Source of the DNA: Acidobacteriaceae bacterium | GTDB taxonomy: Bacteria; Acidobacteriota; Terriglobia; Terriglobales; Acidobacteriaceae | Length of the DNA: 51,120 bases | Direction of reading: 5' to 3' | NCBI GenBank assembly: GCA_025352065.1 | Contig: JANXUC010000171.1 | Coordinates: 1-51,120, forward strand | Shown: one piece after another, positions 1 through 51,120 of the stretch | Numbering within the stretch: the stretch's first letter is position 1 | Layout: the number at the start of each line of letters is the position of its first letter | Translations under genes and position numbers: made by a program | Notes under the pieces: model-generated | What the model was told of the DNA's origin: nothing | What the model saw: the letters and a program-made list of their open reading frames with translations, nothing else | Database searches by the model: none

Positions 1-290
1 TTCAGTCCTGTCTTTTTTTCGATAACTGTTCCGAGAGCATTGAAATCCCAGTTGTTACAGAACCAGAAAGTCCCCGGAGAGTGGCTCCCGCGAACTGGAC
101 GGGTCTTCTTCTGGTAGTCGGTTTCGAAATCGACCGGATGATAAACGCCAGAACGAGCACGCAGGAGATCCACGATCCGCGCCTCGCGCTCTTTTTTCGT
201 CAATGTGGAAGGCAAATCGTCTATACCGGCCTGCTCCAGCGTTTGAATGATCTCGATCACACCTTCTGCGGAATAAATCCCGTAAAACAT
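1..290 (-). pseudogene. Headless serine hydrolase (class C beta-lactamase-like), partial
   Basis: An open frame runs from about 290 to the left edge. It reads like the middle of a class C beta-lactamase/serine hydrolase: a stretch around LLRARSGVYHP, then RGSHSPGTFWF and NNWDFNALGTVIEKKTG. In the family the SxxK nucleophile motif lies just upstream of the first visible segment; here it is missing, because upstream of FYGIYSAEGV the reading passes directly into the CPBP gene. The family YxN motif (usually YNN in WYYNNWDFN) reads CNN, so the catalytic tyrosine also looks lost. The ATG at 290-288 is probably fortuitous. The gene continues beyond the window. I infer a remnant joined to its neighbour by deletion; family assignment rests on remembered motifs, not on a search. 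Confidence 0.6.
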
Positions 291-984
291 TGTGACTGGC
301 GTGCAGTAGTACGCACGGCCATAGGCTGTTGGTCTTGAGTTTCAACCAGCCAATAACGAAGGATAGACCAATGACCATGATCGTGAAGAACCCTATTTGC
401 AGGACCACATTGGGACGTTCAAAGAAGCCAAAAGCGAACAGCAAAGGATAATGCCACAGAGCCCAAATGACGCCGGTCACAAAGCATCCAGCTGTGAAGC
501 CGTATCGTCTGCTGAGGTGCGGCAGGAGGAACCCGCGCCAGCCAAGTTCTTCTCCTAGCGTATTGGTAAACCGTGAAAAAATGCCGAACGTGAGAAGCAA
601 AGGAACGTCCAACCCAAACGTGGCGAGGCGAGGCCATGAAGGGAAGCCCACAGTTTCAGCTCCCCTTTCCAAAAAAGGTGAGAGGTTGAAAGAGCCTCGA
701 ATCAGGTACCACGTCGCCACGTAAACGGGAACGATATACAAAAGAGGCAGCACATAACCGTACCTCATGTGCCGCGCCGCCTGCCAGCTTCAACCAATAT
801 CCCTCAGATCCGAGCGATGAACCGCATATGTGATGAGTGCAGCAAGGCCGGGAGTCCACATGAATAAAGACATGTAAAGCCCTCCGGCTACGTCGTGGGT
901 ACTGAACAGGAGCGTGTCAGCGATAGCGCTTAGGAGAACGAGCAATGCAAGGGAGGTGAAGACCTGCCGGATCGGTGGGTGCAT
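291..984 (-). pseudogene. CPBP-family intramembrane protease, broken
   Basis: In one frame from the ATG at 984 the product is a hydrophobic CPBP (CAAX protease and bacteriocin-processing) protein. All three hallmark motifs are present: EExxxR (GEELGWRG), a histidine in ALWHYP, and HASHN. A TGA at 792-790 interrupts the frame exactly where the family has the tryptophan of a GW motif (DLRDIG-stop-SWQAARH), so it is most simply a TGG-to-TGA nonsense mutation. After HASHNV the expected C-terminal helix is absent and the other frame continues as a serine hydrolase lacking its N-terminus. A fragment from the ATG at 768 could be translated to 55 but would lack the first 64 residues and end in out-of-frame sequence. 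Likely inactive. Confidence 0.7.
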
Positions 985-1157
985 AGACTAGAATCTTCTT
1001 GTGTAAACGAAGAAGAGCTTGGGGCTACCAAACTTTGATCCTACTACCCTCATTCCTCCCGATTGGCGGGCAAACCGGAAGTAATCAAATTCGCGGAGAA
1101 CCCGCTAAGCAGACAAGCAAATCGTCGCGAATAACACGAAAATATTATTAAGTGCCT

Positions 1158-2048
1158 CTATTTCGAAGCTGCCGCAAGTTGTCGAACGGCTGTGATGAAT
1201 GTTGTGGTTGCCCGGGTCAGCGTGCGATCCCGACGATACGCCAAGCCCAGTTCGCGCCACTGTTCGTCTTCCTTAAAAGCAATGAGCTTCACGCGTCCGG
1301 CTAAGACTTGGTCTCGCGCAAAGCTGGTGCTGATCAGTGAAACACCCATGCCCGCTGCGACGAAGCTCTTGATCATGCCGACGCTCGGTAGCTCCATGCG
1401 TACTTGCAGCTGCGAGGCGTAGGGTCGGAAAAGCTTGTCCATGAGGCGGCGGGTATAGCCAGTCTTTGGGAGCAGGATGGGGTGCTTTACGATTTCCGCA
1501 ATCGAAACCACGTCATGTTTGGCCAAGGGGCTTTGCGGGTGGACCATCCACATTAACTGGTCGCGAAAGATGGCGTGGGTTTTCAGGCTTGGCGACTTGA
1601 CTGGGAGAGTGACGATGCCGACATCAATGGTGCCATTCTCTAACTTTTCCAGAATCTTATAGCTAAAGTTGCGATAGATGCTGAGCTGCACGCCGGGATA
1701 GAGACTGCAATATTTGGCGAAAACGTCGGGCAATACGTAGAGGCAAGTGGCTTCGTTGGCGCCTACGACAAGCTTGCCGCGCGGCGAGGTGCCGTGGTCG
1801 GCTACGGCGAGACGCGACTCGTCGCGCATTTGCAGGAGGCGCTCGGCGTAGGCGAAGAGGATGCGGCCAGCAGGGGTCAGCGTCACATCCTTGCCGGAGC
1901 GGTCGAGCAGGCGGTCGCCGTATTCCTGTTCCAATTGGCGAATCTGCGCGCTCACTGCCGATTGCGAACGGAACACCTTTTGGCCAGCCCGGGAAAAGCT
2001 GCCAAGCTTGGCCACTTCCAGAAACGTGCCTAACTGATCAAAGTCCAT
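1158..2048 (-). CDS. LysR-family transcriptional regulator of the sulfur operon
   Basis: Protein of 296 aa with the normal LysR layout: winged helix-turn-helix in residues 1-60 (LGSFSRAGQKVFRSQSAVS, then QLEQEYGDRLLDRSGK) and a periplasmic-binding-protein-like effector domain from about residue 90 (GKLVVGANEATCLYVLP). It begins 29 bp after the cysH stop on the same strand, so it may be the last operon gene, but it also has a promoter of its own (2060-2088). By position it is a plausible counterpart of CysB/Cbl-type regulators that sense sulfur status; the effector cannot be read from sequence. No clear Shine-Dalgarno precedes the ATG. LysR identity is firm, the sulfur role is inferred from context. 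Confidence 0.9.
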   Translation of the reverse strand: MDFDQLGTFLEVAKLGSFSRAGQKVFRSQSAVSAQIRQLEQEYGDRLLDRSGKDVTLTPAGRILFAYAERLLQMRDESRLAVADHGTSPRGKLVVGANEATCLYVLPDVFAKYCSLYPGVQLSIYRNFSYKILEKLENGTIDVGIVTLPVKSPSLKTHAIFRDQLMWMVHPQSPLAKHDVVSIAEIVKHPILLPKTGYTRRLMDKLFRPYASQLQVRMELPSVGMIKSFVAAGMGVSLISTSFARDQVLAGRVKLIAFKEDEQWRELGLAYRRDRTLTRATTTFITAVRQLAAASK

Positions 2049-2059
2049 GAATGGACGTG

Positions 2060-2088
2060 ATTATAAAAGGTTGCGGCTTAAATGTCTC
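2060..2088 (-). promoter_or_regulatory. Candidate lysR promoter (GAGACA-N17-TATAAT)
   Basis: On the minus strand a perfect -10 TATAAT (2065-2060) lies 17 bp from GAGACA (2088-2083), which matches TTGACA at four positions. The -10 box ends 11 bp before the lysR ATG, so the 5' leader would be only a few bases, consistent with the missing Shine-Dalgarno. It overlaps the end of cysH. Confidence 0.5.
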
Positions 2089-2839
2089 CGTACTTGATGG
2101 GAGGCGGCAGTTGCACAAGCGGTTCCTGCGCGTCTTTCAGATGCAGTCCGCACTCAGTTTTGCCGAAGTTGGCCCAGCGCCCGGAGCGCGGATCTTCACC
2201 GGGTTGCACGGCTCGCGTGCAGTGCGTGCAGCCGATGCTGGGGTAATTGCGGTCGTGCAAAACGTTGTAAGGGACGTCGTGATCGCGGACATACTGCCAG
2301 ACTTGATTGGAGGTCCAGTCAACCATGGGGTTGATCTTTACGATGTCGAATTTGGTATCCCACTCGACCCGTTTTGCGGAAGCGCGGTTGGAGGTTTGAT
2401 CGCGGCGGATAGCAGCGACCCAGGCATTGAGTTCGGCTATTTTGCGCTTTTGCGGCTCGACTTTGCGGAGGTAGCAGCATTGATCGGGATTGTGCGACCA
2501 AAGGGCTGGACCGTATTCTTTCTCTTGCTCTGCCGGACTCAGTTTGGAATATACCTTTTCAATCTGGATGCCGTAACGCTGGTCAACTTTTTCCATGAGA
2601 GCGTAAGTTTCAGGAAACAGGAAGTCGGTATCAATACTAAAAAGACGGAATTTTGGCGTGAGCTTGGAGGCAAGATCGATAAGGACCATGCCTTCAACGC
2701 CGAAGGCGGAGGCGATGGCGACATCTTTGCCGAAGGTGTCGAAGGCCCAGCTTAGCGCCTGTTGAGGAGTCCAGGATTCGGCGGCGGGCTGAACCTGTTC
2801 CACTTCTTTCATTAAACTTTGTTTGGTTGTGGCAATCAT
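2078..2839 (-). CDS. cysH: Assimilatory APS reductase, iron-sulfur type (CysH)
   Basis: A 253-aa thioredoxin-dependent adenylylsulfate reductase that reduces activated sulfate to sulfite in the cytoplasm. The PP-loop-type N-terminal fold is followed by LFSIDTDFLFPETY. The [4Fe-4S] cysteines that separate APS reductases from cluster-free PAPS reductases are present: DQCCYLRKVEP and SIGCTHC. The catalytic cysteine motif KTECGLH sits near the C-terminus. The start is set at the ATG at 2839, which overlaps the cobA stop as ATGA and implies translational coupling; the longer open frame from 2935 would run into cobA. Its product sulfite is the substrate of the sulfite reductase at the head of the operon. 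Confidence 0.95.
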   Translation of the reverse strand: MIATTKQSLMKEVEQVQPAAESWTPQQALSWAFDTFGKDVAIASAFGVEGMVLIDLASKLTPKFRLFSIDTDFLFPETYALMEKVDQRYGIQIEKVYSKLSPAEQEKEYGPALWSHNPDQCCYLRKVEPQKRKIAELNAWVAAIRRDQTSNRASAKRVEWDTKFDIVKINPMVDWTSNQVWQYVRDHDVPYNVLHDRNYPSIGCTHCTRAVQPGEDPRSGRWANFGKTECGLHLKDAQEPLVQLPPPIKYGDI

Positions 2840-3714
2840 CCTTGGTCTCCGGGCGTGCTTTTTTGTGCTTGCGCCGTTAGTGAAACAACAGCTGGGGCAT
2901 CCGTCTCGGTAAAGTTCAGATCTCGCAGCCAACACTCTGAGCCTGGCTCCAACGAGGCATGCGAAGCGAGGCGGACGACTTTTCCTACAAACAACATGGT
3001 GGGTGAGGGCAGGTGCGGTGCTAATGGCAGCTCTCGCAGTGTTGTTCGGTAGACTCGCTCGCCTTCACTCGCGACTTGCGAAACGATTGCGCACGGAGTT
3101 TCGGAGGGGAGTCCACCTTTCACAAGTCTTGCGCTCATCACTGCGTAGTCGTAGCCGGGCATATAAATCGCGTAGGTCACTTTTGTAGAAAGGCTTTCGA
3201 TGAAACCGTCCGGGCGTTGGCCTTTGGCGTGATGGCCTGCGAGAAATACGAGGGCTGAGGAGAGTTCGCGATGTGTGACGGGGATTTGCGCGGCAGCAGC
3301 GGCGGCCAACGCGGAACTTACTCCGGGAATAATTTCTACAGGGATTCCGGCTGCGCGCAGAGCTTCCAACTCCTCGCCTGCTCGGCCGAAAATCAACGGA
3401 TCTCCACCTTTAAGGCGGACTACCTGCAATCCCAAAGATCCGACCGCTACCAGTAAAGCGTTGATTTCGCTCTGCGTCATGCTCGGACGTCCGCAGCGTT
3501 TCCCTACGTTGTGAATCTGTGCCGTTTTCGGAATAAGATTCAGCACCCCGGCCCCTACCAGATCATCGTGGAGCACCACTTCGGCGGAGCGGAGAACGCG
3601 AACGGCTTTCAGCGTGAGTAACTCGGGATCGCCGGGACCTGCACCGACGAGGAAGACCTTGCTCTTCGTCGAGCCCTGATTCATGGTTGTTTGATTCGTT
3701 CGCGTTGGATTCAT
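2836..3714 (-). CDS. cobA: Uroporphyrinogen-III C-methyltransferase
   Basis: A 292-aa SAM-dependent methyltransferase making precorrin-2, the first committed step to siroheme. Family motifs are clear: VFLVGAGPGDPELLTLKA at the N-terminus, VGKRCGRPSMTQ, and VRLKGGDPLIFGRAGEE, followed by IPVEIIPGVSSA. The ATG at 3714 overlaps the upstream stop as ATGA; a second in-frame ATG at 3684 is an alternative. The stop overlaps the cysH start, again as ATGA. With the dehydrogenase upstream it splits the functions that enterobacterial CysG carries in one polypeptide. Siroheme is the cofactor of the sulfite reductase in the same operon. Confidence 0.95.
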   Translation of the reverse strand: MNPTRTNQTTMNQGSTKSKVFLVGAGPGDPELLTLKAVRVLRSAEVVLHDDLVGAGVLNLIPKTAQIHNVGKRCGRPSMTQSEINALLVAVGSLGLQVVRLKGGDPLIFGRAGEELEALRAAGIPVEIIPGVSSALAAAAAAQIPVTHRELSSALVFLAGHHAKGQRPDGFIESLSTKVTYAIYMPGYDYAVMSARLVKGGLPSETPCAIVSQVASEGERVYRTTLRELPLAPHLPSPTMLFVGKVVRLASHASLEPGSECWLRDLNFTETDAPAVVSLTAQAQKSTPGDQG

Positions 3715-4334
3715 GAGCGCACTCCGTTCGTAGTTGGTGCGGCGGTCGAGGTTCGGATGCGACGTGCCTCGAAAGCGCGTTCGCTGGCTAGTTTGTGGAG
3801 GAGACGCTTGCGGCGTTCTGGGGTAAGGGGTCCAGCCATGAGTTTGCGTCGAACGGTCCCTAAGCGCTCCAGCCAGCCTGCGTATTCAGGTCGGATGTGC
3901 GCTTGGATCTCTCGGCGGAGGCGTTGCGCGAGGGCTGGGCTTTGGCCAGCGGTTGAAATCGCCACTTGCAGGCGCCCGCGGCGAACGAGTGCTCCGTAGA
4001 AAAAATCGCAGCGTTCGGGATCGTCGACGGCGTTGCAGAGAATTTCGCGGCGTTGCGCTTCCTGAAACACTGCCTCGTTGACTTCAGGGAGTGAGGTGGC
4101 AGCGATGACCAGAAATACATCTTCTAAGTCTTCGGGCTGGAATGTACGCTGTTCCCAGGTGATGACTCCGGCGTGTGCCCAGCCTTGGACGGACGTGCGG
4201 GCTTCGGGCGCGACGACGCGGACGTTGGCTCCGGCGACGAGGAGGCTGCGGATTTTCGGCTCGCCGATGGTGCCCGCGCCGATGACGAGGCAGTTGCGGC
4301 CTTCCATTTTGAGAAACATTGGGAACAGACTCAT
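3711..4334 (-). CDS. Precorrin-2 dehydrogenase / sirohydrochlorin ferrochelatase (CysG N-terminal type)
   Basis: A 207-aa protein matching the Met8p/CysG N-terminal domain: a Rossmann NAD-binding start (GRNCLVIGAGTIGEPKIRSLL), then LCNAVDDPERCDFFYGALVRRGRLQVAISTAGQSPALA, the family's dimerisation and active-site region, with the expected aspartate in the AVDD segment. It would oxidise precorrin-2 to sirohydrochlorin and may insert iron. The ATG lies about 85 bp downstream of the sir stop; the gap holds a two-hairpin repeat. The stop overlaps the start of cobA. The C-terminal tail is low-complexity and looks unconstrained. Confidence 0.9.
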   Translation of the reverse strand: MSLFPMFLKMEGRNCLVIGAGTIGEPKIRSLLVAGANVRVVAPEARTSVQGWAHAGVITWEQRTFQPEDLEDVFLVIAATSLPEVNEAVFQEAQRREILCNAVDDPERCDFFYGALVRRGRLQVAISTAGQSPALAQRLRREIQAHIRPEYAGWLERLGTVRRKLMAGPLTPERRKRLLHKLASERAFEARRIRTSTAAPTTNGVRS

Positions 4335-4341
4335 TTTGTTA

Positions 4342-4404
4342 CCTCAGGGGCTAAAGCCCGGATATTTCATGGCCGTTTGCGGCGCTAAAGCGCCGCACTA
4401 CCTG
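4342..4404. repeat. Two-hairpin intergenic palindromic repeat
   Basis: Two near-perfect inverted repeats lie about 20 bp apart: GGGCT-AA-AGCCC (4348-4359) and GCGGCGCT-AA-AGCGCCGC (4379-4396), preceded by CTCAG. The same order and spacing recur at 17901-17958, and a single degraded first hairpin lies at 25130-25145. It sits between sir and the siroheme gene, so the hairpins would be part of the operon mRNA and could affect its stability or downstream expression. Confidence 0.75.
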
Positions 4405-4418
4405 GTACAGCCCGTAAA

Positions 4419-6119
4419 TCACTCAACACCATGCGGCGTTCGTCCTGGCGAAGCGTCTCGTTCCGCCGCTACAACAACTTCTCCGGCCAGGAAGCTGCGT
4501 AGTTCTACATCTGTATGGCGCGCGAAGAATTTTCGCAGGTTGTCTTCAGACGAGCGCTCGGTCAAATACTGTTTCAGCAGGCGCTCAATCGCTGTGGGGA
4601 CGTCGGTTGCCAAACATCGAAATCCGACAGGCCGCGCAATCGATTGATTCAATCCCACTGCTCCGCCGACGCAGAAGTAATAGGCGTCCTGCATTTGATT
4701 GCCGACTTTGATCTTCTTGCCTTCAATCCCGATGTCGGCGATCCAATGTTGGCCGCAACTGTTCGGGCATCCCGTTACGTGCAGCTTCAGGTGCTGGTCG
4801 AAGCCGGGGAGACGATCTTCGAGTTCTCCCACGAGCCAGCGGGCGTAGCTCTTGGTTTCGGTCAAGGCGAGCTTGCAGAATTCCGAACCGCTGCAAGCGA
4901 CGGCTCCGCGCCAGAAGGGTGAGCCGCCAACTTTGAGGCCGATGGATTCGAGTTCTTTGGCGAGCGGTTCTGCGTTTTGATTGGGAATGTTCACTATCAG
5001 CAAGTTCTGCATGATGGTGGCGCGCAGTTCCCCACTTCCGTAGCGCTCGGACAAGTCGGCGGTGGCGTGCATTTGTTCGGGGGTGATGCGTCCGCGCAGG
5101 ACGGAGGCTCCGATGTAGCTGTAGCCTTCCTGCTTCTGGGGACGAATGCCGACGTGGTCGCGAAAGACGTCGTCGGGAGCAGTTTCTTCGGCTGCGGGCT
5201 CGAGGCGGAACTTGATGCGCTGTTCCAGTTCACTCAAGAAGCTTTCGGCGGTCCAGCCTTGTTTCAGAAACAGATATTTCAGGCGTGCGCGGTCACGGCT
5301 CTCGCGGAGGACATCGCTATCGCGAAAGATTTCCGCCACGGTCTTCATGACGGGAATTACTTGATTCCATTGCACAAAGGCGTTGAGTTTGGTGGCGAGA
5401 TGCGGCTCGGTCGAGAGCCCTCCACCTACGCGCAGCGCGAAACCAACTTCAGACTTGCCGTGAAGCTTTCGTTCCACCGCAGTCAGACCAATGTCGTTAA
5501 TCTCCGGATAGGCGCACCAGACGCTGCATCCGGTCACGCAGATCTTGAACTTGCGCGGCAGATTGAAAAAGTCGTTATTGCCGGCGAAGAGCTGCGTGGC
5601 TTGATGGACGAGAGGAGAGGCGTCGCAAATTTCTTCTGCATCGACACCGGCCAACGGGCAACCGGTGACGTTGCGAACTACGTCACCGCAGGCGCCTAAG
5701 GTATTCAAGCCTACTTTCCAGAGGCGCTCTAATATGTCGGGAAGCGACTCGACTGCGATCCAATGCAATTGGATATTCTGCCGCACCGTGATGTCGGCGA
5801 CGCCTCGGGCATACTGTTCTGCAATCGTGGCAATCGTGCGCAGTTGATGGGCGTGCAGGATGCCATTCGGAATCCGAATGCGCAGCATGAAATAAGGGAC
5901 AGCTTTGCCCTCGCCGCCTTTGCCGCCGAGAACTCCGGCACCGTCGCCTTGCGTGTAGAGTCCCCACCAGCGGAAATACGTGTTCAGCCACTCCGGCGGA
6001 ATGGCGTCGAAACCTTCGCGCGCGAAGCGCCGAATCTCGGCGAGGCCTTCCCAGGGATTGAGTTCGCGTTTCAGGCGTTCGGCGCGCTGCGCTTTTGTCT
6101 CTTTGGTTGGTTCAGTCAT
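4419..6119 (-). CDS. sir: Ferredoxin-type sulfite (nitrite) reductase
   Basis: A 566-aa siroheme-[4Fe-4S] reductase with the duplicated family layout. Ferredoxin-like halves and siroheme-binding segments are visible (TVRQNIQLHW, GDVVRNVTGCP). The cluster ligands follow the family pattern: C409 and C415 (ACSGSEFCKLA) and C451 and C455 (TGCPNSCGQHW). Sequence alone does not separate sulfite from nitrite reductase; the neighbours cysH, cobA and the dehydrogenase argue for sulfite. The ATG at 6119 is chosen because a GGGGAA stretch precedes it by about 7 bases; the upstream in-frame ATG at 6149 has no ribosome site. Expression is likely controlled by the attenuator upstream (6161-6348). Confidence 0.92.
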   Translation of the reverse strand: MTEPTKETKAQRAERLKRELNPWEGLAEIRRFAREGFDAIPPEWLNTYFRWWGLYTQGDGAGVLGGKGGEGKAVPYFMLRIRIPNGILHAHQLRTIATIAEQYARGVADITVRQNIQLHWIAVESLPDILERLWKVGLNTLGACGDVVRNVTGCPLAGVDAEEICDASPLVHQATQLFAGNNDFFNLPRKFKICVTGCSVWCAYPEINDIGLTAVERKLHGKSEVGFALRVGGGLSTEPHLATKLNAFVQWNQVIPVMKTVAEIFRDSDVLRESRDRARLKYLFLKQGWTAESFLSELEQRIKFRLEPAAEETAPDDVFRDHVGIRPQKQEGYSYIGASVLRGRITPEQMHATADLSERYGSGELRATIMQNLLIVNIPNQNAEPLAKELESIGLKVGGSPFWRGAVACSGSEFCKLALTETKSYARWLVGELEDRLPGFDQHLKLHVTGCPNSCGQHWIADIGIEGKKIKVGNQMQDAYYFCVGGAVGLNQSIARPVGFRCLATDVPTAIERLLKQYLTERSSEDNLRKFFARHTDVELRSFLAGEVVVAAERDASPGRTPHGVE

Positions 6120-6160
6120 AGGTGAATTCCCCTGCAGGGCTGCACACATTTCGCGGGCCC

Positions 6161-6196
6161 AAAAACAAAACCGCCGCAGGTGTTAGATTGGGCGGT
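6161..6196 (-). terminator. Intrinsic terminator in the sir leader (attenuator)
   Basis: On the minus strand ACCGCC (6196-6191) and GGCGGT (6175-6170) form a 6-bp GC-rich stem with a 15-nt loop, followed at once by TTTGTTTTT (6169-6161). It lies downstream of the Cys-rich leader ORF and about 40 bp upstream of the sir start, where an attenuator would be expected. No other gene ends here, so a terminator at this place makes sense mainly as a conditional one. Confidence 0.7.
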
Positions 6197-6248
6197 AGGT
6201 CGTCGCGATGCCTTTTTTCAGGAAATATGGAGGTCAGCCGCTCACCCG

Positions 6249-6288
6249 CGCCAAGATGTGCTTAGGCACAACAACAGCACAACATCTT
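6249..6288 (-). promoter_or_regulatory. Hairpin over the Cys codons and candidate antiterminator strand
   Basis: AAGATGT (6288-6282) plus TGC (6279-6277) can pair with GCACATCTT (6261-6253), enclosing the Cys codons of the leader ORF. Just downstream, TTGGCG (6254-6249) can pair with CGCCCAA (6194-6188, one bulged base), which includes part of the terminator's 5' arm and would block it. A ribosome at the leader stop codon would cover TTGGCG; one stalled on the Cys codons would not. The pairing was found by eye and has not been folded. Confidence 0.5.
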
Positions 6289-6312
6289 AACGTGATCACG
6301 GGTTAAGGTCAT
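6262..6312 (-). CDS. Cys-rich leader peptide, 16 aa (MTLTRDHVKMLCCCCA)
   Basis: A 16-codon ORF encoding MTLTRDHVKMLCCCCA and ending in TAA (6264-6262). Four consecutive codons are cysteine (TGC TGT TGT TGT, 6279-6268), the rarest kind of run for a bacterial protein, and the downstream genes make cysteine precursors. The ATG at 6312-6310 lies 7 bp after a -10 box, so the mRNA would begin at or next to the start codon (leaderless); an internal ATG at 6285 would give MLCCCCA. Cys-rich leader peptides controlling downstream sulfur genes are known from mycobacteria; here the downstream hairpins suggest classical ribosome-stalling attenuation: ample Cys-tRNA lets the terminator form, scarcity lets the operon be read. 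Confidence 0.75.
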   Translation of the reverse strand: MTLTRDHVKMLCCCCA

Positions 6313-6319
6313 GGGCTAG

Positions 6320-6348
6320 ATACTAGAAGCGCGAGTGCGGAGTGTCAA
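6320..6348 (-). promoter_or_regulatory. sir operon promoter, TTGACA-N17-TAGTAT
   Basis: On the minus strand a perfect -35 TTGACA (6348-6343) is separated by exactly 17 bp from TAGTAT (6325-6320), five of six matches to TATAAT. Seven bases separate the -10 box from the ATG of the leader ORF, so the predicted start of transcription falls on or one base before that ATG. This is the best vegetative-type promoter in the window. Confidence 0.8.
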
Positions 6349-6425
6349 TTCTTGGTCTACCAGAACGATTACAAATTTGGATAGCTTGGATCGCAAATTC
6401 GATTGACCCGACCTCAGGACTTGAT

Positions 6426-6455
6426 ACCACCGAGGACGCTGAGGTACGCAGAGGA
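6426..6455 (+). repeat. CCACAGAGGACACTGAGG-type interspersed repeat, copy 1
   Basis: The stretch ACCACCGAGGACGCTGAG plus GTACGCAGAGGA matches, with a few substitutions, the stretch at 14747-14777. Both lie outside intact genes and in the same orientation. Purine-rich, with GAGG repeated at intervals of about 10 bases. Confidence 0.55.
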
Positions 6456-6548
6456 AAGGCTCGGGGGGGAGGAGAACTGAAAGAGCTTCGGCCAAGGCCC
6501 TTTGGATAGCGCTTCAAAGATGACTTGGACAATCTCCCGCTTCAGTGC

Positions 6549-6574
6549 GGCGAGCAGGAATGCTCGTCCTAGAC
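6549..6574 (+). repeat. GAGCAGGAATGCTC palindromic repeat, copy 1
   Basis: GGCGAGCAGGAATGCTCGTC followed by CTAGAC. The core is a palindromic hairpin with a GGAA loop (CGAGCA/TGCTCG). Clear relatives lie at 14860-14885, 17989-18014 and 21025-21050, all with the CCTACAC-like tail on the plus-strand side. Here it lies just past the end of the decayed acyltransferase gene. The rest of 6349-6589 shows nothing else recognisable. Confidence 0.75.
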
Positions 6575-6589
6575 GGTTTTGACTTGCGC

Positions 6590-8409
6590 TCAGTAGCGAT
6601 CCTGCAGAGTCGGCAATCCGTGATGCCGTCGGAAGGCCGCCAAGCCGGTTTTCCCATGTAGCGCTCGATCGAGGCAGGTTCCGTCTGGCGCAAATCCATC
6701 ACGACCAAGCCGTCGGGGACATGAGAGAACTTGGGATCGACGTTGAAGCCCAGCAAACGCCCTCCTAGGCGGCTGTAGTGTTTCAGTAGAATCGGAATGC
6801 CTTTGCCGTCGTCTTCCATATCGGTGATGGGATCGGAGAGTTGGTCGAGTTCCAGCATGGAGTGGTTGATCGAGCGGCAATCCCAGGAGCGAATTCGTCC
6901 CGGGCGGAACGGGCGGCGGGGACGAACCAGGGGACCCAGTTCGTCGGCAGCGCTGCGCGATTTGAAGAAACGGTCGATCAAATCGCAGGACGCCCGCGTG
7001 TAACGTTCGCTAATACTGACGGCTCCAAACAAAATAGGTGTTTCGGGATGTGCCGCAACGTAGCGCGCAATTCCCTACCACAGCAGCAACAACAACGGTG
7101 CGTACTGGCGTTGATACTCGGGACGTACGAACGAGCGACCTAGTTCCATAGCTGGGCCAAGTTTTCCGAAGAAACTGTGTCGTATTGGAACAGCGAACTC
7201 GTAAAGAGTCCGGCCACACCGCGTTGCGGCAGGATGTCGGTGGTATTTCCCAGGCGATAGGCGCCCACCAACTCCTGCTTCTGCTTGTGCCACAACATCA
7301 CGTGGTCGTAGTAGCTGTCGAAAGCGTCCAGGTCGGTGCCGCAGCCTGTGCCTTCGCCTGCCTCGCGGAAGGTGACTTCGCGCAGGCGTCCTAACTCGGG
7401 AAGAAGATTCGGAATCTGAGCTTCGCGGGCAGTAAAGACCGTGAACTCGCGGCCATCGTCCAAGATTTGATCCGTGCGCAGGTTATCAATGTCGCTGAGC
7501 AGAGCTTCGGTGGCTACCGGACGGGTAAGGCGCTCCTGCCACTTTTTGGGCAGCACGGGCAGCAACACGGCGGGGAGTCTGGCTTTCTCCGAGCTGCGTT
7601 GAGCCCGCAGATGAGCGCGCCAGCGCAGATATTCGGTAGCCTTTTCGTCGCTTTCCATCCCGGCCACAACCGTTGCCGGAACGGCGCGGCCGATGCGCAT
7701 TTCCACCGTGCGACCCTTCTGCGAGAGAAACTCGTTGAGTAGGAGCGCCGAGCGCAGGCTGGGATGAACTAGCCCTAGCGCCTGCAATATATTACTGTTC
7801 CTCCCTCGGAAATACACGGGGAGAGTCGCAGCACCCGTCATGCGAGCCAAACGCGCTGCGGCGGGGCTCCATCTGGGGTCGGCCACCTTCGGACGGGGCA
7901 ATTGCAGGTGCGAAACTTCGCCTGCGGGAAACATCACTAACATGCCCCCTTGACGCAGCCAGCGCGCATTGCAGCAGTGCAGTTCCATTGCTTGCAACGG
8001 CTCCTTTGCTGCCAAAAGGATCGGCAAAAATGCAGTGCTCTTGCAGCTCTTCGATCTCGCGGAGCAGTACGTTGGTGACAATCTTTACATCGGGACGCAC
8101 GCGGCTCATCACCGCGCCGAGGACTGCGCCGTCCAGGATGCCAGAAGGATGGTTGGAGACGACGAGTACGGGACCCGTCGCCGGGATGCGGGACATTTCC
8201 TGCTCGTCCAGGCTGCGCTCGATGCGCATTTCCGAGAGCACGTTTTCGAGCAGACTTTCGCTCCCCTCCGGGCGGGCACGACGGTAGAGATCCTGAATCT
8301 GGCCCAAGGGTAGGAGCTTTTCCATCACAGTTCTGCCGGCCAGCCCGTCGCGCACGCCAGCCAAGCGCTCCGCAGTGGGATCCCGTCTGAAAAGTGATAG
8401 ATTCGGCAT
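6590..8409 (-). pseudogene. PlsC-type acyltransferase plus hemolysin-like GNAT N-acyltransferase, decayed
   Basis: Read across frames this is one roughly 600-residue gene. The N-terminal part is a PlsC-like acyltransferase (VLVVSNHPSGILDG, FADPFGSKGA, then MLVMFPAGEVSH). The C-terminal part is an OlsB/hemolysin-type GNAT acyltransferase (LGRSFVRPEYQ, then LLLLW, HPETPILFGAVSISERY). Such fusions are thought to act in ornithine-lipid-type membrane lipid synthesis. The frame changes near 7960-7972, near 7165-7180 and near 6650-6658 (at a GGGAAAAC run), and an in-frame TAG at 7077-7075 replaces the lysine expected in LLLLWKGI. Four independent lesions make sequencing error an unlikely sole cause. 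The longest pieces, 7792-8409 and 7140-8081, would not give a full enzyme. Confidence 0.8.
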
Positions 8410-8572
8410 GACTTATGTCTAGTCCGCATAGTTTGCTGGAGTGTGACAAACAGGTTAAAACTCTGTCACAGAGTATGAACGTTGGTTCATAGGCTGTAGG
8501 TCGGCTTTTATCCCGTTCCACAAAGTATAAGGTTCATCCCGGTGCCAAGCACCTTTCTACAACCTCGAAACC

Positions 8573-8779
8573 ATGGCGGCAGCAACAAGGGCGCCTGGAC
8601 GCGATATATGGTCTGTCTGTGTCGGTGCCCGCCAGCCAGGTGTGCGATTGCCCAACGATCCCGATGTAGCCTACGTATCGCCAGACCGACCGGTGCAGCG
8701 TTCCCGAAGCAACACCGCACTCCAGGAACCGGCAGCGCAGTCTGAGGCGGCACCAGCAACTCAGTCGACATTGCGGTGA
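8573..8779 (+). pseudogene. Possible relic of a subtilisin-type (S8) protease propeptide
   Basis: This 68-codon frame contains LPNDPDVAYVSPDRPVQ, which resembles the end of the inhibitor/propeptide region of acidobacterial S8 proteases (a DPDVxYVSPDR stretch just before the mature enzyme). Nothing before or after it looks like a protease, and there is no ribosome site before the ATG. It may be a relic of a lost gene, or chance. It lies directly upstream of the minus-strand terminator at 8807-8841. Confidence 0.25.
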
Positions 8780-8806
8780 ACGGCGACAAGTAAACGGTTG
8801 AAGGAC

Positions 8807-8841
8807 AAAAAACAGGGGTAGACACTCGTCGTGTCTGCCCC
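8807..8841 (-). terminator. Strong minus-strand intrinsic terminator
   Basis: GGGGCAGACAC (8841-8831) pairs over 11 positions (one G-T) with GTGTCTACCCC (8825-8815) around a 5-nt loop and is followed by TGTTTTTTG. The T run is on the minus strand, so it ends a leftward transcript. There is no minus-strand protein gene upstream of it, which points to the RNA candidate at 8842-8988. It could also work weakly rightward. Confidence 0.75.
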
Positions 8842-8988
8842 TCTTCCATTTTCACCCCTTGAGGACTCTCCCCAAGCGGTTCTAATGGCAACCTGCACAG
8901 GTGGTTAGCCCGCCTAATTCGATGGAATCCACTCCATTCTGCCGGCGGCGCCGCCGTTACTTGAGTAAGGTGCATTCTGAGTGTCCTC
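8842..8988 (-). ncRNA. Candidate structured RNA upstream of a terminator
   Basis: On the minus strand GAGGACACTC (8988-8979) pairs with GAGAGTCCTC (8870-8861), nine of ten base pairs around a single A-A mismatch, enclosing about 108 nt. Inside lie several small hairpins: TTACT-CA-AGTAA, the self-complementary CGGCGGCGCCGCCG, TGGA..TCCA, and a longer arm GCGG-CTAA-ACCTG / CAGGT-TTAG-CCGC. The terminator at 8807-8841 follows. The 5' strand GACACTC is also complementary to GAGTGTC in the terminator, allowing mutually exclusive folds. It could be a small RNA, or, read rightward, a structured leader of the cyclic-di-GMP gene at 9057. No family was recognised; no convincing promoter was seen. Confidence 0.5.
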
Positions 8989-9056
8989 GACCTTAAGCTA
9001 ATGAAGGCTGTCGTGGCAGTCGATGGCAGAGGTATCCGCACAAACAGTAAGGGAAG

Positions 9057-11504
9057 ATGCCTTTTAAAGCCAGACTCTTTATCGGGATTACCGCAGCGGC
9101 AGGTGTAGTTGTCGCGTTGCAGGCGTTCGCCCATTGCCATTCCATTGAGCCCATTCGCTTTATCTGCTATTTAGCCATCGCCTTGATGGCTTCGCGCCTG
9201 AAAGTCCGTCTGCCTGGCATCGACGGCACAATGTCGGTGAATTTCCTGTTCGTCCTGCTTGGCGTGTTGGAACTTTCCTTGGCGGAAACTCTGCTGATTG
9301 GCTGCGCCGCAGGGCTTGCACAGTGCCTGTGGACACCGAGCCAAAGCAACCGCACGGCCAAGATCATTTTCAACGTTTTCAGCATGATGGCAAACTCGGT
9401 CGCAGCCTCCTACTGGGCTTACCACTGGGTTGGCGAGCGTCTTGGACACAACGTTCCTCTCTCGCTGGCGGTAGCTGCTTCGGCCTACTTCATCGCCAAC
9501 ACGCTGTTGGTGACGACCATCGTTGTGCTGACGGAAGGAAAGTCGTTTCGCAAGATTTGGGCGGAATGCTATTTCTGGTCGTTTCCTTACTACCAGGCTG
9601 GGGCTGCCGTTGTTGGCTTAGTGTTTTACGTGAACCGCACGTTTGGATGGCAGCTCTCGCTATTGATGGCGCCGGTGGTGTACTGGATTTACCGCTCGTA
9701 CCACCTTTACCTGGGCAAGCTTACGGATGAAAAGCGCCGGGTGGAGTTGGAAAAAGGACACGCTGAGGCGCTTACCGCTTTGCACATGCGGACGATTGAA
9801 GCGCTGGCCCTGGCGATTGATGCCAAGGACCACACCACGCATAAACATCTGAACCGAGTGCGCACGGCAGCGGTGGAAGTTGGCAAGGATCTCCAGCTAT
9901 CTGCGGAAGAACTTAACGCGCTGCGTGCCGCGTCCCTGCTGCATGACATTGGAAAGCTGGGCGTACCCGAGCACATCATCAGCAAGCCTGGACGGCTGAC
10001 GCCGGAAGAATTCGAGAAGATGAAGATTCACCCGATCATTGGGGCGGAGATTCTGGAACGCGTATCTTTCCCGTATCCAGTAGCCCCGATTGTGCGTTCG
10101 CATCACGAAAAATGGAATGGCACCGGCTACCCGGATGGGCTCAAGGGTGAGGAGATTCCGATTGGAGCGCGCATTCTTACGGCGGTGGACTTTATGGATG
10201 CCCTGACGTCCGACCGCCAGTACCGTAAGGCAGTGCCCGCAGAGGAAGCCCTTCGCATGATGGTGGAACAGTCGGGAACTTCGTTTGATCCCCAGGTAGT
10301 AGAAGTGCTGCAGCGTCGCTACTACGAGTTCGAAGAAATGGCGGCCCGGGAAACGCCTGAAATGGAGTTGAACGGGCTCGCCCGGAATTTGCCGCTCCAG
10401 GGTAGTCACCAGCCCGCGGCTGGATTTGAACGCACGGGAAATGCAGCTCGCAGCGACAACGACTTCCTGACCTCGATTGCGGCGGCGCGCCAGGAAGCGC
10501 AAATGCTTTTTGAGCTTAGCCAGGATTTGGGGAAGTCTCTGAGTCTGGATGAGACGCTGTCCGTGCTGTCCGTGCGACTCCGTAAGCTGATTCCGTACGA
10601 CTCGATTGTTACGTTTATAAAAAAGGAGGGTTTTATTGAGCCAGCGCACGTGAGCGGCGATAACTTCCGCCTATTTTCATCGTTGAGCGTGCCGATTGGC
10701 CAAGGACTTTGCGGGTGGGTGGCGGAGAATCACAAGGCGATTGTGAACGGCAATCCTGCGGTGGAGCCAGGATACAAGGGCGAAGAAGGACGCTTTTCTA
10801 CGTTGCGTTCGGCGCTGGCGGTGCCGCTAGAAGGCGTCAGCGGACTGGTTGGCGTGCTTGCTCTTTACAATGTGGAGCAGGATGCGTTCACGGCAGATCA
10901 CTTGCGCGTTTTGCAAGCCATTAGCTCCAAAGTCGCGCTTTCGATGGAAAATGCGCTCAAATATCAGCAAGCCGAAGACTCCGCCACCACCGACTACCTG
11001 ACCGGACTGCCCAACGCGCGTTCGCTTTTTCTGCATTTGGATCGCGAGATTTCGCGATGCGCGCGCTCGAAAGAATCCCTCGCCATTATGGTGTGCGACC
11101 TGAACGGCTTCAAACAGGTGAACGACAGTTTTGGTCACCTGGAAGGCGACCGCCTGCTGCGACTCTTCGCGCAGCAAATCAAGGAAGTCTGTCGCGAATA
11201 CGACTATGTGGCTCGCATGGGCGGCGACGAGTTCGTGATTGTCGTACCGGGAATCTCGCGTGAAGTCGCGCAGGAAAAAGCCGTCCTCATGAACGCCATC
11301 GCAGTGCAAGCTGGCCAAGTGGTTTGCGGACGCGAGCAGATCTCGCTGAGCGTTGGCATTGCTCTCTCTCCAGAGGATGGAGTGGACGCGGAGCAGTTGC
11401 TGGCGCAAGCCGACCGCAAGATGTATTCGGCGAAACGTACGCACTACGAACAATCCGCAGCTATGGCTAGCATGCCAGCCGTGCGCTCGGCTGCCGTGAA
11501 CTAA
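9057..11504 (+). CDS. Membrane HD-GYP / GAF / GGDEF cyclic-di-GMP enzyme
   Basis: An 815-aa protein with about six hydrophobic segments in residues 1-215, an HD-GYP phosphodiesterase (about 235-425; H296-D297 and the GTGYP motif at 355-359), a GAF sensor (about 485-635) and a C-terminal GGDEF cyclase (about 645-795). The cyclase has an intact GGDEF (722-726) and an I-site RxxD (R713, D716), so it should be active and product-inhibited. The order HD-GYP before GGDEF, with GAF between, puts synthesis and breakdown of cyclic-di-GMP in one membrane protein. The ATG is preceded closely by AAGGGAAG. The net activity cannot be told from sequence. Confidence 0.92.
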   Translation: MPFKARLFIGITAAAGVVVALQAFAHCHSIEPIRFICYLAIALMASRLKVRLPGIDGTMSVNFLFVLLGVLELSLAETLLIGCAAGLAQCLWTPSQSNRTAKIIFNVFSMMANSVAASYWAYHWVGERLGHNVPLSLAVAASAYFIANTLLVTTIVVLTEGKSFRKIWAECYFWSFPYYQAGAAVVGLVFYVNRTFGWQLSLLMAPVVYWIYRSYHLYLGKLTDEKRRVELEKGHAEALTALHMRTIEALALAIDAKDHTTHKHLNRVRTAAVEVGKDLQLSAEELNALRAASLLHDIGKLGVPEHIISKPGRLTPEEFEKMKIHPIIGAEILERVSFPYPVAPIVRSHHEKWNGTGYPDGLKGEEIPIGARILTAVDFMDALTSDRQYRKAVPAEEALRMMVEQSGTSFDPQVVEVLQRRYYEFEEMAARETPEMELNGLARNLPLQGSHQPAAGFERTGNAARSDNDFLTSIAAARQEAQMLFELSQDLGKSLSLDETLSVLSVRLRKLIPYDSIVTFIKKEGFIEPAHVSGDNFRLFSSLSVPIGQGLCGWVAENHKAIVNGNPAVEPGYKGEEGRFSTLRSALAVPLEGVSGLVGVLALYNVEQDAFTADHLRVLQAISSKVALSMENALKYQQAEDSATTDYLTGLPNARSLFLHLDREISRCARSKESLAIMVCDLNGFKQVNDSFGHLEGDRLLRLFAQQIKEVCREYDYVARMGGDEFVIVVPGISREVAQEKAVLMNAIAVQAGQVVCGREQISLSVGIALSPEDGVDAEQLLAQADRKMYSAKRTHYEQSAAMASMPAVRSAAVN

Positions 11505-11614
11505 ACTTCAATCCCGTCAGTTTTTCGATCATAGTAATCGACTTTTTGCGTTTTTCTTCCTGAATCAATCCTCGTACACTTTTCCTACCTTAGAGAATTG
11601 GGAGGAACTGTGCT

Positions 11615-11773
11615 GTGACGGATCGCGAAAATGGCCTTTCCAAATTGTTGGACGAGCATCAACACGAGAGCGGGCTGCACATGATTGGCGGCCGGAAACG
11701 GTTAATCGAACGCCTGATGACCTTTATTGAGGCTGAAGTCAAGACCGTCGAGCGCCAGGCCACAGCAGCTTAA
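11615..11773 (+). CDS. Small conserved-looking hypothetical protein, 52 aa
   Basis: A GTG at 11615 starts a 52-codon frame ending in TAA at 11771. It is preceded by a strong ribosome site, GGGAGGAA, at seven bases. The product is charged and mostly helical in appearance (HMIGGRKRLIERLMTFIEAE, then VKTVERQATAA), with no signal peptide, cysteine or membrane segment. A probable terminator follows at 11819. It lies between the cyclic-di-GMP enzyme and ppc, on the same strand. The function is unknown; the strong ribosome site and downstream terminator are the reasons for calling it a gene. Confidence 0.6.
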   Translation: MTDRENGLSKLLDEHQHESGLHMIGGRKRLIERLMTFIEAEVKTVERQATAA

Positions 11774-11818
11774 TATTCCAGCGTAGGAATTTTGATCGAC
11801 AGCAACACGGACTGAAAC

Positions 11819-11853
11819 GCCCGCACCAGAAGGCTTTGGCGGAGGGCTTTTTT
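11819..11853 (+). terminator. Probable intrinsic terminator after the 52-aa gene
   Basis: GCCC (11819-11822) and GGGC (11844-11847), with an inner CGCC/GGCG alternative, form a GC-rich stem followed by six T residues (11848-11853). Short stem, so moderate confidence. It separates the small gene from ppc. Confidence 0.5.
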
Positions 11854-11927
11854 GTGCTGTTCGGAAGCTGAGCCAGTAAGATGGGAGAGGACCGCAGAAG
11901 CACGGCGATAATGGAAGATCCGAAACT

Positions 11928-14711
11928 ATGGCTGAAAACCCACTTTGGAGCACCGACAATCAAGTCGAGCGCCTGGCGGAACTGACGGCGGATACGGGCA
12001 ATTTGGCGAAAGACTTCCCCTTGCGCCGCGACGTGCGCTCGTTGGGAATCCTTTTAGGCCGCGTGCTGGTGGAGCAGGAAGGCGAACGGCTCTTTGCGAT
12101 TGTGGAACAGCTGCGGCGGCTGCTGATTCAGCATCGCGAGCCTGCCGGTAGCGCCGGATCATCCGCTGGCGGCTCGCAGAATGCTGAACGTATGGCCGAA
12201 GCGCGGTCGATTGTTGCCGGTCTTAGCGTGGAGGATGCTTACCGGGTCACGAAAGCCTTCGCCATCTATTTTGAATTGACGAATCTGGCGGAGACAAATC
12301 ATCGAAAACGTCGAAGGCGGGCGGCGGAGTCTCATGCTGAAGCAGCGCCTTTGGCGGGATCGTTTCGCGGAACGTTGCTGCGGCTGCGAGCGGCTGGTTT
12401 GGACTTGGAGGACCTGAAACAAGCGCTGGGGCAGGTGCGGGTGACACCTGTTTTCACGGCGCATCCCACCGAAGTTACTCGGCGGACAGTGCTGACGAAG
12501 CGACGGAGTATCGCGCGCTGCCTGGCGCTGCTGGACAATCTGCCTCTATCGCAGGCTGACGCTTCCGAATATGAAACGCAGATCATGGCGGAGATTACCG
12601 CCCTCTGGCAGACCGATGAAGTACGGCTGAAGCGTCCGTCCGTGAATGACGAGATCCATATGGGTCTGGACTATTTCCCGATGGTGCTGTTTGAGACGGT
12701 ACCGAAGCTCTATGCGGGCCTGGAAGAATCTTTGCGGAACGTGTATGGCCTGCCTGCCGACGAATCGTTGCCACAGCTCCTGCAGTTTGGATCCTGGATT
12801 GGAGGCGACCGGGACGGCAATCCATTTGTTACGTCGGGGAGCACGCGGCTGGCCTTGTTACGTGCACGCAACTTGATTTTGGATCACTATCTGGCGGCAC
12901 TCTCTAAGCTAACCGAGCAGCTGAGTCCTTCGATACGGCGAGTAGGGGCATCGGAAGCTCTGCGTGCGCGTATTCAGGAATATTCTTCCACCTTGGGAGC
13001 GGAGTATTCGCGGTGGCTGAAGATTTCTGAGGCGGAGGCGTATCGATGCTTGCTGGATTTTCTCTCTGCGCGGCTGCGTTTTACGCGGGATACTCCGACA
13101 CACGAGCAGGCTTACCGGTCGGAAGAGGAGTTGGTTCGCGATCTCGCGATTATTCGCGAAAGCCTGGCGGCGAATCACGGCGAACGATTGGCGGAATTGC
13201 TGCTGGACCCGTTGCTGCGCAAGGTTCGGACGTTTGGATTTCATTTGCATGTCTTGGATATTCGGCAACATTCTAAGGTTCATGCCGAGGCGCTGCGCGA
13301 CCTTGCGCTGATGGTGGGACCGCTGGAAGGGGGCGGGACGTTTCGGGAGGGATTGACGGAAAAGTCGGTGGAATTGATCGACACTTTGCGAACTGTGGCG
13401 GAGTTGAAGAAGGACTACTCCTTCGATGCGATTCAGAATTTTGTAATTAGTGGTGCGGAAACCGAAGACGATATTTTTGCGGTTGTGCGATTGGCGTCGC
13501 TATGTCGAATTCACGTGGGGGCCCGGGATGGCGATCCGGGATTGAAGCCGGTGCCACTGTTTGAATCGATTGGAGCGCTGCGGGCGTCATCGCAGGTAAT
13601 GGAACACGTTTGGAAGTCGGCGGCGTATCAGCCGTTGCTGGATTCGTGGGGACGAGCGCAGGAAGTGATGCTGGGATATTCCGACTCCAACAAAGACGGC
13701 GGCATGCTGACCAGCACTTGGGAACTGTACAAGGCGCAGCGGGATTTGTACCGGGTGGCTCGCGATTGCGGAGTGAAGCTGCGACTGTTTCATGGACGCG
13801 GTGGAACGGTGGGCCGCGGCGGGGGGCCGACGCATGCTGCGATTCTGGGGCAGCCGACCGGTGATTTTAGCGGGGAGATTCGGATAACGGAACAAGGGGA
13901 AGTATTGAATTGGAAATATTCCGACCCTGTGCTGGCGGAGTGGAATCTGGAATTGATGATTGCGGCTTGTTTGGAAGCCGTCACACGGAAGGATACAGAT
14001 TTGCCGGAGGTGGAAGAGCGCTGGCGCGTGGCGATGGACGAGATGTCGTCGGATGCGTTTGCCTTCTACCGCGAGCGGATTGCGGAGAACGACGAACTGC
14101 TAACGTATTTCGAGGACGCCACTCCTGTTAATGAGTTGGAGCATGCTCAGATGGGGTCGCGCCCGGTACGGCGGTCGGCGAGCCGGAGCCTGGATGATCT
14201 ACGAGCTATTCCGTGGGTATTCGGATGGATGCAGAGTCGGCATGCTGTTCCGGCTTGGTTTGGCGTGGGATACGCGTTGGAACGCTTCGCGGTTCAAGGC
14301 GCCGCGAATCAGCAGTTGCTGAAGGAGATGCTGCGCGATTTCCGGGTCTTCTCTAACATGGTTAGCAACGTTGAGCTGGCCATGGCAAAGGCGGACTTCA
14401 CGATTGCGCGGCTTTATGCAGACTTAGTGATGGATGCTGGGATTCGGGAGCGCGTTTTTGGCATGTTGCAGGAGGAATTCTTGCGTACGCGGCGAGTGCT
14501 GCTTTCGCTGACTGGTCAGGCTGAGTTGATTGAGAGGAATCCCGTGCTGTTTCGGTCGATTCGATTGCGGAACCCGTATGTGGACCCGATGAGTCTGGTG
14601 CAAGTGGATCTGTTGCGGAGAAAACGGGGCGGATCGAAGGATGCGGGGTTGAACTATGCGCTGGGAGCGACGATCAACGGGATCGCTGCGGGGTTACACA
14701 ATACTGGGTAA
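11928..14711 (+). CDS. ppc: Phosphoenolpyruvate carboxylase
   Basis: A 927-aa PEP carboxylase, the usual length, that adds bicarbonate to PEP to make oxaloacetate and refill the TCA cycle. Catalytic motifs are complete: VTPVFTAHPTEVTRR with H179, GWIGGDRDGNPFVT, MLGYSDSNKDGG, and the glycine-rich loop FHGRGGTVGRGGGPTH. The C-terminus ends in the family's conserved NTG (GATINGIAAGLHNTG), showing it is full length. An AGGAAG-like stretch cannot be placed well; GGAAG lies about 12 bases before the ATG. The gene stands alone, with a probable terminator before it and repeats after it. Confidence 0.97.
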   Translation: MAENPLWSTDNQVERLAELTADTGNLAKDFPLRRDVRSLGILLGRVLVEQEGERLFAIVEQLRRLLIQHREPAGSAGSSAGGSQNAERMAEARSIVAGLSVEDAYRVTKAFAIYFELTNLAETNHRKRRRRAAESHAEAAPLAGSFRGTLLRLRAAGLDLEDLKQALGQVRVTPVFTAHPTEVTRRTVLTKRRSIARCLALLDNLPLSQADASEYETQIMAEITALWQTDEVRLKRPSVNDEIHMGLDYFPMVLFETVPKLYAGLEESLRNVYGLPADESLPQLLQFGSWIGGDRDGNPFVTSGSTRLALLRARNLILDHYLAALSKLTEQLSPSIRRVGASEALRARIQEYSSTLGAEYSRWLKISEAEAYRCLLDFLSARLRFTRDTPTHEQAYRSEEELVRDLAIIRESLAANHGERLAELLLDPLLRKVRTFGFHLHVLDIRQHSKVHAEALRDLALMVGPLEGGGTFREGLTEKSVELIDTLRTVAELKKDYSFDAIQNFVISGAETEDDIFAVVRLASLCRIHVGARDGDPGLKPVPLFESIGALRASSQVMEHVWKSAAYQPLLDSWGRAQEVMLGYSDSNKDGGMLTSTWELYKAQRDLYRVARDCGVKLRLFHGRGGTVGRGGGPTHAAILGQPTGDFSGEIRITEQGEVLNWKYSDPVLAEWNLELMIAACLEAVTRKDTDLPEVEERWRVAMDEMSSDAFAFYRERIAENDELLTYFEDATPVNELEHAQMGSRPVRRSASRSLDDLRAIPWVFGWMQSRHAVPAWFGVGYALERFAVQGAANQQLLKEMLRDFRVFSNMVSNVELAMAKADFTIARLYADLVMDAGIRERVFGMLQEEFLRTRRVLLSLTGQAELIERNPVLFRSIRLRNPYVDPMSLVQVDLLRRKRGGSKDAGLNYALGATINGIAAGLHNTG

Positions 14712-14746
14712 GATCAAGAACTTTCCACCTAAGATCAAAACCTCTA

Positions 14747-14777
14747 ACCACAGAGGACACTGAGGTTCACCGAGGAA
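14747..14777 (+). repeat. CCACAGAGGACACTGAGG-type interspersed repeat, copy 2
   Basis: ACCACAGAGGACACTGAG plus GTTCACCGAGGAA; see the copy at 6426-6455, same strand. It lies between ppc and the SIS gene. Confidence 0.55.
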
Positions 14778-14842
14778 GAGCGTAAGACTGCTGAAATGCT
14801 TGCTCCGCGCTTATTCAGTGGGGAGTGGCGTTCAACCACCTA

Positions 14843-14885
14843 GGTTCGCTGCGCGAACCGGCGAGCAAGAATGCTCGCCCTGCAC
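14843..14885 (+). repeat. Palindromic repeat, copy 2, with a second hairpin
   Basis: A perfect hairpin GGTTCGC-TGC-GCGAACC (14843-14859) is followed directly by GGCGAGCA-AGAA-TGCTCGCC (14860-14879) and CTGCAC. The second is a clear copy of the 6549 repeat. It lies just past the 3' end of the convergently oriented SIS gene and ppc and may also serve as a transcription end for both. Confidence 0.75.
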
Positions 14886-14889
14886 GCGA

Positions 14890-16026
14890 TTACTCCGTTA
14901 CCACTGCTTTCGCCAAGTTTCTCGGGCTGTCTACGTTTGCGCCATTGAGGACTGCGAAGTGGTAGGAGAAGAGCTGCAACGGGACTACTTCCAGCATGGG
15001 TAGCAGGAGCTCGACGGCGGCTGGCACTGAGATTACATGTTCTGTGATCGCTGCGACTTCGCTGTCTCCTTCCGATGCGATGACGACAGGCTGGCCGCCA
15101 CGGCTCTTAACGTATTCCAGAACAATAAGAGTTTTTCGGTGGCGAAGGACGGAATCCGGGTCAGCCGGATCATGAGTCGCGAGCATTACGACCGGCAAAT
15201 TCTCGTCCACCAGCGCGCTGGGGCCGTGGCGCATCTCGCCTGTGGGCAGGCCCTCGGCGTGGACGTAGGAGACTTCTTTTAATTTGAGTGCACCTTCGCG
15301 AGCGATGGCGTAGTGAACGCCGCGGCCTAGAAACATGAACGCCTTGGCATTCTTGTGCAGCTTGGCGATGGCGAGCGTCTGCGCTTCCCAGGTGGCAAGC
15401 GAGTTGTCGATGAGGGCGGGGATTTTGGCAAGGCGGTCGAGGTGTACGCGGGTGACTTCAGACGTCATTCGACCGCGTTTCCGAGCTAAGAACAGAGCGA
15501 AAAGATAGAGTACCGTGAGCTGCGTGGTGAAGCTTTTGGTTGCGGGAACGGCTTTCTCGACACCGGCGTGGGTATGCAGTGCGGCGCTGGCTTCGCGGAC
15601 GATGGTGGAAACTGCGACGTTGGAAATCGCGATGGTTTTGGCGCCACGATTGGCGGCTTCGCGCTGGGCGGCGATGGTGTCAGCGGTCTCGCCGGATTGC
15701 GTGATTACAAGAACGATGGGGTCTGCGCCGGCGTGCGTGGAACGGTAGCAGTATTCGCTGGCGTATTCGACATCGACGGCGACCCCGGCCAGGTCTTCCA
15801 TCAGGATTTCGCCGACCAATCCCGCATGGCGACTGGAGCCGCTGGCCGCGATAATGATTTTCTTGAAGGCGAACAGCGCGTTTTCAATGGGCTGGAGCAT
15901 GTCGGGGAAAAGCGTGTCTCCCGCGACGTTGCGGCGAACGGTCTCCAGCATGACGCTGGGCTGCTCGTAGATTTCGCGCAGCATGGCGTGGGGGAAGACG
16001 CGGGATGGCTTGGCAGGTTCAGTCAT
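14890..16026 (-). CDS. SIS-domain sugar-phosphate isomerase/deaminase, GlmS C-terminal type
   Basis: A 378-aa protein that is the isomerase half of GlmS without the glutaminase domain. It has two SIS domains: the first with SGSSRHAGL and ITQSGETADT, the second with FLGRGVHYAIAREGALKLKE. The GlmS signature EMRHGPSALV and a C-terminus NVDSPRNLAKAVVTE are present. Lacking the N-terminal cysteine amidotransferase it cannot use glutamine directly; standalone proteins of this kind include NagB-II/AgaS-type aminosugar-phosphate deaminases. The ATG at 16026 starts where GlmS homology begins (AMLREIYEQP); upstream codons to 16209 look unrelated. It could act in cell-wall aminosugar recycling. Confidence 0.88.
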   Translation of the reverse strand: MTEPAKPSRVFPHAMLREIYEQPSVMLETVRRNVAGDTLFPDMLQPIENALFAFKKIIIAASGSSRHAGLVGEILMEDLAGVAVDVEYASEYCYRSTHAGADPIVLVITQSGETADTIAAQREAANRGAKTIAISNVAVSTIVREASAALHTHAGVEKAVPATKSFTTQLTVLYLFALFLARKRGRMTSEVTRVHLDRLAKIPALIDNSLATWEAQTLAIAKLHKNAKAFMFLGRGVHYAIAREGALKLKEVSYVHAEGLPTGEMRHGPSALVDENLPVVMLATHDPADPDSVLRHRKTLIVLEYVKSRGGQPVVIASEGDSEVAAITEHVISVPAAVELLLPMLEVVPLQLFSYHFAVLNGANVDSPRNLAKAVVTE

Positions 16027-16244
16027 GAGAAGTGGGCGGCCTCCGCTCCGAGTGTACGTGGGAGGCATGCAACACGCAATGGCTTTAGTGAAACGATTCA
16101 ATAGATCTCTGAGTTCCCTTGATTTTTCTATTGTTGGATATAGTTTCGTGTCCACCTGCGTCTGGCCGGTGTCTTTATTTGTTAAGGAACAAGCTCTCAC
16201 TTTTCTCAAAGCAACTCGCGTGTGCTTTCGGCTATCTTAAGGAT

Positions 16245-17870
16245 ATGCGCCTGCCTTCTTCGCCGCGTCGTTCCCTCAAGCTCTACATAGCCGTACTAGT
16301 GTGTACGTGCATCTTCTGCATAGGGCGCCCGCTTTTTGCACAAGGCGGATTCCCTTTGCAAGGCACGGTCACAAATTCGGTCACCGGCGAGGCGATTCGT
16401 CGGGCGAGCGTGCAGGCTTTAGGACCAAGGCCCCGGGCAGCGCTTACGGATGACGAAGGGCATTTTCGCTTGGAAGGCTTACCCGAAGGCGAAGTTCCGA
16501 TTGCGGTTACGAAGCCCGGATATTTGCCGGAGCAGGCGGCCAACCCGTCAGAAAGGGCTCCGACGGTTGCCCGGATCGGTTCGGATGCGCCGCCAATTGA
16601 CTTTAAACTGGTGCCACAGAGCGTGATTTTCGGAAAGACTACGTCGGCGGAAGGCGAGCCGCTGGATAACATTCCGGTGATGGTGATCAGGGTCTTGGTC
16701 GCAAGTGGGAGAAGGGTCTTTGGAGAGATCAGTACCGTGAATACGAACGACGACGGTGAATTCCGCGTCGCGAATCTGGCGGCCGGGACTTACTATGTCG
16801 GCGCTGGGCCGAGTGCGCGCTTGTTCCCGGGCACGAAGGGAGTGGCGAATCCGCGTGAAGCAACCTATCCACAAACGTTTCATCCGAACGCTTTTTCGAT
16901 GGAAGCCGGTGGATTGGTAACCGCCCAGGCTGGACAGGAGACCGAAGTGAGCATTGAGTTGAAGGCTGAGCCGGTGTTCCGAGTGAGCGGCGTAGCGACT
17001 GGATTTCCGAAGGGTAGCGTGGGCGAGTTGCAGTTTTCCCGCGTTCCGAAGGATGGTTTTGATGTGAATGTGCCCGTTGATTCGGAGACTGCCAAGTTTG
17101 AGGGGAAGATTCGGGCGGGTACGTACCACGTGCGAGGAGTTGGCGGTCGCGGCAGTTGGGGAGCAGTGGGGGATGCGCCTTTGGTCGTGACCTCGGACGC
17201 CAAGGGACTTCGTATTCCGTTGGTGAGGCTACCGTCGATTTCTGCAACAGCAAGGTTGGAATCGGCACAGGCGAACTCGAGCGGGGGGAGCATTGCGGGC
17301 CGGATGCTGAGCTACCCAAACGTTGGGATCAGCCTGACCTCGCGGCATAACATGAGTGGCCAACCGGACTATGAAGCGACAGTTTTGCCAAGCAAGCCGG
17401 TTGCGATCGCCGACGTAGAACCGGAGACCTACCGCATAGCCATCACCGCAGGAGATGGACAATGGGTGCAAGCGGCGCAGAGCGGCGGGGTGGACTTGCT
17501 GACTTCCGATTTGACGATTGCTCCGGGTGCGCATCCTCCGCCGATTGAGATTGTGTTACGCGACGACGTGGCCAACCTGACGGGCAGCGTAACGTTGATG
17601 GATGGCGCTAAGGAGGCCGCCGTTTTGTTGCTGCCTCCAGCGGATTCGCGCCGCGAGGTGAAGACGACGGCTCTATCTCCGCAGGGCACGTTTGAGTTTA
17701 CGGGTGTCGCGCCAGGGACCTATAGCGTTGTTGCTTTGGAGCGGACGGCGGGGATCGAATATACCAAGCGCGAGGCATTGGAAGGCTATATGAGCAAGGC
17801 GGTTGAAACGACTTTAGCTCCGAGCGGGGCTGGCACAGTGCAACTCGAACTGGCACGAGTGGAGCGATGA
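16245..17870 (+). CDS. Secreted carboxypeptidase-regulatory-like domain protein
   Basis: A 541-aa protein with an N-terminal signal peptide (basic start, hydrophobic LYIAVLVCTCIFCI, then LFAQGG). It holds repeated carboxypeptidase-regulatory/Ig-like folds, visible as recurring patterns such as GTVTNSVTGEAIRRASV with LTDDEGHFRLEGLPEGE, then NDDGEFRVANLAAGTYYVGAG, and FEFTGVAPGTYSVVALE near the end. Such proteins are abundant in Acidobacteriota; their role is unproven and no catalytic site is visible. The ATG at 16245 is chosen because the signal peptide starts there; TAAGGAT lies immediately before it. The stop overlaps the start of the next gene as ATGA, so the two are probably co-translated. 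Confidence 0.85.
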   Translation: MRLPSSPRRSLKLYIAVLVCTCIFCIGRPLFAQGGFPLQGTVTNSVTGEAIRRASVQALGPRPRAALTDDEGHFRLEGLPEGEVPIAVTKPGYLPEQAANPSERAPTVARIGSDAPPIDFKLVPQSVIFGKTTSAEGEPLDNIPVMVIRVLVASGRRVFGEISTVNTNDDGEFRVANLAAGTYYVGAGPSARLFPGTKGVANPREATYPQTFHPNAFSMEAGGLVTAQAGQETEVSIELKAEPVFRVSGVATGFPKGSVGELQFSRVPKDGFDVNVPVDSETAKFEGKIRAGTYHVRGVGGRGSWGAVGDAPLVVTSDAKGLRIPLVRLPSISATARLESAQANSSGGSIAGRMLSYPNVGISLTSRHNMSGQPDYEATVLPSKPVAIADVEPETYRIAITAGDGQWVQAAQSGGVDLLTSDLTIAPGAHPPPIEIVLRDDVANLTGSVTLMDGAKEAAVLLLPPADSRREVKTTALSPQGTFEFTGVAPGTYSVVALERTAGIEYTKREALEGYMSKAVETTLAPSGAGTVQLELARVER

Positions 17871-19597
17871 GTGCGAGTTCCCTCGCTGTGAAACTTCGCC
17901 CTCAGGAGTTGAAGCCCGTGTGTTTTCTTAAATCTGACGGCACGGCTGAAGCCGTGCCCTGCCCGATTCTGCTGGCTCCGGAGAGAGCGGCTAGCAGGAA
18001 TGCTCGCCCTACACGGTCGCTTCTTCTTGCTTTGGGACTTTTTCTTGTTACTTCCATTTCTGCATTCGCGCAGGGCCACGCCGTCGCAACTTCTGTTGCA
18101 GGCGGCTACAAGATCGCGGGCACCGTTGTCGGCGGCGCAGACGGGCAGCCTCTCTCCGGTGCGGAGGTTTCGATTTTCCCGGCTGGAACGAATCGGGTGT
18201 TGCAGACTTTCGTCACCGATTCCGATGGTCGTTTTTTGTTTGGAAATGTGAAAGCTGGAAAATATTTACTGACGGCAGCCAAGGGAGGATATCCGCAACA
18301 GTCCTATCAAGGACATGGGCAGTACTCGACAGCGGTTGTCGTGGGTGCCGGACTAGTTTCCGAAGGCTTGCTGTTTCGCATGCATTTGGGGGCATCCATC
18401 ACGGGCACGCTGCTAGATGACCAGAACGAACCGATTCGAGATGCCGAAGTCCGATTGTTTCGAAGCGAGCAGGAGACGGGGGTTCCACTCAATACTCTCG
18501 TTGACCAGACTTCCCCCGATGATCGAGGTCGCTATCGTTTCAGCCGACTGGCACCGGGAAAATATTTTGTGGTGGTGTCGGCGAAGCCTTGGTACGCCAA
18601 GGCTGGGAATAGCCTGACGAACCGGACGAGTTCGCAGTCTCCCTTGGATATGGCGTATCCGGCGACCTACTATGGCGGGGCTACCGAAGCGAGTGCGGCT
18701 ACACCAATTGTCCTGAAGGATGGGGACCGCGTTGCAGCCGACATCGCGTTGTTCCCGGTACCGGGGATTCGGCTGCGTGTCCGGACCCATGAAGAAGTCG
18801 GTACGAATGTCCATCTTTACCAGCCGGTATTTTCGACGATGATCAATCCTCCGACCGAGGCGATTCAAGGGAAGCGGGTGGTTGATATTCACGGGTTGGC
18901 TCCCGGACATTTCCTGATCGACTTCCAGACAGGAGATGGACTCAGTCATAGCCAATCGCTGGACCTGGCCGGAGACAGTGATGTGGATGCCACCACCCCT
19001 GCGCAATCGCAAATTCGCGGGGTTGTGACGCCGCACGGGTTGGATCGTGTTCCGGGCGGCACGCTAGTGCGGCTAACCAACCTACAGTCCGGCCTGCAGT
19101 TTGATGCTCGACCTTCGGTGAAGAATGAGTTCCACTTTGAGGCCAACATAGCGCCAGGGCAGTATTCGATCTCCGTCGTTGGGCCTCCGCGAGCGGTGAT
19201 CGGAACGGTCTCCGCAACTGGCGCCGTTGTTACGGGACACGCATTGGAGATTCGTGGAACTGGCCCCGTGAATCTGGCTGTGACACTTGAACGTTCGGTG
19301 CAGATCAACGGCATCGCGCAGCGGAACGGCAAACCTGTTTCTGGCGCGATGATGGTGCTGGTGCCGAACGATCCCGGGCACAACCTGGCGCTATTTCGGC
19401 GCGATCAGAGTGACAGCGATGGAACGTTCTCTCTCTTCAATGTGCTGCCTGGGGCTTACACGCTGCTGGCGCTGGAGAACGCGTGGGATTTGGAATGGGC
19501 CAATCCGGCTGCATTGGGGCAGTACCTGAAAGCGGGCAAAGTGGTGAACATTCGGGCGGATGGCCAAGCGGAGAGAGTTACGGTGGAAGCCCAGTAG
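17867..19597 (+). CDS. Secreted carboxypeptidase-regulatory-like domain protein with repeat-derived N-terminus
   Basis: A 576-aa paralogue-like neighbour of the previous gene. Regulatory-domain patterns recur: GTVVGGADGQPLSGAEV, TDSDGRFLFGNVKAGKYLL, DRGRYRFSRLAPGKYFVVV, DGTFSLFNVLPGAYTLLALE. The unusual part is the N-terminus: residues about 12-48 are encoded by a composite palindromic repeat (17901-18014), and the signal-peptide-like stretch (TRSLLLALGLFL, then AFA-QG) begins only near residue 50. The start at 17867 overlaps the upstream stop (ATGA). Either the repeat inserted in frame and the long leader still works, or translation starts further in; no in-frame ATG lies between the repeat and the hydrophobic stretch. 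Confidence 0.8.
   Translation: MSASSLAVKLRPQELKPVCFLKSDGTAEAVPCPILLAPERAASRNARPTRSLLLALGLFLVTSISAFAQGHAVATSVAGGYKIAGTVVGGADGQPLSGAEVSIFPAGTNRVLQTFVTDSDGRFLFGNVKAGKYLLTAAKGGYPQQSYQGHGQYSTAVVVGAGLVSEGLLFRMHLGASITGTLLDDQNEPIRDAEVRLFRSEQETGVPLNTLVDQTSPDDRGRYRFSRLAPGKYFVVVSAKPWYAKAGNSLTNRTSSQSPLDMAYPATYYGGATEASAATPIVLKDGDRVAADIALFPVPGIRLRVRTHEEVGTNVHLYQPVFSTMINPPTEAIQGKRVVDIHGLAPGHFLIDFQTGDGLSHSQSLDLAGDSDVDATTPAQSQIRGVVTPHGLDRVPGGTLVRLTNLQSGLQFDARPSVKNEFHFEANIAPGQYSISVVGPPRAVIGTVSATGAVVTGHALEIRGTGPVNLAVTLERSVQINGIAQRNGKPVSGAMMVLVPNDPGHNLALFRRDQSDSDGTFSLFNVLPGAYTLLALENAWDLEWANPAALGQYLKAGKVVNIRADGQAERVTVEAQ
17901..18014 (+). repeat. Composite palindromic repeat inside a coding region
   Basis: Three parts lie in a row: a degraded first hairpin (CTCAGGAGTTGAAGCCCG), a perfect second hairpin GGCACGGCT-GA-AGCCGTGCC (17939-17958), the same order as at 4342-4404, and then a copy of the GGAATGCTCGCCCTACAC repeat (17989-18014). 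The frame of the secreted protein reads through all of it without a stop. Confidence 0.75.
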
Positions 19598-19685
19598 GGT
19601 TTCCTGTACGCGAAAAGAGTTCCCGCGCGACGTTTGAGGCTCGAAGTTTCTTGCACCTTCCGCGGGTGTTTGGAATCTTAGAAAG

Positions 19686-20975
19686 GTGGCAAAACAAACA
19701 AATCCCGGGAATGTTCCCCGCGTGGTGATCGTGGGAGGCGGGTTTGGCGGGTTGTATGCTGCTCGCGAAATGCGCAATGCACGCGTTGCGATCACTCTGA
19801 TCGACCGCAAGAATCACCATACTTTCCAGCCACTTCTTTACCAGGTTGCAACGGCTGGCTTGTCCCCCGGAGAAATTGCGGCGCCTATCCGCTGGATTCT
19901 CCGCTACCAGGATAATGCGGAAGTGTTGTTGGGTGAAGTTGCTGGATTTGATTTGGAACGTAAGGTTGTGAAGCTCACGGACGATGAGATTGGGTACGAC
20001 TACTTGATTGTCGCTGCGGGAGTTCGGCATGCGTACTTCGGGCATCCGGAATGGGAAGCTATTGCGCCCGGACTGAAGACGATTGAAGATTCTCTGGAAA
20101 TTCGGCGCAGGATATTTCTGGCCTTCGAGTTGGCAGAGCGGGACGCCGCACGGAGTGGAGGCGGACAGGATTTGAATTTTGTTGTTGTCGGCGGCGGTCC
20201 GACCGGCGTGGAATTGGCCGGGACTTTGGCCGAGATTGCGCGGCATGTTTTGGCCAACGAATTCCATACGATTGACCCGAAGCGAACGCGGATACTGTTG
20301 GTGGAAGGCGGGCCGCGAATCTTGGCGAGCTATTCGGAAAAACTTTCGCGGAGTGCGGAGCGGCAGTTGGTGAAGCTTGGGGTTGAAGTGCGAACGTCCA
20401 CCGTTGTGACTGGGCTGGAACCGGGGATTGTACGTTTTGGTGACACTACGATACCAGCCGCAGTGACCCTGTGGGCGGCTGGAGTAGCCGCTTCTCCGCT
20501 GGGCCAGTTGCTAGGGGCTGCGACTGACCGCACTGGGCGAGTACAGGTGAAGCCTGACCTTTCGCTTCCGGAACATCGCGAGGTTTTTGTGATTGGCGAT
20601 TTGGCAACGCTGGCGGATGCCAATGGCGCGCCTCTGCCGGGAGTGGCTCCGGTCGCCATCCAACAGGGCGGGGCGGCAGCCAAGAATGTGCTCCAGTTGA
20701 TAGCTGGTCAGCCGACGACTCCCTTCCAATATCACGACAAGGGCAGCATGGCGACAATTGGCCGAGTGTCTGCGATTGCACAAATTGGAAAGCTGGAGCT
20801 ATCCGGCTTTCCTGCGTGGCTGGCTTGGCTGTTTGTGCACATTTTCTTCTTGATTGGATTCCGGAACAGGTTGATGGTGATGATTCAGTGGGCGTGGTCG
20901 TATGTGACGTTTGAGCGAGGGGCGCGTTTGATTACCGGAGACACGGAACTTGCCAGTTGGCGCAAACCCAAATAA
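19686..20975 (+). CDS. ndh: Type II NADH dehydrogenase (NDH-2)
   Basis: A 429-aa single-subunit NADH:quinone oxidoreductase that feeds electrons to quinone without pumping protons. Two dinucleotide folds are clear: the FAD site VVIVGGGFGGLYAAREM near the N-terminus, with HHTFQPLLYQVATAGLSPGEIAAP, and the NADH site FVVVGGGPTGVELAGTLAE near residue 160. VIGDLA and PGVAPVAIQQG follow, and a C-terminal hydrophobic stretch (WLFVHIFFLIGFRNR) is the membrane-attachment region. It starts at a GTG at 19686; the upstream ribosome site is weak. It stands alone between the secreted-protein pair and the TPR gene. Confidence 0.93.
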   Translation: MAKQTNPGNVPRVVIVGGGFGGLYAAREMRNARVAITLIDRKNHHTFQPLLYQVATAGLSPGEIAAPIRWILRYQDNAEVLLGEVAGFDLERKVVKLTDDEIGYDYLIVAAGVRHAYFGHPEWEAIAPGLKTIEDSLEIRRRIFLAFELAERDAARSGGGQDLNFVVVGGGPTGVELAGTLAEIARHVLANEFHTIDPKRTRILLVEGGPRILASYSEKLSRSAERQLVKLGVEVRTSTVVTGLEPGIVRFGDTTIPAAVTLWAAGVAASPLGQLLGAATDRTGRVQVKPDLSLPEHREVFVIGDLATLADANGAPLPGVAPVAIQQGGAAAKNVLQLIAGQPTTPFQYHDKGSMATIGRVSAIAQIGKLELSGFPAWLAWLFVHIFFLIGFRNRLMVMIQWAWSYVTFERGARLITGDTELASWRKPK

Positions 20976-21024
20976 CCTTCGCTCTTCGAAGTTTCCCTCC
21001 GTTTGAAGAGCCGGGTCAAAAGCC

Positions 21025-21050
21025 GACGAGCAGGAATGCTCGTCCTACAC
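21025..21050 (+). repeat. Palindromic repeat, copy 4
   Basis: GACGAGCAGGAATGCTCGTC plus CTACAC, nearly identical to the copies at 6549 and 17989 and in the same orientation. It lies immediately upstream of the TPR gene promoter region. Confidence 0.8.
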
Positions 21051-21073
21051 AGGTTCGTGGTGACAATCCTCGC

Positions 21074-21079
21074 TATAAT
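21074..21079 (+). promoter_or_regulatory. -10 box TATAAT of the TPR/nfeD operon
   Basis: A perfect TATAAT ends 10 bases before the GTG start of the TPR gene. No good -35 box is found at 16-18 bp, where the palindromic repeat ends. The 5' leader would be only a few bases. Confidence 0.45.
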
Positions 21080-21089
21080 CTAAGGTGAC

Positions 21090-22346
21090 GTGAAATTCTT
21101 GCGCAATGTTTTCGTGCTGTGGCTGTGGAGTTCGGCCGCCGCTTTCTCGCAGAGTGCCCCTACTTTTTCGCAGGACGATCCTGCGGCAACTCCCAAGACG
21201 ATCCTTATCGCTCGTTTTGAGAATTTATCCAACGCGCCTGGAATTGAGTGGATAGGGGAATCGTTTCCTGAGGTGATGGGGCAACGCCTTGGGTCGAATT
21301 CCTGGCAGTTACTGAGACGCGGCGAACGCTTGAATGCCTTTGATCGAGCAGGTATTCCTCCGGGGCGACATCCGTCGCGGGCTACGATTTTTCGCGTGGC
21401 GGAACAGCTTGACGTGGATTTTGTAGTGCTCGGAAGCTACAACTTCGATGGACATACGTTCATCGCGACCTGCCAGTGGCTGGATGTAAAGCGCGCGCAC
21501 CTGTCGAAAGAAATGAAGGAATCCGGACCGCTGCCGCAGCTCATCGATTTGCAAACTGCGCTGGCGTGGGATCTTCTTCGCCTGAATAACCCGGCACTGA
21601 TTTCGAGTCGTGATACCTTCGTGAGCGCGGCTCCTCCGATACGACTGGATGCGCTGGAGAACTACACGCGCGGTGTTTTGGCCTTGTCTTCCGCAGACAA
21701 GATTAAGTATTTCCGTGAGGCGGTTAGGATCAATCCTTCTTATACAGAGGCGCTGCTCGGTCTGGGACGAGCCGATTTCGAAGCTAAGCAGTATGAGCCA
21801 GCTGCGGCAGCATTGGCGAAGGTTTCGCCAACGCAGGCTGTGGGAGGTCAGGCGCAGTTCTTGCTGGGACTATGCGAGTTTTATCTCGGAAAATTCGAGA
21901 AAGCCGAGGCGGCATTTAGCGAACTCACGGCGAGGGTTCCGTTGCCCGAGGTCTACAACAATTTGGGAGTTGCGCAAGCTCGGCGTGGTCGGCCTGCTGC
22001 TGGGGATCAATTCCAGCGGGCGAATGACACCGATCCGGGCGATTCGGATTACAGCTTTAATCTGGCGGTGGCGCTGTACCGCAAAGGGGACTCGGCGGGC
22101 GCAACGCGGGCTGTGCGCGAGACACTCGCCGCCAATCCGGGCGATGCGGAGGCCCGCAGTCTTATGGAGTCTCTGGTGGCGGCAAGCGATCCGAAGTTTG
22201 CCGTTACGGCTACGCCTCCTAAAATGCCGCTGGAACGGATTAAGCGCAACTACGACGAAGATGCGTTCCGCCAGATTGCCGCACAACTCCAACGAACGCT
22301 TGCAGCCAAACTTGCGGAGAAAGCGCAGCGGCTGCCCAAACCATGA
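21090..22346 (+). CDS. Secreted TPR-repeat protein
   Basis: A 418-aa protein with a signal peptide (KFLRNVFVLWLWSSAAAFSQ). An N-terminal domain of about 130 residues (ILIARFENLSNAPGIEWIGESFPEVM, which resembles the FlgO/curli-type TolB-like domain seen in many TPR proteins) is followed by tetratricopeptide repeats from about residue 195 (FREAVRINPSYTEALLGLGRADFE, then AEAAFSELTARVPLPEVYNNLGVAQARRG). The last part is charged. The start is a GTG at 21090. The stop overlaps the NfeD start as ATGA, tying it to the NfeD/slipin pair; it probably scaffolds envelope proteins, but the partner is unknown. Confidence 0.85.
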   Translation: MKFLRNVFVLWLWSSAAAFSQSAPTFSQDDPAATPKTILIARFENLSNAPGIEWIGESFPEVMGQRLGSNSWQLLRRGERLNAFDRAGIPPGRHPSRATIFRVAEQLDVDFVVLGSYNFDGHTFIATCQWLDVKRAHLSKEMKESGPLPQLIDLQTALAWDLLRLNNPALISSRDTFVSAAPPIRLDALENYTRGVLALSSADKIKYFREAVRINPSYTEALLGLGRADFEAKQYEPAAAALAKVSPTQAVGGQAQFLLGLCEFYLGKFEKAEAAFSELTARVPLPEVYNNLGVAQARRGRPAAGDQFQRANDTDPGDSDYSFNLAVALYRKGDSAGATRAVRETLAANPGDAEARSLMESLVAASDPKFAVTATPPKMPLERIKRNYDEDAFRQIAAQLQRTLAAKLAEKAQRLPKP

Positions 22347-23662
22347 ATGCTTTGTTCGATAAGTTTCGACCTTTGCGATCTCGGCGTTTAAGAATCCTGT
22401 TCTGTCTGGCCGCGGGCCTTTCTTTTGCCGCGCCAACCTCCGCAGAAGTCTTAAAGATCGTTATTAACGATACGATCCATCCCATTACAGATGAATACAT
22501 TGGACGCGGGATCAAGCAGGCACAGCAGGATGGCGCGAAGGCGCTGTTGATCGAAATCAATACGCCGGGCGGGATGCTGGATTCCACGCGAAGCATTGTC
22601 GAAAAGCTGGTGGCCTCGCCGGTGCCGGTGATCGTTTACGTGACGCCTAGCGGAAGTCGAGCTGGTTCCGCGGGGATGTTCATTCTGGAAGCTGGAGACG
22701 TAGCGGCGATGGCTCCGGGAACGAATGCTGGAGCAGCGCATCCGGTCGGCGCAAGCGGCGAGAAGCTGAACGATGTGATGAACACGAAAGTGGAGAACGA
22801 TACCGCCGCTCTGATGCGTTCAATAGCCTTGAAGCGCGGACGCAACGTGGATTTGGCTGAAAGCACGGTCCGGGAATCGAAATCGTTTACCGAGCAGGAA
22901 GCGCTGTCCAAGAATCTAGTCGATTATGTGGCTTCCAGCGAGCAGGACCTGTTCCAGCAAATGCGCGGTAAGAAAATCAAGCGTTTCGATGGCACGACGT
23001 TCACTCTGGACTTGGTAGGAGAGCCAGTCCGGCAGCTGGACATGACGCTGAAATTGCGGCTTCTGGCTCTGCTGATGAATCCGAATATTTCGTTTGCGCT
23101 GCTCGGGATTGGGATATTTGCCATCTACGCGGAGATCAACAATCCGGGAACCGTGTTGCCGGGGACGGTTGGATTGATTTGCATTGTTCTCGCCGGGTTC
23201 GCTCTAAATCTGCTGCCCATCAGTTACGCGGCTGTCGCATTGATCCTTACGGCGTTTGTGCTTTTTGCTTTGGAGGCGAAGATCGCATCGCATGGGGTGC
23301 TAGGAATTGGCGGCGTGGTTGCGCTGACGCTAGGCGGGCTATTTCTGGTGGACGGCCCGATTCCGGAAATGCGGGTACATCTTTCGACGGCGCTGGCGAT
23401 CAGTCTTCCACTGGGGGCGATTACGGTCTTTCTGATGACGATTGCGTTGAAGGCTCGCGCCGGTAAACACATTAGCGGCGCGGAAGGCTTGGTCGGCGAA
23501 ATCGGGACCGCGCAGAGTGCGCTGACTCCGGGCGGCAAAGTGTTTGTACATGGCGAAATCTGGGATGCGATCGCATCGTCGAATGTGCTGGAAGGCTCGC
23601 CAGTCGCAGTCAAGAGGGTCAACGGTCTGCGGTTGGAAGTGGACGGCGTCAAGGAAGCTTAG
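22343..23662 (+). CDS. nfeD: Full-length NfeD: ClpP-class membrane serine protease
   Basis: A 439-aa long-type NfeD. After a signal peptide comes a ClpP/SppA-like protease domain (GGMLDSTRSIVEKL, then the nucleophile region GSRAGSAGMFIL; a lysine in SIALKRGRNVD is a candidate for the Ser-Lys dyad). Four or so membrane segments follow in residues about 235-375 and a small C-terminal OB-like domain (GLVGEIGTAQSALTPGGKVFVHGEIWDA). Long NfeD proteases are known to pair with slipin, and slipin follows about 100 bp downstream here. In archaea such a protease cuts the C-terminus of its stomatin partner; the same function is inferred here. The start is an ATGA overlap with the TPR gene. Confidence 0.92.
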   Translation: MNALFDKFRPLRSRRLRILFCLAAGLSFAAPTSAEVLKIVINDTIHPITDEYIGRGIKQAQQDGAKALLIEINTPGGMLDSTRSIVEKLVASPVPVIVYVTPSGSRAGSAGMFILEAGDVAAMAPGTNAGAAHPVGASGEKLNDVMNTKVENDTAALMRSIALKRGRNVDLAESTVRESKSFTEQEALSKNLVDYVASSEQDLFQQMRGKKIKRFDGTTFTLDLVGEPVRQLDMTLKLRLLALLMNPNISFALLGIGIFAIYAEINNPGTVLPGTVGLICIVLAGFALNLLPISYAAVALILTAFVLFALEAKIASHGVLGIGGVVALTLGGLFLVDGPIPEMRVHLSTALAISLPLGAITVFLMTIALKARAGKHISGAEGLVGEIGTAQSALTPGGKVFVHGEIWDAIASSNVLEGSPVAVKRVNGLRLEVDGVKEA

Positions 23663-23679
23663 ACCCGTGAACCACGCTC

Positions 23680-23698
23680 GGCACGACTCCGTGCCTTT
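23680..23698 (+). terminator. Hairpin between nfeD and slipin
   Basis: GGCACG-ACTC-CGTGCC followed by TTTC. The stem resembles the arm of the second repeat hairpin (17939-17958). Weak T run, so it may be a repeat remnant rather than a full terminator. Confidence 0.4.
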
Positions 23699-23765
23699 CA
23701 TCACGCAAGAGAATCCCTAAAGTACTGTAGAATCCACTCGATAGCAGTTTGCAGCAGGAGGCATC

Positions 23766-24584
23766 ATGGAATTCCCCTTGATTTTCACCGTCATCATCAT
23801 CGTACTAGGCATTTATCTTCTTAGCTCCGTCAAGATATTGGCCGAGTATGAGCGCGCCGTGATCTTCCGGCTGGGGCATTTGTTACCGGAACCAAAGGGC
23901 CCCGGACTGATCTTCGTATTCGCCCCGCTGGACCGGATGGTACGAGTTTCCTTGCGGCAAGAGGCTTTGGAAGTGCCTCCGCAGGACATCATTACGCGGG
24001 ACAACGTTACGCTGAAGGTGAATGCCGTAATCTTCCTGCGCGCCATTGAACCCCGCAAGGCTATTAACGAAGTTTCGAACTACATCTATCAGACATCTCA
24101 GTTTGCGCAGACTACGTTGCGGTCGGTTCTTGGCGAAGTTGAGTTGGACGAACTACTCGCGCATCGGGAAAAAATCAATTTGCGCCTGCAAAGCATTCTC
24201 GACCAGCACACGGCTCCCTGGGGCGTGAAGGTTTCCAACGTTGAAGTCAAACAGGTGGACATGCCGGAAACGATGCTGCGCGCGATGGCCAAACAGGCCG
24301 AAGCGGAACGCGAACGGCGGGCGAAGATCATTCACGCGGAAGGCGAATTTTCTGCAGCCCAGCGACTGGTGGATGCGGCGCATTTGCTGGCCACTGAGCC
24401 GGTCAGCGTGCAGTTGCGCTATCTACAAACACTGACTGAAATTGGCGTTGAAAAGAATACGACGGTGATCTTCCCCGTGCCGATGGATTTGTTCTCCGGC
24501 ATGCAGAAGATGCTGGCCCATGCGGCTGGCAGCCAAGCGGTTACGTCACACGATATTAAAGACACGGCGCCTTCCGGCGACTAA
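23766..24584 (+). CDS. Slipin (stomatin/SPFH membrane protein)
   Basis: A 272-aa SPFH-domain protein: one N-terminal hydrophobic segment ([16 protein letters not shown]), then the band-7 domain ([24 protein letters not shown], then [19 protein letters not shown]) and a charged helical region ([23 protein letters not shown]) that assembles into membrane rings. The ribosome site AGGAGG lies 6 bases before the ATG. It is the usual partner of the NfeD protease encoded upstream. It acts at the cytoplasmic membrane in organising lipids or protein quality control; the exact substrate is unknown. Confidence 0.94.
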
Positions 24585-24611
24585 CAAAAATCAGCGGAGA
24601 CTGATGGGCAC

Positions 24612-25100
24612 ATGGCAAACGATCCGGAAATAACCGTTAGTACAGGAAAAATGGTTGGGCTTTTTGTGGCGCTGGTGGTTGTGTGCGCCCTGTTTTTTGG
24701 CTTTGGCTACTCCATGGGCAAGAGCGCTGCAGTAAGCGCCAGCGTGCGGCCAGCTCCGGCAATTGTGGTGACCGGACAACGGGCTGCTAGTCTTCCAGTA
24801 ACCAATTCCTCTTTTCCGACGACAGCCTCAGCAGCACAATCGGCAGACGTGGGTACGCCTGCGGTCGCGGCCGGAAGCTACTTTCTGCAAATCGCTGCCG
24901 TCACGCGGCAGGAAGACGCTGAGGCGCTCGTGGCAGCCCTGCGCAAGAAAGATTACGCCGTTTTTGCAGTCAACAACGCACCGTCGGACAAGCTATTCCA
25001 TGTGCAGATTGGGCCGTTTGGCAGCCCCAAGGACGCAGAAACGCTTCGCGTCAAACTGGTTGGGGACGGCTACAATCCAATAGTGAAGAAGCAGGGCTAG
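24612..25100 (+). CDS. SPOR-domain membrane protein
   Basis: A 162-aa protein with one membrane segment (residues about 14-35, VGLFVALVVVCALFFGFGY), a Ala/Ser/Pro-rich periplasmic linker and a C-terminal SPOR domain (about 92-160: YFLQIAAVTRQEDAEALVAAL, then LFHVQIGPFGSPKDAE). SPOR domains bind peptidoglycan stripped of stem peptides, typically at the division site. It follows slipin by 27 bp on the same strand and may be part of the same envelope operon. Confidence 0.9.
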   Translation: MANDPEITVSTGKMVGLFVALVVVCALFFGFGYSMGKSAAVSASVRPAPAIVVTGQRAASLPVTNSSFPTTASAAQSADVGTPAVAAGSYFLQIAAVTRQEDAEALVAALRKKDYAVFAVNNAPSDKLFHVQIGPFGSPKDAETLRVKLVGDGYNPIVKKQG

Positions 25101-25129
25101 CGTCCCCATTACACGAAAAAAGAAGATTC

Positions 25130-25145
25130 CTCAGGGCTGAATCCC
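25130..25145 (+). repeat. Degraded copy of the first repeat hairpin
   Basis: CTCAGGGCTGAATCCC resembles CTCAGGGGCTAAAGCCC at 4343-4359. It lies between the SPOR gene and the convergent histidine kinase. Confidence 0.4.
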
Positions 25146-25172
25146 TTCGGAATAACGAACTTGCGCGCAGAA

Positions 25173-28100
25173 CTAATTAGCGGCCGCGGCTTGGGCTTTC
25201 TGCAGCAAGCTGCGGGTGTGAGCGATCAGGTCCGCGATCTCGAAAGGTTTCACCAGCGACGGGATATTGTTCTTCTCCAGGAAGTTGCGCGTTTCCACAT
25301 CTGCACCGTGCGTGAACGTGAAGAGAATTTTGCGCTCCAGTCCAGGGTGGACTTGCGCTAGCCATCCGTACATCTCTGCAACGGTCATGCCACCCGACAT
25401 TGGACCACTCATAATGACGGCATTGAACGTTTCGCTTTCGATATGGCGTTTCGCTTCCGCAACATTCCCGACAGGGACGACATCGGCGCCCGCTCCCACC
25501 AGGACGTCGCGCGCGAATTCGAGAACCGCTTCTTCGTCTTCGACCAGGAGCAGCCGGCCTTCCAACACGCCAGAATTACGCAGTGAACTCACAACCGTGC
25601 TGGTTTCAACCGCGACACGTCCCGCCGCTGGCAGTCTTAGCTGAATCACCGCTCCGCCGTCCGTGCCATTGCTGGCGGCGATGTCTCCGCCGTGCTCCTT
25701 CACAATGCCATAGCAAATGCTGAGGCCGAGGCCAGTTCCCTTGCCCACCGCCTTGGTGGTATAAAACGGATCGAAGATTCGCTTGGGATCCTGAATGCCC
25801 GATCCGCTGTCGCTGAATTCCACCCAGACCTGCGCGTCGCTGGCAAAAGCACAAACTTTGAGAATGCCCTTGTTCTCCGTTTCCAGCATGGCATCGAGAG
25901 CGTTATTGATCACATTCAGGAAAACCTGTTCCAGCTGGTGCGGATCGGCAATCACTGCGGGCAGATTCAAGTCGATTTCACGCTCTACGCGAATGTTGTT
26001 AACCTTGAAGTCGTAGTCGCGCAGAGCAAGACTTTCATCCAACACACGGCGAACATCGACTTCGGATTTCTGCGGCTTACGCTGACGCGCGAACGACAAC
26101 AGGTTCTGCACCACGCGATGCGTGCGCTGGGCTTGCTTGAAGAGCTTGCCGACAAAATCCTGTGCCCGCTCGTTCAGGCCTTCGCTTTCGAGCAGTTGCG
26201 CGTAACCCAAAATTGCAGTGAGCGGGTTGTTGAGCTCATGCGCAACTCCGGAGATCAGTTGTCCGACCGCCGACATTTTTTCACTCTGCAGCAGCTGTTC
26301 TTGGGTCTGGCGAAGATTCTCGTAGGCGCGGCAGCTCTCTTCGTAGAGGCGAACTTTTTCCAGCGTTGCTGCCAGCTGGCGAGCGATGGCAACGAGTAAG
26401 CTTTCGTCGGCGGACGTAAATTCCCTCTCCTCACGGCTCCCGACGCCCAGCATGCCAGCCACTCCGTCCTTGCCCCATAGGATGACCCAAACCCAGGAGC
26501 GCAACCCGTCCGCATTGACGAAATCGGCAACCAGTGGCGGAACGTGCGGCAGATATTCGGGTGTGATGACCTCTGTGCGCGAACGCATGATGAGTTCGCC
26601 GAAGCCATCGGGCAGGCGCAGCTCGGAGAAGCGGACTCGGCTTTCGCTGCGATGTCCCCAGCCAGCGCGGCGGCGGAGCAACTGGCCTCCTGGATCGGAA
26701 AGATAGATCGAACCGGTTTCGGCGGAGAACAGACTGACCACCTGACGCAAGGTCAGATTTAGAATTTCGTCCAGATCAAAAGACTGCGTAGAGATTGTAG
26801 CGATCGCGTTCAGCGCGTTGAGCTCACGTTTGCGACGGCGAATCTCTTCGTCGGCTCGACGCTTTTCCGATGTGTCGAGCAGGAATCCTTGATAGCGCTC
26901 AATTTTTCCGCCGGGGTCGCGAGTAGCAAAGCTGCTTTCCATGGCGTTGAGCACAGAACCATCTTTGCGGCGTAGAGCAACTTCAAAGTTTCGAACAAAA
27001 CTCTTGGTTTCGAGTTCGCGACGAAGCGACTCGCGCTGCTCAGAAGAGGTGTAAAGCCCGTGGACCAGATCGATGGCCATGATCTCATCGCGCCCGGAGT
27101 AGCCCAGCATGCGGACAAAAGCGTCATTGCAATCGAGCAGTTTCCCCTCCGGATTGGCAACGAAGACGCCTTCTTGCGCCTGCTCGAACAGCATGCGGTA
27201 CTTTTCTTCGGCTGCCCGCCGGGCTGACGTATCGCGCAAAACGTGAATCGTCCCACGCTTTTCGCGACCGTGTTCGACGTAAGAGGAAGTGGAGACCAAT
27301 GTGTATCCACCGAGGCAAGGGTCGGCGTTCTCAGCCAGCTTCGATTCTTCCTGCAAACAATACGGGCAATTCTGCCAGGGAGAATGCTGTGGTAGCGCTT
27401 CTTCGCAGCTCTTTCCCACCAATTCCGATGGGCGAAGCTTGAGACGGCGCATCAGCGCACGATTCACCTTTAGAATTTTGTGGTTCTCGTCGTGCAACAG
27501 GATCATGTCTTCAATGGAGTCGAACGTGTGGACCCATTGGCGCTGGGAACGGACAATGCGCTCGCGCAGCCGCAGATTCTCGGCGGCTATTCCGAGCTGA
27601 TTCGCGCTGGTGGAAAGGAAGTCGAGCTCTTCGTGACTGTAAGAACGGGGCCGACGGCTCGCCAAGGACAGCGTGCCAAGTATCGATTTCTTGCCGCGAA
27701 TCGGTACCAGCAAGATGTGATGAAAACCCTCCGCCTGAGCCGGGGTCTTTAGACTGAATGGAAGAGTGCTGACTTTCTGCACAACGGGCCGGCCGGCATG
27801 AAGAATCTTTTCCGTGGCCTCATCCAATGTGATGACCTGGCCGTTCTGAACAAACTCATCTGAGACGCCGGTGTGCTGAACTAAGCGCAGCTGACCACTC
27901 TCCAACAGGCGGAACCAGCCAGCCTTGGCATTCATCAGGCGGCAGAGCTCTTCCAGAGCGGAAGTGAGCATGGCTCCCGGTTGCTGGGCGCGAGCAATCG
28001 AGGTAGTGAGGGCTGTTACTGCCGCAAGACGTCGCGTGCGGTCCTGATATTGGTCCAAGACCACCATCAGCATACTGAGGCCGAATAAGAGCTCAATAAA

Positions 28101-28667
28101 CAGGTCTACCCTAGGCGCGGGATGGTGCGCCAAAGGCCCCCAATCCAAGTGGAGCGCCATCAGGGAGCAGGCCAGAACAATGGGGCCAAAACGTAGCTTG
28201 CCGCGCAGGGATGTTAGGAGAAATCCGGCCGCCCCAAATGTGATCACGCGGTATAAAACTTCCAGTGAGGCGCGAAGAATGACCTGCCCAGGCCAAAAAA
28301 CCGCCTGCACAGCGGCGACACCCGTTGCCAGCGATCCCAGGAGCAGCACCGCCACAAGGGCCCGACGCGCGTTCACCGAGATCAAAATGGAGACTGCGAA
28401 GATCGAAACCGCGACTACAAATCCCGTTTCACCCAAAACTTGGGTTGAACGAACGGACAAGCCCGGTATAGATCCCGAGCCTGCGGTCCGAGCCGCCAGG
28501 TAAACAAACCAACCGCCGATCCAAACCAGCAGGTAACGTTCCCGAAATGTTCGAAACACAAGCAGGCTCGCCGCCAGGACAATGAGGGCAGCAAACTCCG
28601 ACGGTGTGAACCGTGGGACCATCATTTCCAGGCCTGTAAGCCAGGCACGCAGATGTGCTTCGGGCAT
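25173..28667 (-). CDS. Hybrid sensor histidine kinase with GAF/PAS/PAS/GAF sensors and degenerate receiver
   Basis: An 1164-aa membrane kinase. Residues 1-205 hold about six to seven hydrophobic segments. Then GAF (about 215-365), PAS with an NCPYC motif (about 375-480), PAS (about 488-605), GAF (about 615-775), HisKA with phosphorylatable H810 (SGVAHELNNPLTAILGY) and HATPase (NNALDAM, DSGSGI, FDPFYTTK, GTGLGLS). The C-terminal receiver (about 1037-1155) keeps the acidic pocket (LLVEDEEA) and Lys1140, but the phospho-acceptor position reads FNAVIMSGPM, with Ser1087 instead of Asp, so it should not accept phosphate. It is divergent from an RpfG-type regulator at 28823, which is the likely partner. 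Signal unknown. Confidence 0.93.
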   Translation of the reverse strand: MPEAHLRAWLTGLEMMVPRFTPSEFAALIVLAASLLVFRTFRERYLLVWIGGWFVYLAARTAGSGSIPGLSVRSTQVLGETGFVVAVSIFAVSILISVNARRALVAVLLLGSLATGVAAVQAVFWPGQVILRASLEVLYRVITFGAAGFLLTSLRGKLRFGPIVLACSLMALHLDWGPLAHHPAPRVDLFIELLFGLSMLMVVLDQYQDRTRRLAAVTALTTSIARAQQPGAMLTSALEELCRLMNAKAGWFRLLESGQLRLVQHTGVSDEFVQNGQVITLDEATEKILHAGRPVVQKVSTLPFSLKTPAQAEGFHHILLVPIRGKKSILGTLSLASRRPRSYSHEELDFLSTSANQLGIAAENLRLRERIVRSQRQWVHTFDSIEDMILLHDENHKILKVNRALMRRLKLRPSELVGKSCEEALPQHSPWQNCPYCLQEESKLAENADPCLGGYTLVSTSSYVEHGREKRGTIHVLRDTSARRAAEEKYRMLFEQAQEGVFVANPEGKLLDCNDAFVRMLGYSGRDEIMAIDLVHGLYTSSEQRESLRRELETKSFVRNFEVALRRKDGSVLNAMESSFATRDPGGKIERYQGFLLDTSEKRRADEEIRRRKRELNALNAIATISTQSFDLDEILNLTLRQVVSLFSAETGSIYLSDPGGQLLRRRAGWGHRSESRVRFSELRLPDGFGELIMRSRTEVITPEYLPHVPPLVADFVNADGLRSWVWVILWGKDGVAGMLGVGSREEREFTSADESLLVAIARQLAATLEKVRLYEESCRAYENLRQTQEQLLQSEKMSAVGQLISGVAHELNNPLTAILGYAQLLESEGLNERAQDFVGKLFKQAQRTHRVVQNLLSFARQRKPQKSEVDVRRVLDESLALRDYDFKVNNIRVEREIDLNLPAVIADPHQLEQVFLNVINNALDAMLETENKGILKVCAFASDAQVWVEFSDSGSGIQDPKRIFDPFYTTKAVGKGTGLGLSICYGIVKEHGGDIAASNGTDGGAVIQLRLPAAGRVAVETSTVVSSLRNSGVLEGRLLLVEDEEAVLEFARDVLVGAGADVVPVGNVAEAKRHIESETFNAVIMSGPMSGGMTVAEMYGWLAQVHPGLERKILFTFTHGADVETRNFLEKNNIPSLVKPFEIADLIAHTRSLLQKAQAAAAN

Positions 28668-28822
28668 GGGCTTCTATTCTGTTTCGATTGGCAAGGGGGA
28701 GGGGCTAAAGGTTGTATATCACGGATCGGTCGCGACCCGACTGGTTACCAACCCAACGGGCAGTTACCTTCGGGTGGGCTGCAAGTTGGACCTCTAGGGT
28801 AGAATTGGGAGTTGCACTACCC

Positions 28823-29929
28823 ATGCCAGCCGAACGCATATTAGTGGTGGATGACGAAGAAGCGATCCGAGAGATCGTCACGTCGATGCTGCACTCGCAG
28901 GGCTATCAGTGCCGGCAGGCAGCGTCCGGCCTGGAAGCGCTGGCTCTCCTGAATTCAGGCGAACGCTTTGATCTAGTGCTGTCCGATTTAATGATGGCGG
29001 ACATGGACGGCATCGGGCTCCTGGAGCGGACCAAGGAAAAATACCCCGAAATGCCGGTTGTAATGGTGACCGCTGTCCACGATATTTCCGTGGCACTGGC
29101 GGCGATCCGTAACGGGGCCTACGACTATCTGCTGAAGCCATTTGAGCGGGAGCAACTGCTGGCGACCGTGCGTCGTGCTCTGGAAAACCGACGCCTGAAG
29201 CTGGAAAACCGGACGTACCAGGCGAATCTAGAGAGCTTGGTCGCGGCCCGCACGGAACAACTGCGCGCAGCAATTGTCGGACTCGAACGCTCCTATGACA
29301 TCACGCTGGAAGCGCTGGGAGACGCACTCGATTTGAAAGACGCAGAAACTGAAGGACATTCCAAGCGAGTAACCGCCTTTACCATTGCCATGGCTCGGGC
29401 TATGCATCTTCCGGACGAACATATTCGCGTAATCGCCCGCGGAGCCTTCCTACACGACATTGGCAAGATGGCGATTCCCGACGCAATCCTTCGCAAACCC
29501 GGCGCGCTCACACCCGACGAAGTACTGATCATGCGGGAGCATTGCTACCACGGTTATCAGATGCTGCGTAAGATTCCGTTCCTGGCGGAAGCTTCCGATA
29601 TTGTTTATTCCCATCAGGAAAAATGGGATGGCTCGGGATATCCTCGTGGCCTCAAAGGCGAGCAAATCCCTCTAGGCTCCCGCATCTTCTCAGTGGCCGA
29701 TACATTGGATGCAATCACTTCTGATCGTCCTTACCGTCCGTCACAGACTCTACAGGCGGCCAAGATCGAGATTGAGAAATATTCGGGCCGCCAGTTCGAC
29801 CCAGTTGTCGTGGAGCTCTTTCTTTCCATGCCGGATCAAATCTGGGACGATTTACGCGGGGAAATCGAAAAAAAAAATAACCCGATTTATAAATTTGGCT
29901 ATAGCGCCGCCGCTAGCCTGACCACCTAA
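28823..29929 (+). CDS. RpfG-type response regulator: receiver plus HD-GYP
   Basis: A 368-aa cytoplasmic protein. The receiver (1-120) is complete: acidic pocket VVDDEE, Asp55 (LVLSDLMMADMDG), Thr83 and Lys105 (LLKPFE). A short helix links it to an HD-GYP phosphodiesterase (about 165-350; GAFLHDIGKMAIPD and HQEKWDGSGYPRGLKG), which would hydrolyse cyclic-di-GMP when activated by phosphorylation. The ATG at 28823 is chosen because the receiver starts there; GGGAG lies about 10 bases upstream. The 155-bp gap to the divergent kinase would hold both promoters. The 3' end contains a run of ten A (29869-29878 region) coding Lys-Lys. Confidence 0.93.
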   Translation: MPAERILVVDDEEAIREIVTSMLHSQGYQCRQAASGLEALALLNSGERFDLVLSDLMMADMDGIGLLERTKEKYPEMPVVMVTAVHDISVALAAIRNGAYDYLLKPFEREQLLATVRRALENRRLKLENRTYQANLESLVAARTEQLRAAIVGLERSYDITLEALGDALDLKDAETEGHSKRVTAFTIAMARAMHLPDEHIRVIARGAFLHDIGKMAIPDAILRKPGALTPDEVLIMREHCYHGYQMLRKIPFLAEASDIVYSHQEKWDGSGYPRGLKGEQIPLGSRIFSVADTLDAITSDRPYRPSQTLQAAKIEIEKYSGRQFDPVVVELFLSMPDQIWDDLRGEIEKKNNPIYKFGYSAAASLTT

Positions 29930-30033
29930 CCCTACCTTCGCTTCCCCGCACTCAATTTTCCCTCAGGCAGCGTTTTTGCCCTGCTTGCCATCCAATGAAC
30001 CGGGCGGCAATATCGTCGCCCCTGAGGTGATGG

Positions 30034-30600
30034 GTGAATAATCTTCGTACTGCGGCCGTCTGTGTTGCTACGTTGGTCTTAGGCATCGGAGTTCTTGCTG
30101 CCGAAACGTCATCGGCTCCAATCCGCACAAACGCCATTCCTGAAGGGACGACCCTGCTGGTCCGCCTTGGCCAACGCCTAGAAACCGGCACGGCGCGCCA
30201 AGGACACCGTTTCAAAGCGTCCCTAGCCGAAGATGTGATCGCCCCGAATGGCGTCATACTCGAGCGCGGAAGCCGGATCCGCGGCCACGTCAGCCGCGTC
30301 AGTCAAGGTATGCATCCACGACTTCTGCTCAGTTTTGACGATATCGAAACATCCCATGGGCGAGTTCCCCTGATCGCGTCAGTATCCGGCGTTCCTGGAG
30401 AACATGGTGTAAAACAGCCGGACCCAGACGGGACGATTGAAGCTGCTTCGCGGGAAACGCCCGCGAGCGACGAACCCCGCTCTCCGTGGTCGCGCATTGG
30501 CGCGGTTGCGGGCTTCTTCGCCGACCACAGCGTGCGTCTGGAGAAAGGTACCGTCGTGGAGTTACACCTCGACCGCGCGTTACAGATTCCGCGACGCTAG
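30034..30600 (+). CDS. Secreted hypothetical protein
   Basis: A 188-aa protein starting at a GTG with GAGGTGAT a few bases upstream, and a signal peptide (residues 1-23, ending VLAAE). The mature part reads as a small beta-rich domain: IPEGTTLLVRLGQRLETGTARQGH, then SLAEDVIAPNGVILERGSRIRGHVSRV. This pattern (a limit on a tunable value, then a generic prefix of small barrel type) is common in acidobacterial secreted proteins of unknown function. No catalytic residues are obvious. A good terminator follows at 30627. Confidence 0.7.
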   Translation: MNNLRTAAVCVATLVLGIGVLAAETSSAPIRTNAIPEGTTLLVRLGQRLETGTARQGHRFKASLAEDVIAPNGVILERGSRIRGHVSRVSQGMHPRLLLSFDDIETSHGRVPLIASVSGVPGEHGVKQPDPDGTIEAASRETPASDEPRSPWSRIGAVAGFFADHSVRLEKGTVVELHLDRALQIPRR

Positions 30601-30626
30601 GCCCCACTGGTAGACAAACTTCCGCA

Positions 30627-30660
30627 CGCGGCCGGACACCTAAGTCCAGCCGCGTTTCTT
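30627..30660 (+). terminator. Intrinsic terminator
   Basis: CGCGGCCGGAC (30627-30637) pairs with GTCCAGCCGCG (30644-30654), ten of eleven positions, with a 6-nt loop, followed by TTTCTT. It ends the secreted hypothetical gene. Confidence 0.75.
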
Positions 30661-30673
30661 ATCTCCGAGAAGC

Positions 30674-30703
30674 TTGGCAAAACTGGCCACCGCCACCGAT
30701 AAT
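30674..30703 (+). promoter_or_regulatory. Candidate promoter of the glucosidase gene
   Basis: TTGGCA (30674-30679) and GATAAT (30698-30703), each five of six to consensus, are 18 bp apart and lie between the terminator and the GH63 gene. A leader of about 36 bases with AGGA near the ATG would result. Confidence 0.45.
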
Positions 30704-30745
30704 CGAACTGCCTTATCGTTGATTCTGACTCCACAGGATATGTAA

Positions 30746-33421
30746 ATGCCAAGCCCGACCGCTGAACAGCTGCGCCTGCAAGAGGCACGCGACCACAAAG
30801 CTTCCTGGAAAAAGTGGGGGCCGTACTTGAGCGAACGTCAGTGGGGCACCGTGCGCGAGGACTACAGCACTAACGGCGCCGCTTGGGGCTACTTTCCCCA
30901 CGACCACGCGCGCTCCAGAGCCTACCGTTGGGGTGAGGATGGTCTCGCTGGGTTTTCGGATGAGAAACAGCGGCTCTGTTTTGCGCTGGCTTTGTGGAAC
31001 GGGAAAGATCCAATTCTGAAGGAACGCCTTTTTGGACTGACTAATAGCGAAGGCAATCACGGCGAGGACGTAAAAGAATATTACTTCTACCTCGATTCCA
31101 CACCGACACACTCGTACATGAAGTATTTGTACAAGTATCCGCAGGCAGCCTATCCCTACGACAATTTAGTGAAGACCAACCACGACCGCACGCGGACGCA
31201 ACCGGAGTACGAACTGCTCGACACGGGTATCTTCAACGACGACCGCTACTTCGATGTGTTTGTGGAATACGCCAAGCAGGATGCAGAAGATATTCTCATT
31301 CGTATCACAGTCTGGAATCGAGGCCCTGAGGCTGCTGAGCTGCAAGTTTTGCCTCACTTGTGGTTTCGCAATACCTGGTCGCAATCGAATCGCCCTCTGC
31401 TCCCTTCCATCACGGCAATGCACGGGCCCGCAGGAGTAACTCTGGCGGAAGCGAGCCACCGTGAGCTGGGAGACTGGCTCTTTTCCTGTGACGGCGATGT
31501 GCCTCTGCTCTTTACGAATAACGAAACGAATCAATCTCTCTTGTTCCGCACCGTTAACACCTCTCCTTACGTGAAGGACGCCTTTCATCGTTACATTGTC
31601 GAAGGCGAACTCGGCGCAATCAATCTGACGACGACCGGAACCAAGATGACGGGCCAGTACAAGTTGACGGTGCCATCCCGCGACAAGCGCGTCATACGAC
31701 TGCGCTTGACGCGCTCCAGCCTGGCAAACCAAGTGGGAGCGCTGTTTTCCAGCAACTACGATGCAGTGTTCTCGCTGCGACTGAACGAAGCTGACGAATT
31801 TTATCAATCCATCACGCCAACCGCTGCGACCGACGACGAACGAAGCGTCTACCGGCAAGCCTTGTCCGGCATGCTTTGGAGCAAGCAATATTTCTGTTTC
31901 GATCTGGAAACGTGGCTAGCGGAACACGGGCACAATCCGGTCCGCGGGTTGCGAAACGCCAGCACGCGCAATGCGAATTGGTTCCATATGCTGAACGACG
32001 ACGTAATCTCAATGCCGGATAAATGGGAATATCCCTGGTATGCGGCATGGGACCTGGCGTTTCACACGATTGCGCTCCACGAGATCGATCCCGATTTCGC
32101 CAAAGGCCAACTGCTCATGATGCTACGGGAAGTTTATCTACATCCCAACGGCCAGATCCCTGCCTACGAATGGAACTTCAGCGACGTGAATCCACCCGTG
32201 CAGGCCTTTGCGGCATTGACGATCTATGGCAGTGAAAAGCTGAAATACGGCATCGGGGACAAGGCTTTCCTCAAGACGGTGTTCCAGAAACTCTTGCTGA
32301 ATTTCTCCTGGTGGGCGAACCGTAAAGATCCCGAGGGTCGCAACGTGTTTGAAGGCGGATTTCTCGGCCTCGACAACATCGGTGTCTTCGACCGCAGCCG
32401 ACCTTTACCTACCGGCGGCCACATGGAACAAGCCGATGGCACCGCCTGGATGGCACTTTTCTGCCAAAACATGCTTGAGATTGCGCTGGAACTTGCCTCC
32501 GACGATGTTACTTACGAACCGATGGCACTCAAGTTCATGGAGCATTTCCTGTGGATCGCCGGCAGCATGGACCGCATTGGCGAAAATCAAGACGAGCTCT
32601 GGGATGAGGAAGATGGCTTCTTCTACGACCTGCTTCATCTTCCGGACGGTACCGCAGGGCGTCTGAAAGTGAAATCGATGGTAGGGCTCCTGCCACTCTG
32701 CGCAACTTCACTGATTTCGCGCGACTTGATCGAAAAGTTTCCGCGATTACGGCAGAAAGTCGCGCAGTTTATGCAGAAGCATCCGGACCTTGTCGCAAAC
32801 ATCTTCCCTTCCGACCGTCCTGGGCGCAATGGACAATACCTGCTCTCCGTGTTGAGCGAAGGAAAGTTGCGACGAATTCTGCAGCGCATGCTGGACGAGT
32901 CCGGATTCTTGAGCCCTTACGGGGTCCGCTCACTCTCCCGCCATCACTTGGGAAACCCCTACAAGTTCGACGTTCATGGAGAAGAATACATCGTGCAGTA
33001 TCAACCGGCAGAATCGCAAACGGGTCTTTTTGGCGGCAACTCCAACTGGCGCGGGCCGGTTTGGTTTCCTATCAACGTGCTCATCATCCGAGCTTTGTTG
33101 CAGTACTACCGTTACTTTGGCGACAATTTTCGTATTGAGTGCCCAACAGGATCGGGGCAAACACTCACACTCTATGAAGTCGCTATGGAATTGAGCCGAC
33201 GACTGACGCGGGTTTTCCTGAAGGACTCCAACGGCCGACGCCCGCTTTATGGAACAACGGAAAAGTTCCAGCGTGACCCACTCTGGCGAGATTACATACT
33301 ATTCTTCGAATATTTTCACGGCGACAACGGAGCGGGTCTCGGTGCCAGCCACCAAACGGGATGGACCGGTACTGTGGCACGCTTGCTGCAACTCGCCTCG
33401 ATCAAGCCGGATAAATTCTGA
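30746..33421 (+). CDS. GH63-type glucosidase
   Basis: An 891-aa cytoplasmic glycoside hydrolase (no signal peptide) of the GH63/MGH1-like group that releases glucose from alpha-glucosidic links. The N-terminal beta-sandwich region (WGTVREDYSTNGAAWGYFPHD and VWNRGPEAAELQVLPHLWFRN) is followed from about residue 370 by an (alpha/alpha) barrel with characteristic segments: DKWEYPWYAAWDLAFHTIAL, HPNGQIPAYEWNFSDVNPPV and NSNWRGPVWFPINVLII. The acidic residues of the first two segments are the expected catalytic candidates. The gene has its own candidate promoter and terminator-bounded upstream gap, and converges with the phosphoesterase gene 28 bp downstream. Substrate could be a mannosylglycerate-like or trehalose-like compound; unknown. 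Confidence 0.88.
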   Translation: MPSPTAEQLRLQEARDHKASWKKWGPYLSERQWGTVREDYSTNGAAWGYFPHDHARSRAYRWGEDGLAGFSDEKQRLCFALALWNGKDPILKERLFGLTNSEGNHGEDVKEYYFYLDSTPTHSYMKYLYKYPQAAYPYDNLVKTNHDRTRTQPEYELLDTGIFNDDRYFDVFVEYAKQDAEDILIRITVWNRGPEAAELQVLPHLWFRNTWSQSNRPLLPSITAMHGPAGVTLAEASHRELGDWLFSCDGDVPLLFTNNETNQSLLFRTVNTSPYVKDAFHRYIVEGELGAINLTTTGTKMTGQYKLTVPSRDKRVIRLRLTRSSLANQVGALFSSNYDAVFSLRLNEADEFYQSITPTAATDDERSVYRQALSGMLWSKQYFCFDLETWLAEHGHNPVRGLRNASTRNANWFHMLNDDVISMPDKWEYPWYAAWDLAFHTIALHEIDPDFAKGQLLMMLREVYLHPNGQIPAYEWNFSDVNPPVQAFAALTIYGSEKLKYGIGDKAFLKTVFQKLLLNFSWWANRKDPEGRNVFEGGFLGLDNIGVFDRSRPLPTGGHMEQADGTAWMALFCQNMLEIALELASDDVTYEPMALKFMEHFLWIAGSMDRIGENQDELWDEEDGFFYDLLHLPDGTAGRLKVKSMVGLLPLCATSLISRDLIEKFPRLRQKVAQFMQKHPDLVANIFPSDRPGRNGQYLLSVLSEGKLRRILQRMLDESGFLSPYGVRSLSRHHLGNPYKFDVHGEEYIVQYQPAESQTGLFGGNSNWRGPVWFPINVLIIRALLQYYRYFGDNFRIECPTGSGQTLTLYEVAMELSRRLTRVFLKDSNGRRPLYGTTEKFQRDPLWRDYILFFEYFHGDNGAGLGASHQTGWTGTVARLLQLASIKPDKF

Positions 33422-33449
33422 CTCAGAACGACAAAGGGAATGTCTCCGT

Positions 33450-36299
33450 CTAAGGAAGACCGGCGGGCAAGAATACCCCCTCCACACGAACAGCATGACG
33501 AGGCCGAGGCATCTTCGTACTGCCTTTGCGGTCCCGCCAAAGAATCGCGTTGAGTGTTGCAGAATCCGCCGCATCGGCATGCGAGAAATCCAGTCGTGCG
33601 GATTCTTTCGCAGCAGCTGTCTTCGGCGCATTCGCCTGATAGATCAAGCCGTTCTTCTGGTTGCGGAGATCCGCCGTAAACGGCGCTTGGTCGCCCTTAC
33701 CCGAAAACAAATCCGTCATCAGCGGAGAATATGCGTCGTTCACGTTCATCGCTGGCAGACCCAGTAGCGCTTCCATGGTATGCACCAGGCTCACCGTGGT
33801 GTGGAAGTCATGGTGCACAACCGGATTCTGCGCCGAACCCGGAGCATATTTGCTGATCACATACGCAGTGCTGCGATGAGCATCCACATGGTCAGCACCG
33901 TCTTGCGCGTCATCTTCCACAACGAAGATCGCCGTGTCCTCCCAATAAGAGCTATGCGAAACGGCCTCTACTACGCGGCCCAGCGCAAGATCGTTATCGG
34001 CAACCGAGGCTACCGGCGTTGGGAAATTGGCTCTCTTCCCTGCCGTGTGGTCGTTGGGCAGGCGCAAGAAAACATAGTTGGGCAACTCCCCCGCCTTCTT
34101 CCCTTCCGTTCGGGCGCGCACAAAGCCGTCAAACTCCTTCAGAAATTCATCAGCGCGAAGCTGGTCGGGATAGTCTTCCTTGAAATCGGCAAAGAGCGGA
34201 TCAAAATGATCACGGAGTTCGGGCTTGGTCGCGACGTTGCGCTTGATGATGGGAACGGGCCAGTGATAGGGATTGGGCGAACCCTTCGGCTGACCAAGAT
34301 AGTCGGGGAGAGGCTCACCGGGGGCAATCGAATTCTTAGCGCATTCACCGCCTGGAGGCGGTGGCGTTCCCTGCTTGGGTGACGCCTGACCGCGCTTGCC
34401 GCGTTTCTCGCACCACTCGGTAGCTACGAATTCGCCGTAATGTCGGTACGTCAGCCCGTGGCGCGCGACGTTGGTAAACAAATATTTCGACTGCGGTTCG
34501 TTCACATCGGGCAGATTTCGCTCCAAGGGATACTCATCGGCGACGATGCCTTCGAAATCATACGTGCGCTCTCTGCTGCGATAGTCGATCTGCCAGGTCT
34601 TTTCCGTATAGTCGGTAGTGGTGGCAGCCATCGACCACATGTGACCGTCACCCGAAACCTCTCCGGAGTCATAAAAATTATCGAGCACGCCAAATTGCAA
34701 AGCTAGGTGGTGCTGGTTCGGGGTGATGTCCTCGCCGTAAAGAACGAGCGATGGGTCTCCGTCTCCCACCTTGAGGTCGCCGAGAATCTGATCGTACGTG
34801 CGATTCTCTTTCACAATGTAGATCACGTGTTTTATGGGATTGCGACCAGCGGCGAATATGAATTGATCCGTCTCCGCCAGCAATAGATTTTGCTCTTGCG
34901 CTGCACGAGTCAGTTCTGGAAGCCGCTTTTCGACCTCCGACATCTTGAGCCGACCGACAGAGCCATGCAGCAGCGTGGGAATGTAAGGGAAGATATGCCG
35001 ATGCTTTGTGTGATTATCCGGAGCGGATCGTTCCGTATTTGGGCCAGTGCCGCGACCTTTGCCAGTTGCTATGAGAAGCTCCTCCCCGTGCGAAGCCAAC
35101 GCCGTGGGATACCACTCGGTGGGAATGCAGCCCAAAGCGGCTTGCGGTTTGGAGGCGCTCGTCCCTGTGGGCAATTTTTCGACATCGAAAACGGCAACCG
35201 AATTCGTGCCTGCATTGGCAGAGAAAAGCCGTTTGCCATCTCCGGACTGCGCTAGAGCATTGGGGATGCTCCCGCTCGATTTCTGCCCCGGCAGCAAAGT
35301 CGAAAGCCATGCGATCGGCTCACTCTTGGTGGCGCCTTTTCCTGTGTTGATGACGGCAATCAGATCCGCATTCGCCAGCGCTATATAGAGCCGTGTCTCA
35401 TCCGGACTCAGCAGCAAAGCCGTAGGATGCGTTCCGGGATCGGTTGCCAAAGTCGGCTCGCCCAACGAAATCCAGCGTGCGATCTTCCCTGACGAAAGAT
35501 CAAGTTCGGCAACTTTCGAGGCGTTCCACAAACTGCACCAAGCTCTGCTGCCATCGTGTGAAATCACGACCGAATAAGGGAACTCTGCCGGAATCAGCTT
35601 ATGCTGGCTCAAATCGAAGTGCTGCGCTTCCTTGCCAGTTTCGGCGTCAATCAGGATCACGCTGTCGGAGAGGTTGTTAGCGACTAAGATCTGCTCATGG
35701 CCCTCGCGATTCGTAACCGCAATCCCGGCAGGATACGGAATCGCCTGGCCGCGGCCCAGTTTGAACAGCGCCTTGGAAATGAATTTATCGTCGCCCACCG
35801 CCTGGGGCGCGATCTTGAGGAAGCGGTCCGCCTTCACTTTGCCATCTTGAAAGCTGTAAACGGCGATGCCATTTCCGGTATGGCCAGGCTTCTGTCCGCT
35901 GGGATCAGTAATTGATCCCATAGAGGCGTAGAGACGGTGGCCGTCACTGGAGAATGCAAGCCCGAGGAAATAGCTCTGAGCGGCGTTCTCGCCCAGGCGA
36001 TCATCCGGGAAGTCCGTAACTTGATTCGTATCAAGATTAAGGATGGCGATCGACTGCTTTAAGCCGGATTCAGGAGTGCCGTAGCCGTTGTTCAGCAGCG
36101 CCGCGTAATGGCCGTCAGGATGGATAGCAATCGCAGTGGGAAGCCCGTTCGTCGCTTGCGGGTCGCCCGGCGTGTGCGTCGCAAGATGCTTGCCTGAGGC
36201 CAGACGAGTCGCCTCGTTCGACTTCGAAGCGGTGCCCAAGAGAACGGTGACTGTGAGCAGCAAAATAGCCGGTGCGGCAAGACGCAAAAATACGCGCAA
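33450..36299 (-). CDS. Secreted YncE-like beta-propeller / phosphoesterase fusion
   Basis: A 949-aa exported protein: signal peptide (LAAPAILLLTVTVLLGTA), a YVTN/YncE-type seven-bladed propeller (about 50-450; recurring patterns such as HPDGHYAALLNNGYG and SPDETRLYIALANAD), then an alkaline-phosphatase-superfamily phosphoesterase (about 480-930) beginning KHVIYIVKENRTYDQILGDL and including VVEDDAQDGADHVDAHRS near the end. The TTG at 36299 is preferred: GGAGG lies six bases upstream; a longer frame begins at another TTG (36323). It is 76 bp downstream of phoU on the same strand and may belong to the pst operon, releasing phosphate from organic esters. The C-terminal codons overlap a degraded palindromic repeat. 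Confidence 0.88.
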   Translation of the reverse strand: MRVFLRLAAPAILLLTVTVLLGTASKSNEATRLASGKHLATHTPGDPQATNGLPTAIAIHPDGHYAALLNNGYGTPESGLKQSIAILNLDTNQVTDFPDDRLGENAAQSYFLGLAFSSDGHRLYASMGSITDPSGQKPGHTGNGIAVYSFQDGKVKADRFLKIAPQAVGDDKFISKALFKLGRGQAIPYPAGIAVTNREGHEQILVANNLSDSVILIDAETGKEAQHFDLSQHKLIPAEFPYSVVISHDGSRAWCSLWNASKVAELDLSSGKIARWISLGEPTLATDPGTHPTALLLSPDETRLYIALANADLIAVINTGKGATKSEPIAWLSTLLPGQKSSGSIPNALAQSGDGKRLFSANAGTNSVAVFDVEKLPTGTSASKPQAALGCIPTEWYPTALASHGEELLIATGKGRGTGPNTERSAPDNHTKHRHIFPYIPTLLHGSVGRLKMSEVEKRLPELTRAAQEQNLLLAETDQFIFAAGRNPIKHVIYIVKENRTYDQILGDLKVGDGDPSLVLYGEDITPNQHHLALQFGVLDNFYDSGEVSGDGHMWSMAATTTDYTEKTWQIDYRSRERTYDFEGIVADEYPLERNLPDVNEPQSKYLFTNVARHGLTYRHYGEFVATEWCEKRGKRGQASPKQGTPPPPGGECAKNSIAPGEPLPDYLGQPKGSPNPYHWPVPIIKRNVATKPELRDHFDPLFADFKEDYPDQLRADEFLKEFDGFVRARTEGKKAGELPNYVFLRLPNDHTAGKRANFPTPVASVADNDLALGRVVEAVSHSSYWEDTAIFVVEDDAQDGADHVDAHRSTAYVISKYAPGSAQNPVVHHDFHTTVSLVHTMEALLGLPAMNVNDAYSPLMTDLFSGKGDQAPFTADLRNQKNGLIYQANAPKTAAAKESARLDFSHADAADSATLNAILWRDRKGSTKMPRPRHAVRVEGVFLPAGLP
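33462..33487 (+). repeat. Degraded palindromic repeat at the 3' end of a gene
   Basis: GGCGGGCAAGAATACCCCC plus TCCACAC resembles GGCGAGCAAGAATGCTCGCC plus CTGCAC at 14860, with several changes. It encodes the last residues of the phosphoesterase, opposite strand. Confidence 0.35.
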
Positions 36300-36399
36300 G
36301 TGAAGCCTCCGAAGCAAGATCAAAGTCTACCGTTTGAGGAAGAATCGTCGAAATACCGTCGAGAAGCTACGCCTGCAAAGTCCGAAATGGCGGGCAATA

Positions 36400-37098
36400 C
36401 TAACTGCCGGTCGTCCCAGCCGTAGGCTGCACAGGCGCTTCCTGAGCGGCGTTGTGGCGGACATCGTCGCCACGGACCCAGAAAATGACATCTTCTGCAA
36501 TATTGGTGGCGTGGTCGGCAACGCGTTCCAGGTTGCGTGCAATCAGAAGCGCATCCAACGCCTGCCGTGTGGCTTCAGGATTCGTATTCATCTTTTTCAC
36601 GAGAACGATAAATGCATCGTCGCGCATGCGGTCCACAACGTTGTCCATTTCCAGAACGGCCTGAGCCAACTCAGCCTTGCCTTCAACAAAAGACTCCAGC
36701 GATCTCCGAACCATCGCGGACACCGCGGTCGCCATACGCGGGATGTCCACGGGCAACTCCACTGCCGGAAGTTCTACCATATCCATCACGCGCTCGGCGA
36801 TGTTGACGGCCTGGTCTCCCACACGCTCCAGGTCCGCGTTGATCTTGACCACCGCGAGCAGGAAGCGGAGATCGACCGCCATGGGCTGCTGCATGGCCAT
36901 GAGATCGAAAGCAGTCTCGTCAATATCGCGCTCGGCGGCATTGATCAGGGTTTCATTCTCCAGAACCTGATGGCAGCCGTTCAGATCGCGATCAATGTAA
37001 GCTTGGCAGGCGCGTTCCACCGCCTGCTCCGCCAGCCCACCCATGCGCAGGAGCTTCTCCCTCAGTTCGTCGAGCCCTTGCTGAAAACGCGTTCGCAT
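36400..37098 (-). CDS. phoU: Phosphate-transport regulator PhoU
   Basis: A 232-aa protein of two PhoU three-helix bundles (RTRFQQGLDELREKLLRMGG, then LRFLLAVVKINADLERVGDQAVNIAE, and ALLIARNLERVADHATNIAEDV). The E/DRxxD-type metal-binding motifs ERVGDQ and ERVADH, one in each half, are intact. PhoU links Pst transporter activity to the PhoR/PhoB two-component system and blocks phosphate signalling when phosphate is plentiful. Its start overlaps the pstB stop by one base (TAATG). The C-terminal tail (about 15 residues) is not conserved-looking. Confidence 0.95.
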   Translation of the reverse strand: MRTRFQQGLDELREKLLRMGGLAEQAVERACQAYIDRDLNGCHQVLENETLINAAERDIDETAFDLMAMQQPMAVDLRFLLAVVKINADLERVGDQAVNIAERVMDMVELPAVELPVDIPRMATAVSAMVRRSLESFVEGKAELAQAVLEMDNVVDRMRDDAFIVLVKKMNTNPEATRQALDALLIARNLERVADHATNIAEDVIFWVRGDDVRHNAAQEAPVQPTAGTTGS

Positions 37099-37859
37099 TA
37101 TCCGAACCTGCCTGTGATGTAATCTTCCGTCCGCTTGTCGGAAGGTGTAGTAAAAATCTTTGTCGTTTTCTCAAACTCGATCAATTTGCCCAAAAGGAAA
37201 AATCCAGTGTACTCCGCGACTCGGGCTGCCTGCTGCATATTATGCGTCACAATCAGAATTGTATAGTTCTGCTTCAGCTGAAAGATCAAGTCTTCAATCT
37301 TGCCTGTGGAAATGGGGTCGAGCGCTGAGCATGGCTCGTCCATCAGCACAACCTCGGGCTCCACTGCCAAGGCGCGCGCGATACACAATCGCTGCTGCTG
37401 CCCACCAGAAAGGCTGGCACCGGACTTCTTTTTCAGATCGTCTTTGACTTCGTCCCATAATGCAGCGTTCTTGAGCGAACGCTCGACAATCTCATCCATC
37501 TGCTTTGCATTACTGCGAAACCGGTTCAGCTTTAAACCAGCCGCCACGTTGTCATACACGGACATTGTCGGAAATGGATTCGGCTTTTGGAACACCATGC
37601 CAACGCGACGCCTCAATTGCGGGGCCGACGTACCGTTATACGCATCGACTTCGCCAATCTTCACCGACCCTGTCGCCTTGGCATCCGGAATGGTCTCGTG
37701 CATTCGGTTAATGCAACGCACGAAAGTGGACTTGCCGCAGCCCGAAGGACCGATCAGCGCGGTGCAATGATTCGCAGCCGCCGTCATCGTGATGTCAAAC
37801 AGCGCTTGCTTCTTCCCGAACCAGGCGTTCAGGTTCTTAACTTGGATACTTACACCCAT
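37098..37859 (-). CDS. pstB: Phosphate ABC transporter ATP-binding protein PstB
   Basis: A 253-aa ABC ATPase powering high-affinity phosphate uptake. Walker A ([18 protein letters not shown]), the signature [16 protein letters not shown] and Walker B ([13 protein letters not shown]) followed by the switch histidine ([10 protein letters not shown]) are all present. Only 3 bp separate it from pstA, and its stop overlaps phoU. GGAG lies about 11 bases before the ATG. Confidence 0.97.
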
Positions 37860-37862
37860 AAC

Positions 37863-38771
37863 TTAGTGCGCTCCCCTGAGGTTGCCGCGACTCACGGCCA
37901 AGCGAACGGCTGAAACCGCCACCACAATCATCACGATCAACACCAACGCGCCTGCCCAAGCCTGCTTGTGCCATTCGTCAAACGGAGAAATGGCGTAAGC
38001 GAAAATTTGCAGAGGTAAGGCCGCGGTCGGCTGATTCAGATTGAAATTCCAGAACTGATTGCCAAAAGCCGTAAACAACAGAGGAGCGGTCTCTCCTGCC
38101 ACGCGCGCAAACGCTAACATCACTCCCGTTATAACTCCGGGGAGGGCTGTGCGCAATGTTATGGAAAGCGTCGTACGCCACTGCGGAACACCGAGCCCAA
38201 ACGCAGCTTCGCGAATCTGCGACGGTACCAACAGCAGCATTTCTTCCGTGGTCCGCGTGATGGTGGGAATCATCATGATCGCCAACGCTACACCACCAGC
38301 CAGCGCTGAGAAATGCTTCTGCTTCAAGACCACCAGACTGTAAGCGACGATGCCGATCACGATGGAAGGCACGCCGTTTAATACGTCCGAGACGAAGCGC
38401 ACAATGAATCCCAAATACCCGCCGCGCCCATACTCCGCAAGATAAATTCCAGCTCCGATTCCGACAGGAATACCCAGCAGACTTGCCAGCCCGAGGATCA
38501 CCGCCGAGCCCTCGATCGCGTTGGCCATGCCTCCGCCTGGTTCGCCGACCGGCTTGGGCGTCTGGGTCAGGAAATCCCAACTGATGGAGCCAACGCCCTT
38601 GTAGACAAGGTATCCAAAAATCGCAAGCAAGGGGGCCAAAACCAGGAACATCGCCGATACCGAAAGCGCCGTCATGACATGATCCGTGACCATCCGGCGC
38701 TTACTCACGTTCGGTATTTCCAAGGCGTTGGAGCCAGCCATTGCTTGGTTCGGCGTTACGCTGTTAGACAT
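37863..38771 (-). CDS. pstA: Phosphate ABC transporter permease PstA
   Basis: A 302-aa membrane permease with about six helices. The family loop that contacts PstB is seen in REAAFGLGVPQWRTTLSITLRTALPG, and the ETAPLLFTA segment is typical of PstA. Its start overlaps the end of pstC by 8 bp, and pstB follows after 3 bp. Confidence 0.96.
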   Translation of the reverse strand: MSNSVTPNQAMAGSNALEIPNVSKRRMVTDHVMTALSVSAMFLVLAPLLAIFGYLVYKGVGSISWDFLTQTPKPVGEPGGGMANAIEGSAVILGLASLLGIPVGIGAGIYLAEYGRGGYLGFIVRFVSDVLNGVPSIVIGIVAYSLVVLKQKHFSALAGGVALAIMMIPTITRTTEEMLLLVPSQIREAAFGLGVPQWRTTLSITLRTALPGVITGVMLAFARVAGETAPLLFTAFGNQFWNFNLNQPTAALPLQIFAYAISPFDEWHKQAWAGALVLIVMIVVAVSAVRLAVSRGNLRGAH

Positions 38772-39798
38772 TTCCCCTCGCAGGTTGCCCTTTTGTCACC
38801 GACCATACCAGCAGGCGAGCCAAAGCGTTTACGATGATCGTCACAAAAAAAAGTGCCAACCCGATTTCCACCAACGCGCTCAGGTACAGATCGCCTGTGG
38901 CTTCGCTGAACTCGTTGGCAATCACCGACGCCATACTGTAACCGGGCGCAAAGAGCGATTTCGCAATCTCAGGCCGATTGCCGATCACCATGGTCACAGC
39001 CATGGTCTCACCGAGAGCGCGTCCCAAACCCAAAATAATGCCGCCCACGATGCCGGTACGAGCATTGCGCAGAACACCTACGCGAATCATCTCCCAACGA
39101 GTGGCCCCCAACGCCAAGACTCCCTCGCGTTGATGCGACGGAACCACTCGCATCACTTCCCGCGTAATGGAAGAAATCACAGGCAGAATCATGATCGCGA
39201 GAATCACGCCCGCCGCAAGCATTCCGATGCCAAAAGGGGGACCCTCAAACAACCCAGTCCAACCCAGCCACTTCGCGAGCCCCGGCTGGATGTAATTGCG
39301 CAAAATCGGCACCAGGATGAAAATCGCCCATAAGCCATAGATAACGCTGGGGATGGCAGCCAGCAGCTCGGTAAAAAATGAAAGCGGGCTGCGCAGCCAT
39401 ACTGGGCACATTTCGGTCAGGAAAATGGCTGTTCCGACAGCAAGAGGTACGGCAATAACCAGCGCGAGCAGCGACGAAACCAGCGTCCCGTAGATGAACG
39501 GTAAAGCCCCGTAGTGGTCCTGCACAGGATCCCAGTCCTGACCACTGAAGAAGCTCAAACCAAAAGCGTTCCAGGACAACCGGGAATTCAGGACCAACTC
39601 GTAAACGATGAGCGCCAGGATGACCAGTACGGAAATAGCGCACGCCCACATAGCGTAGCGAAACAACTGGTCGGGCCAGCGCGAATCCGTAACTTGGGCT
39701 AGAGGCGAAGGGCGGCGCTCCAAACTTGGGGCCAGCTGCCGTCCGGCGCTTGTCATATCAATACGGATATCTGGCATATTCGGGGCAGGGTCCGCCAT
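38764..39798 (-). CDS. pstC: Phosphate ABC transporter permease PstC
   Basis: A 344-aa permease, head of the pstCAB-phoU operon. About 40 N-terminal residues are polar, then six helices; the EAA-type loop HQREGVLALGATRWEMIRVGVLRNARTG and LGRALGETMAVTMVIGN are typical. The ATG at 39798 has TAGGA about eight bases upstream and a Pho-box-like repeat 22-40 bases upstream. No pstS precedes it: the binding protein lies 7 kb away at 46633. Confidence 0.96.
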   Translation of the reverse strand: MADPAPNMPDIRIDMTSAGRQLAPSLERRPSPLAQVTDSRWPDQLFRYAMWACAISVLVILALIVYELVLNSRLSWNAFGLSFFSGQDWDPVQDHYGALPFIYGTLVSSLLALVIAVPLAVGTAIFLTEMCPVWLRSPLSFFTELLAAIPSVIYGLWAIFILVPILRNYIQPGLAKWLGWTGLFEGPPFGIGMLAAGVILAIMILPVISSITREVMRVVPSHQREGVLALGATRWEMIRVGVLRNARTGIVGGIILGLGRALGETMAVTMVIGNRPEIAKSLFAPGYSMASVIANEFSEATGDLYLSALVEIGLALFFVTIIVNALARLLVWSVTKGQPARGNV

Positions 39799-39820
39799 CG
39801 CGAAATCCTACCATGCACTT

Positions 39821-39838
39821 GTTACAGACTGGTTAAAA
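39821..39838 (-). promoter_or_regulatory. Pho-box-like direct repeat upstream of pstC
   Basis: On the minus strand TTAAC and GTAAC units recur 11 bp apart (TTTTTAACCAG then TCTGTAACAAG). The PhoB consensus is CTGTCATA-type units in 11-bp repeats. The right unit matches the pstS repeats closely, the left one less well. Confidence 0.5.
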
Positions 39839-39949
39839 AGCTCGGATTTGCCTCGAAGCTGCTTCAGGGCAACGCTCCGACCCTGATTTTGCTTTGCAAA
39901 ATACCTTGAAAACATTTAAGAGTGCTAAAGACCTGATTCTAGTTCCCTT

Positions 39950-41470
39950 ATGCCAGTCTTTGCAGCCGTAGATATCGGCTCCAACTCAGTTCGCCTGAAG
40001 CTTGCCCGCTTGCAGGGGCGCAAGCTGACCGAGCTCCACGAAGATCGTGCCGTTACGCGGCTGGGGGAGTTGGCATTTCGTACCGGCTATCTATCCCCGG
40101 ATGCGATGGCGGAGACCATCAAGGTTCTACGGCGGTTCCACAAGACGGCTCAGCGCCTGGGAGCCGATCGGGTCCGTGTCGTGGGAACCAGCGCGATGCG
40201 GGACGCCCGCAACTCCCAAGCCCTGCTGGAATGGGTTCGTTCGGCCACCGGCTGGACCGTGGAGATCATTACTGGCCAGGAGGAGGGCCGCCTAATCCAC
40301 CTTGGACTCGTGTCGAACCTGCGACTGAGCGCGTCCCCGGTACTGTTGATGGACTTGGGTGGCGGCAGTTGTGAGTTGACGATTTCCCAAAATGGGCACA
40401 TCAAGGACAGCGTGAGCCTGCCATTGGGCGCCGTGCGCCTAACCAGTGAGTTCCTGAGGCATGATCCTCCACGCAACGGCGAACTGGAGCGCTTACGTGC
40501 ATTTGTGACGCGCTACGTGGGCCGTGTTGCCCAACGAGTGACCGCGGCAGGGGTAAAGACGTCCATTGCAACCTCGGGCACAGCAGCGGCCCTGGCGGCC
40601 TTGAGTGCGGGAGCCACGAATCCCCAAAAGGGACTGGTCTCTCGGGACTCGGCAAGACGGCTTGCCAAACTACTGGCACGGCTCGGCCCCGAAGAGCGCA
40701 AGAACCTGCCGGGTATTGGGCCTCGTCGGGCGGAAATTATAGTCGCGGGTGCGGCCGTTTACGCCGAAATCCTGGAGCGCTGTAAACTTCCGGGCTTTCG
40801 CTATTCCTCGTTGGGGCTTCGCGACGGCCTGCTGGCGCAGATGGCGGCTGAGTACGACAGCAAAACCCGCTCTGCGAAGCAAATCGAGTCCGAACGTTGG
40901 GATTCTGTGCTGGATGCTGTCCGCCACTACCACGTGGAGGGAAAGCATGCGCTGCGGGTGCGCGAATTCGCCATGCAGCTTTTTGACGCGTTGAAGTCGG
41001 TTCATTTGCTACCGCCCGAATACAGGGAGTTGCTCGGAGCAGCCGCTATGCTCTATGAGGTTGGCGATTATGTAAACCGGAACGGGCGCCATCGCCACGC
41101 CTACTACATTATTGCGAATTCCGAGGTACTGGGATTCAATCCCGACCAGCGAAATGTGATTGCGGCCATTGCGCGCTATATGGGGAAGAGCCGTCCGCTG
41201 CCCACCGATGCTCCGATGCGCCCACTGCCACCTGCCGAGCAGGAACATACGCGGAAAGCAATCTGCCTGCTGCGTTTGGCCCGTGCCCTGAATTTGGGGA
41301 GAAGCGATTCCGTGCGCGCGGTGAAGATTCATTCCCGCGAGGCGAACGTGAAACTAACTTTGGTTCCCAAGCGCGGCATGGGAGCGGACCTGGAATTGTG
41401 GGCGATTGAAAAAGATCAACTCTATTTCCGAGAGCTTTTTGGGCGAACGCTTTCCGCAACGGCATTGTGA
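39950..41470 (+). CDS. ppx: Exopolyphosphatase / pppGpp phosphatase family protein with HD domain
   Basis: A 506-aa Ppx/GppA protein that cuts terminal phosphate from polyphosphate (and possibly from pppGpp). The ASKHA ATPase-fold motifs are present: AAVDIGSNSVRLKLA at the N-terminus, VVGTSAMRDARN, and LLMDLGGGSCELTI. The C-terminal half (from about residue 310) is the HD-like helical domain of long Ppx proteins (LLGAAAMLYEVGDYVNRNGRHRHAYYIIANSE). It is divergent from pstC and converges on sixA, overlapping its 3' end by 49 bp. No ribosome site precedes the ATG. Confidence 0.93.
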   Translation: MPVFAAVDIGSNSVRLKLARLQGRKLTELHEDRAVTRLGELAFRTGYLSPDAMAETIKVLRRFHKTAQRLGADRVRVVGTSAMRDARNSQALLEWVRSATGWTVEIITGQEEGRLIHLGLVSNLRLSASPVLLMDLGGGSCELTISQNGHIKDSVSLPLGAVRLTSEFLRHDPPRNGELERLRAFVTRYVGRVAQRVTAAGVKTSIATSGTAAALAALSAGATNPQKGLVSRDSARRLAKLLARLGPEERKNLPGIGPRRAEIIVAGAAVYAEILERCKLPGFRYSSLGLRDGLLAQMAAEYDSKTRSAKQIESERWDSVLDAVRHYHVEGKHALRVREFAMQLFDALKSVHLLPPEYRELLGAAAMLYEVGDYVNRNGRHRHAYYIIANSEVLGFNPDQRNVIAAIARYMGKSRPLPTDAPMRPLPPAEQEHTRKAICLLRLARALNLGRSDSVRAVKIHSREANVKLTLVPKRGMGADLELWAIEKDQLYFRELFGRTLSATAL

Positions 41471-41952
41471 ACCGCGCGTAGAATTCTCGGAGTAATGCAC
41501 CACATCAGTTCGCCCGCGTTGCGCCGTAGTTCCACTCGCGCAACCGCTCCCTTTTTCAGATCGATGGAAGCTTCGCACCCGGCGGCGCTGATGATTCTGC
41601 CGACAAATTCACTCAGATTAGGGTTGTGCCCGACGACCATAACCGCTTCCAGCTTGCGATGTTTGTCCAGGGCGGCACGAAATTCCGCAAATGTTCCGGC
41701 GGGACGCAGCGAGGACTCCAAAAGGATTTTGCCATCGAAACCTATTTCATTTCCGACCAGTGAAGCAGTCTGCGCGGAACGCTTCAGTGGGCTGGAAAGA
41801 ATAGCGTCCACATGAACGTCCGCGGCGGAAAGAAAACGACCCAAGTGGCCGCACTGCTCGATGCCTTCCTTATCAAGACCGCGCTTCTCGTCTTTCTTAG
41901 GATTGTCGAGGCGCTCTCCGGCGCTGGCGTGGCGGAGGAAATAAACGATCAT
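41422..41952 (-). CDS. sixA: Phosphohistidine phosphatase SixA
   Basis: A 176-aa histidine-phosphatase-superfamily protein. The catalytic RHG-type motif is at the N-terminus (YFLRHASAGERLD), with LSSPLKRSAQTA and VMVVGHNPNLSEFV holding the second catalytic histidine. SixA removes phosphate from phosphohistidine, classically on ArcB or PTS proteins. It follows ppk by 44 bp on the same strand, and its last 16 codons overlap the end of ppx on the other strand. The location next to ppk is recurrent and suggests a link to polyphosphate or phosphate signalling, unproven. Confidence 0.92.
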   Translation of the reverse strand: MIVYFLRHASAGERLDNPKKDEKRGLDKEGIEQCGHLGRFLSAADVHVDAILSSPLKRSAQTASLVGNEIGFDGKILLESSLRPAGTFAEFRAALDKHRKLEAVMVVGHNPNLSEFVGRIISAAGCEASIDLKKGAVARVELRRNAGELMWCITPRILRAVHNAVAESVRPKSSRK

Positions 41953-41996
41953 GCGAACCTAACTCCCTTGCTTGCAATCTCGCACAGGTACCCTGG

Positions 41997-44147
41997 CTAT
42001 GCGGTGCGGCCCACGCGGTCTCGAACGCGGCGTGACTGCGGAACTGGGATCGCGTCCAGAGAGAGCTTGCCTTCCGCCAATCCCATGAAGAACTCTTGTG
42101 CATTAAACCCAGATGGCTTCTGGCGCGAACTGCCCTGCTTCTTCAGCCGGCGTGTATGAACATAGCTTCCATCGCGTTGCAGCAGGCGAGCCTTGCGATT
42201 GTCTTGCAGGTACGCCTCCAGTATCTCATGGCGTATGCGCTCTCGCAGCAGCACATCGCGAACCGGCACCAGCACTTCCACGCGGTCGTAGAGATTGCGC
42301 GGCATCCAATCGGCACTGCCAATCCAGGCTTCCTCTTCGCCACCATTTTCAAAATAGAGAATACGGCTGTGCTCCAGAAAGCGTCCTACGATACTACGAA
42401 CGTGGATGCGATTGCTGACCCCGCGAATACCGGGACGGAGGGAACAGATGCCGCGCACAATCAAATCGATTTCGACTCCAGCCTGGGCTGCGCGGTAAAG
42501 CGCAACGACCATGTTCTTATCCAAGAGAGCGTTCATCTTGGCAATAATGCGGGCGGGGCGGCCCGCCAGAGCGTGCTCGGTTTCGCGAGCGATCAGCGCC
42601 AAACATTGGTCGGCTAAATGCAGCGGAGCGACCATAAGGGATCCGTAGTCTGCGTGCTCAGCGTAAGCCGTCAGGAAGCTGAATACATTTGCAACCGAAT
42701 TGGTGATTTCAGTATCCGAAGTAAAAAGACTCAGGTCGGTATACAGGCGAGCGGTGGAAGCGTTGTAGTTCCCCGTTCCGATATGGCAATAGCGACGCAT
42801 CATTCCGTCGGGATCGCGGCGGACTAGCAAACAGAGCTTGCAGTGCGTCTTGAGCCCGACAAGACCATGGAATACCTGCACCCCGGCATCTTCCAAATCG
42901 CGTGCCCAACGAATATTGGAAGCTTCATCAAAACGAGCCTTAAGCTCGACAACCGCCGTAACTTCTTTGTTCTCCGCCGCTGCGATCAGGGAGGCAACGA
43001 TCTGCGAGTTCTCCCCAGTGCGGTACAGCGTCTGCTTGATCGAGAGCACGTTGGGGTCGAGCGCCGCAGACTTCACAAACGAAACAACGGAGTCGTAGGA
43101 ATCGTAAGGATGGTGCAGCAAAATGTCATGCTGCCGCAGCTCTTCGAAGAAATCCTGCGACTTGCCAGTGAGGCGCATCTCGCGCGGAGTGAAGGATTGG
43201 AACTTCAAATCCGGGCGATCCGTCTGCTCGAAGATATTGAACAGGCGCGAGAGATTCACTGGGCCGTCGACGGAAAAAACCTGCCACGGATCGAGCTCGA
43301 AGTTGGTACGCAGTCGTTCGATGATTTCCTTATTCGCGGCAGCATCGATCTCGAGCCGCACTGCATCCCCTTTGCGGCGGTTATGCAGTTCGGCGCGCAC
43401 CGATTCCAGCAAATTGCGGGATTCCTCTTCCTGCAAGTACAGGTTGCTGTTCCGTGTAACCCGGAACGCCGCCGACGAAACAATTTCGTAGCCCTTGTAC
43501 ATGCGGGCGGCATGGTGTGCGACCAAGTCGGCAAGAGAGACAAAGTCGGCGGTGTTTTGCGAAGGCAGCCGCACTAGTCGCGGCAGAGCTCGGGGAACGG
43601 TCACGACTCCCATGTAGGTCATGGAGGAACGGCGACGACGACGCAGCAACAAAGCCATACACAATGCTTTATTGATTACCCTTGGGAAGGGGTGGGCAGG
43701 ATCGACCGTTACAGGCGTAAGAAGAGGGTCGAGTTCTTTTTCGCAATACTCTTCGACGAACGCCAGGGCTTCGCTGTCGAGTTCATCGACCGTAAGGACG
43801 CGGATTCCGTTTTCCGTCAGTGCTGGCAGCAGTTCGTTGTTCCAGCAACGATACTGCTCATCCACGAATTTGTGGGCCATTTTAGAAATTACCGCACGCT
43901 CTTCCGCTAGCGTCAGACCGTCCGGGCCGCCTTGCGTGTAGCCATCTTCAATCTGCTGCACCAAGCCGCCCACGCGGACTTCAAAAAATTCATCCAGATT
44001 GCTTGCAGTGATCGCGAGAAACTTCACGCGCTCGAGCAGCGGATTGCTTTCGTCTTCCGCTTCCTGCAGGACGCGGCGGTTAAACTCCAGCCACGAAGCT
44101 TCTCGATTGGTAAAGTATGACGGTTTGTCGAGGGCGATCGGGGGCAT
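41997..44147 (-). CDS. ppk: Polyphosphate kinase 1
   Basis: A 716-aa Ppk1 making polyphosphate from ATP. The N-terminal region (YFTNREASWLEFNRRVLQEAED) and the two phospholipase-D-like catalytic halves are complete. The autophosphorylated histidine lies in YCHIGTGNYNASTARLYTDL, and the C-terminal part has RPARIIAKMNALLDK and ENGGEEEAWIGSADWMPRNL. Length is normal for the family. It follows the small secreted protein by 17 bp and precedes sixA; a three-gene operon is likely. With ppx and pst in the neighbourhood it stores and releases phosphate. Confidence 0.97.
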   Translation of the reverse strand: MPPIALDKPSYFTNREASWLEFNRRVLQEAEDESNPLLERVKFLAITASNLDEFFEVRVGGLVQQIEDGYTQGGPDGLTLAEERAVISKMAHKFVDEQYRCWNNELLPALTENGIRVLTVDELDSEALAFVEEYCEKELDPLLTPVTVDPAHPFPRVINKALCMALLLRRRRRSSMTYMGVVTVPRALPRLVRLPSQNTADFVSLADLVAHHAARMYKGYEIVSSAAFRVTRNSNLYLQEEESRNLLESVRAELHNRRKGDAVRLEIDAAANKEIIERLRTNFELDPWQVFSVDGPVNLSRLFNIFEQTDRPDLKFQSFTPREMRLTGKSQDFFEELRQHDILLHHPYDSYDSVVSFVKSAALDPNVLSIKQTLYRTGENSQIVASLIAAAENKEVTAVVELKARFDEASNIRWARDLEDAGVQVFHGLVGLKTHCKLCLLVRRDPDGMMRRYCHIGTGNYNASTARLYTDLSLFTSDTEITNSVANVFSFLTAYAEHADYGSLMVAPLHLADQCLALIARETEHALAGRPARIIAKMNALLDKNMVVALYRAAQAGVEIDLIVRGICSLRPGIRGVSNRIHVRSIVGRFLEHSRILYFENGGEEEAWIGSADWMPRNLYDRVEVLVPVRDVLLRERIRHEILEAYLQDNRKARLLQRDGSYVHTRRLKKQGSSRQKPSGFNAQEFFMGLAEGKLSLDAIPVPQSRRVRDRVGRTA

Positions 44148-44164
44148 GGGTCGGGAGGTAGGGG

Positions 44165-44566
44165 TCAGAGTTTTTTGCGGGCTTCTGAGTCCGGAGCGGA
44201 ACGCGTCTTCTTCTGGATGGACCAGCGAATCTCAGTCGGACTATCCAGGCATTGCACAAAGAGGTTGTGCTTGCTTTCCAATCGAACCTTGACCGCTTGT
44301 CCGGGCATGCACCCGTCGGGCAACACTTCCTGCGCGGAATGCGGCTCGTAATCTACGGTGTATACAAGGCCTCCCGAATCGACTTCCATTTCCAAATACG
44401 GATCTTCGGTTGTGACCGGAGTATTGACGATGTAGTACTGAACCCGAGAACGCGTCTTGTGCTCGACGGTGAGAACCACGCCGGGCTGGACACCCTTCTT
44501 CTCAACAGCGCCGACTGTCGAAGCCAGCAGCACAAGGGTAGTGAAAGTAATGACCCAGCCGCGCAC
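44165..44566 (-). CDS. Small secreted hypothetical protein
   Basis: A 133-aa protein starting at GTG with a signal peptide (residues 1-20, WVITFTTLVLLASTVGAV). The mature part is beta-rich and contains one Cys pair (GCMPG and VQCLDSP). The pattern VLTVEHKTRSRVQYYIVNTP and YEVE-like segments do not match a family I recognise. It is directly upstream of ppk and probably co-transcribed. Function unknown. Confidence 0.65.
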   Translation of the reverse strand: MRGWVITFTTLVLLASTVGAVEKKGVQPGVVLTVEHKTRSRVQYYIVNTPVTTEDPYLEMEVDSGGLVYTVDYEPHSAQEVLPDGCMPGQAVKVRLESKHNLFVQCLDSPTEIRWSIQKKTRSAPDSEARKKL

Positions 44567-44635
44567 GCAAAAGTCCCCGTTCTTAACGTATGTTGCTACA
44601 AAGCTCAGTATAGATCAGAGGTAGATCGTGTGGCA

Positions 44636-44653
44636 GCGGAGCTTGCTCCGCTG
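44636..44653. repeat. Palindrome AGCGGAGC-TT-GCTCCGCT
   Basis: A perfect 8-bp inverted repeat with a 2-nt loop, of the same design as the other intergenic hairpins but a different sequence. It lies between the porin terminator and the small secreted gene. Confidence 0.5.
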
Positions 44654-44698
44654 GCTCTTGAACTGGGTTGATAAGGCAGATTTCCTGCAAACAGAATG

Positions 44699-44725
44699 GG
44701 GCGCCAGTCGTTTCGACTGACGCCC
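44699..44725 (-). terminator. Terminator after the porin gene
   Basis: GGGCGTCAGTCG and CGACTGGCGCCC form an 11-of-12-bp stem with a 3-nt loop, about 24 bp after the porin stop on the minus strand. The T-rich tail is weak (CATTCTGTTT). Confidence 0.6.
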
Positions 44726-44748
44726 GTAACCCTCTGTATTTCCATCAC

Positions 44749-46506
44749 TTAGAACGTATAAATGATGTCGAACTGCAAGCGGTTCAGGCTGTGACCCAAG
44801 TCGCCCGCCTTTTCAAGACCTGGAACCAAAACTGCATTTTCCAGCGCAGTGTTCAACGTACGACCACGCCAGAACGTAAACGATGCCACTGTATTCGGGT
44901 TTAGCCTGTACAGCGCGTAGAAGCGGTGCTGCAGGATGTTGGTTGGAGCGCGCTGATCGCTTTCCACGAAGGAAGCGATAGCCGAATCCTGCTCTTGTCG
45001 CAGATACGCGTAGCCGACTTGGAAATCGCCCTTGTTCTTGATCTGACCGAGGCTGATGTCTAAACCATAGGCTTTCGATTGCTTGCCTAAATTGGTCAGT
45101 TGGACCAGCTGACCGGTAAGTGGATCCAGTGTTCCGGAAAACGGATGCGCCACCGCGTCCAAGTTGTTTTCGTATTCCGCTACCACGTTCAGCGGCAAGC
45201 GCTTGAAGGGAGTCTTGAACGTATTGTTGAGGATGAAATCGGTGTAGAAGAAACCACCCTGGAAGTGCTTGCCATCCAGCGTCAGGGAGTTGGTCATGCC
45301 ATTCGGCGCAAAGACGCAGTTCGGAGTTGCTGGCACGGGCTTGACGACCAGCGTAATCGGGTTCGTCACAGTCGACAAGGTAATAGGGGGATTCTGGCAA
45401 CCCGGTCCTTCGCCAGGAACGTTGATGGTGAAGATCGTGGGTATGGCTGTGCCCGGCTGCGTAAGGCTCGGAATCTGAGCGACGAAGGTGGCAGTGGTCG
45501 ACTGCACCGCAAATGCGCTGGACTGCAAAATCGCATCTGGCCTATTCCATTTCGTAGCCGAGAACGAAGCAACCGCCGTCCACCAGTCTCCAAAAGGCTG
45601 GAGCTTAGCGTTGGCATGAACGCCTGTAGCAAAGGAATCGCCAGCTTTGCTCGCTTCGTTGAAAATCAACCCGTAACCGCCCACCGTGAAGTTCTTGACC
45701 ACCGGCCCGTGCAGGTCGTACGACAGCTTGGCACTGAAACCGTCCGGGTTGATATCGGGATCGAACGTGACTCCCGTGCGCAGCCAGGTATACGCGAACT
45801 TACCGCCGGTGAGTTGCAGAGCCTTATAGCGCTGTGGATTATAGGTTACGTAGGCCCTGTCCAATGCAATCGTCTTGCGAACGAAATTATTGGTCAGAGT
45901 TTCATTGGTTGTGGTCGGGTCACCGAGAGTACCCGTTGCCAGCGCCCATCCACCGGTGAAATCTCCAGCCTTACCTTCCATCCCGAAACGGACGCGCACA
46001 CGCGCACGGTTGCGGTCAAGAACTCCCTGCTGGTTGAAGGACTCACCGCGAACACGAACGTCGCCGTAAAACTTGAAGCGATTGAGCACGGTCTCAAAGC
46101 CGGCCATACGCTTTTGGTCGTCGATCGTTGTGAGAGCGCTGCTGGTCAGCGTCGTTTGCAGGTCGGAGAGCGAACCGGACAGCTTGTCGACCGACTGCTG
46201 CTGCTGGGCATCCGTAGCTTCCAGAGCGGCTGCCTTCGTCTTCGCTTCGTCGGCTTCAGCTTGCGCAGCTTGCAGCTTCTGCTGCGTGTCCTGCCAGGCT
46301 TGATCGCGTTTCTGAAGCTCCTGCTTCAGGGTTTCAATCTGCTGTTGCTGGATGGCAACGGAGTCCTTCAGACTCTGCACATCCTGCTGCGTGACTGGTG
46401 GTTCAACCGGCTTGGCTATTTTGCGGCGTTTCTTGGTCGGAGCGGTCTGTGCGGCCAAGCTCCCGGCCAACACGAGGACCACGCCCCATCGAATTACGGT
46501 ATTCAT
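44749..46506 (-). CDS. Outer-membrane porin with coiled-coil N-terminus
   Basis: A 585-aa outer-membrane beta-barrel protein of the putative-porin type. A signal peptide (VIRWGVVLVLAGSLAAQ) is followed by a coiled-coil rich in Gln (residues about 40-135, QQQQIETLKQELQKRDQAWQD), probably a periplasmic or trimerising segment. The barrel begins near residue 145 (FKFYGDVRVRGESFNQQG) and ends in an aromatic residue (LQFDIIYTF), the barrel assembly signal. AGGAGAT lies five bases before the ATG. It is 126 bp downstream of pstS on the same strand, under the pstS Pho box, so it is probably a phosphate-starvation porin; specificity is inferred from context only. Confidence 0.85.
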   Translation of the reverse strand: MNTVIRWGVVLVLAGSLAAQTAPTKKRRKIAKPVEPPVTQQDVQSLKDSVAIQQQQIETLKQELQKRDQAWQDTQQKLQAAQAEADEAKTKAAALEATDAQQQQSVDKLSGSLSDLQTTLTSSALTTIDDQKRMAGFETVLNRFKFYGDVRVRGESFNQQGVLDRNRARVRVRFGMEGKAGDFTGGWALATGTLGDPTTTNETLTNNFVRKTIALDRAYVTYNPQRYKALQLTGGKFAYTWLRTGVTFDPDINPDGFSAKLSYDLHGPVVKNFTVGGYGLIFNEASKAGDSFATGVHANAKLQPFGDWWTAVASFSATKWNRPDAILQSSAFAVQSTTATFVAQIPSLTQPGTAIPTIFTINVPGEGPGCQNPPITLSTVTNPITLVVKPVPATPNCVFAPNGMTNSLTLDGKHFQGGFFYTDFILNNTFKTPFKRLPLNVVAEYENNLDAVAHPFSGTLDPLTGQLVQLTNLGKQSKAYGLDISLGQIKNKGDFQVGYAYLRQEQDSAIASFVESDQRAPTNILQHRFYALYRLNPNTVASFTFWRGRTLNTALENAVLVPGLEKAGDLGHSLNRLQFDIIYTF

Positions 46507-46632
46507 TGCATCTCCTTGGCACCATCTGAGAGTGCCCGTGAATCAAAATTACGAACGAGCTAAATTCTACCATTCCGATAGGATTTGTTCTACTCCGCTT
46601 CCGTTACGGACGGACTTACTGCCGGAGGCAGC

Positions 46633-47637
46633 TTATTTCACTTGCTTAATGGCCCCCTTAACCTTTTCCGCAACGCTCGAAGGCAATGGCGCGTAGCTCA
46701 GGTCTGCCACCATCTTCTGACCGTCGTTCACCATCCAACTCAGGAAATCCGCGAGAATCTTGCCCTTCTTCTCATCCTTCGACTTTTCCGGAATCAACAA
46801 CCAGGTAAAGCTGGAAATCGGGTACGCCTCTATCCCAGGAGGATTGGTGATAGAAACACGAAAGTCATTCGGCATGGTCTTGACCGAGGCAGCTGCGGCC
46901 GTCGAGCTGGCCAAGTCTGCCTTGATGAACGCTCCAGAAGAATTCTTGACGCTACCGTAGTCAATCTTGTTCTGCACAGCGTAAATCAGCTCAACATATC
47001 CAATCGCTCCCGGCAGTTGGCGAATCGAACCAGCCACACCTTCGTTCCCTTTGCCGCCGAGACCGACAGGCCACTTCGGCGAAGTGCCTTTGCCTGGGCC
47101 GTTCTTCCAGTCTTCGCTGACCTTTGAAAGATAGTCGGTAAAGATGTAGGTTGTTCCGCTGCCATCCGAGCGGTGGATGACGATGATCGCCTGACTTGGA
47201 AATTTAATATCCTTATTGGCTTTGGCGATGATCGGGTCGTTCCAATTCGAGATCTTGCCCAGGAAGATTCCAGCCAGCATCTCCGGAGTAAACTTCACTT
47301 CGCCGGTCACTCCAGGAATGTTGTAGGCCGGAACTACGGAGCCAAGTACGGTTGGGAAATGCAAAATCTTGGTCTTGGCGGAACTCATCTGCTCGTCGGA
47401 CATCGGGCCGTCGGTTGCGCCGAAATCCACTACGCCTTCGGAAACCTGGCGAATGCCGCCGCCGCTGCCGATCGACTGATAGTTGATCTGCACGTCGGAG
47501 TGTACCTTGCTGTATTCGCTAAACCACTTTTGATAAATCGGGTTAGGGAAAGTGGCGCCGGCACCGGTCAGCTTGGTCTGGCTGAAGGCTGGGGCGGTTG
47601 CAACAAGAAGGCTAAGAATTAGCGCGATTTTACGCAT
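46633..47637 (-). CDS. pstS: Phosphate-binding protein PstS
   Basis: A 334-aa periplasmic phosphate-binding protein. Signal peptide (KIALILSLLVATAPAFSQ), then the family start LTGAGATFPNPIYQKWFSEY and the phosphate-binding segments SIGSGGGIRQ, DFGATDGPMS and HRSDGSGTTYIFTDYLS. The ATG at 47637 is preferred over the GTG at 47640; AGGAG lies about 10 bases upstream. Three 11-bp-spaced Pho-box units precede it. It is separated from pstCAB by 7 kb, an unusual break of the common pstSCAB order. The porin lies downstream. Confidence 0.96.
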   Translation of the reverse strand: MRKIALILSLLVATAPAFSQTKLTGAGATFPNPIYQKWFSEYSKVHSDVQINYQSIGSGGGIRQVSEGVVDFGATDGPMSDEQMSSAKTKILHFPTVLGSVVPAYNIPGVTGEVKFTPEMLAGIFLGKISNWNDPIIAKANKDIKFPSQAIIVIHRSDGSGTTYIFTDYLSKVSEDWKNGPGKGTSPKWPVGLGGKGNEGVAGSIRQLPGAIGYVELIYAVQNKIDYGSVKNSSGAFIKADLASSTAAAASVKTMPNDFRVSITNPPGIEAYPISSFTWLLIPEKSKDEKKGKILADFLSWMVNDGQKMVADLSYAPLPSSVAEKVKGAIKQVK

Positions 47638-47698
47638 CACTCGCGTGGCTCCTGGGATTCGAATTTCTAGAGGACGACTATGAGCTTAGTAGCGGAAT

Positions 47699-47727
47699 GT
47701 TACAGATACGTTACAGAATGGTTACGA
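47699..47727 (-). promoter_or_regulatory. Pho box upstream of pstS, three 11-bp repeats
   Basis: On the minus strand CGTAAC, CTGTAAC and CTGTAAC begin exactly 11 bp apart (plus-strand GTTAC at 47699, 47710 and 47721). CTGTAACGTATCTGTAACA fits the PhoB-type consensus of tandem CTGTCAT-like units. It lies about 60 bp upstream of the pstS start, where an activator overlapping -35 would bind. Confidence 0.75.
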
Positions 47728-47769
47728 AGAAGTGAATTCAGAACGGATTGTGTTTGGGAGCAACAACTT

Positions 47770-48624
47770 TCACGGTCCAGTTTGCAAACGCTGCATTTCG
47801 CGGACGAACAGACCGTTTTCCGGAAACTCATTGTGTAATCCAGAAAGCAACTGCCGTGCTTGAGCTCTGTCCTTGTCGCGCACAGCTGCAATCGCAAGCA
47901 AAATGCGCGCAAACGGCGCCAGGTAGCGGCCATGTTCCGCCGTCAACCTGAGGTCGGCAAGCCCCTCCCCCTTATTCCCTTCCACTCCGCCCAATCGCAG
48001 AAACCAGCGAAATGGAGCGTAGAGGCTTCCGATAATGTAGCGGCTCATGCCGCGAGCAAGGTACGCGTCGTAAGCCTTGGGGTCGATCGCGAGAAGCTGC
48101 TGCGCCCAGGTGGTTGCGTCGCGCGTATAACCGAGCGCTGCAAAATTCCGCTTTTCGATTAGTTGCGCGTAGTCGGCGTGAAGACCGTTTGCCAAGACCA
48201 TAGCTAGCAGCGCGTCGTGGTCCTTGGCATCTTTCGCCAGACGCCCTTTGGCCAATGTCTCTGCGCGTCCAAGTGCCGCCAAGAAGCGGTCTCTTACCTC
48301 TGGATCCGGCGCAAATTTTCTTCCCTTCAGAAAAGCCTTGTCGTCCTCATAGAACTGCGATTCAAGGATGCCGAGCCGATCAAATTCGGAGAAAAGCAAC
48401 CCCGCGCCGTCGCTTACCGGCCCCATAGGCTCGTTGGGATTCTGCTGCTGCCATTCCTTAAATTCGTGTTCCGCGTCGGCGAACTTGAGGTTGTACAGGA
48501 GGAGAAAGCCGTGATCAAGCGTTGGCTGAGTGAGGGCTAACCGCTCAGGTGTCGGCGCAGCAAAAGCTGCTATCGAGACAAGTAGAAGAACCGTCGAAAA
48601 AGACGCTCGGGAGTGAGGATGCAT
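47770..48624 (-). CDS. Secreted TPR-like hypothetical protein
   Basis: A 284-aa protein with a signal peptide (FSTVLLLVSIAAFAAP) and a helical, TPR-like body (LLYNLKFADAEHEFKEWQQQNP, GRAETLAKGRLAKDAKDHDALLAMV). The ATG at 48624 is chosen because the signal peptide starts there; a GTG at 48675 would add 17 residues. No enzyme motif is visible. It reads away from the pstS promoter region and its 3' end lies 43 bp before the Pho box. Confidence 0.7.
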   Translation of the reverse strand: MHPHSRASFSTVLLLVSIAAFAAPTPERLALTQPTLDHGFLLLYNLKFADAEHEFKEWQQQNPNEPMGPVSDGAGLLFSEFDRLGILESQFYEDDKAFLKGRKFAPDPEVRDRFLAALGRAETLAKGRLAKDAKDHDALLAMVLANGLHADYAQLIEKRNFAALGYTRDATTWAQQLLAIDPKAYDAYLARGMSRYIIGSLYAPFRWFLRLGGVEGNKGEGLADLRLTAEHGRYLAPFARILLAIAAVRDKDRAQARQLLSGLHNEFPENGLFVREMQRLQTGP

Positions 48625-48705
48625 AAATCTGTTGTATTGGATGCCAGCCAACACTTTCCACAAAAAATAGTTCACAGATGTTCTCTACTAAGGGGTCTGC
48701 CCACC

Positions 48706-50040
48706 TTAAAGACTCAGGATACAAGAAACGCCTCTCGGAACCGTTGCGAGACTTCGTCCCGCACTATGCCTCTCCGTTGGGAGAACCAGTAACAACGCCA
48801 ACGTGACCAAGGGAAGCTGGAGGATTCCGAACGACGGGAGTTGCAAGGTGTGCTGGACAAATACATCGGCGTGAAAGACAAATTTCAAAATGATCAATGC
48901 GGCACATGTGACCCACGGCCATAGAGCCAAGACCACAACTAAACCCGATAAATAGCGCAGAAGCCCTTTTGCTTGGCGGAGTACGCTACGTTCTTCGACC
49001 ACCAGAAGAAATCCCGGCACCAGCAGTACCTGATTGTAGGTACCGAGGTTCGGGCTGTTACAGATAGCGGCCACCAGAGATAAGCAAATCGCACGACGCG
49101 AAGCCACCGATGCTAGCGGCTGTTCGCGCGACGTCCAAGCCGCCCACACGACGGCTACTGAGATCAGCATTCTGCCGAGCCATGCCCAGCGTGAGGTCAA
49201 GAACAAATCTAGAAATGCAGTGTTTGCCAAGTAGCCTTGATATGCACGGAGCGCCTCATAAAATTGAGGCAGCCATCCAGGCAGTAAAAGCTCTGAGGCC
49301 GCCAAGAGAACGCCCATCGTGGAAGTAAACCCCCAAAACCAGCGCTGCCGCTCCTTCCAGTTCCAGGAAACCCAGATCAACATCAAAAGAACGGCATAAA
49401 TCACCGTTTGTGGCTTGATCGTTGCAATCGCCATCAACGCGCCCGAAGAAAAAAACCATCCGCGACTGCGGGCAAAAAAAGAGGCTGCCAGAAAAAGTAA
49501 AACAAGCAATACGGGCTGCTGCAGAGAAACAGCTTGAATGAAGGGATAGGTCGCAAGCAGCAATAAGATTGCAGTCAGCGAATTGGCGAAGGCGAAGCGA
49601 ACTTTGAGTACTTGCTCCCACAAAAGAACACTCGCAAGACCAAAAAAGCCCAAACACCAGAATGCCGCTACTTGCACTTCCAGAAAATTCATTCGGACGA
49701 ATGGCGCCAACAGAAAAACCACGTACAGAGGGTAAGCAAAGCGAGCTTGATCCTTGGGATCGTTCGGACGGGCTGGATCCAGTTCCCGTCCATAGTAGCC
49801 CCGCTGAATTTCGAGAGTCACGTCATGGCTGTATGGATTGCGCCCGCGCAACAGAAGCTCACGAGCGCCAAGCCAGCGAGGATAGAGGTCGGAGAGAAGA
49901 CCGCGGGGCCGTCCAACTTGCGCTGCATCCATCACTTGGTACGGAATGAGAATCTTTTTCACGTAGAACCACATGCTCGCTGAAGCGAGTGCAGCCAATG
50001 CGACAGCTAGATACCGTTTTTTCGGAGAAGCTGAGAACAT
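48706..50040 (-). CDS. GT87-type membrane glycosyltransferase
   Basis: A 444-aa polytopic membrane protein of the DUF2029/glycosyltransferase-87 type, with about ten hydrophobic segments. The first extracytoplasmic loop has GLLSDLYPRWLGARELLLRGRNPYS, the family's acidic loop with the putative catalytic Asp. GT87 enzymes move sugars (often mannose) from a polyprenyl carrier outside the membrane. Divergent from the membrane protein at 50116. The C-terminal 25 residues are polar. Confidence 0.82.
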   Translation of the reverse strand: MFSASPKKRYLAVALAALASASMWFYVKKILIPYQVMDAAQVGRPRGLLSDLYPRWLGARELLLRGRNPYSHDVTLEIQRGYYGRELDPARPNDPKDQARFAYPLYVVFLLAPFVRMNFLEVQVAAFWCLGFFGLASVLLWEQVLKVRFAFANSLTAILLLLATYPFIQAVSLQQPVLLVLLFLAASFFARSRGWFFSSGALMAIATIKPQTVIYAVLLMLIWVSWNWKERQRWFWGFTSTMGVLLAASELLLPGWLPQFYEALRAYQGYLANTAFLDLFLTSRWAWLGRMLISVAVVWAAWTSREQPLASVASRRAICLSLVAAICNSPNLGTYNQVLLVPGFLLVVEERSVLRQAKGLLRYLSGLVVVLALWPWVTCAALIILKFVFHADVFVQHTLQLPSFGILQLPLVTLALLLVLPTERHSAGRSLATVPRGVSCILSL

Positions 50041-50115
50041 TCGTCAAAGCCCGTGCGGAAGATGGTACAACTTATCGTCGTGAAGCGGAGCGCGAAGGAG
50101 AACATAATAAGGACG

Positions 50116-51060
50116 ATGAAGCACCGCCTGGCCACCTCGATTGCCATAGGCGCGTTGAGCGCCTTATGGTGTTGGGCGATTCTCTCTCGCAACCATCAAG
50201 GAGCCGCCGACTTCCAATGGGCCATCCGCTTGGCGCAACATCTTCTGACGGGACAAGCCCCCTACGACACGCCTTTGGAGCAGTACCCGCCCGCCGCTGC
50301 GCTGCTTGGATTACCCTTCGTCACACTGCCGGGAGAAATTGCAGGCGCGCTGTTCTTCGGAATCAGCTCCGGGCTACTAGCATTTGGTTTGACGCGTACG
50401 GGATACACACGCCTGCTCATTTTTTTCGCCTACCCCTATTGGGCGGCAATGATTACTGTGCAATGGTCCCCGTTGGTCGCTGCAAGTGCATTTTTCTGGT
50501 GGCTTGCGCCAGTGGCGCTCATGAAGCCAAATATTTCTCTACCCGTGTTGTTGTCCAACCTGTCGCGCCGCGCCGTGATGGCTTGCGGAATTGTTTTGGC
50601 ATTAAGTCTGGCGCTCACGCTGCGCTGGTATGAGGAGTGGCCTCGGCAGCTTGGCAACTACGACCATTTCTTTCCGCTAGCAGTGTTCCCGGGCATCCTG
50701 ATTTTGCTGGCGCTGTTCAAACTTCGAGACGGGCTCCACAACAAAGACGCCCTACTGCTCATACTGGCTTCCTTAGTTCCACAGCGATGGTTCTACGATG
50801 CCTTCATTCTTTGGCTGATTCCAAAATCCCGTCGTGAGATCATCTTCACGGTCGCAGCCAGTTGGCCCGTCGCGCTTTTGCGTTGGTACGGTGCGCCAAA
50901 CATGACGCAAGTGGGACGCTGGTCGGTGTTCGGGTTCTATCTTCCTATGCTGGCAGTGATCCTCTTGCGCGACGAAGCAATTCGGGCGCGATTGCCCTGG
51001 CGCGGGAAGAACAGCAATCTCATGCAGGACGCAGTGCCGCCTGCGCTGTCCATATCTTGA
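50116..51060 (+). CDS. Polytopic membrane protein, GT-C-like
   Basis: A 314-aa protein with about eight membrane segments. An early loop, DFQWAIRLAQHLLTGQAPYDTP, resembles the acidic loop of GT87 proteins (D..W..AR..L.G.NPY), so it may be a related glycosyltransferase. The ATG at 50116 has AAGGA three to four bases upstream; the frame is open from a GTG at 50053, which would overlap the divergent promoter. Divergent from the GT87 gene and converging on the fragment at 51020. Confidence 0.75.
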   Translation: MKHRLATSIAIGALSALWCWAILSRNHQGAADFQWAIRLAQHLLTGQAPYDTPLEQYPPAAALLGLPFVTLPGEIAGALFFGISSGLLAFGLTRTGYTRLLIFFAYPYWAAMITVQWSPLVAASAFFWWLAPVALMKPNISLPVLLSNLSRRAVMACGIVLALSLALTLRWYEEWPRQLGNYDHFFPLAVFPGILILLALFKLRDGLHNKDALLLILASLVPQRWFYDAFILWLIPKSRREIIFTVAASWPVALLRWYGAPNMTQVGRWSVFGFYLPMLAVILLRDEAIRARLPWRGKNSNLMQDAVPPALSIS

Positions 51061-51120
51061 GGGCACGGTCGTATCCCCACAGCAGAAGAATCGGGAAAAT
51101 CGCCATCAGGTTCAGCTTGG
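51020..51120 (-). CDS. Partial membrane protein, C-terminal end
   Basis: An open frame enters from the right edge and ends with TGA at 51022-51020. The 32 visible residues include a membrane segment (LMAIFPILLLWGYDRALKIW) and a short tail, so this is probably the end of a polytopic membrane protein. It overlaps the 3' end of the previous gene by 41 bp. Too short to name. Confidence 0.5.
   Translation of the reverse strand, partial: KLNLMAIFPILLLWGYDRALKIWTAQAALRPA

Follow-up and report, generated by a model that had tools for sequence, protein, structure and literature searches.

In the classical enterobacterial attenuators (trp, his, thr and ilv), a leader carries codons for the end product of the pathway, its RNA pairs as 1:2, 2:3 or 3:4, and an intrinsic terminator stands before the first gene. 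Cys leader open reading frames (ORFs) of Actinobacteria are reportedly the subject of work by Canestrari in 2020. In that phylum such ORFs lie before cysteine and sulfur genes and attenuation has been proposed (excerpts of Seliverstov 2005, PMC1262725, and Shell 2015, PMC4633059); as far as the excerpt of PMC1262725 goes, these leaders have no conserved hairpins able to be terminators. In the literature searched, which covers subscription papers poorly, we found no report of acidobacterial Cys-leader attenuation.

Here we describe a Cys-codon leader in the window, the whole stretch of 51,120 nt that was analyzed from an Acidobacteriaceae bacterium (contig JANXUC010000171.1). We consider it very likely that the operon sir-siroheme-cobA-cysH is governed by this leader through ribosome-mediated transcription attenuation, with a leaderless ORF and with charged tRNA-Cys as the signal sensed.

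Promoter, leader ORF and operon of the window

A sequence-only reading of this DNA had described a 16-codon ORF with four Cys codons, lying between a promoter and a sir-siroheme-cysH operon. Both the coordinates and the peptide proved right, on the minus strand. It had overlooked the leaderless spacing, the shortened ORF of the window, and the occurrence of the device beyond sir and beyond cysteine. Along the minus strand, the promoter is followed by the 16-codon ORF, a GC-rich block (6261-6241), a terminator-like hairpin and the operon:

6343..6348 (-): -35 hexamer TTGACA; TTGA is a conserved column block in a 30-sequence alignment
6320..6325 (-): -10 hexamer TAGTAT, 7 nt 5′ of the leader ATG
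6262..6312 (-): leader ORF MTLTRDHVKMLCCCCA, 16 codons plus TAA (ATG 6312-6310, stop 6264-6262)
6268..6279 (-): run of four Cys codons, TGC TGT TGT TGT, inside the leader ORF
6276..6303 (-): segment 1, inside the ORF, protector partner of segment 2 (predicted fold, full leader)
6241..6261 (-): segment 2 (GCACATCTTGGCGCGGGTGAG), partner of segment 1 or 3 (alignment and predicted fold)
6188..6201 (-): segment 3 (GACCTACCGCCCAA), antiterminator partner and terminator 5′ arm (alignment and predicted fold)
6161..6204 (-): predicted intrinsic terminator (segments 3:4), ACCGCC...GGCGGT plus U-run TTTTGTTTTT (6170-6161), -12.2 kcal/mol
4419..6119 (-): sir, two-domain sulfite (or nitrite) reductase, first gene of the operon (Pfam NIR_SIR and NIR_SIR_ferr)
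3711..4334 (-): siroheme synthase, N-terminal type (Pfam/NCBIfam)
2836..3714 (-): uroporphyrinogen-III C-methyltransferase, cobA (Pfam/NCBIfam)
2078..2935 (-): cysH, phosphoadenylyl-sulfate reductase (NCBIfam NF002537, above cut-off)

The promoter hexamers are separated by a 17-nt spacer and match the consensus at 10/12 positions in a promoter scan of the minus strand, where the interval 6080-6600 holds one site of such quality against a mean of 0.2 in shuffles. Because the gap between the -10 box and the leader ATG is so short, transcription is expected to begin on the ATG or immediately beside it, with no space for a Shine-Dalgarno sequence. Relatives share this arrangement. A TANNNT motif ends 6-11 nt 5′ of the candidate short ORF (sORF) ATG in 109/134 leaders, with a peak at 6 and 7, a count somewhat favored by picking the best in-frame ATG of each leader. 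Taken per ATG, free of such choice, the frequencies at distances 6 and 7 are 12.5% and 11.4% (281 ATGs), and the control gives about 0.3-1.2% per distance (1105 reverse-strand ATGs). The -10 spacing thus suggests that the sORF is leaderless or nearly so. Leaderless genes have been estimated at 13.3% in three acidobacterial genomes, according to an excerpt of PMC3160421.

The sir product scores below every NCBIfam equivalog cut-off, and its assignment to sulfite rather than nitrite is drawn from operon context. An in-frame upstream ATG at 6149 offers an alternative start for sir; 6119 is the one that aligns with relatives. After cysH, on the same strand, lies a gene for a LysR-family regulator (1158-2048), which may form a second layer of control on the operon.

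Recurrence of Cys-rich leaders before sir

To place the leader among its relatives, we looked for sir in 200 genomes of the same family and obtained matches in 152, and the best 80 of 589 named sir loci were used. These 80 are mostly from Acidobacteriaceae, Acidobacteria, Terriglobia and Ca. Sulfotelmatobacter, with 15 from Methylomirabilota/Rokubacteria and single records of other groups. Family and named loci together, minus duplicates and regions shorter than 200 nt, form a pooled set of 179 distinct sir upstream regions.

The sequence-only reading expected a Cys run to recur before sir in relatives, and it does so in all of the 29 closest relatives whose loci were fetched. Among further family regions, an ATG-started sORF with at least three Cys in six residues is found in 58/80, as opposed to 4/110 reverse strands and 3% of shuffles; over the pooled set, an ATG-started Cys-rich sORF is present in 134/179. 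A strict rule, requiring at least four of one residue in six and a -10 box 6-11 nt before the ATG, was applied to all 20 residues: Cys gives 82/179, and every other residue gives at most 1 on either strand. When any ATG is accepted, with or without the -10 box, the counts are Cys 103, Arg 17, Ala 11, Ser 9, Leu 8 and Val 5 of 179. Given this Cys-specific enrichment under the -10 rule, we reject coincidence and alternative frames as the explanation. The bare pattern TGYTGYTGYTGY is not enriched in the window's own genome (35 matches, 34 for the reversed control), and among 30 matches examined there, 3 fall in short ORFs (fewer than 40 codons between stops) with an in-frame ATG, including the leader sORF.

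An ATG-started Cys sORF is absent from 45/179 regions, namely the 15 of Methylomirabilota/Rokubacteria (0/15) and 30 others; laxer rules find a Cys-rich ORF in 10 of these 30, some probably by chance. Four Rokubacteria regions (L177, L184, L200 and L211) have a strong terminator-like hairpin about 20 nt upstream of sir. The sir leader of Terracidiphilus gabretensis (L215) reads MNRFSCCPCCSLLIAARATC.

Codon usage in the leaders departs from that of the genes. TGT accounts for 501/779 Cys codons in the 134 sir-region leaders, and for 22/227 in 21 sir genes, where TGC makes up the other 205/227. This preference may reflect slower decoding or a constraint on the RNA.

Terminator, alternative pairings and competing explanations

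In the mechanism that we propose, transcription would start at or next to the leader ATG and a ribosome would load on the RNA 5′ end. When Cys-tRNA is plentiful, the ribosome would pass the Cys codons and leave, allowing 1:2 to form (or, in relatives, would cover segment 2 itself); segment 3 would then pair with segment 4 and RNA polymerase would terminate. When Cys-tRNA is scarce, the ribosome would wait on the Cys run, covering segment 1 and freeing segment 2, and 2:3 would pair before segment 4 is made. The terminator would then not form in time, and the operon would be transcribed.

A hairpin of -10 kcal/mol or lower with a U-run is found in 125/179 sir upstream regions, against 12 reverse strands and 8 shuffles; four of the 125 are Rokubacteria regions without a Cys sORF. 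The window hairpin (-12.2 kcal/mol) is weaker than that of 27/29 close relatives (-19.0 to -29.8), the other two having been misplaced by the script, and it was missed by a simple promoter/terminator scanner because the loop limit of that scanner is 8. Directly 5′ of the terminator, most close relatives carry a block with the consensus C.GCAcT.AT, which is harder to recognize in the window (about 6215-6204) and is perhaps a polymerase pause site.

The same hairpin might instead govern translation, hiding the sir ribosome-binding site until stalling at Cys codons opens it, with termination secondary. A possible sir start lies at most 14 nt after the hairpin in 22/107 leaders, placing the 3′ arm (GGCGGUGGG) at the Shine-Dalgarno position, as in ...CTGGCGGTGGGTTTTTTTATG, and the mycobacterial case regulates translation of downstream genes, according to an excerpt of a review (PMC9031893). 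The window is among those 22 only through the upstream ATG at 6149; counted from 6119, its sir begins about 40 nt beyond the U-run. In the remaining 85/107 leaders every candidate start, including the one furthest upstream, is separated from the hairpin by more than 14 nt, and the U-run that follows it in the 125 regions resembles that of an intrinsic terminator. We therefore regard control at the level of translation as unlikely.

Transcription attenuation further requires that the terminator compete with other pairings. Downstream of the Cys run, the close-clade consensus CTGGCGcrGGGaGG mimics the terminator 3′ arm and can pair with the 5′ arm CCCACCGCCAG. In the 110 leaders with both parts, the median distance from the last Cys codon is 12.5 nt to the beginning of segment 2 (10-90%: 3-19) and 39 nt to the end of the ORF stop. 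Given the usual size of a ribosome footprint, segment 2 would start at about the point where a ribosome waiting on the last Cys codon should end.

Pairing was then compared between own and swapped partners among mutually dissimilar leaders, in 12 random sets of 14-18. Own partners are better for 1:2 (p 0.0003-0.004) and for 2:3 (p 0.0003-0.032), and the control window over the 12 sets gives p 0.14-0.96. A single set (n=16) with three control windows gives p 0.004 for 2:3 and 0.085, 0.48 and 0.85 for the controls. An initial test over all leaders was weak, with a median z of -1.66 and 42% below -2. Compensatory changes are sparse in the close clade, as the sequences of the 30-sequence alignment are too conserved. 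By eye, linked changes of segments 2, 3 and 4 can be seen in three leaders (L018, L026 and L032), for one of which (L026) the program chose another register, and in the window UUGG:CCAA replaces CUGG:CCAG between segments 2 and 3. The leaders thus appear to offer three mutually exclusive pairings, 1:2, 2:3 and 3:4, as in a classical attenuator. The sequence-only reading had already taken the locus for an attenuator, and the comparative evidence for terminator, antiterminator and protector pairings supports that part; the sensing of tRNA-Cys itself we infer.

The global fold of the whole window leader is no more stable than shuffles (z 0.60). Folded without a ribosome, the window leader adopts 1:2 and 3:4, with 12.1 expected 3:4 pairs. 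Placing a ribosome on the first Cys codon yields about 10 expected 2:3 pairs in the RNA that precedes synthesis of segment 4, and reduces 3:4 in the full leader to 0.7 expected pairs. The stalled ribosome does not make 2:3 dominant in this full leader (2.7 expected pairs), where segment 2 pairs with sequence further 3′. When the stall is moved to the fourth Cys codon, 3:4 retains 2.2 expected pairs. With the ribosome at the stop codon, 3:4 returns to 9.8 and 2:3 can form earlier, with 8.0 expected pairs before segment 4, so the off state of the window would lean on ribosome release and 1:2. Among relatives, a ribosome stalled on the last Cys codon gives 5 or more expected 2:3 pairs ahead of segment 4 synthesis in 93/110 leaders, and one at the stop does so in 2/110, a low count to which the masking of segment 2 contributes. 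At equilibrium, the full leaders of relatives form the terminator with or without a stalled ribosome (median expected 3:4 pairs 12.7 and 12.8), and the switch must therefore be kinetic.

The leader ORF of the window is shorter than those of its relatives. Among 27 scored close relatives, the stop lies past segment 2 and ends 36-45 nt 3′ of the final Cys codon, a distance that shrinks to 6 nt in the window. Some relatives encode long Cys-rich peptides, and VSSGAGRLLT exemplifies a tail that many of these share in similar form. The DNA block that encodes this tail is kept in the window, untranslated, after the TAA, and the distal stop codon of the relatives is lost there. Since the block is retained without translation, the constraint on the RNA is separable from that on the peptide.

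These observations bear on whether the peptide itself acts, as a Cys-rich product that binds metal, senses redox or arrests the ribosome by its sequence. The long Cys-rich peptides and their shared tail would fit such a role. The tail is missing from the window and from many diverged leaders, the block is explained as RNA segment 2, and the same chassis bears Thr, Val/Ile or Trp codons before other genes, as codon sensing expects; we hold an action of the peptide to be very improbable. That the sORF is untranslated, an RNA element only or a product of chance, is scarcely credible: conservation is higher in the RNA block than in the 5′ portion of the ORF, and TTGTTGTTG reads as Leu or Val in other frames, but among ATGs with a spaced -10 box the Cys frame occurs in 82/179 regions and the Leu and Val frames in 0, the stop keeps its 36-45 nt position in the 27 close relatives, and the distal stop is lost in the early-stopping window.

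Two further candidates were rejected. Ribosome reinitiation operates at short leader-gene distances (excerpt of PMC4833913) and was set aside, the leader stop lying more than 100 nt from the sir start in the window. A known riboswitch or Rfam leader found no support, as Rfam 15 gave no gathering-score match in the window, where a scan of 5900-6600 returned one sub-threshold match elsewhere (E 1.9), and 15 related loci gave two tRNAs only.

A shared chassis with other codon runs

A covariance model (R1) built from 30 leaders was searched at a threshold of E 0.01 per genome; E-values being per genome, about 3/300 genomes could pass by chance. Matches were found in 124/300 family genomes, 91/250 class genomes (20 of them family members) and 23/294 phylum genomes (12 of them family members). 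From these we fetched a subset, 40 family matches away from known sir sites and 40 class or phylum matches. Leader classes were assigned by eye, and the target gene was taken as the longest ORF starting within 900 nt (family) or 700 nt (class/phylum), so that a small ORF may intervene, as it does at several encapsulin loci. Gene names come from Pfam searches of 20 representatives and from blastp clusters.

Cys-rich leaders make up 31/40 of the fetched family matches. Their targets are type 2A encapsulin (SrpI-like) 8, siroheme 7, sulfite/nitrite reductase 6, cysK-like 4, cysD-like 2, NMT1-type binding protein 2, class V aminotransferase 1 and Cons_hypoth698 1. Three of the 31 are less regular: L257 is truncated by its contig start, the terminator of L275 is broken, and L289 has no more than three Cys, which are scattered. 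The other family matches are Thr/Ile/Met-rich leaders in 8/40, before aspartokinase (7) or homoserine dehydrogenase (1), and a Val/Ile leader before ilvC in 1/40.

In class and phylum, 33/40 fetched matches have Cys-rich leaders. They precede rhodanese 10, sulfite/nitrite reductase 6 (including orthologs of the window sir), cysD-like 4, TauE 3, siroheme 3, cysH-like 1 and sulfur transporter 1, and five have no clear sulfur gene (TonB-type 2, porin 1, PQQ enzyme 1, contig end 1). For the TonB-type receptor, porin and PQQ-enzyme genes, which follow the Cys-rich leaders at L314, L315, L316 and L333, a sulfur role is not obvious. Thr leaders before aspartokinase account for 3/40, Trp leaders for 3/40, and aspartate-semialdehyde dehydrogenase, with no clear run, for 1/40. 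The Thr-rich leaders, such as MMTTFTKRITSTKSMSTTSTTTTSTILASGAWRNS, precede aspartokinase in Acidobacteriota (L342, L343 and L344) and resemble the enterobacterial thr leader. Leaders with WYWW, CWW and WWW (L348, L350 and L353) stand before DAHP synthase, trpE and a third gene in other acidobacterial families.

R1 matches the window's own genome at three places, sir, ilvC (MNSRLHTIAVVARISSRVQIIVRHGALLEESIC) and aspartokinase (MIRAIQEISATTANPPITGMRIIIPMAEGHG), the latter two weakly (E 7e-5 and 0.009), so that a single Cys copy was found. The ilvC leader (L253, C149) is Val/Ile-rich and the aspartokinase leader (L295, C165) Ile/Thr-rich. A general terminator motif of the genome does not lie behind the matches: the exact arrangement CCCACCGCC-N4-20-GGTGGGTTTT occurs only once there, in the ilvC leader. 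A segment-2 pattern with at most two mismatches matched in 12 of 200 genomes and was too strict to add anything. In the Terracidiphilus gabretensis genome, R1 gave no match despite the Cys run of its sir leader, and the model therefore misses diverged members.

Eight loci (L261, L265, L266, L269, L273, L279, L288 and L291) have a Cys-rich leader and terminator at most 0.9 kb before a type 2A encapsulin, the shell gene being identified by Pfam (SrpI-like) and by its nearest solved chain, 6x8m. A cyanobacterial relative, SrpI, rises on sulfate starvation and holds cysteine desulfurase (excerpt of PMC8049743). These leaders point to a possible link between cysteine supply and the sulfur nanocompartment.

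On balance, we favor a phylum-level regulon whose attenuators are leaderless and share one chassis with swapped codon runs (Cys, Thr/Ile, Val/Ile and Trp). Its Cys branch would join assimilation to encapsulin sulfur storage, rhodanese chemistry and sulfur transport, and some hairpins would be both terminator and lid of a ribosome-binding site. For this set of acidobacterial attenuators, the analysis proposes what they probably do, which residue they would sense and a mechanism open to testing. It also supplies a candidate list for the cysteine regulon of a group of soil bacteria, including the possible control link to encapsulin sulfur compartments. If the mechanism is true, cysteine-sensing attenuation with a complete terminator and antiterminator exists outside Actinobacteria, and attenuation works with leaderless leader ORFs in Acidobacteriota.

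Rfam amino-acid leaders and riboswitches are alike in being cis-acting leader RNAs before biosynthetic genes, and the leader matches none of their families. Like the mycobacterial polycysteine sORFs, it is a short ORF with a Cys run near its end, lies before cysteine and sulfur genes and, judged here by -10 spacing, would be leaderless. Unlike the actinobacterial leaders, it has terminator, antiterminator and protector pairings, belongs to another phylum and shares its chassis with Thr/Ile, Val/Ile and Trp leaders; because a terminator hairpin is present, we do not file it in the mycobacterial polycysteine family. With the enterobacterial attenuators it has in common the run of end-product codons in the leader, the 1:2, 2:3 and 3:4 pairings and a predicted terminator before the first gene. 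It differs from them in its amino acid, cysteine, in a leader that would sit at the RNA 5′ end without a Shine-Dalgarno sequence, in an ORF that runs through segment 2 in most relatives and, in some, in a terminator 3′ arm that overlaps the likely ribosome-binding site of the first gene. Our best reading is that the leader works like trp attenuation and is similar to the mycobacterial type, but with a terminator and an antiterminator.
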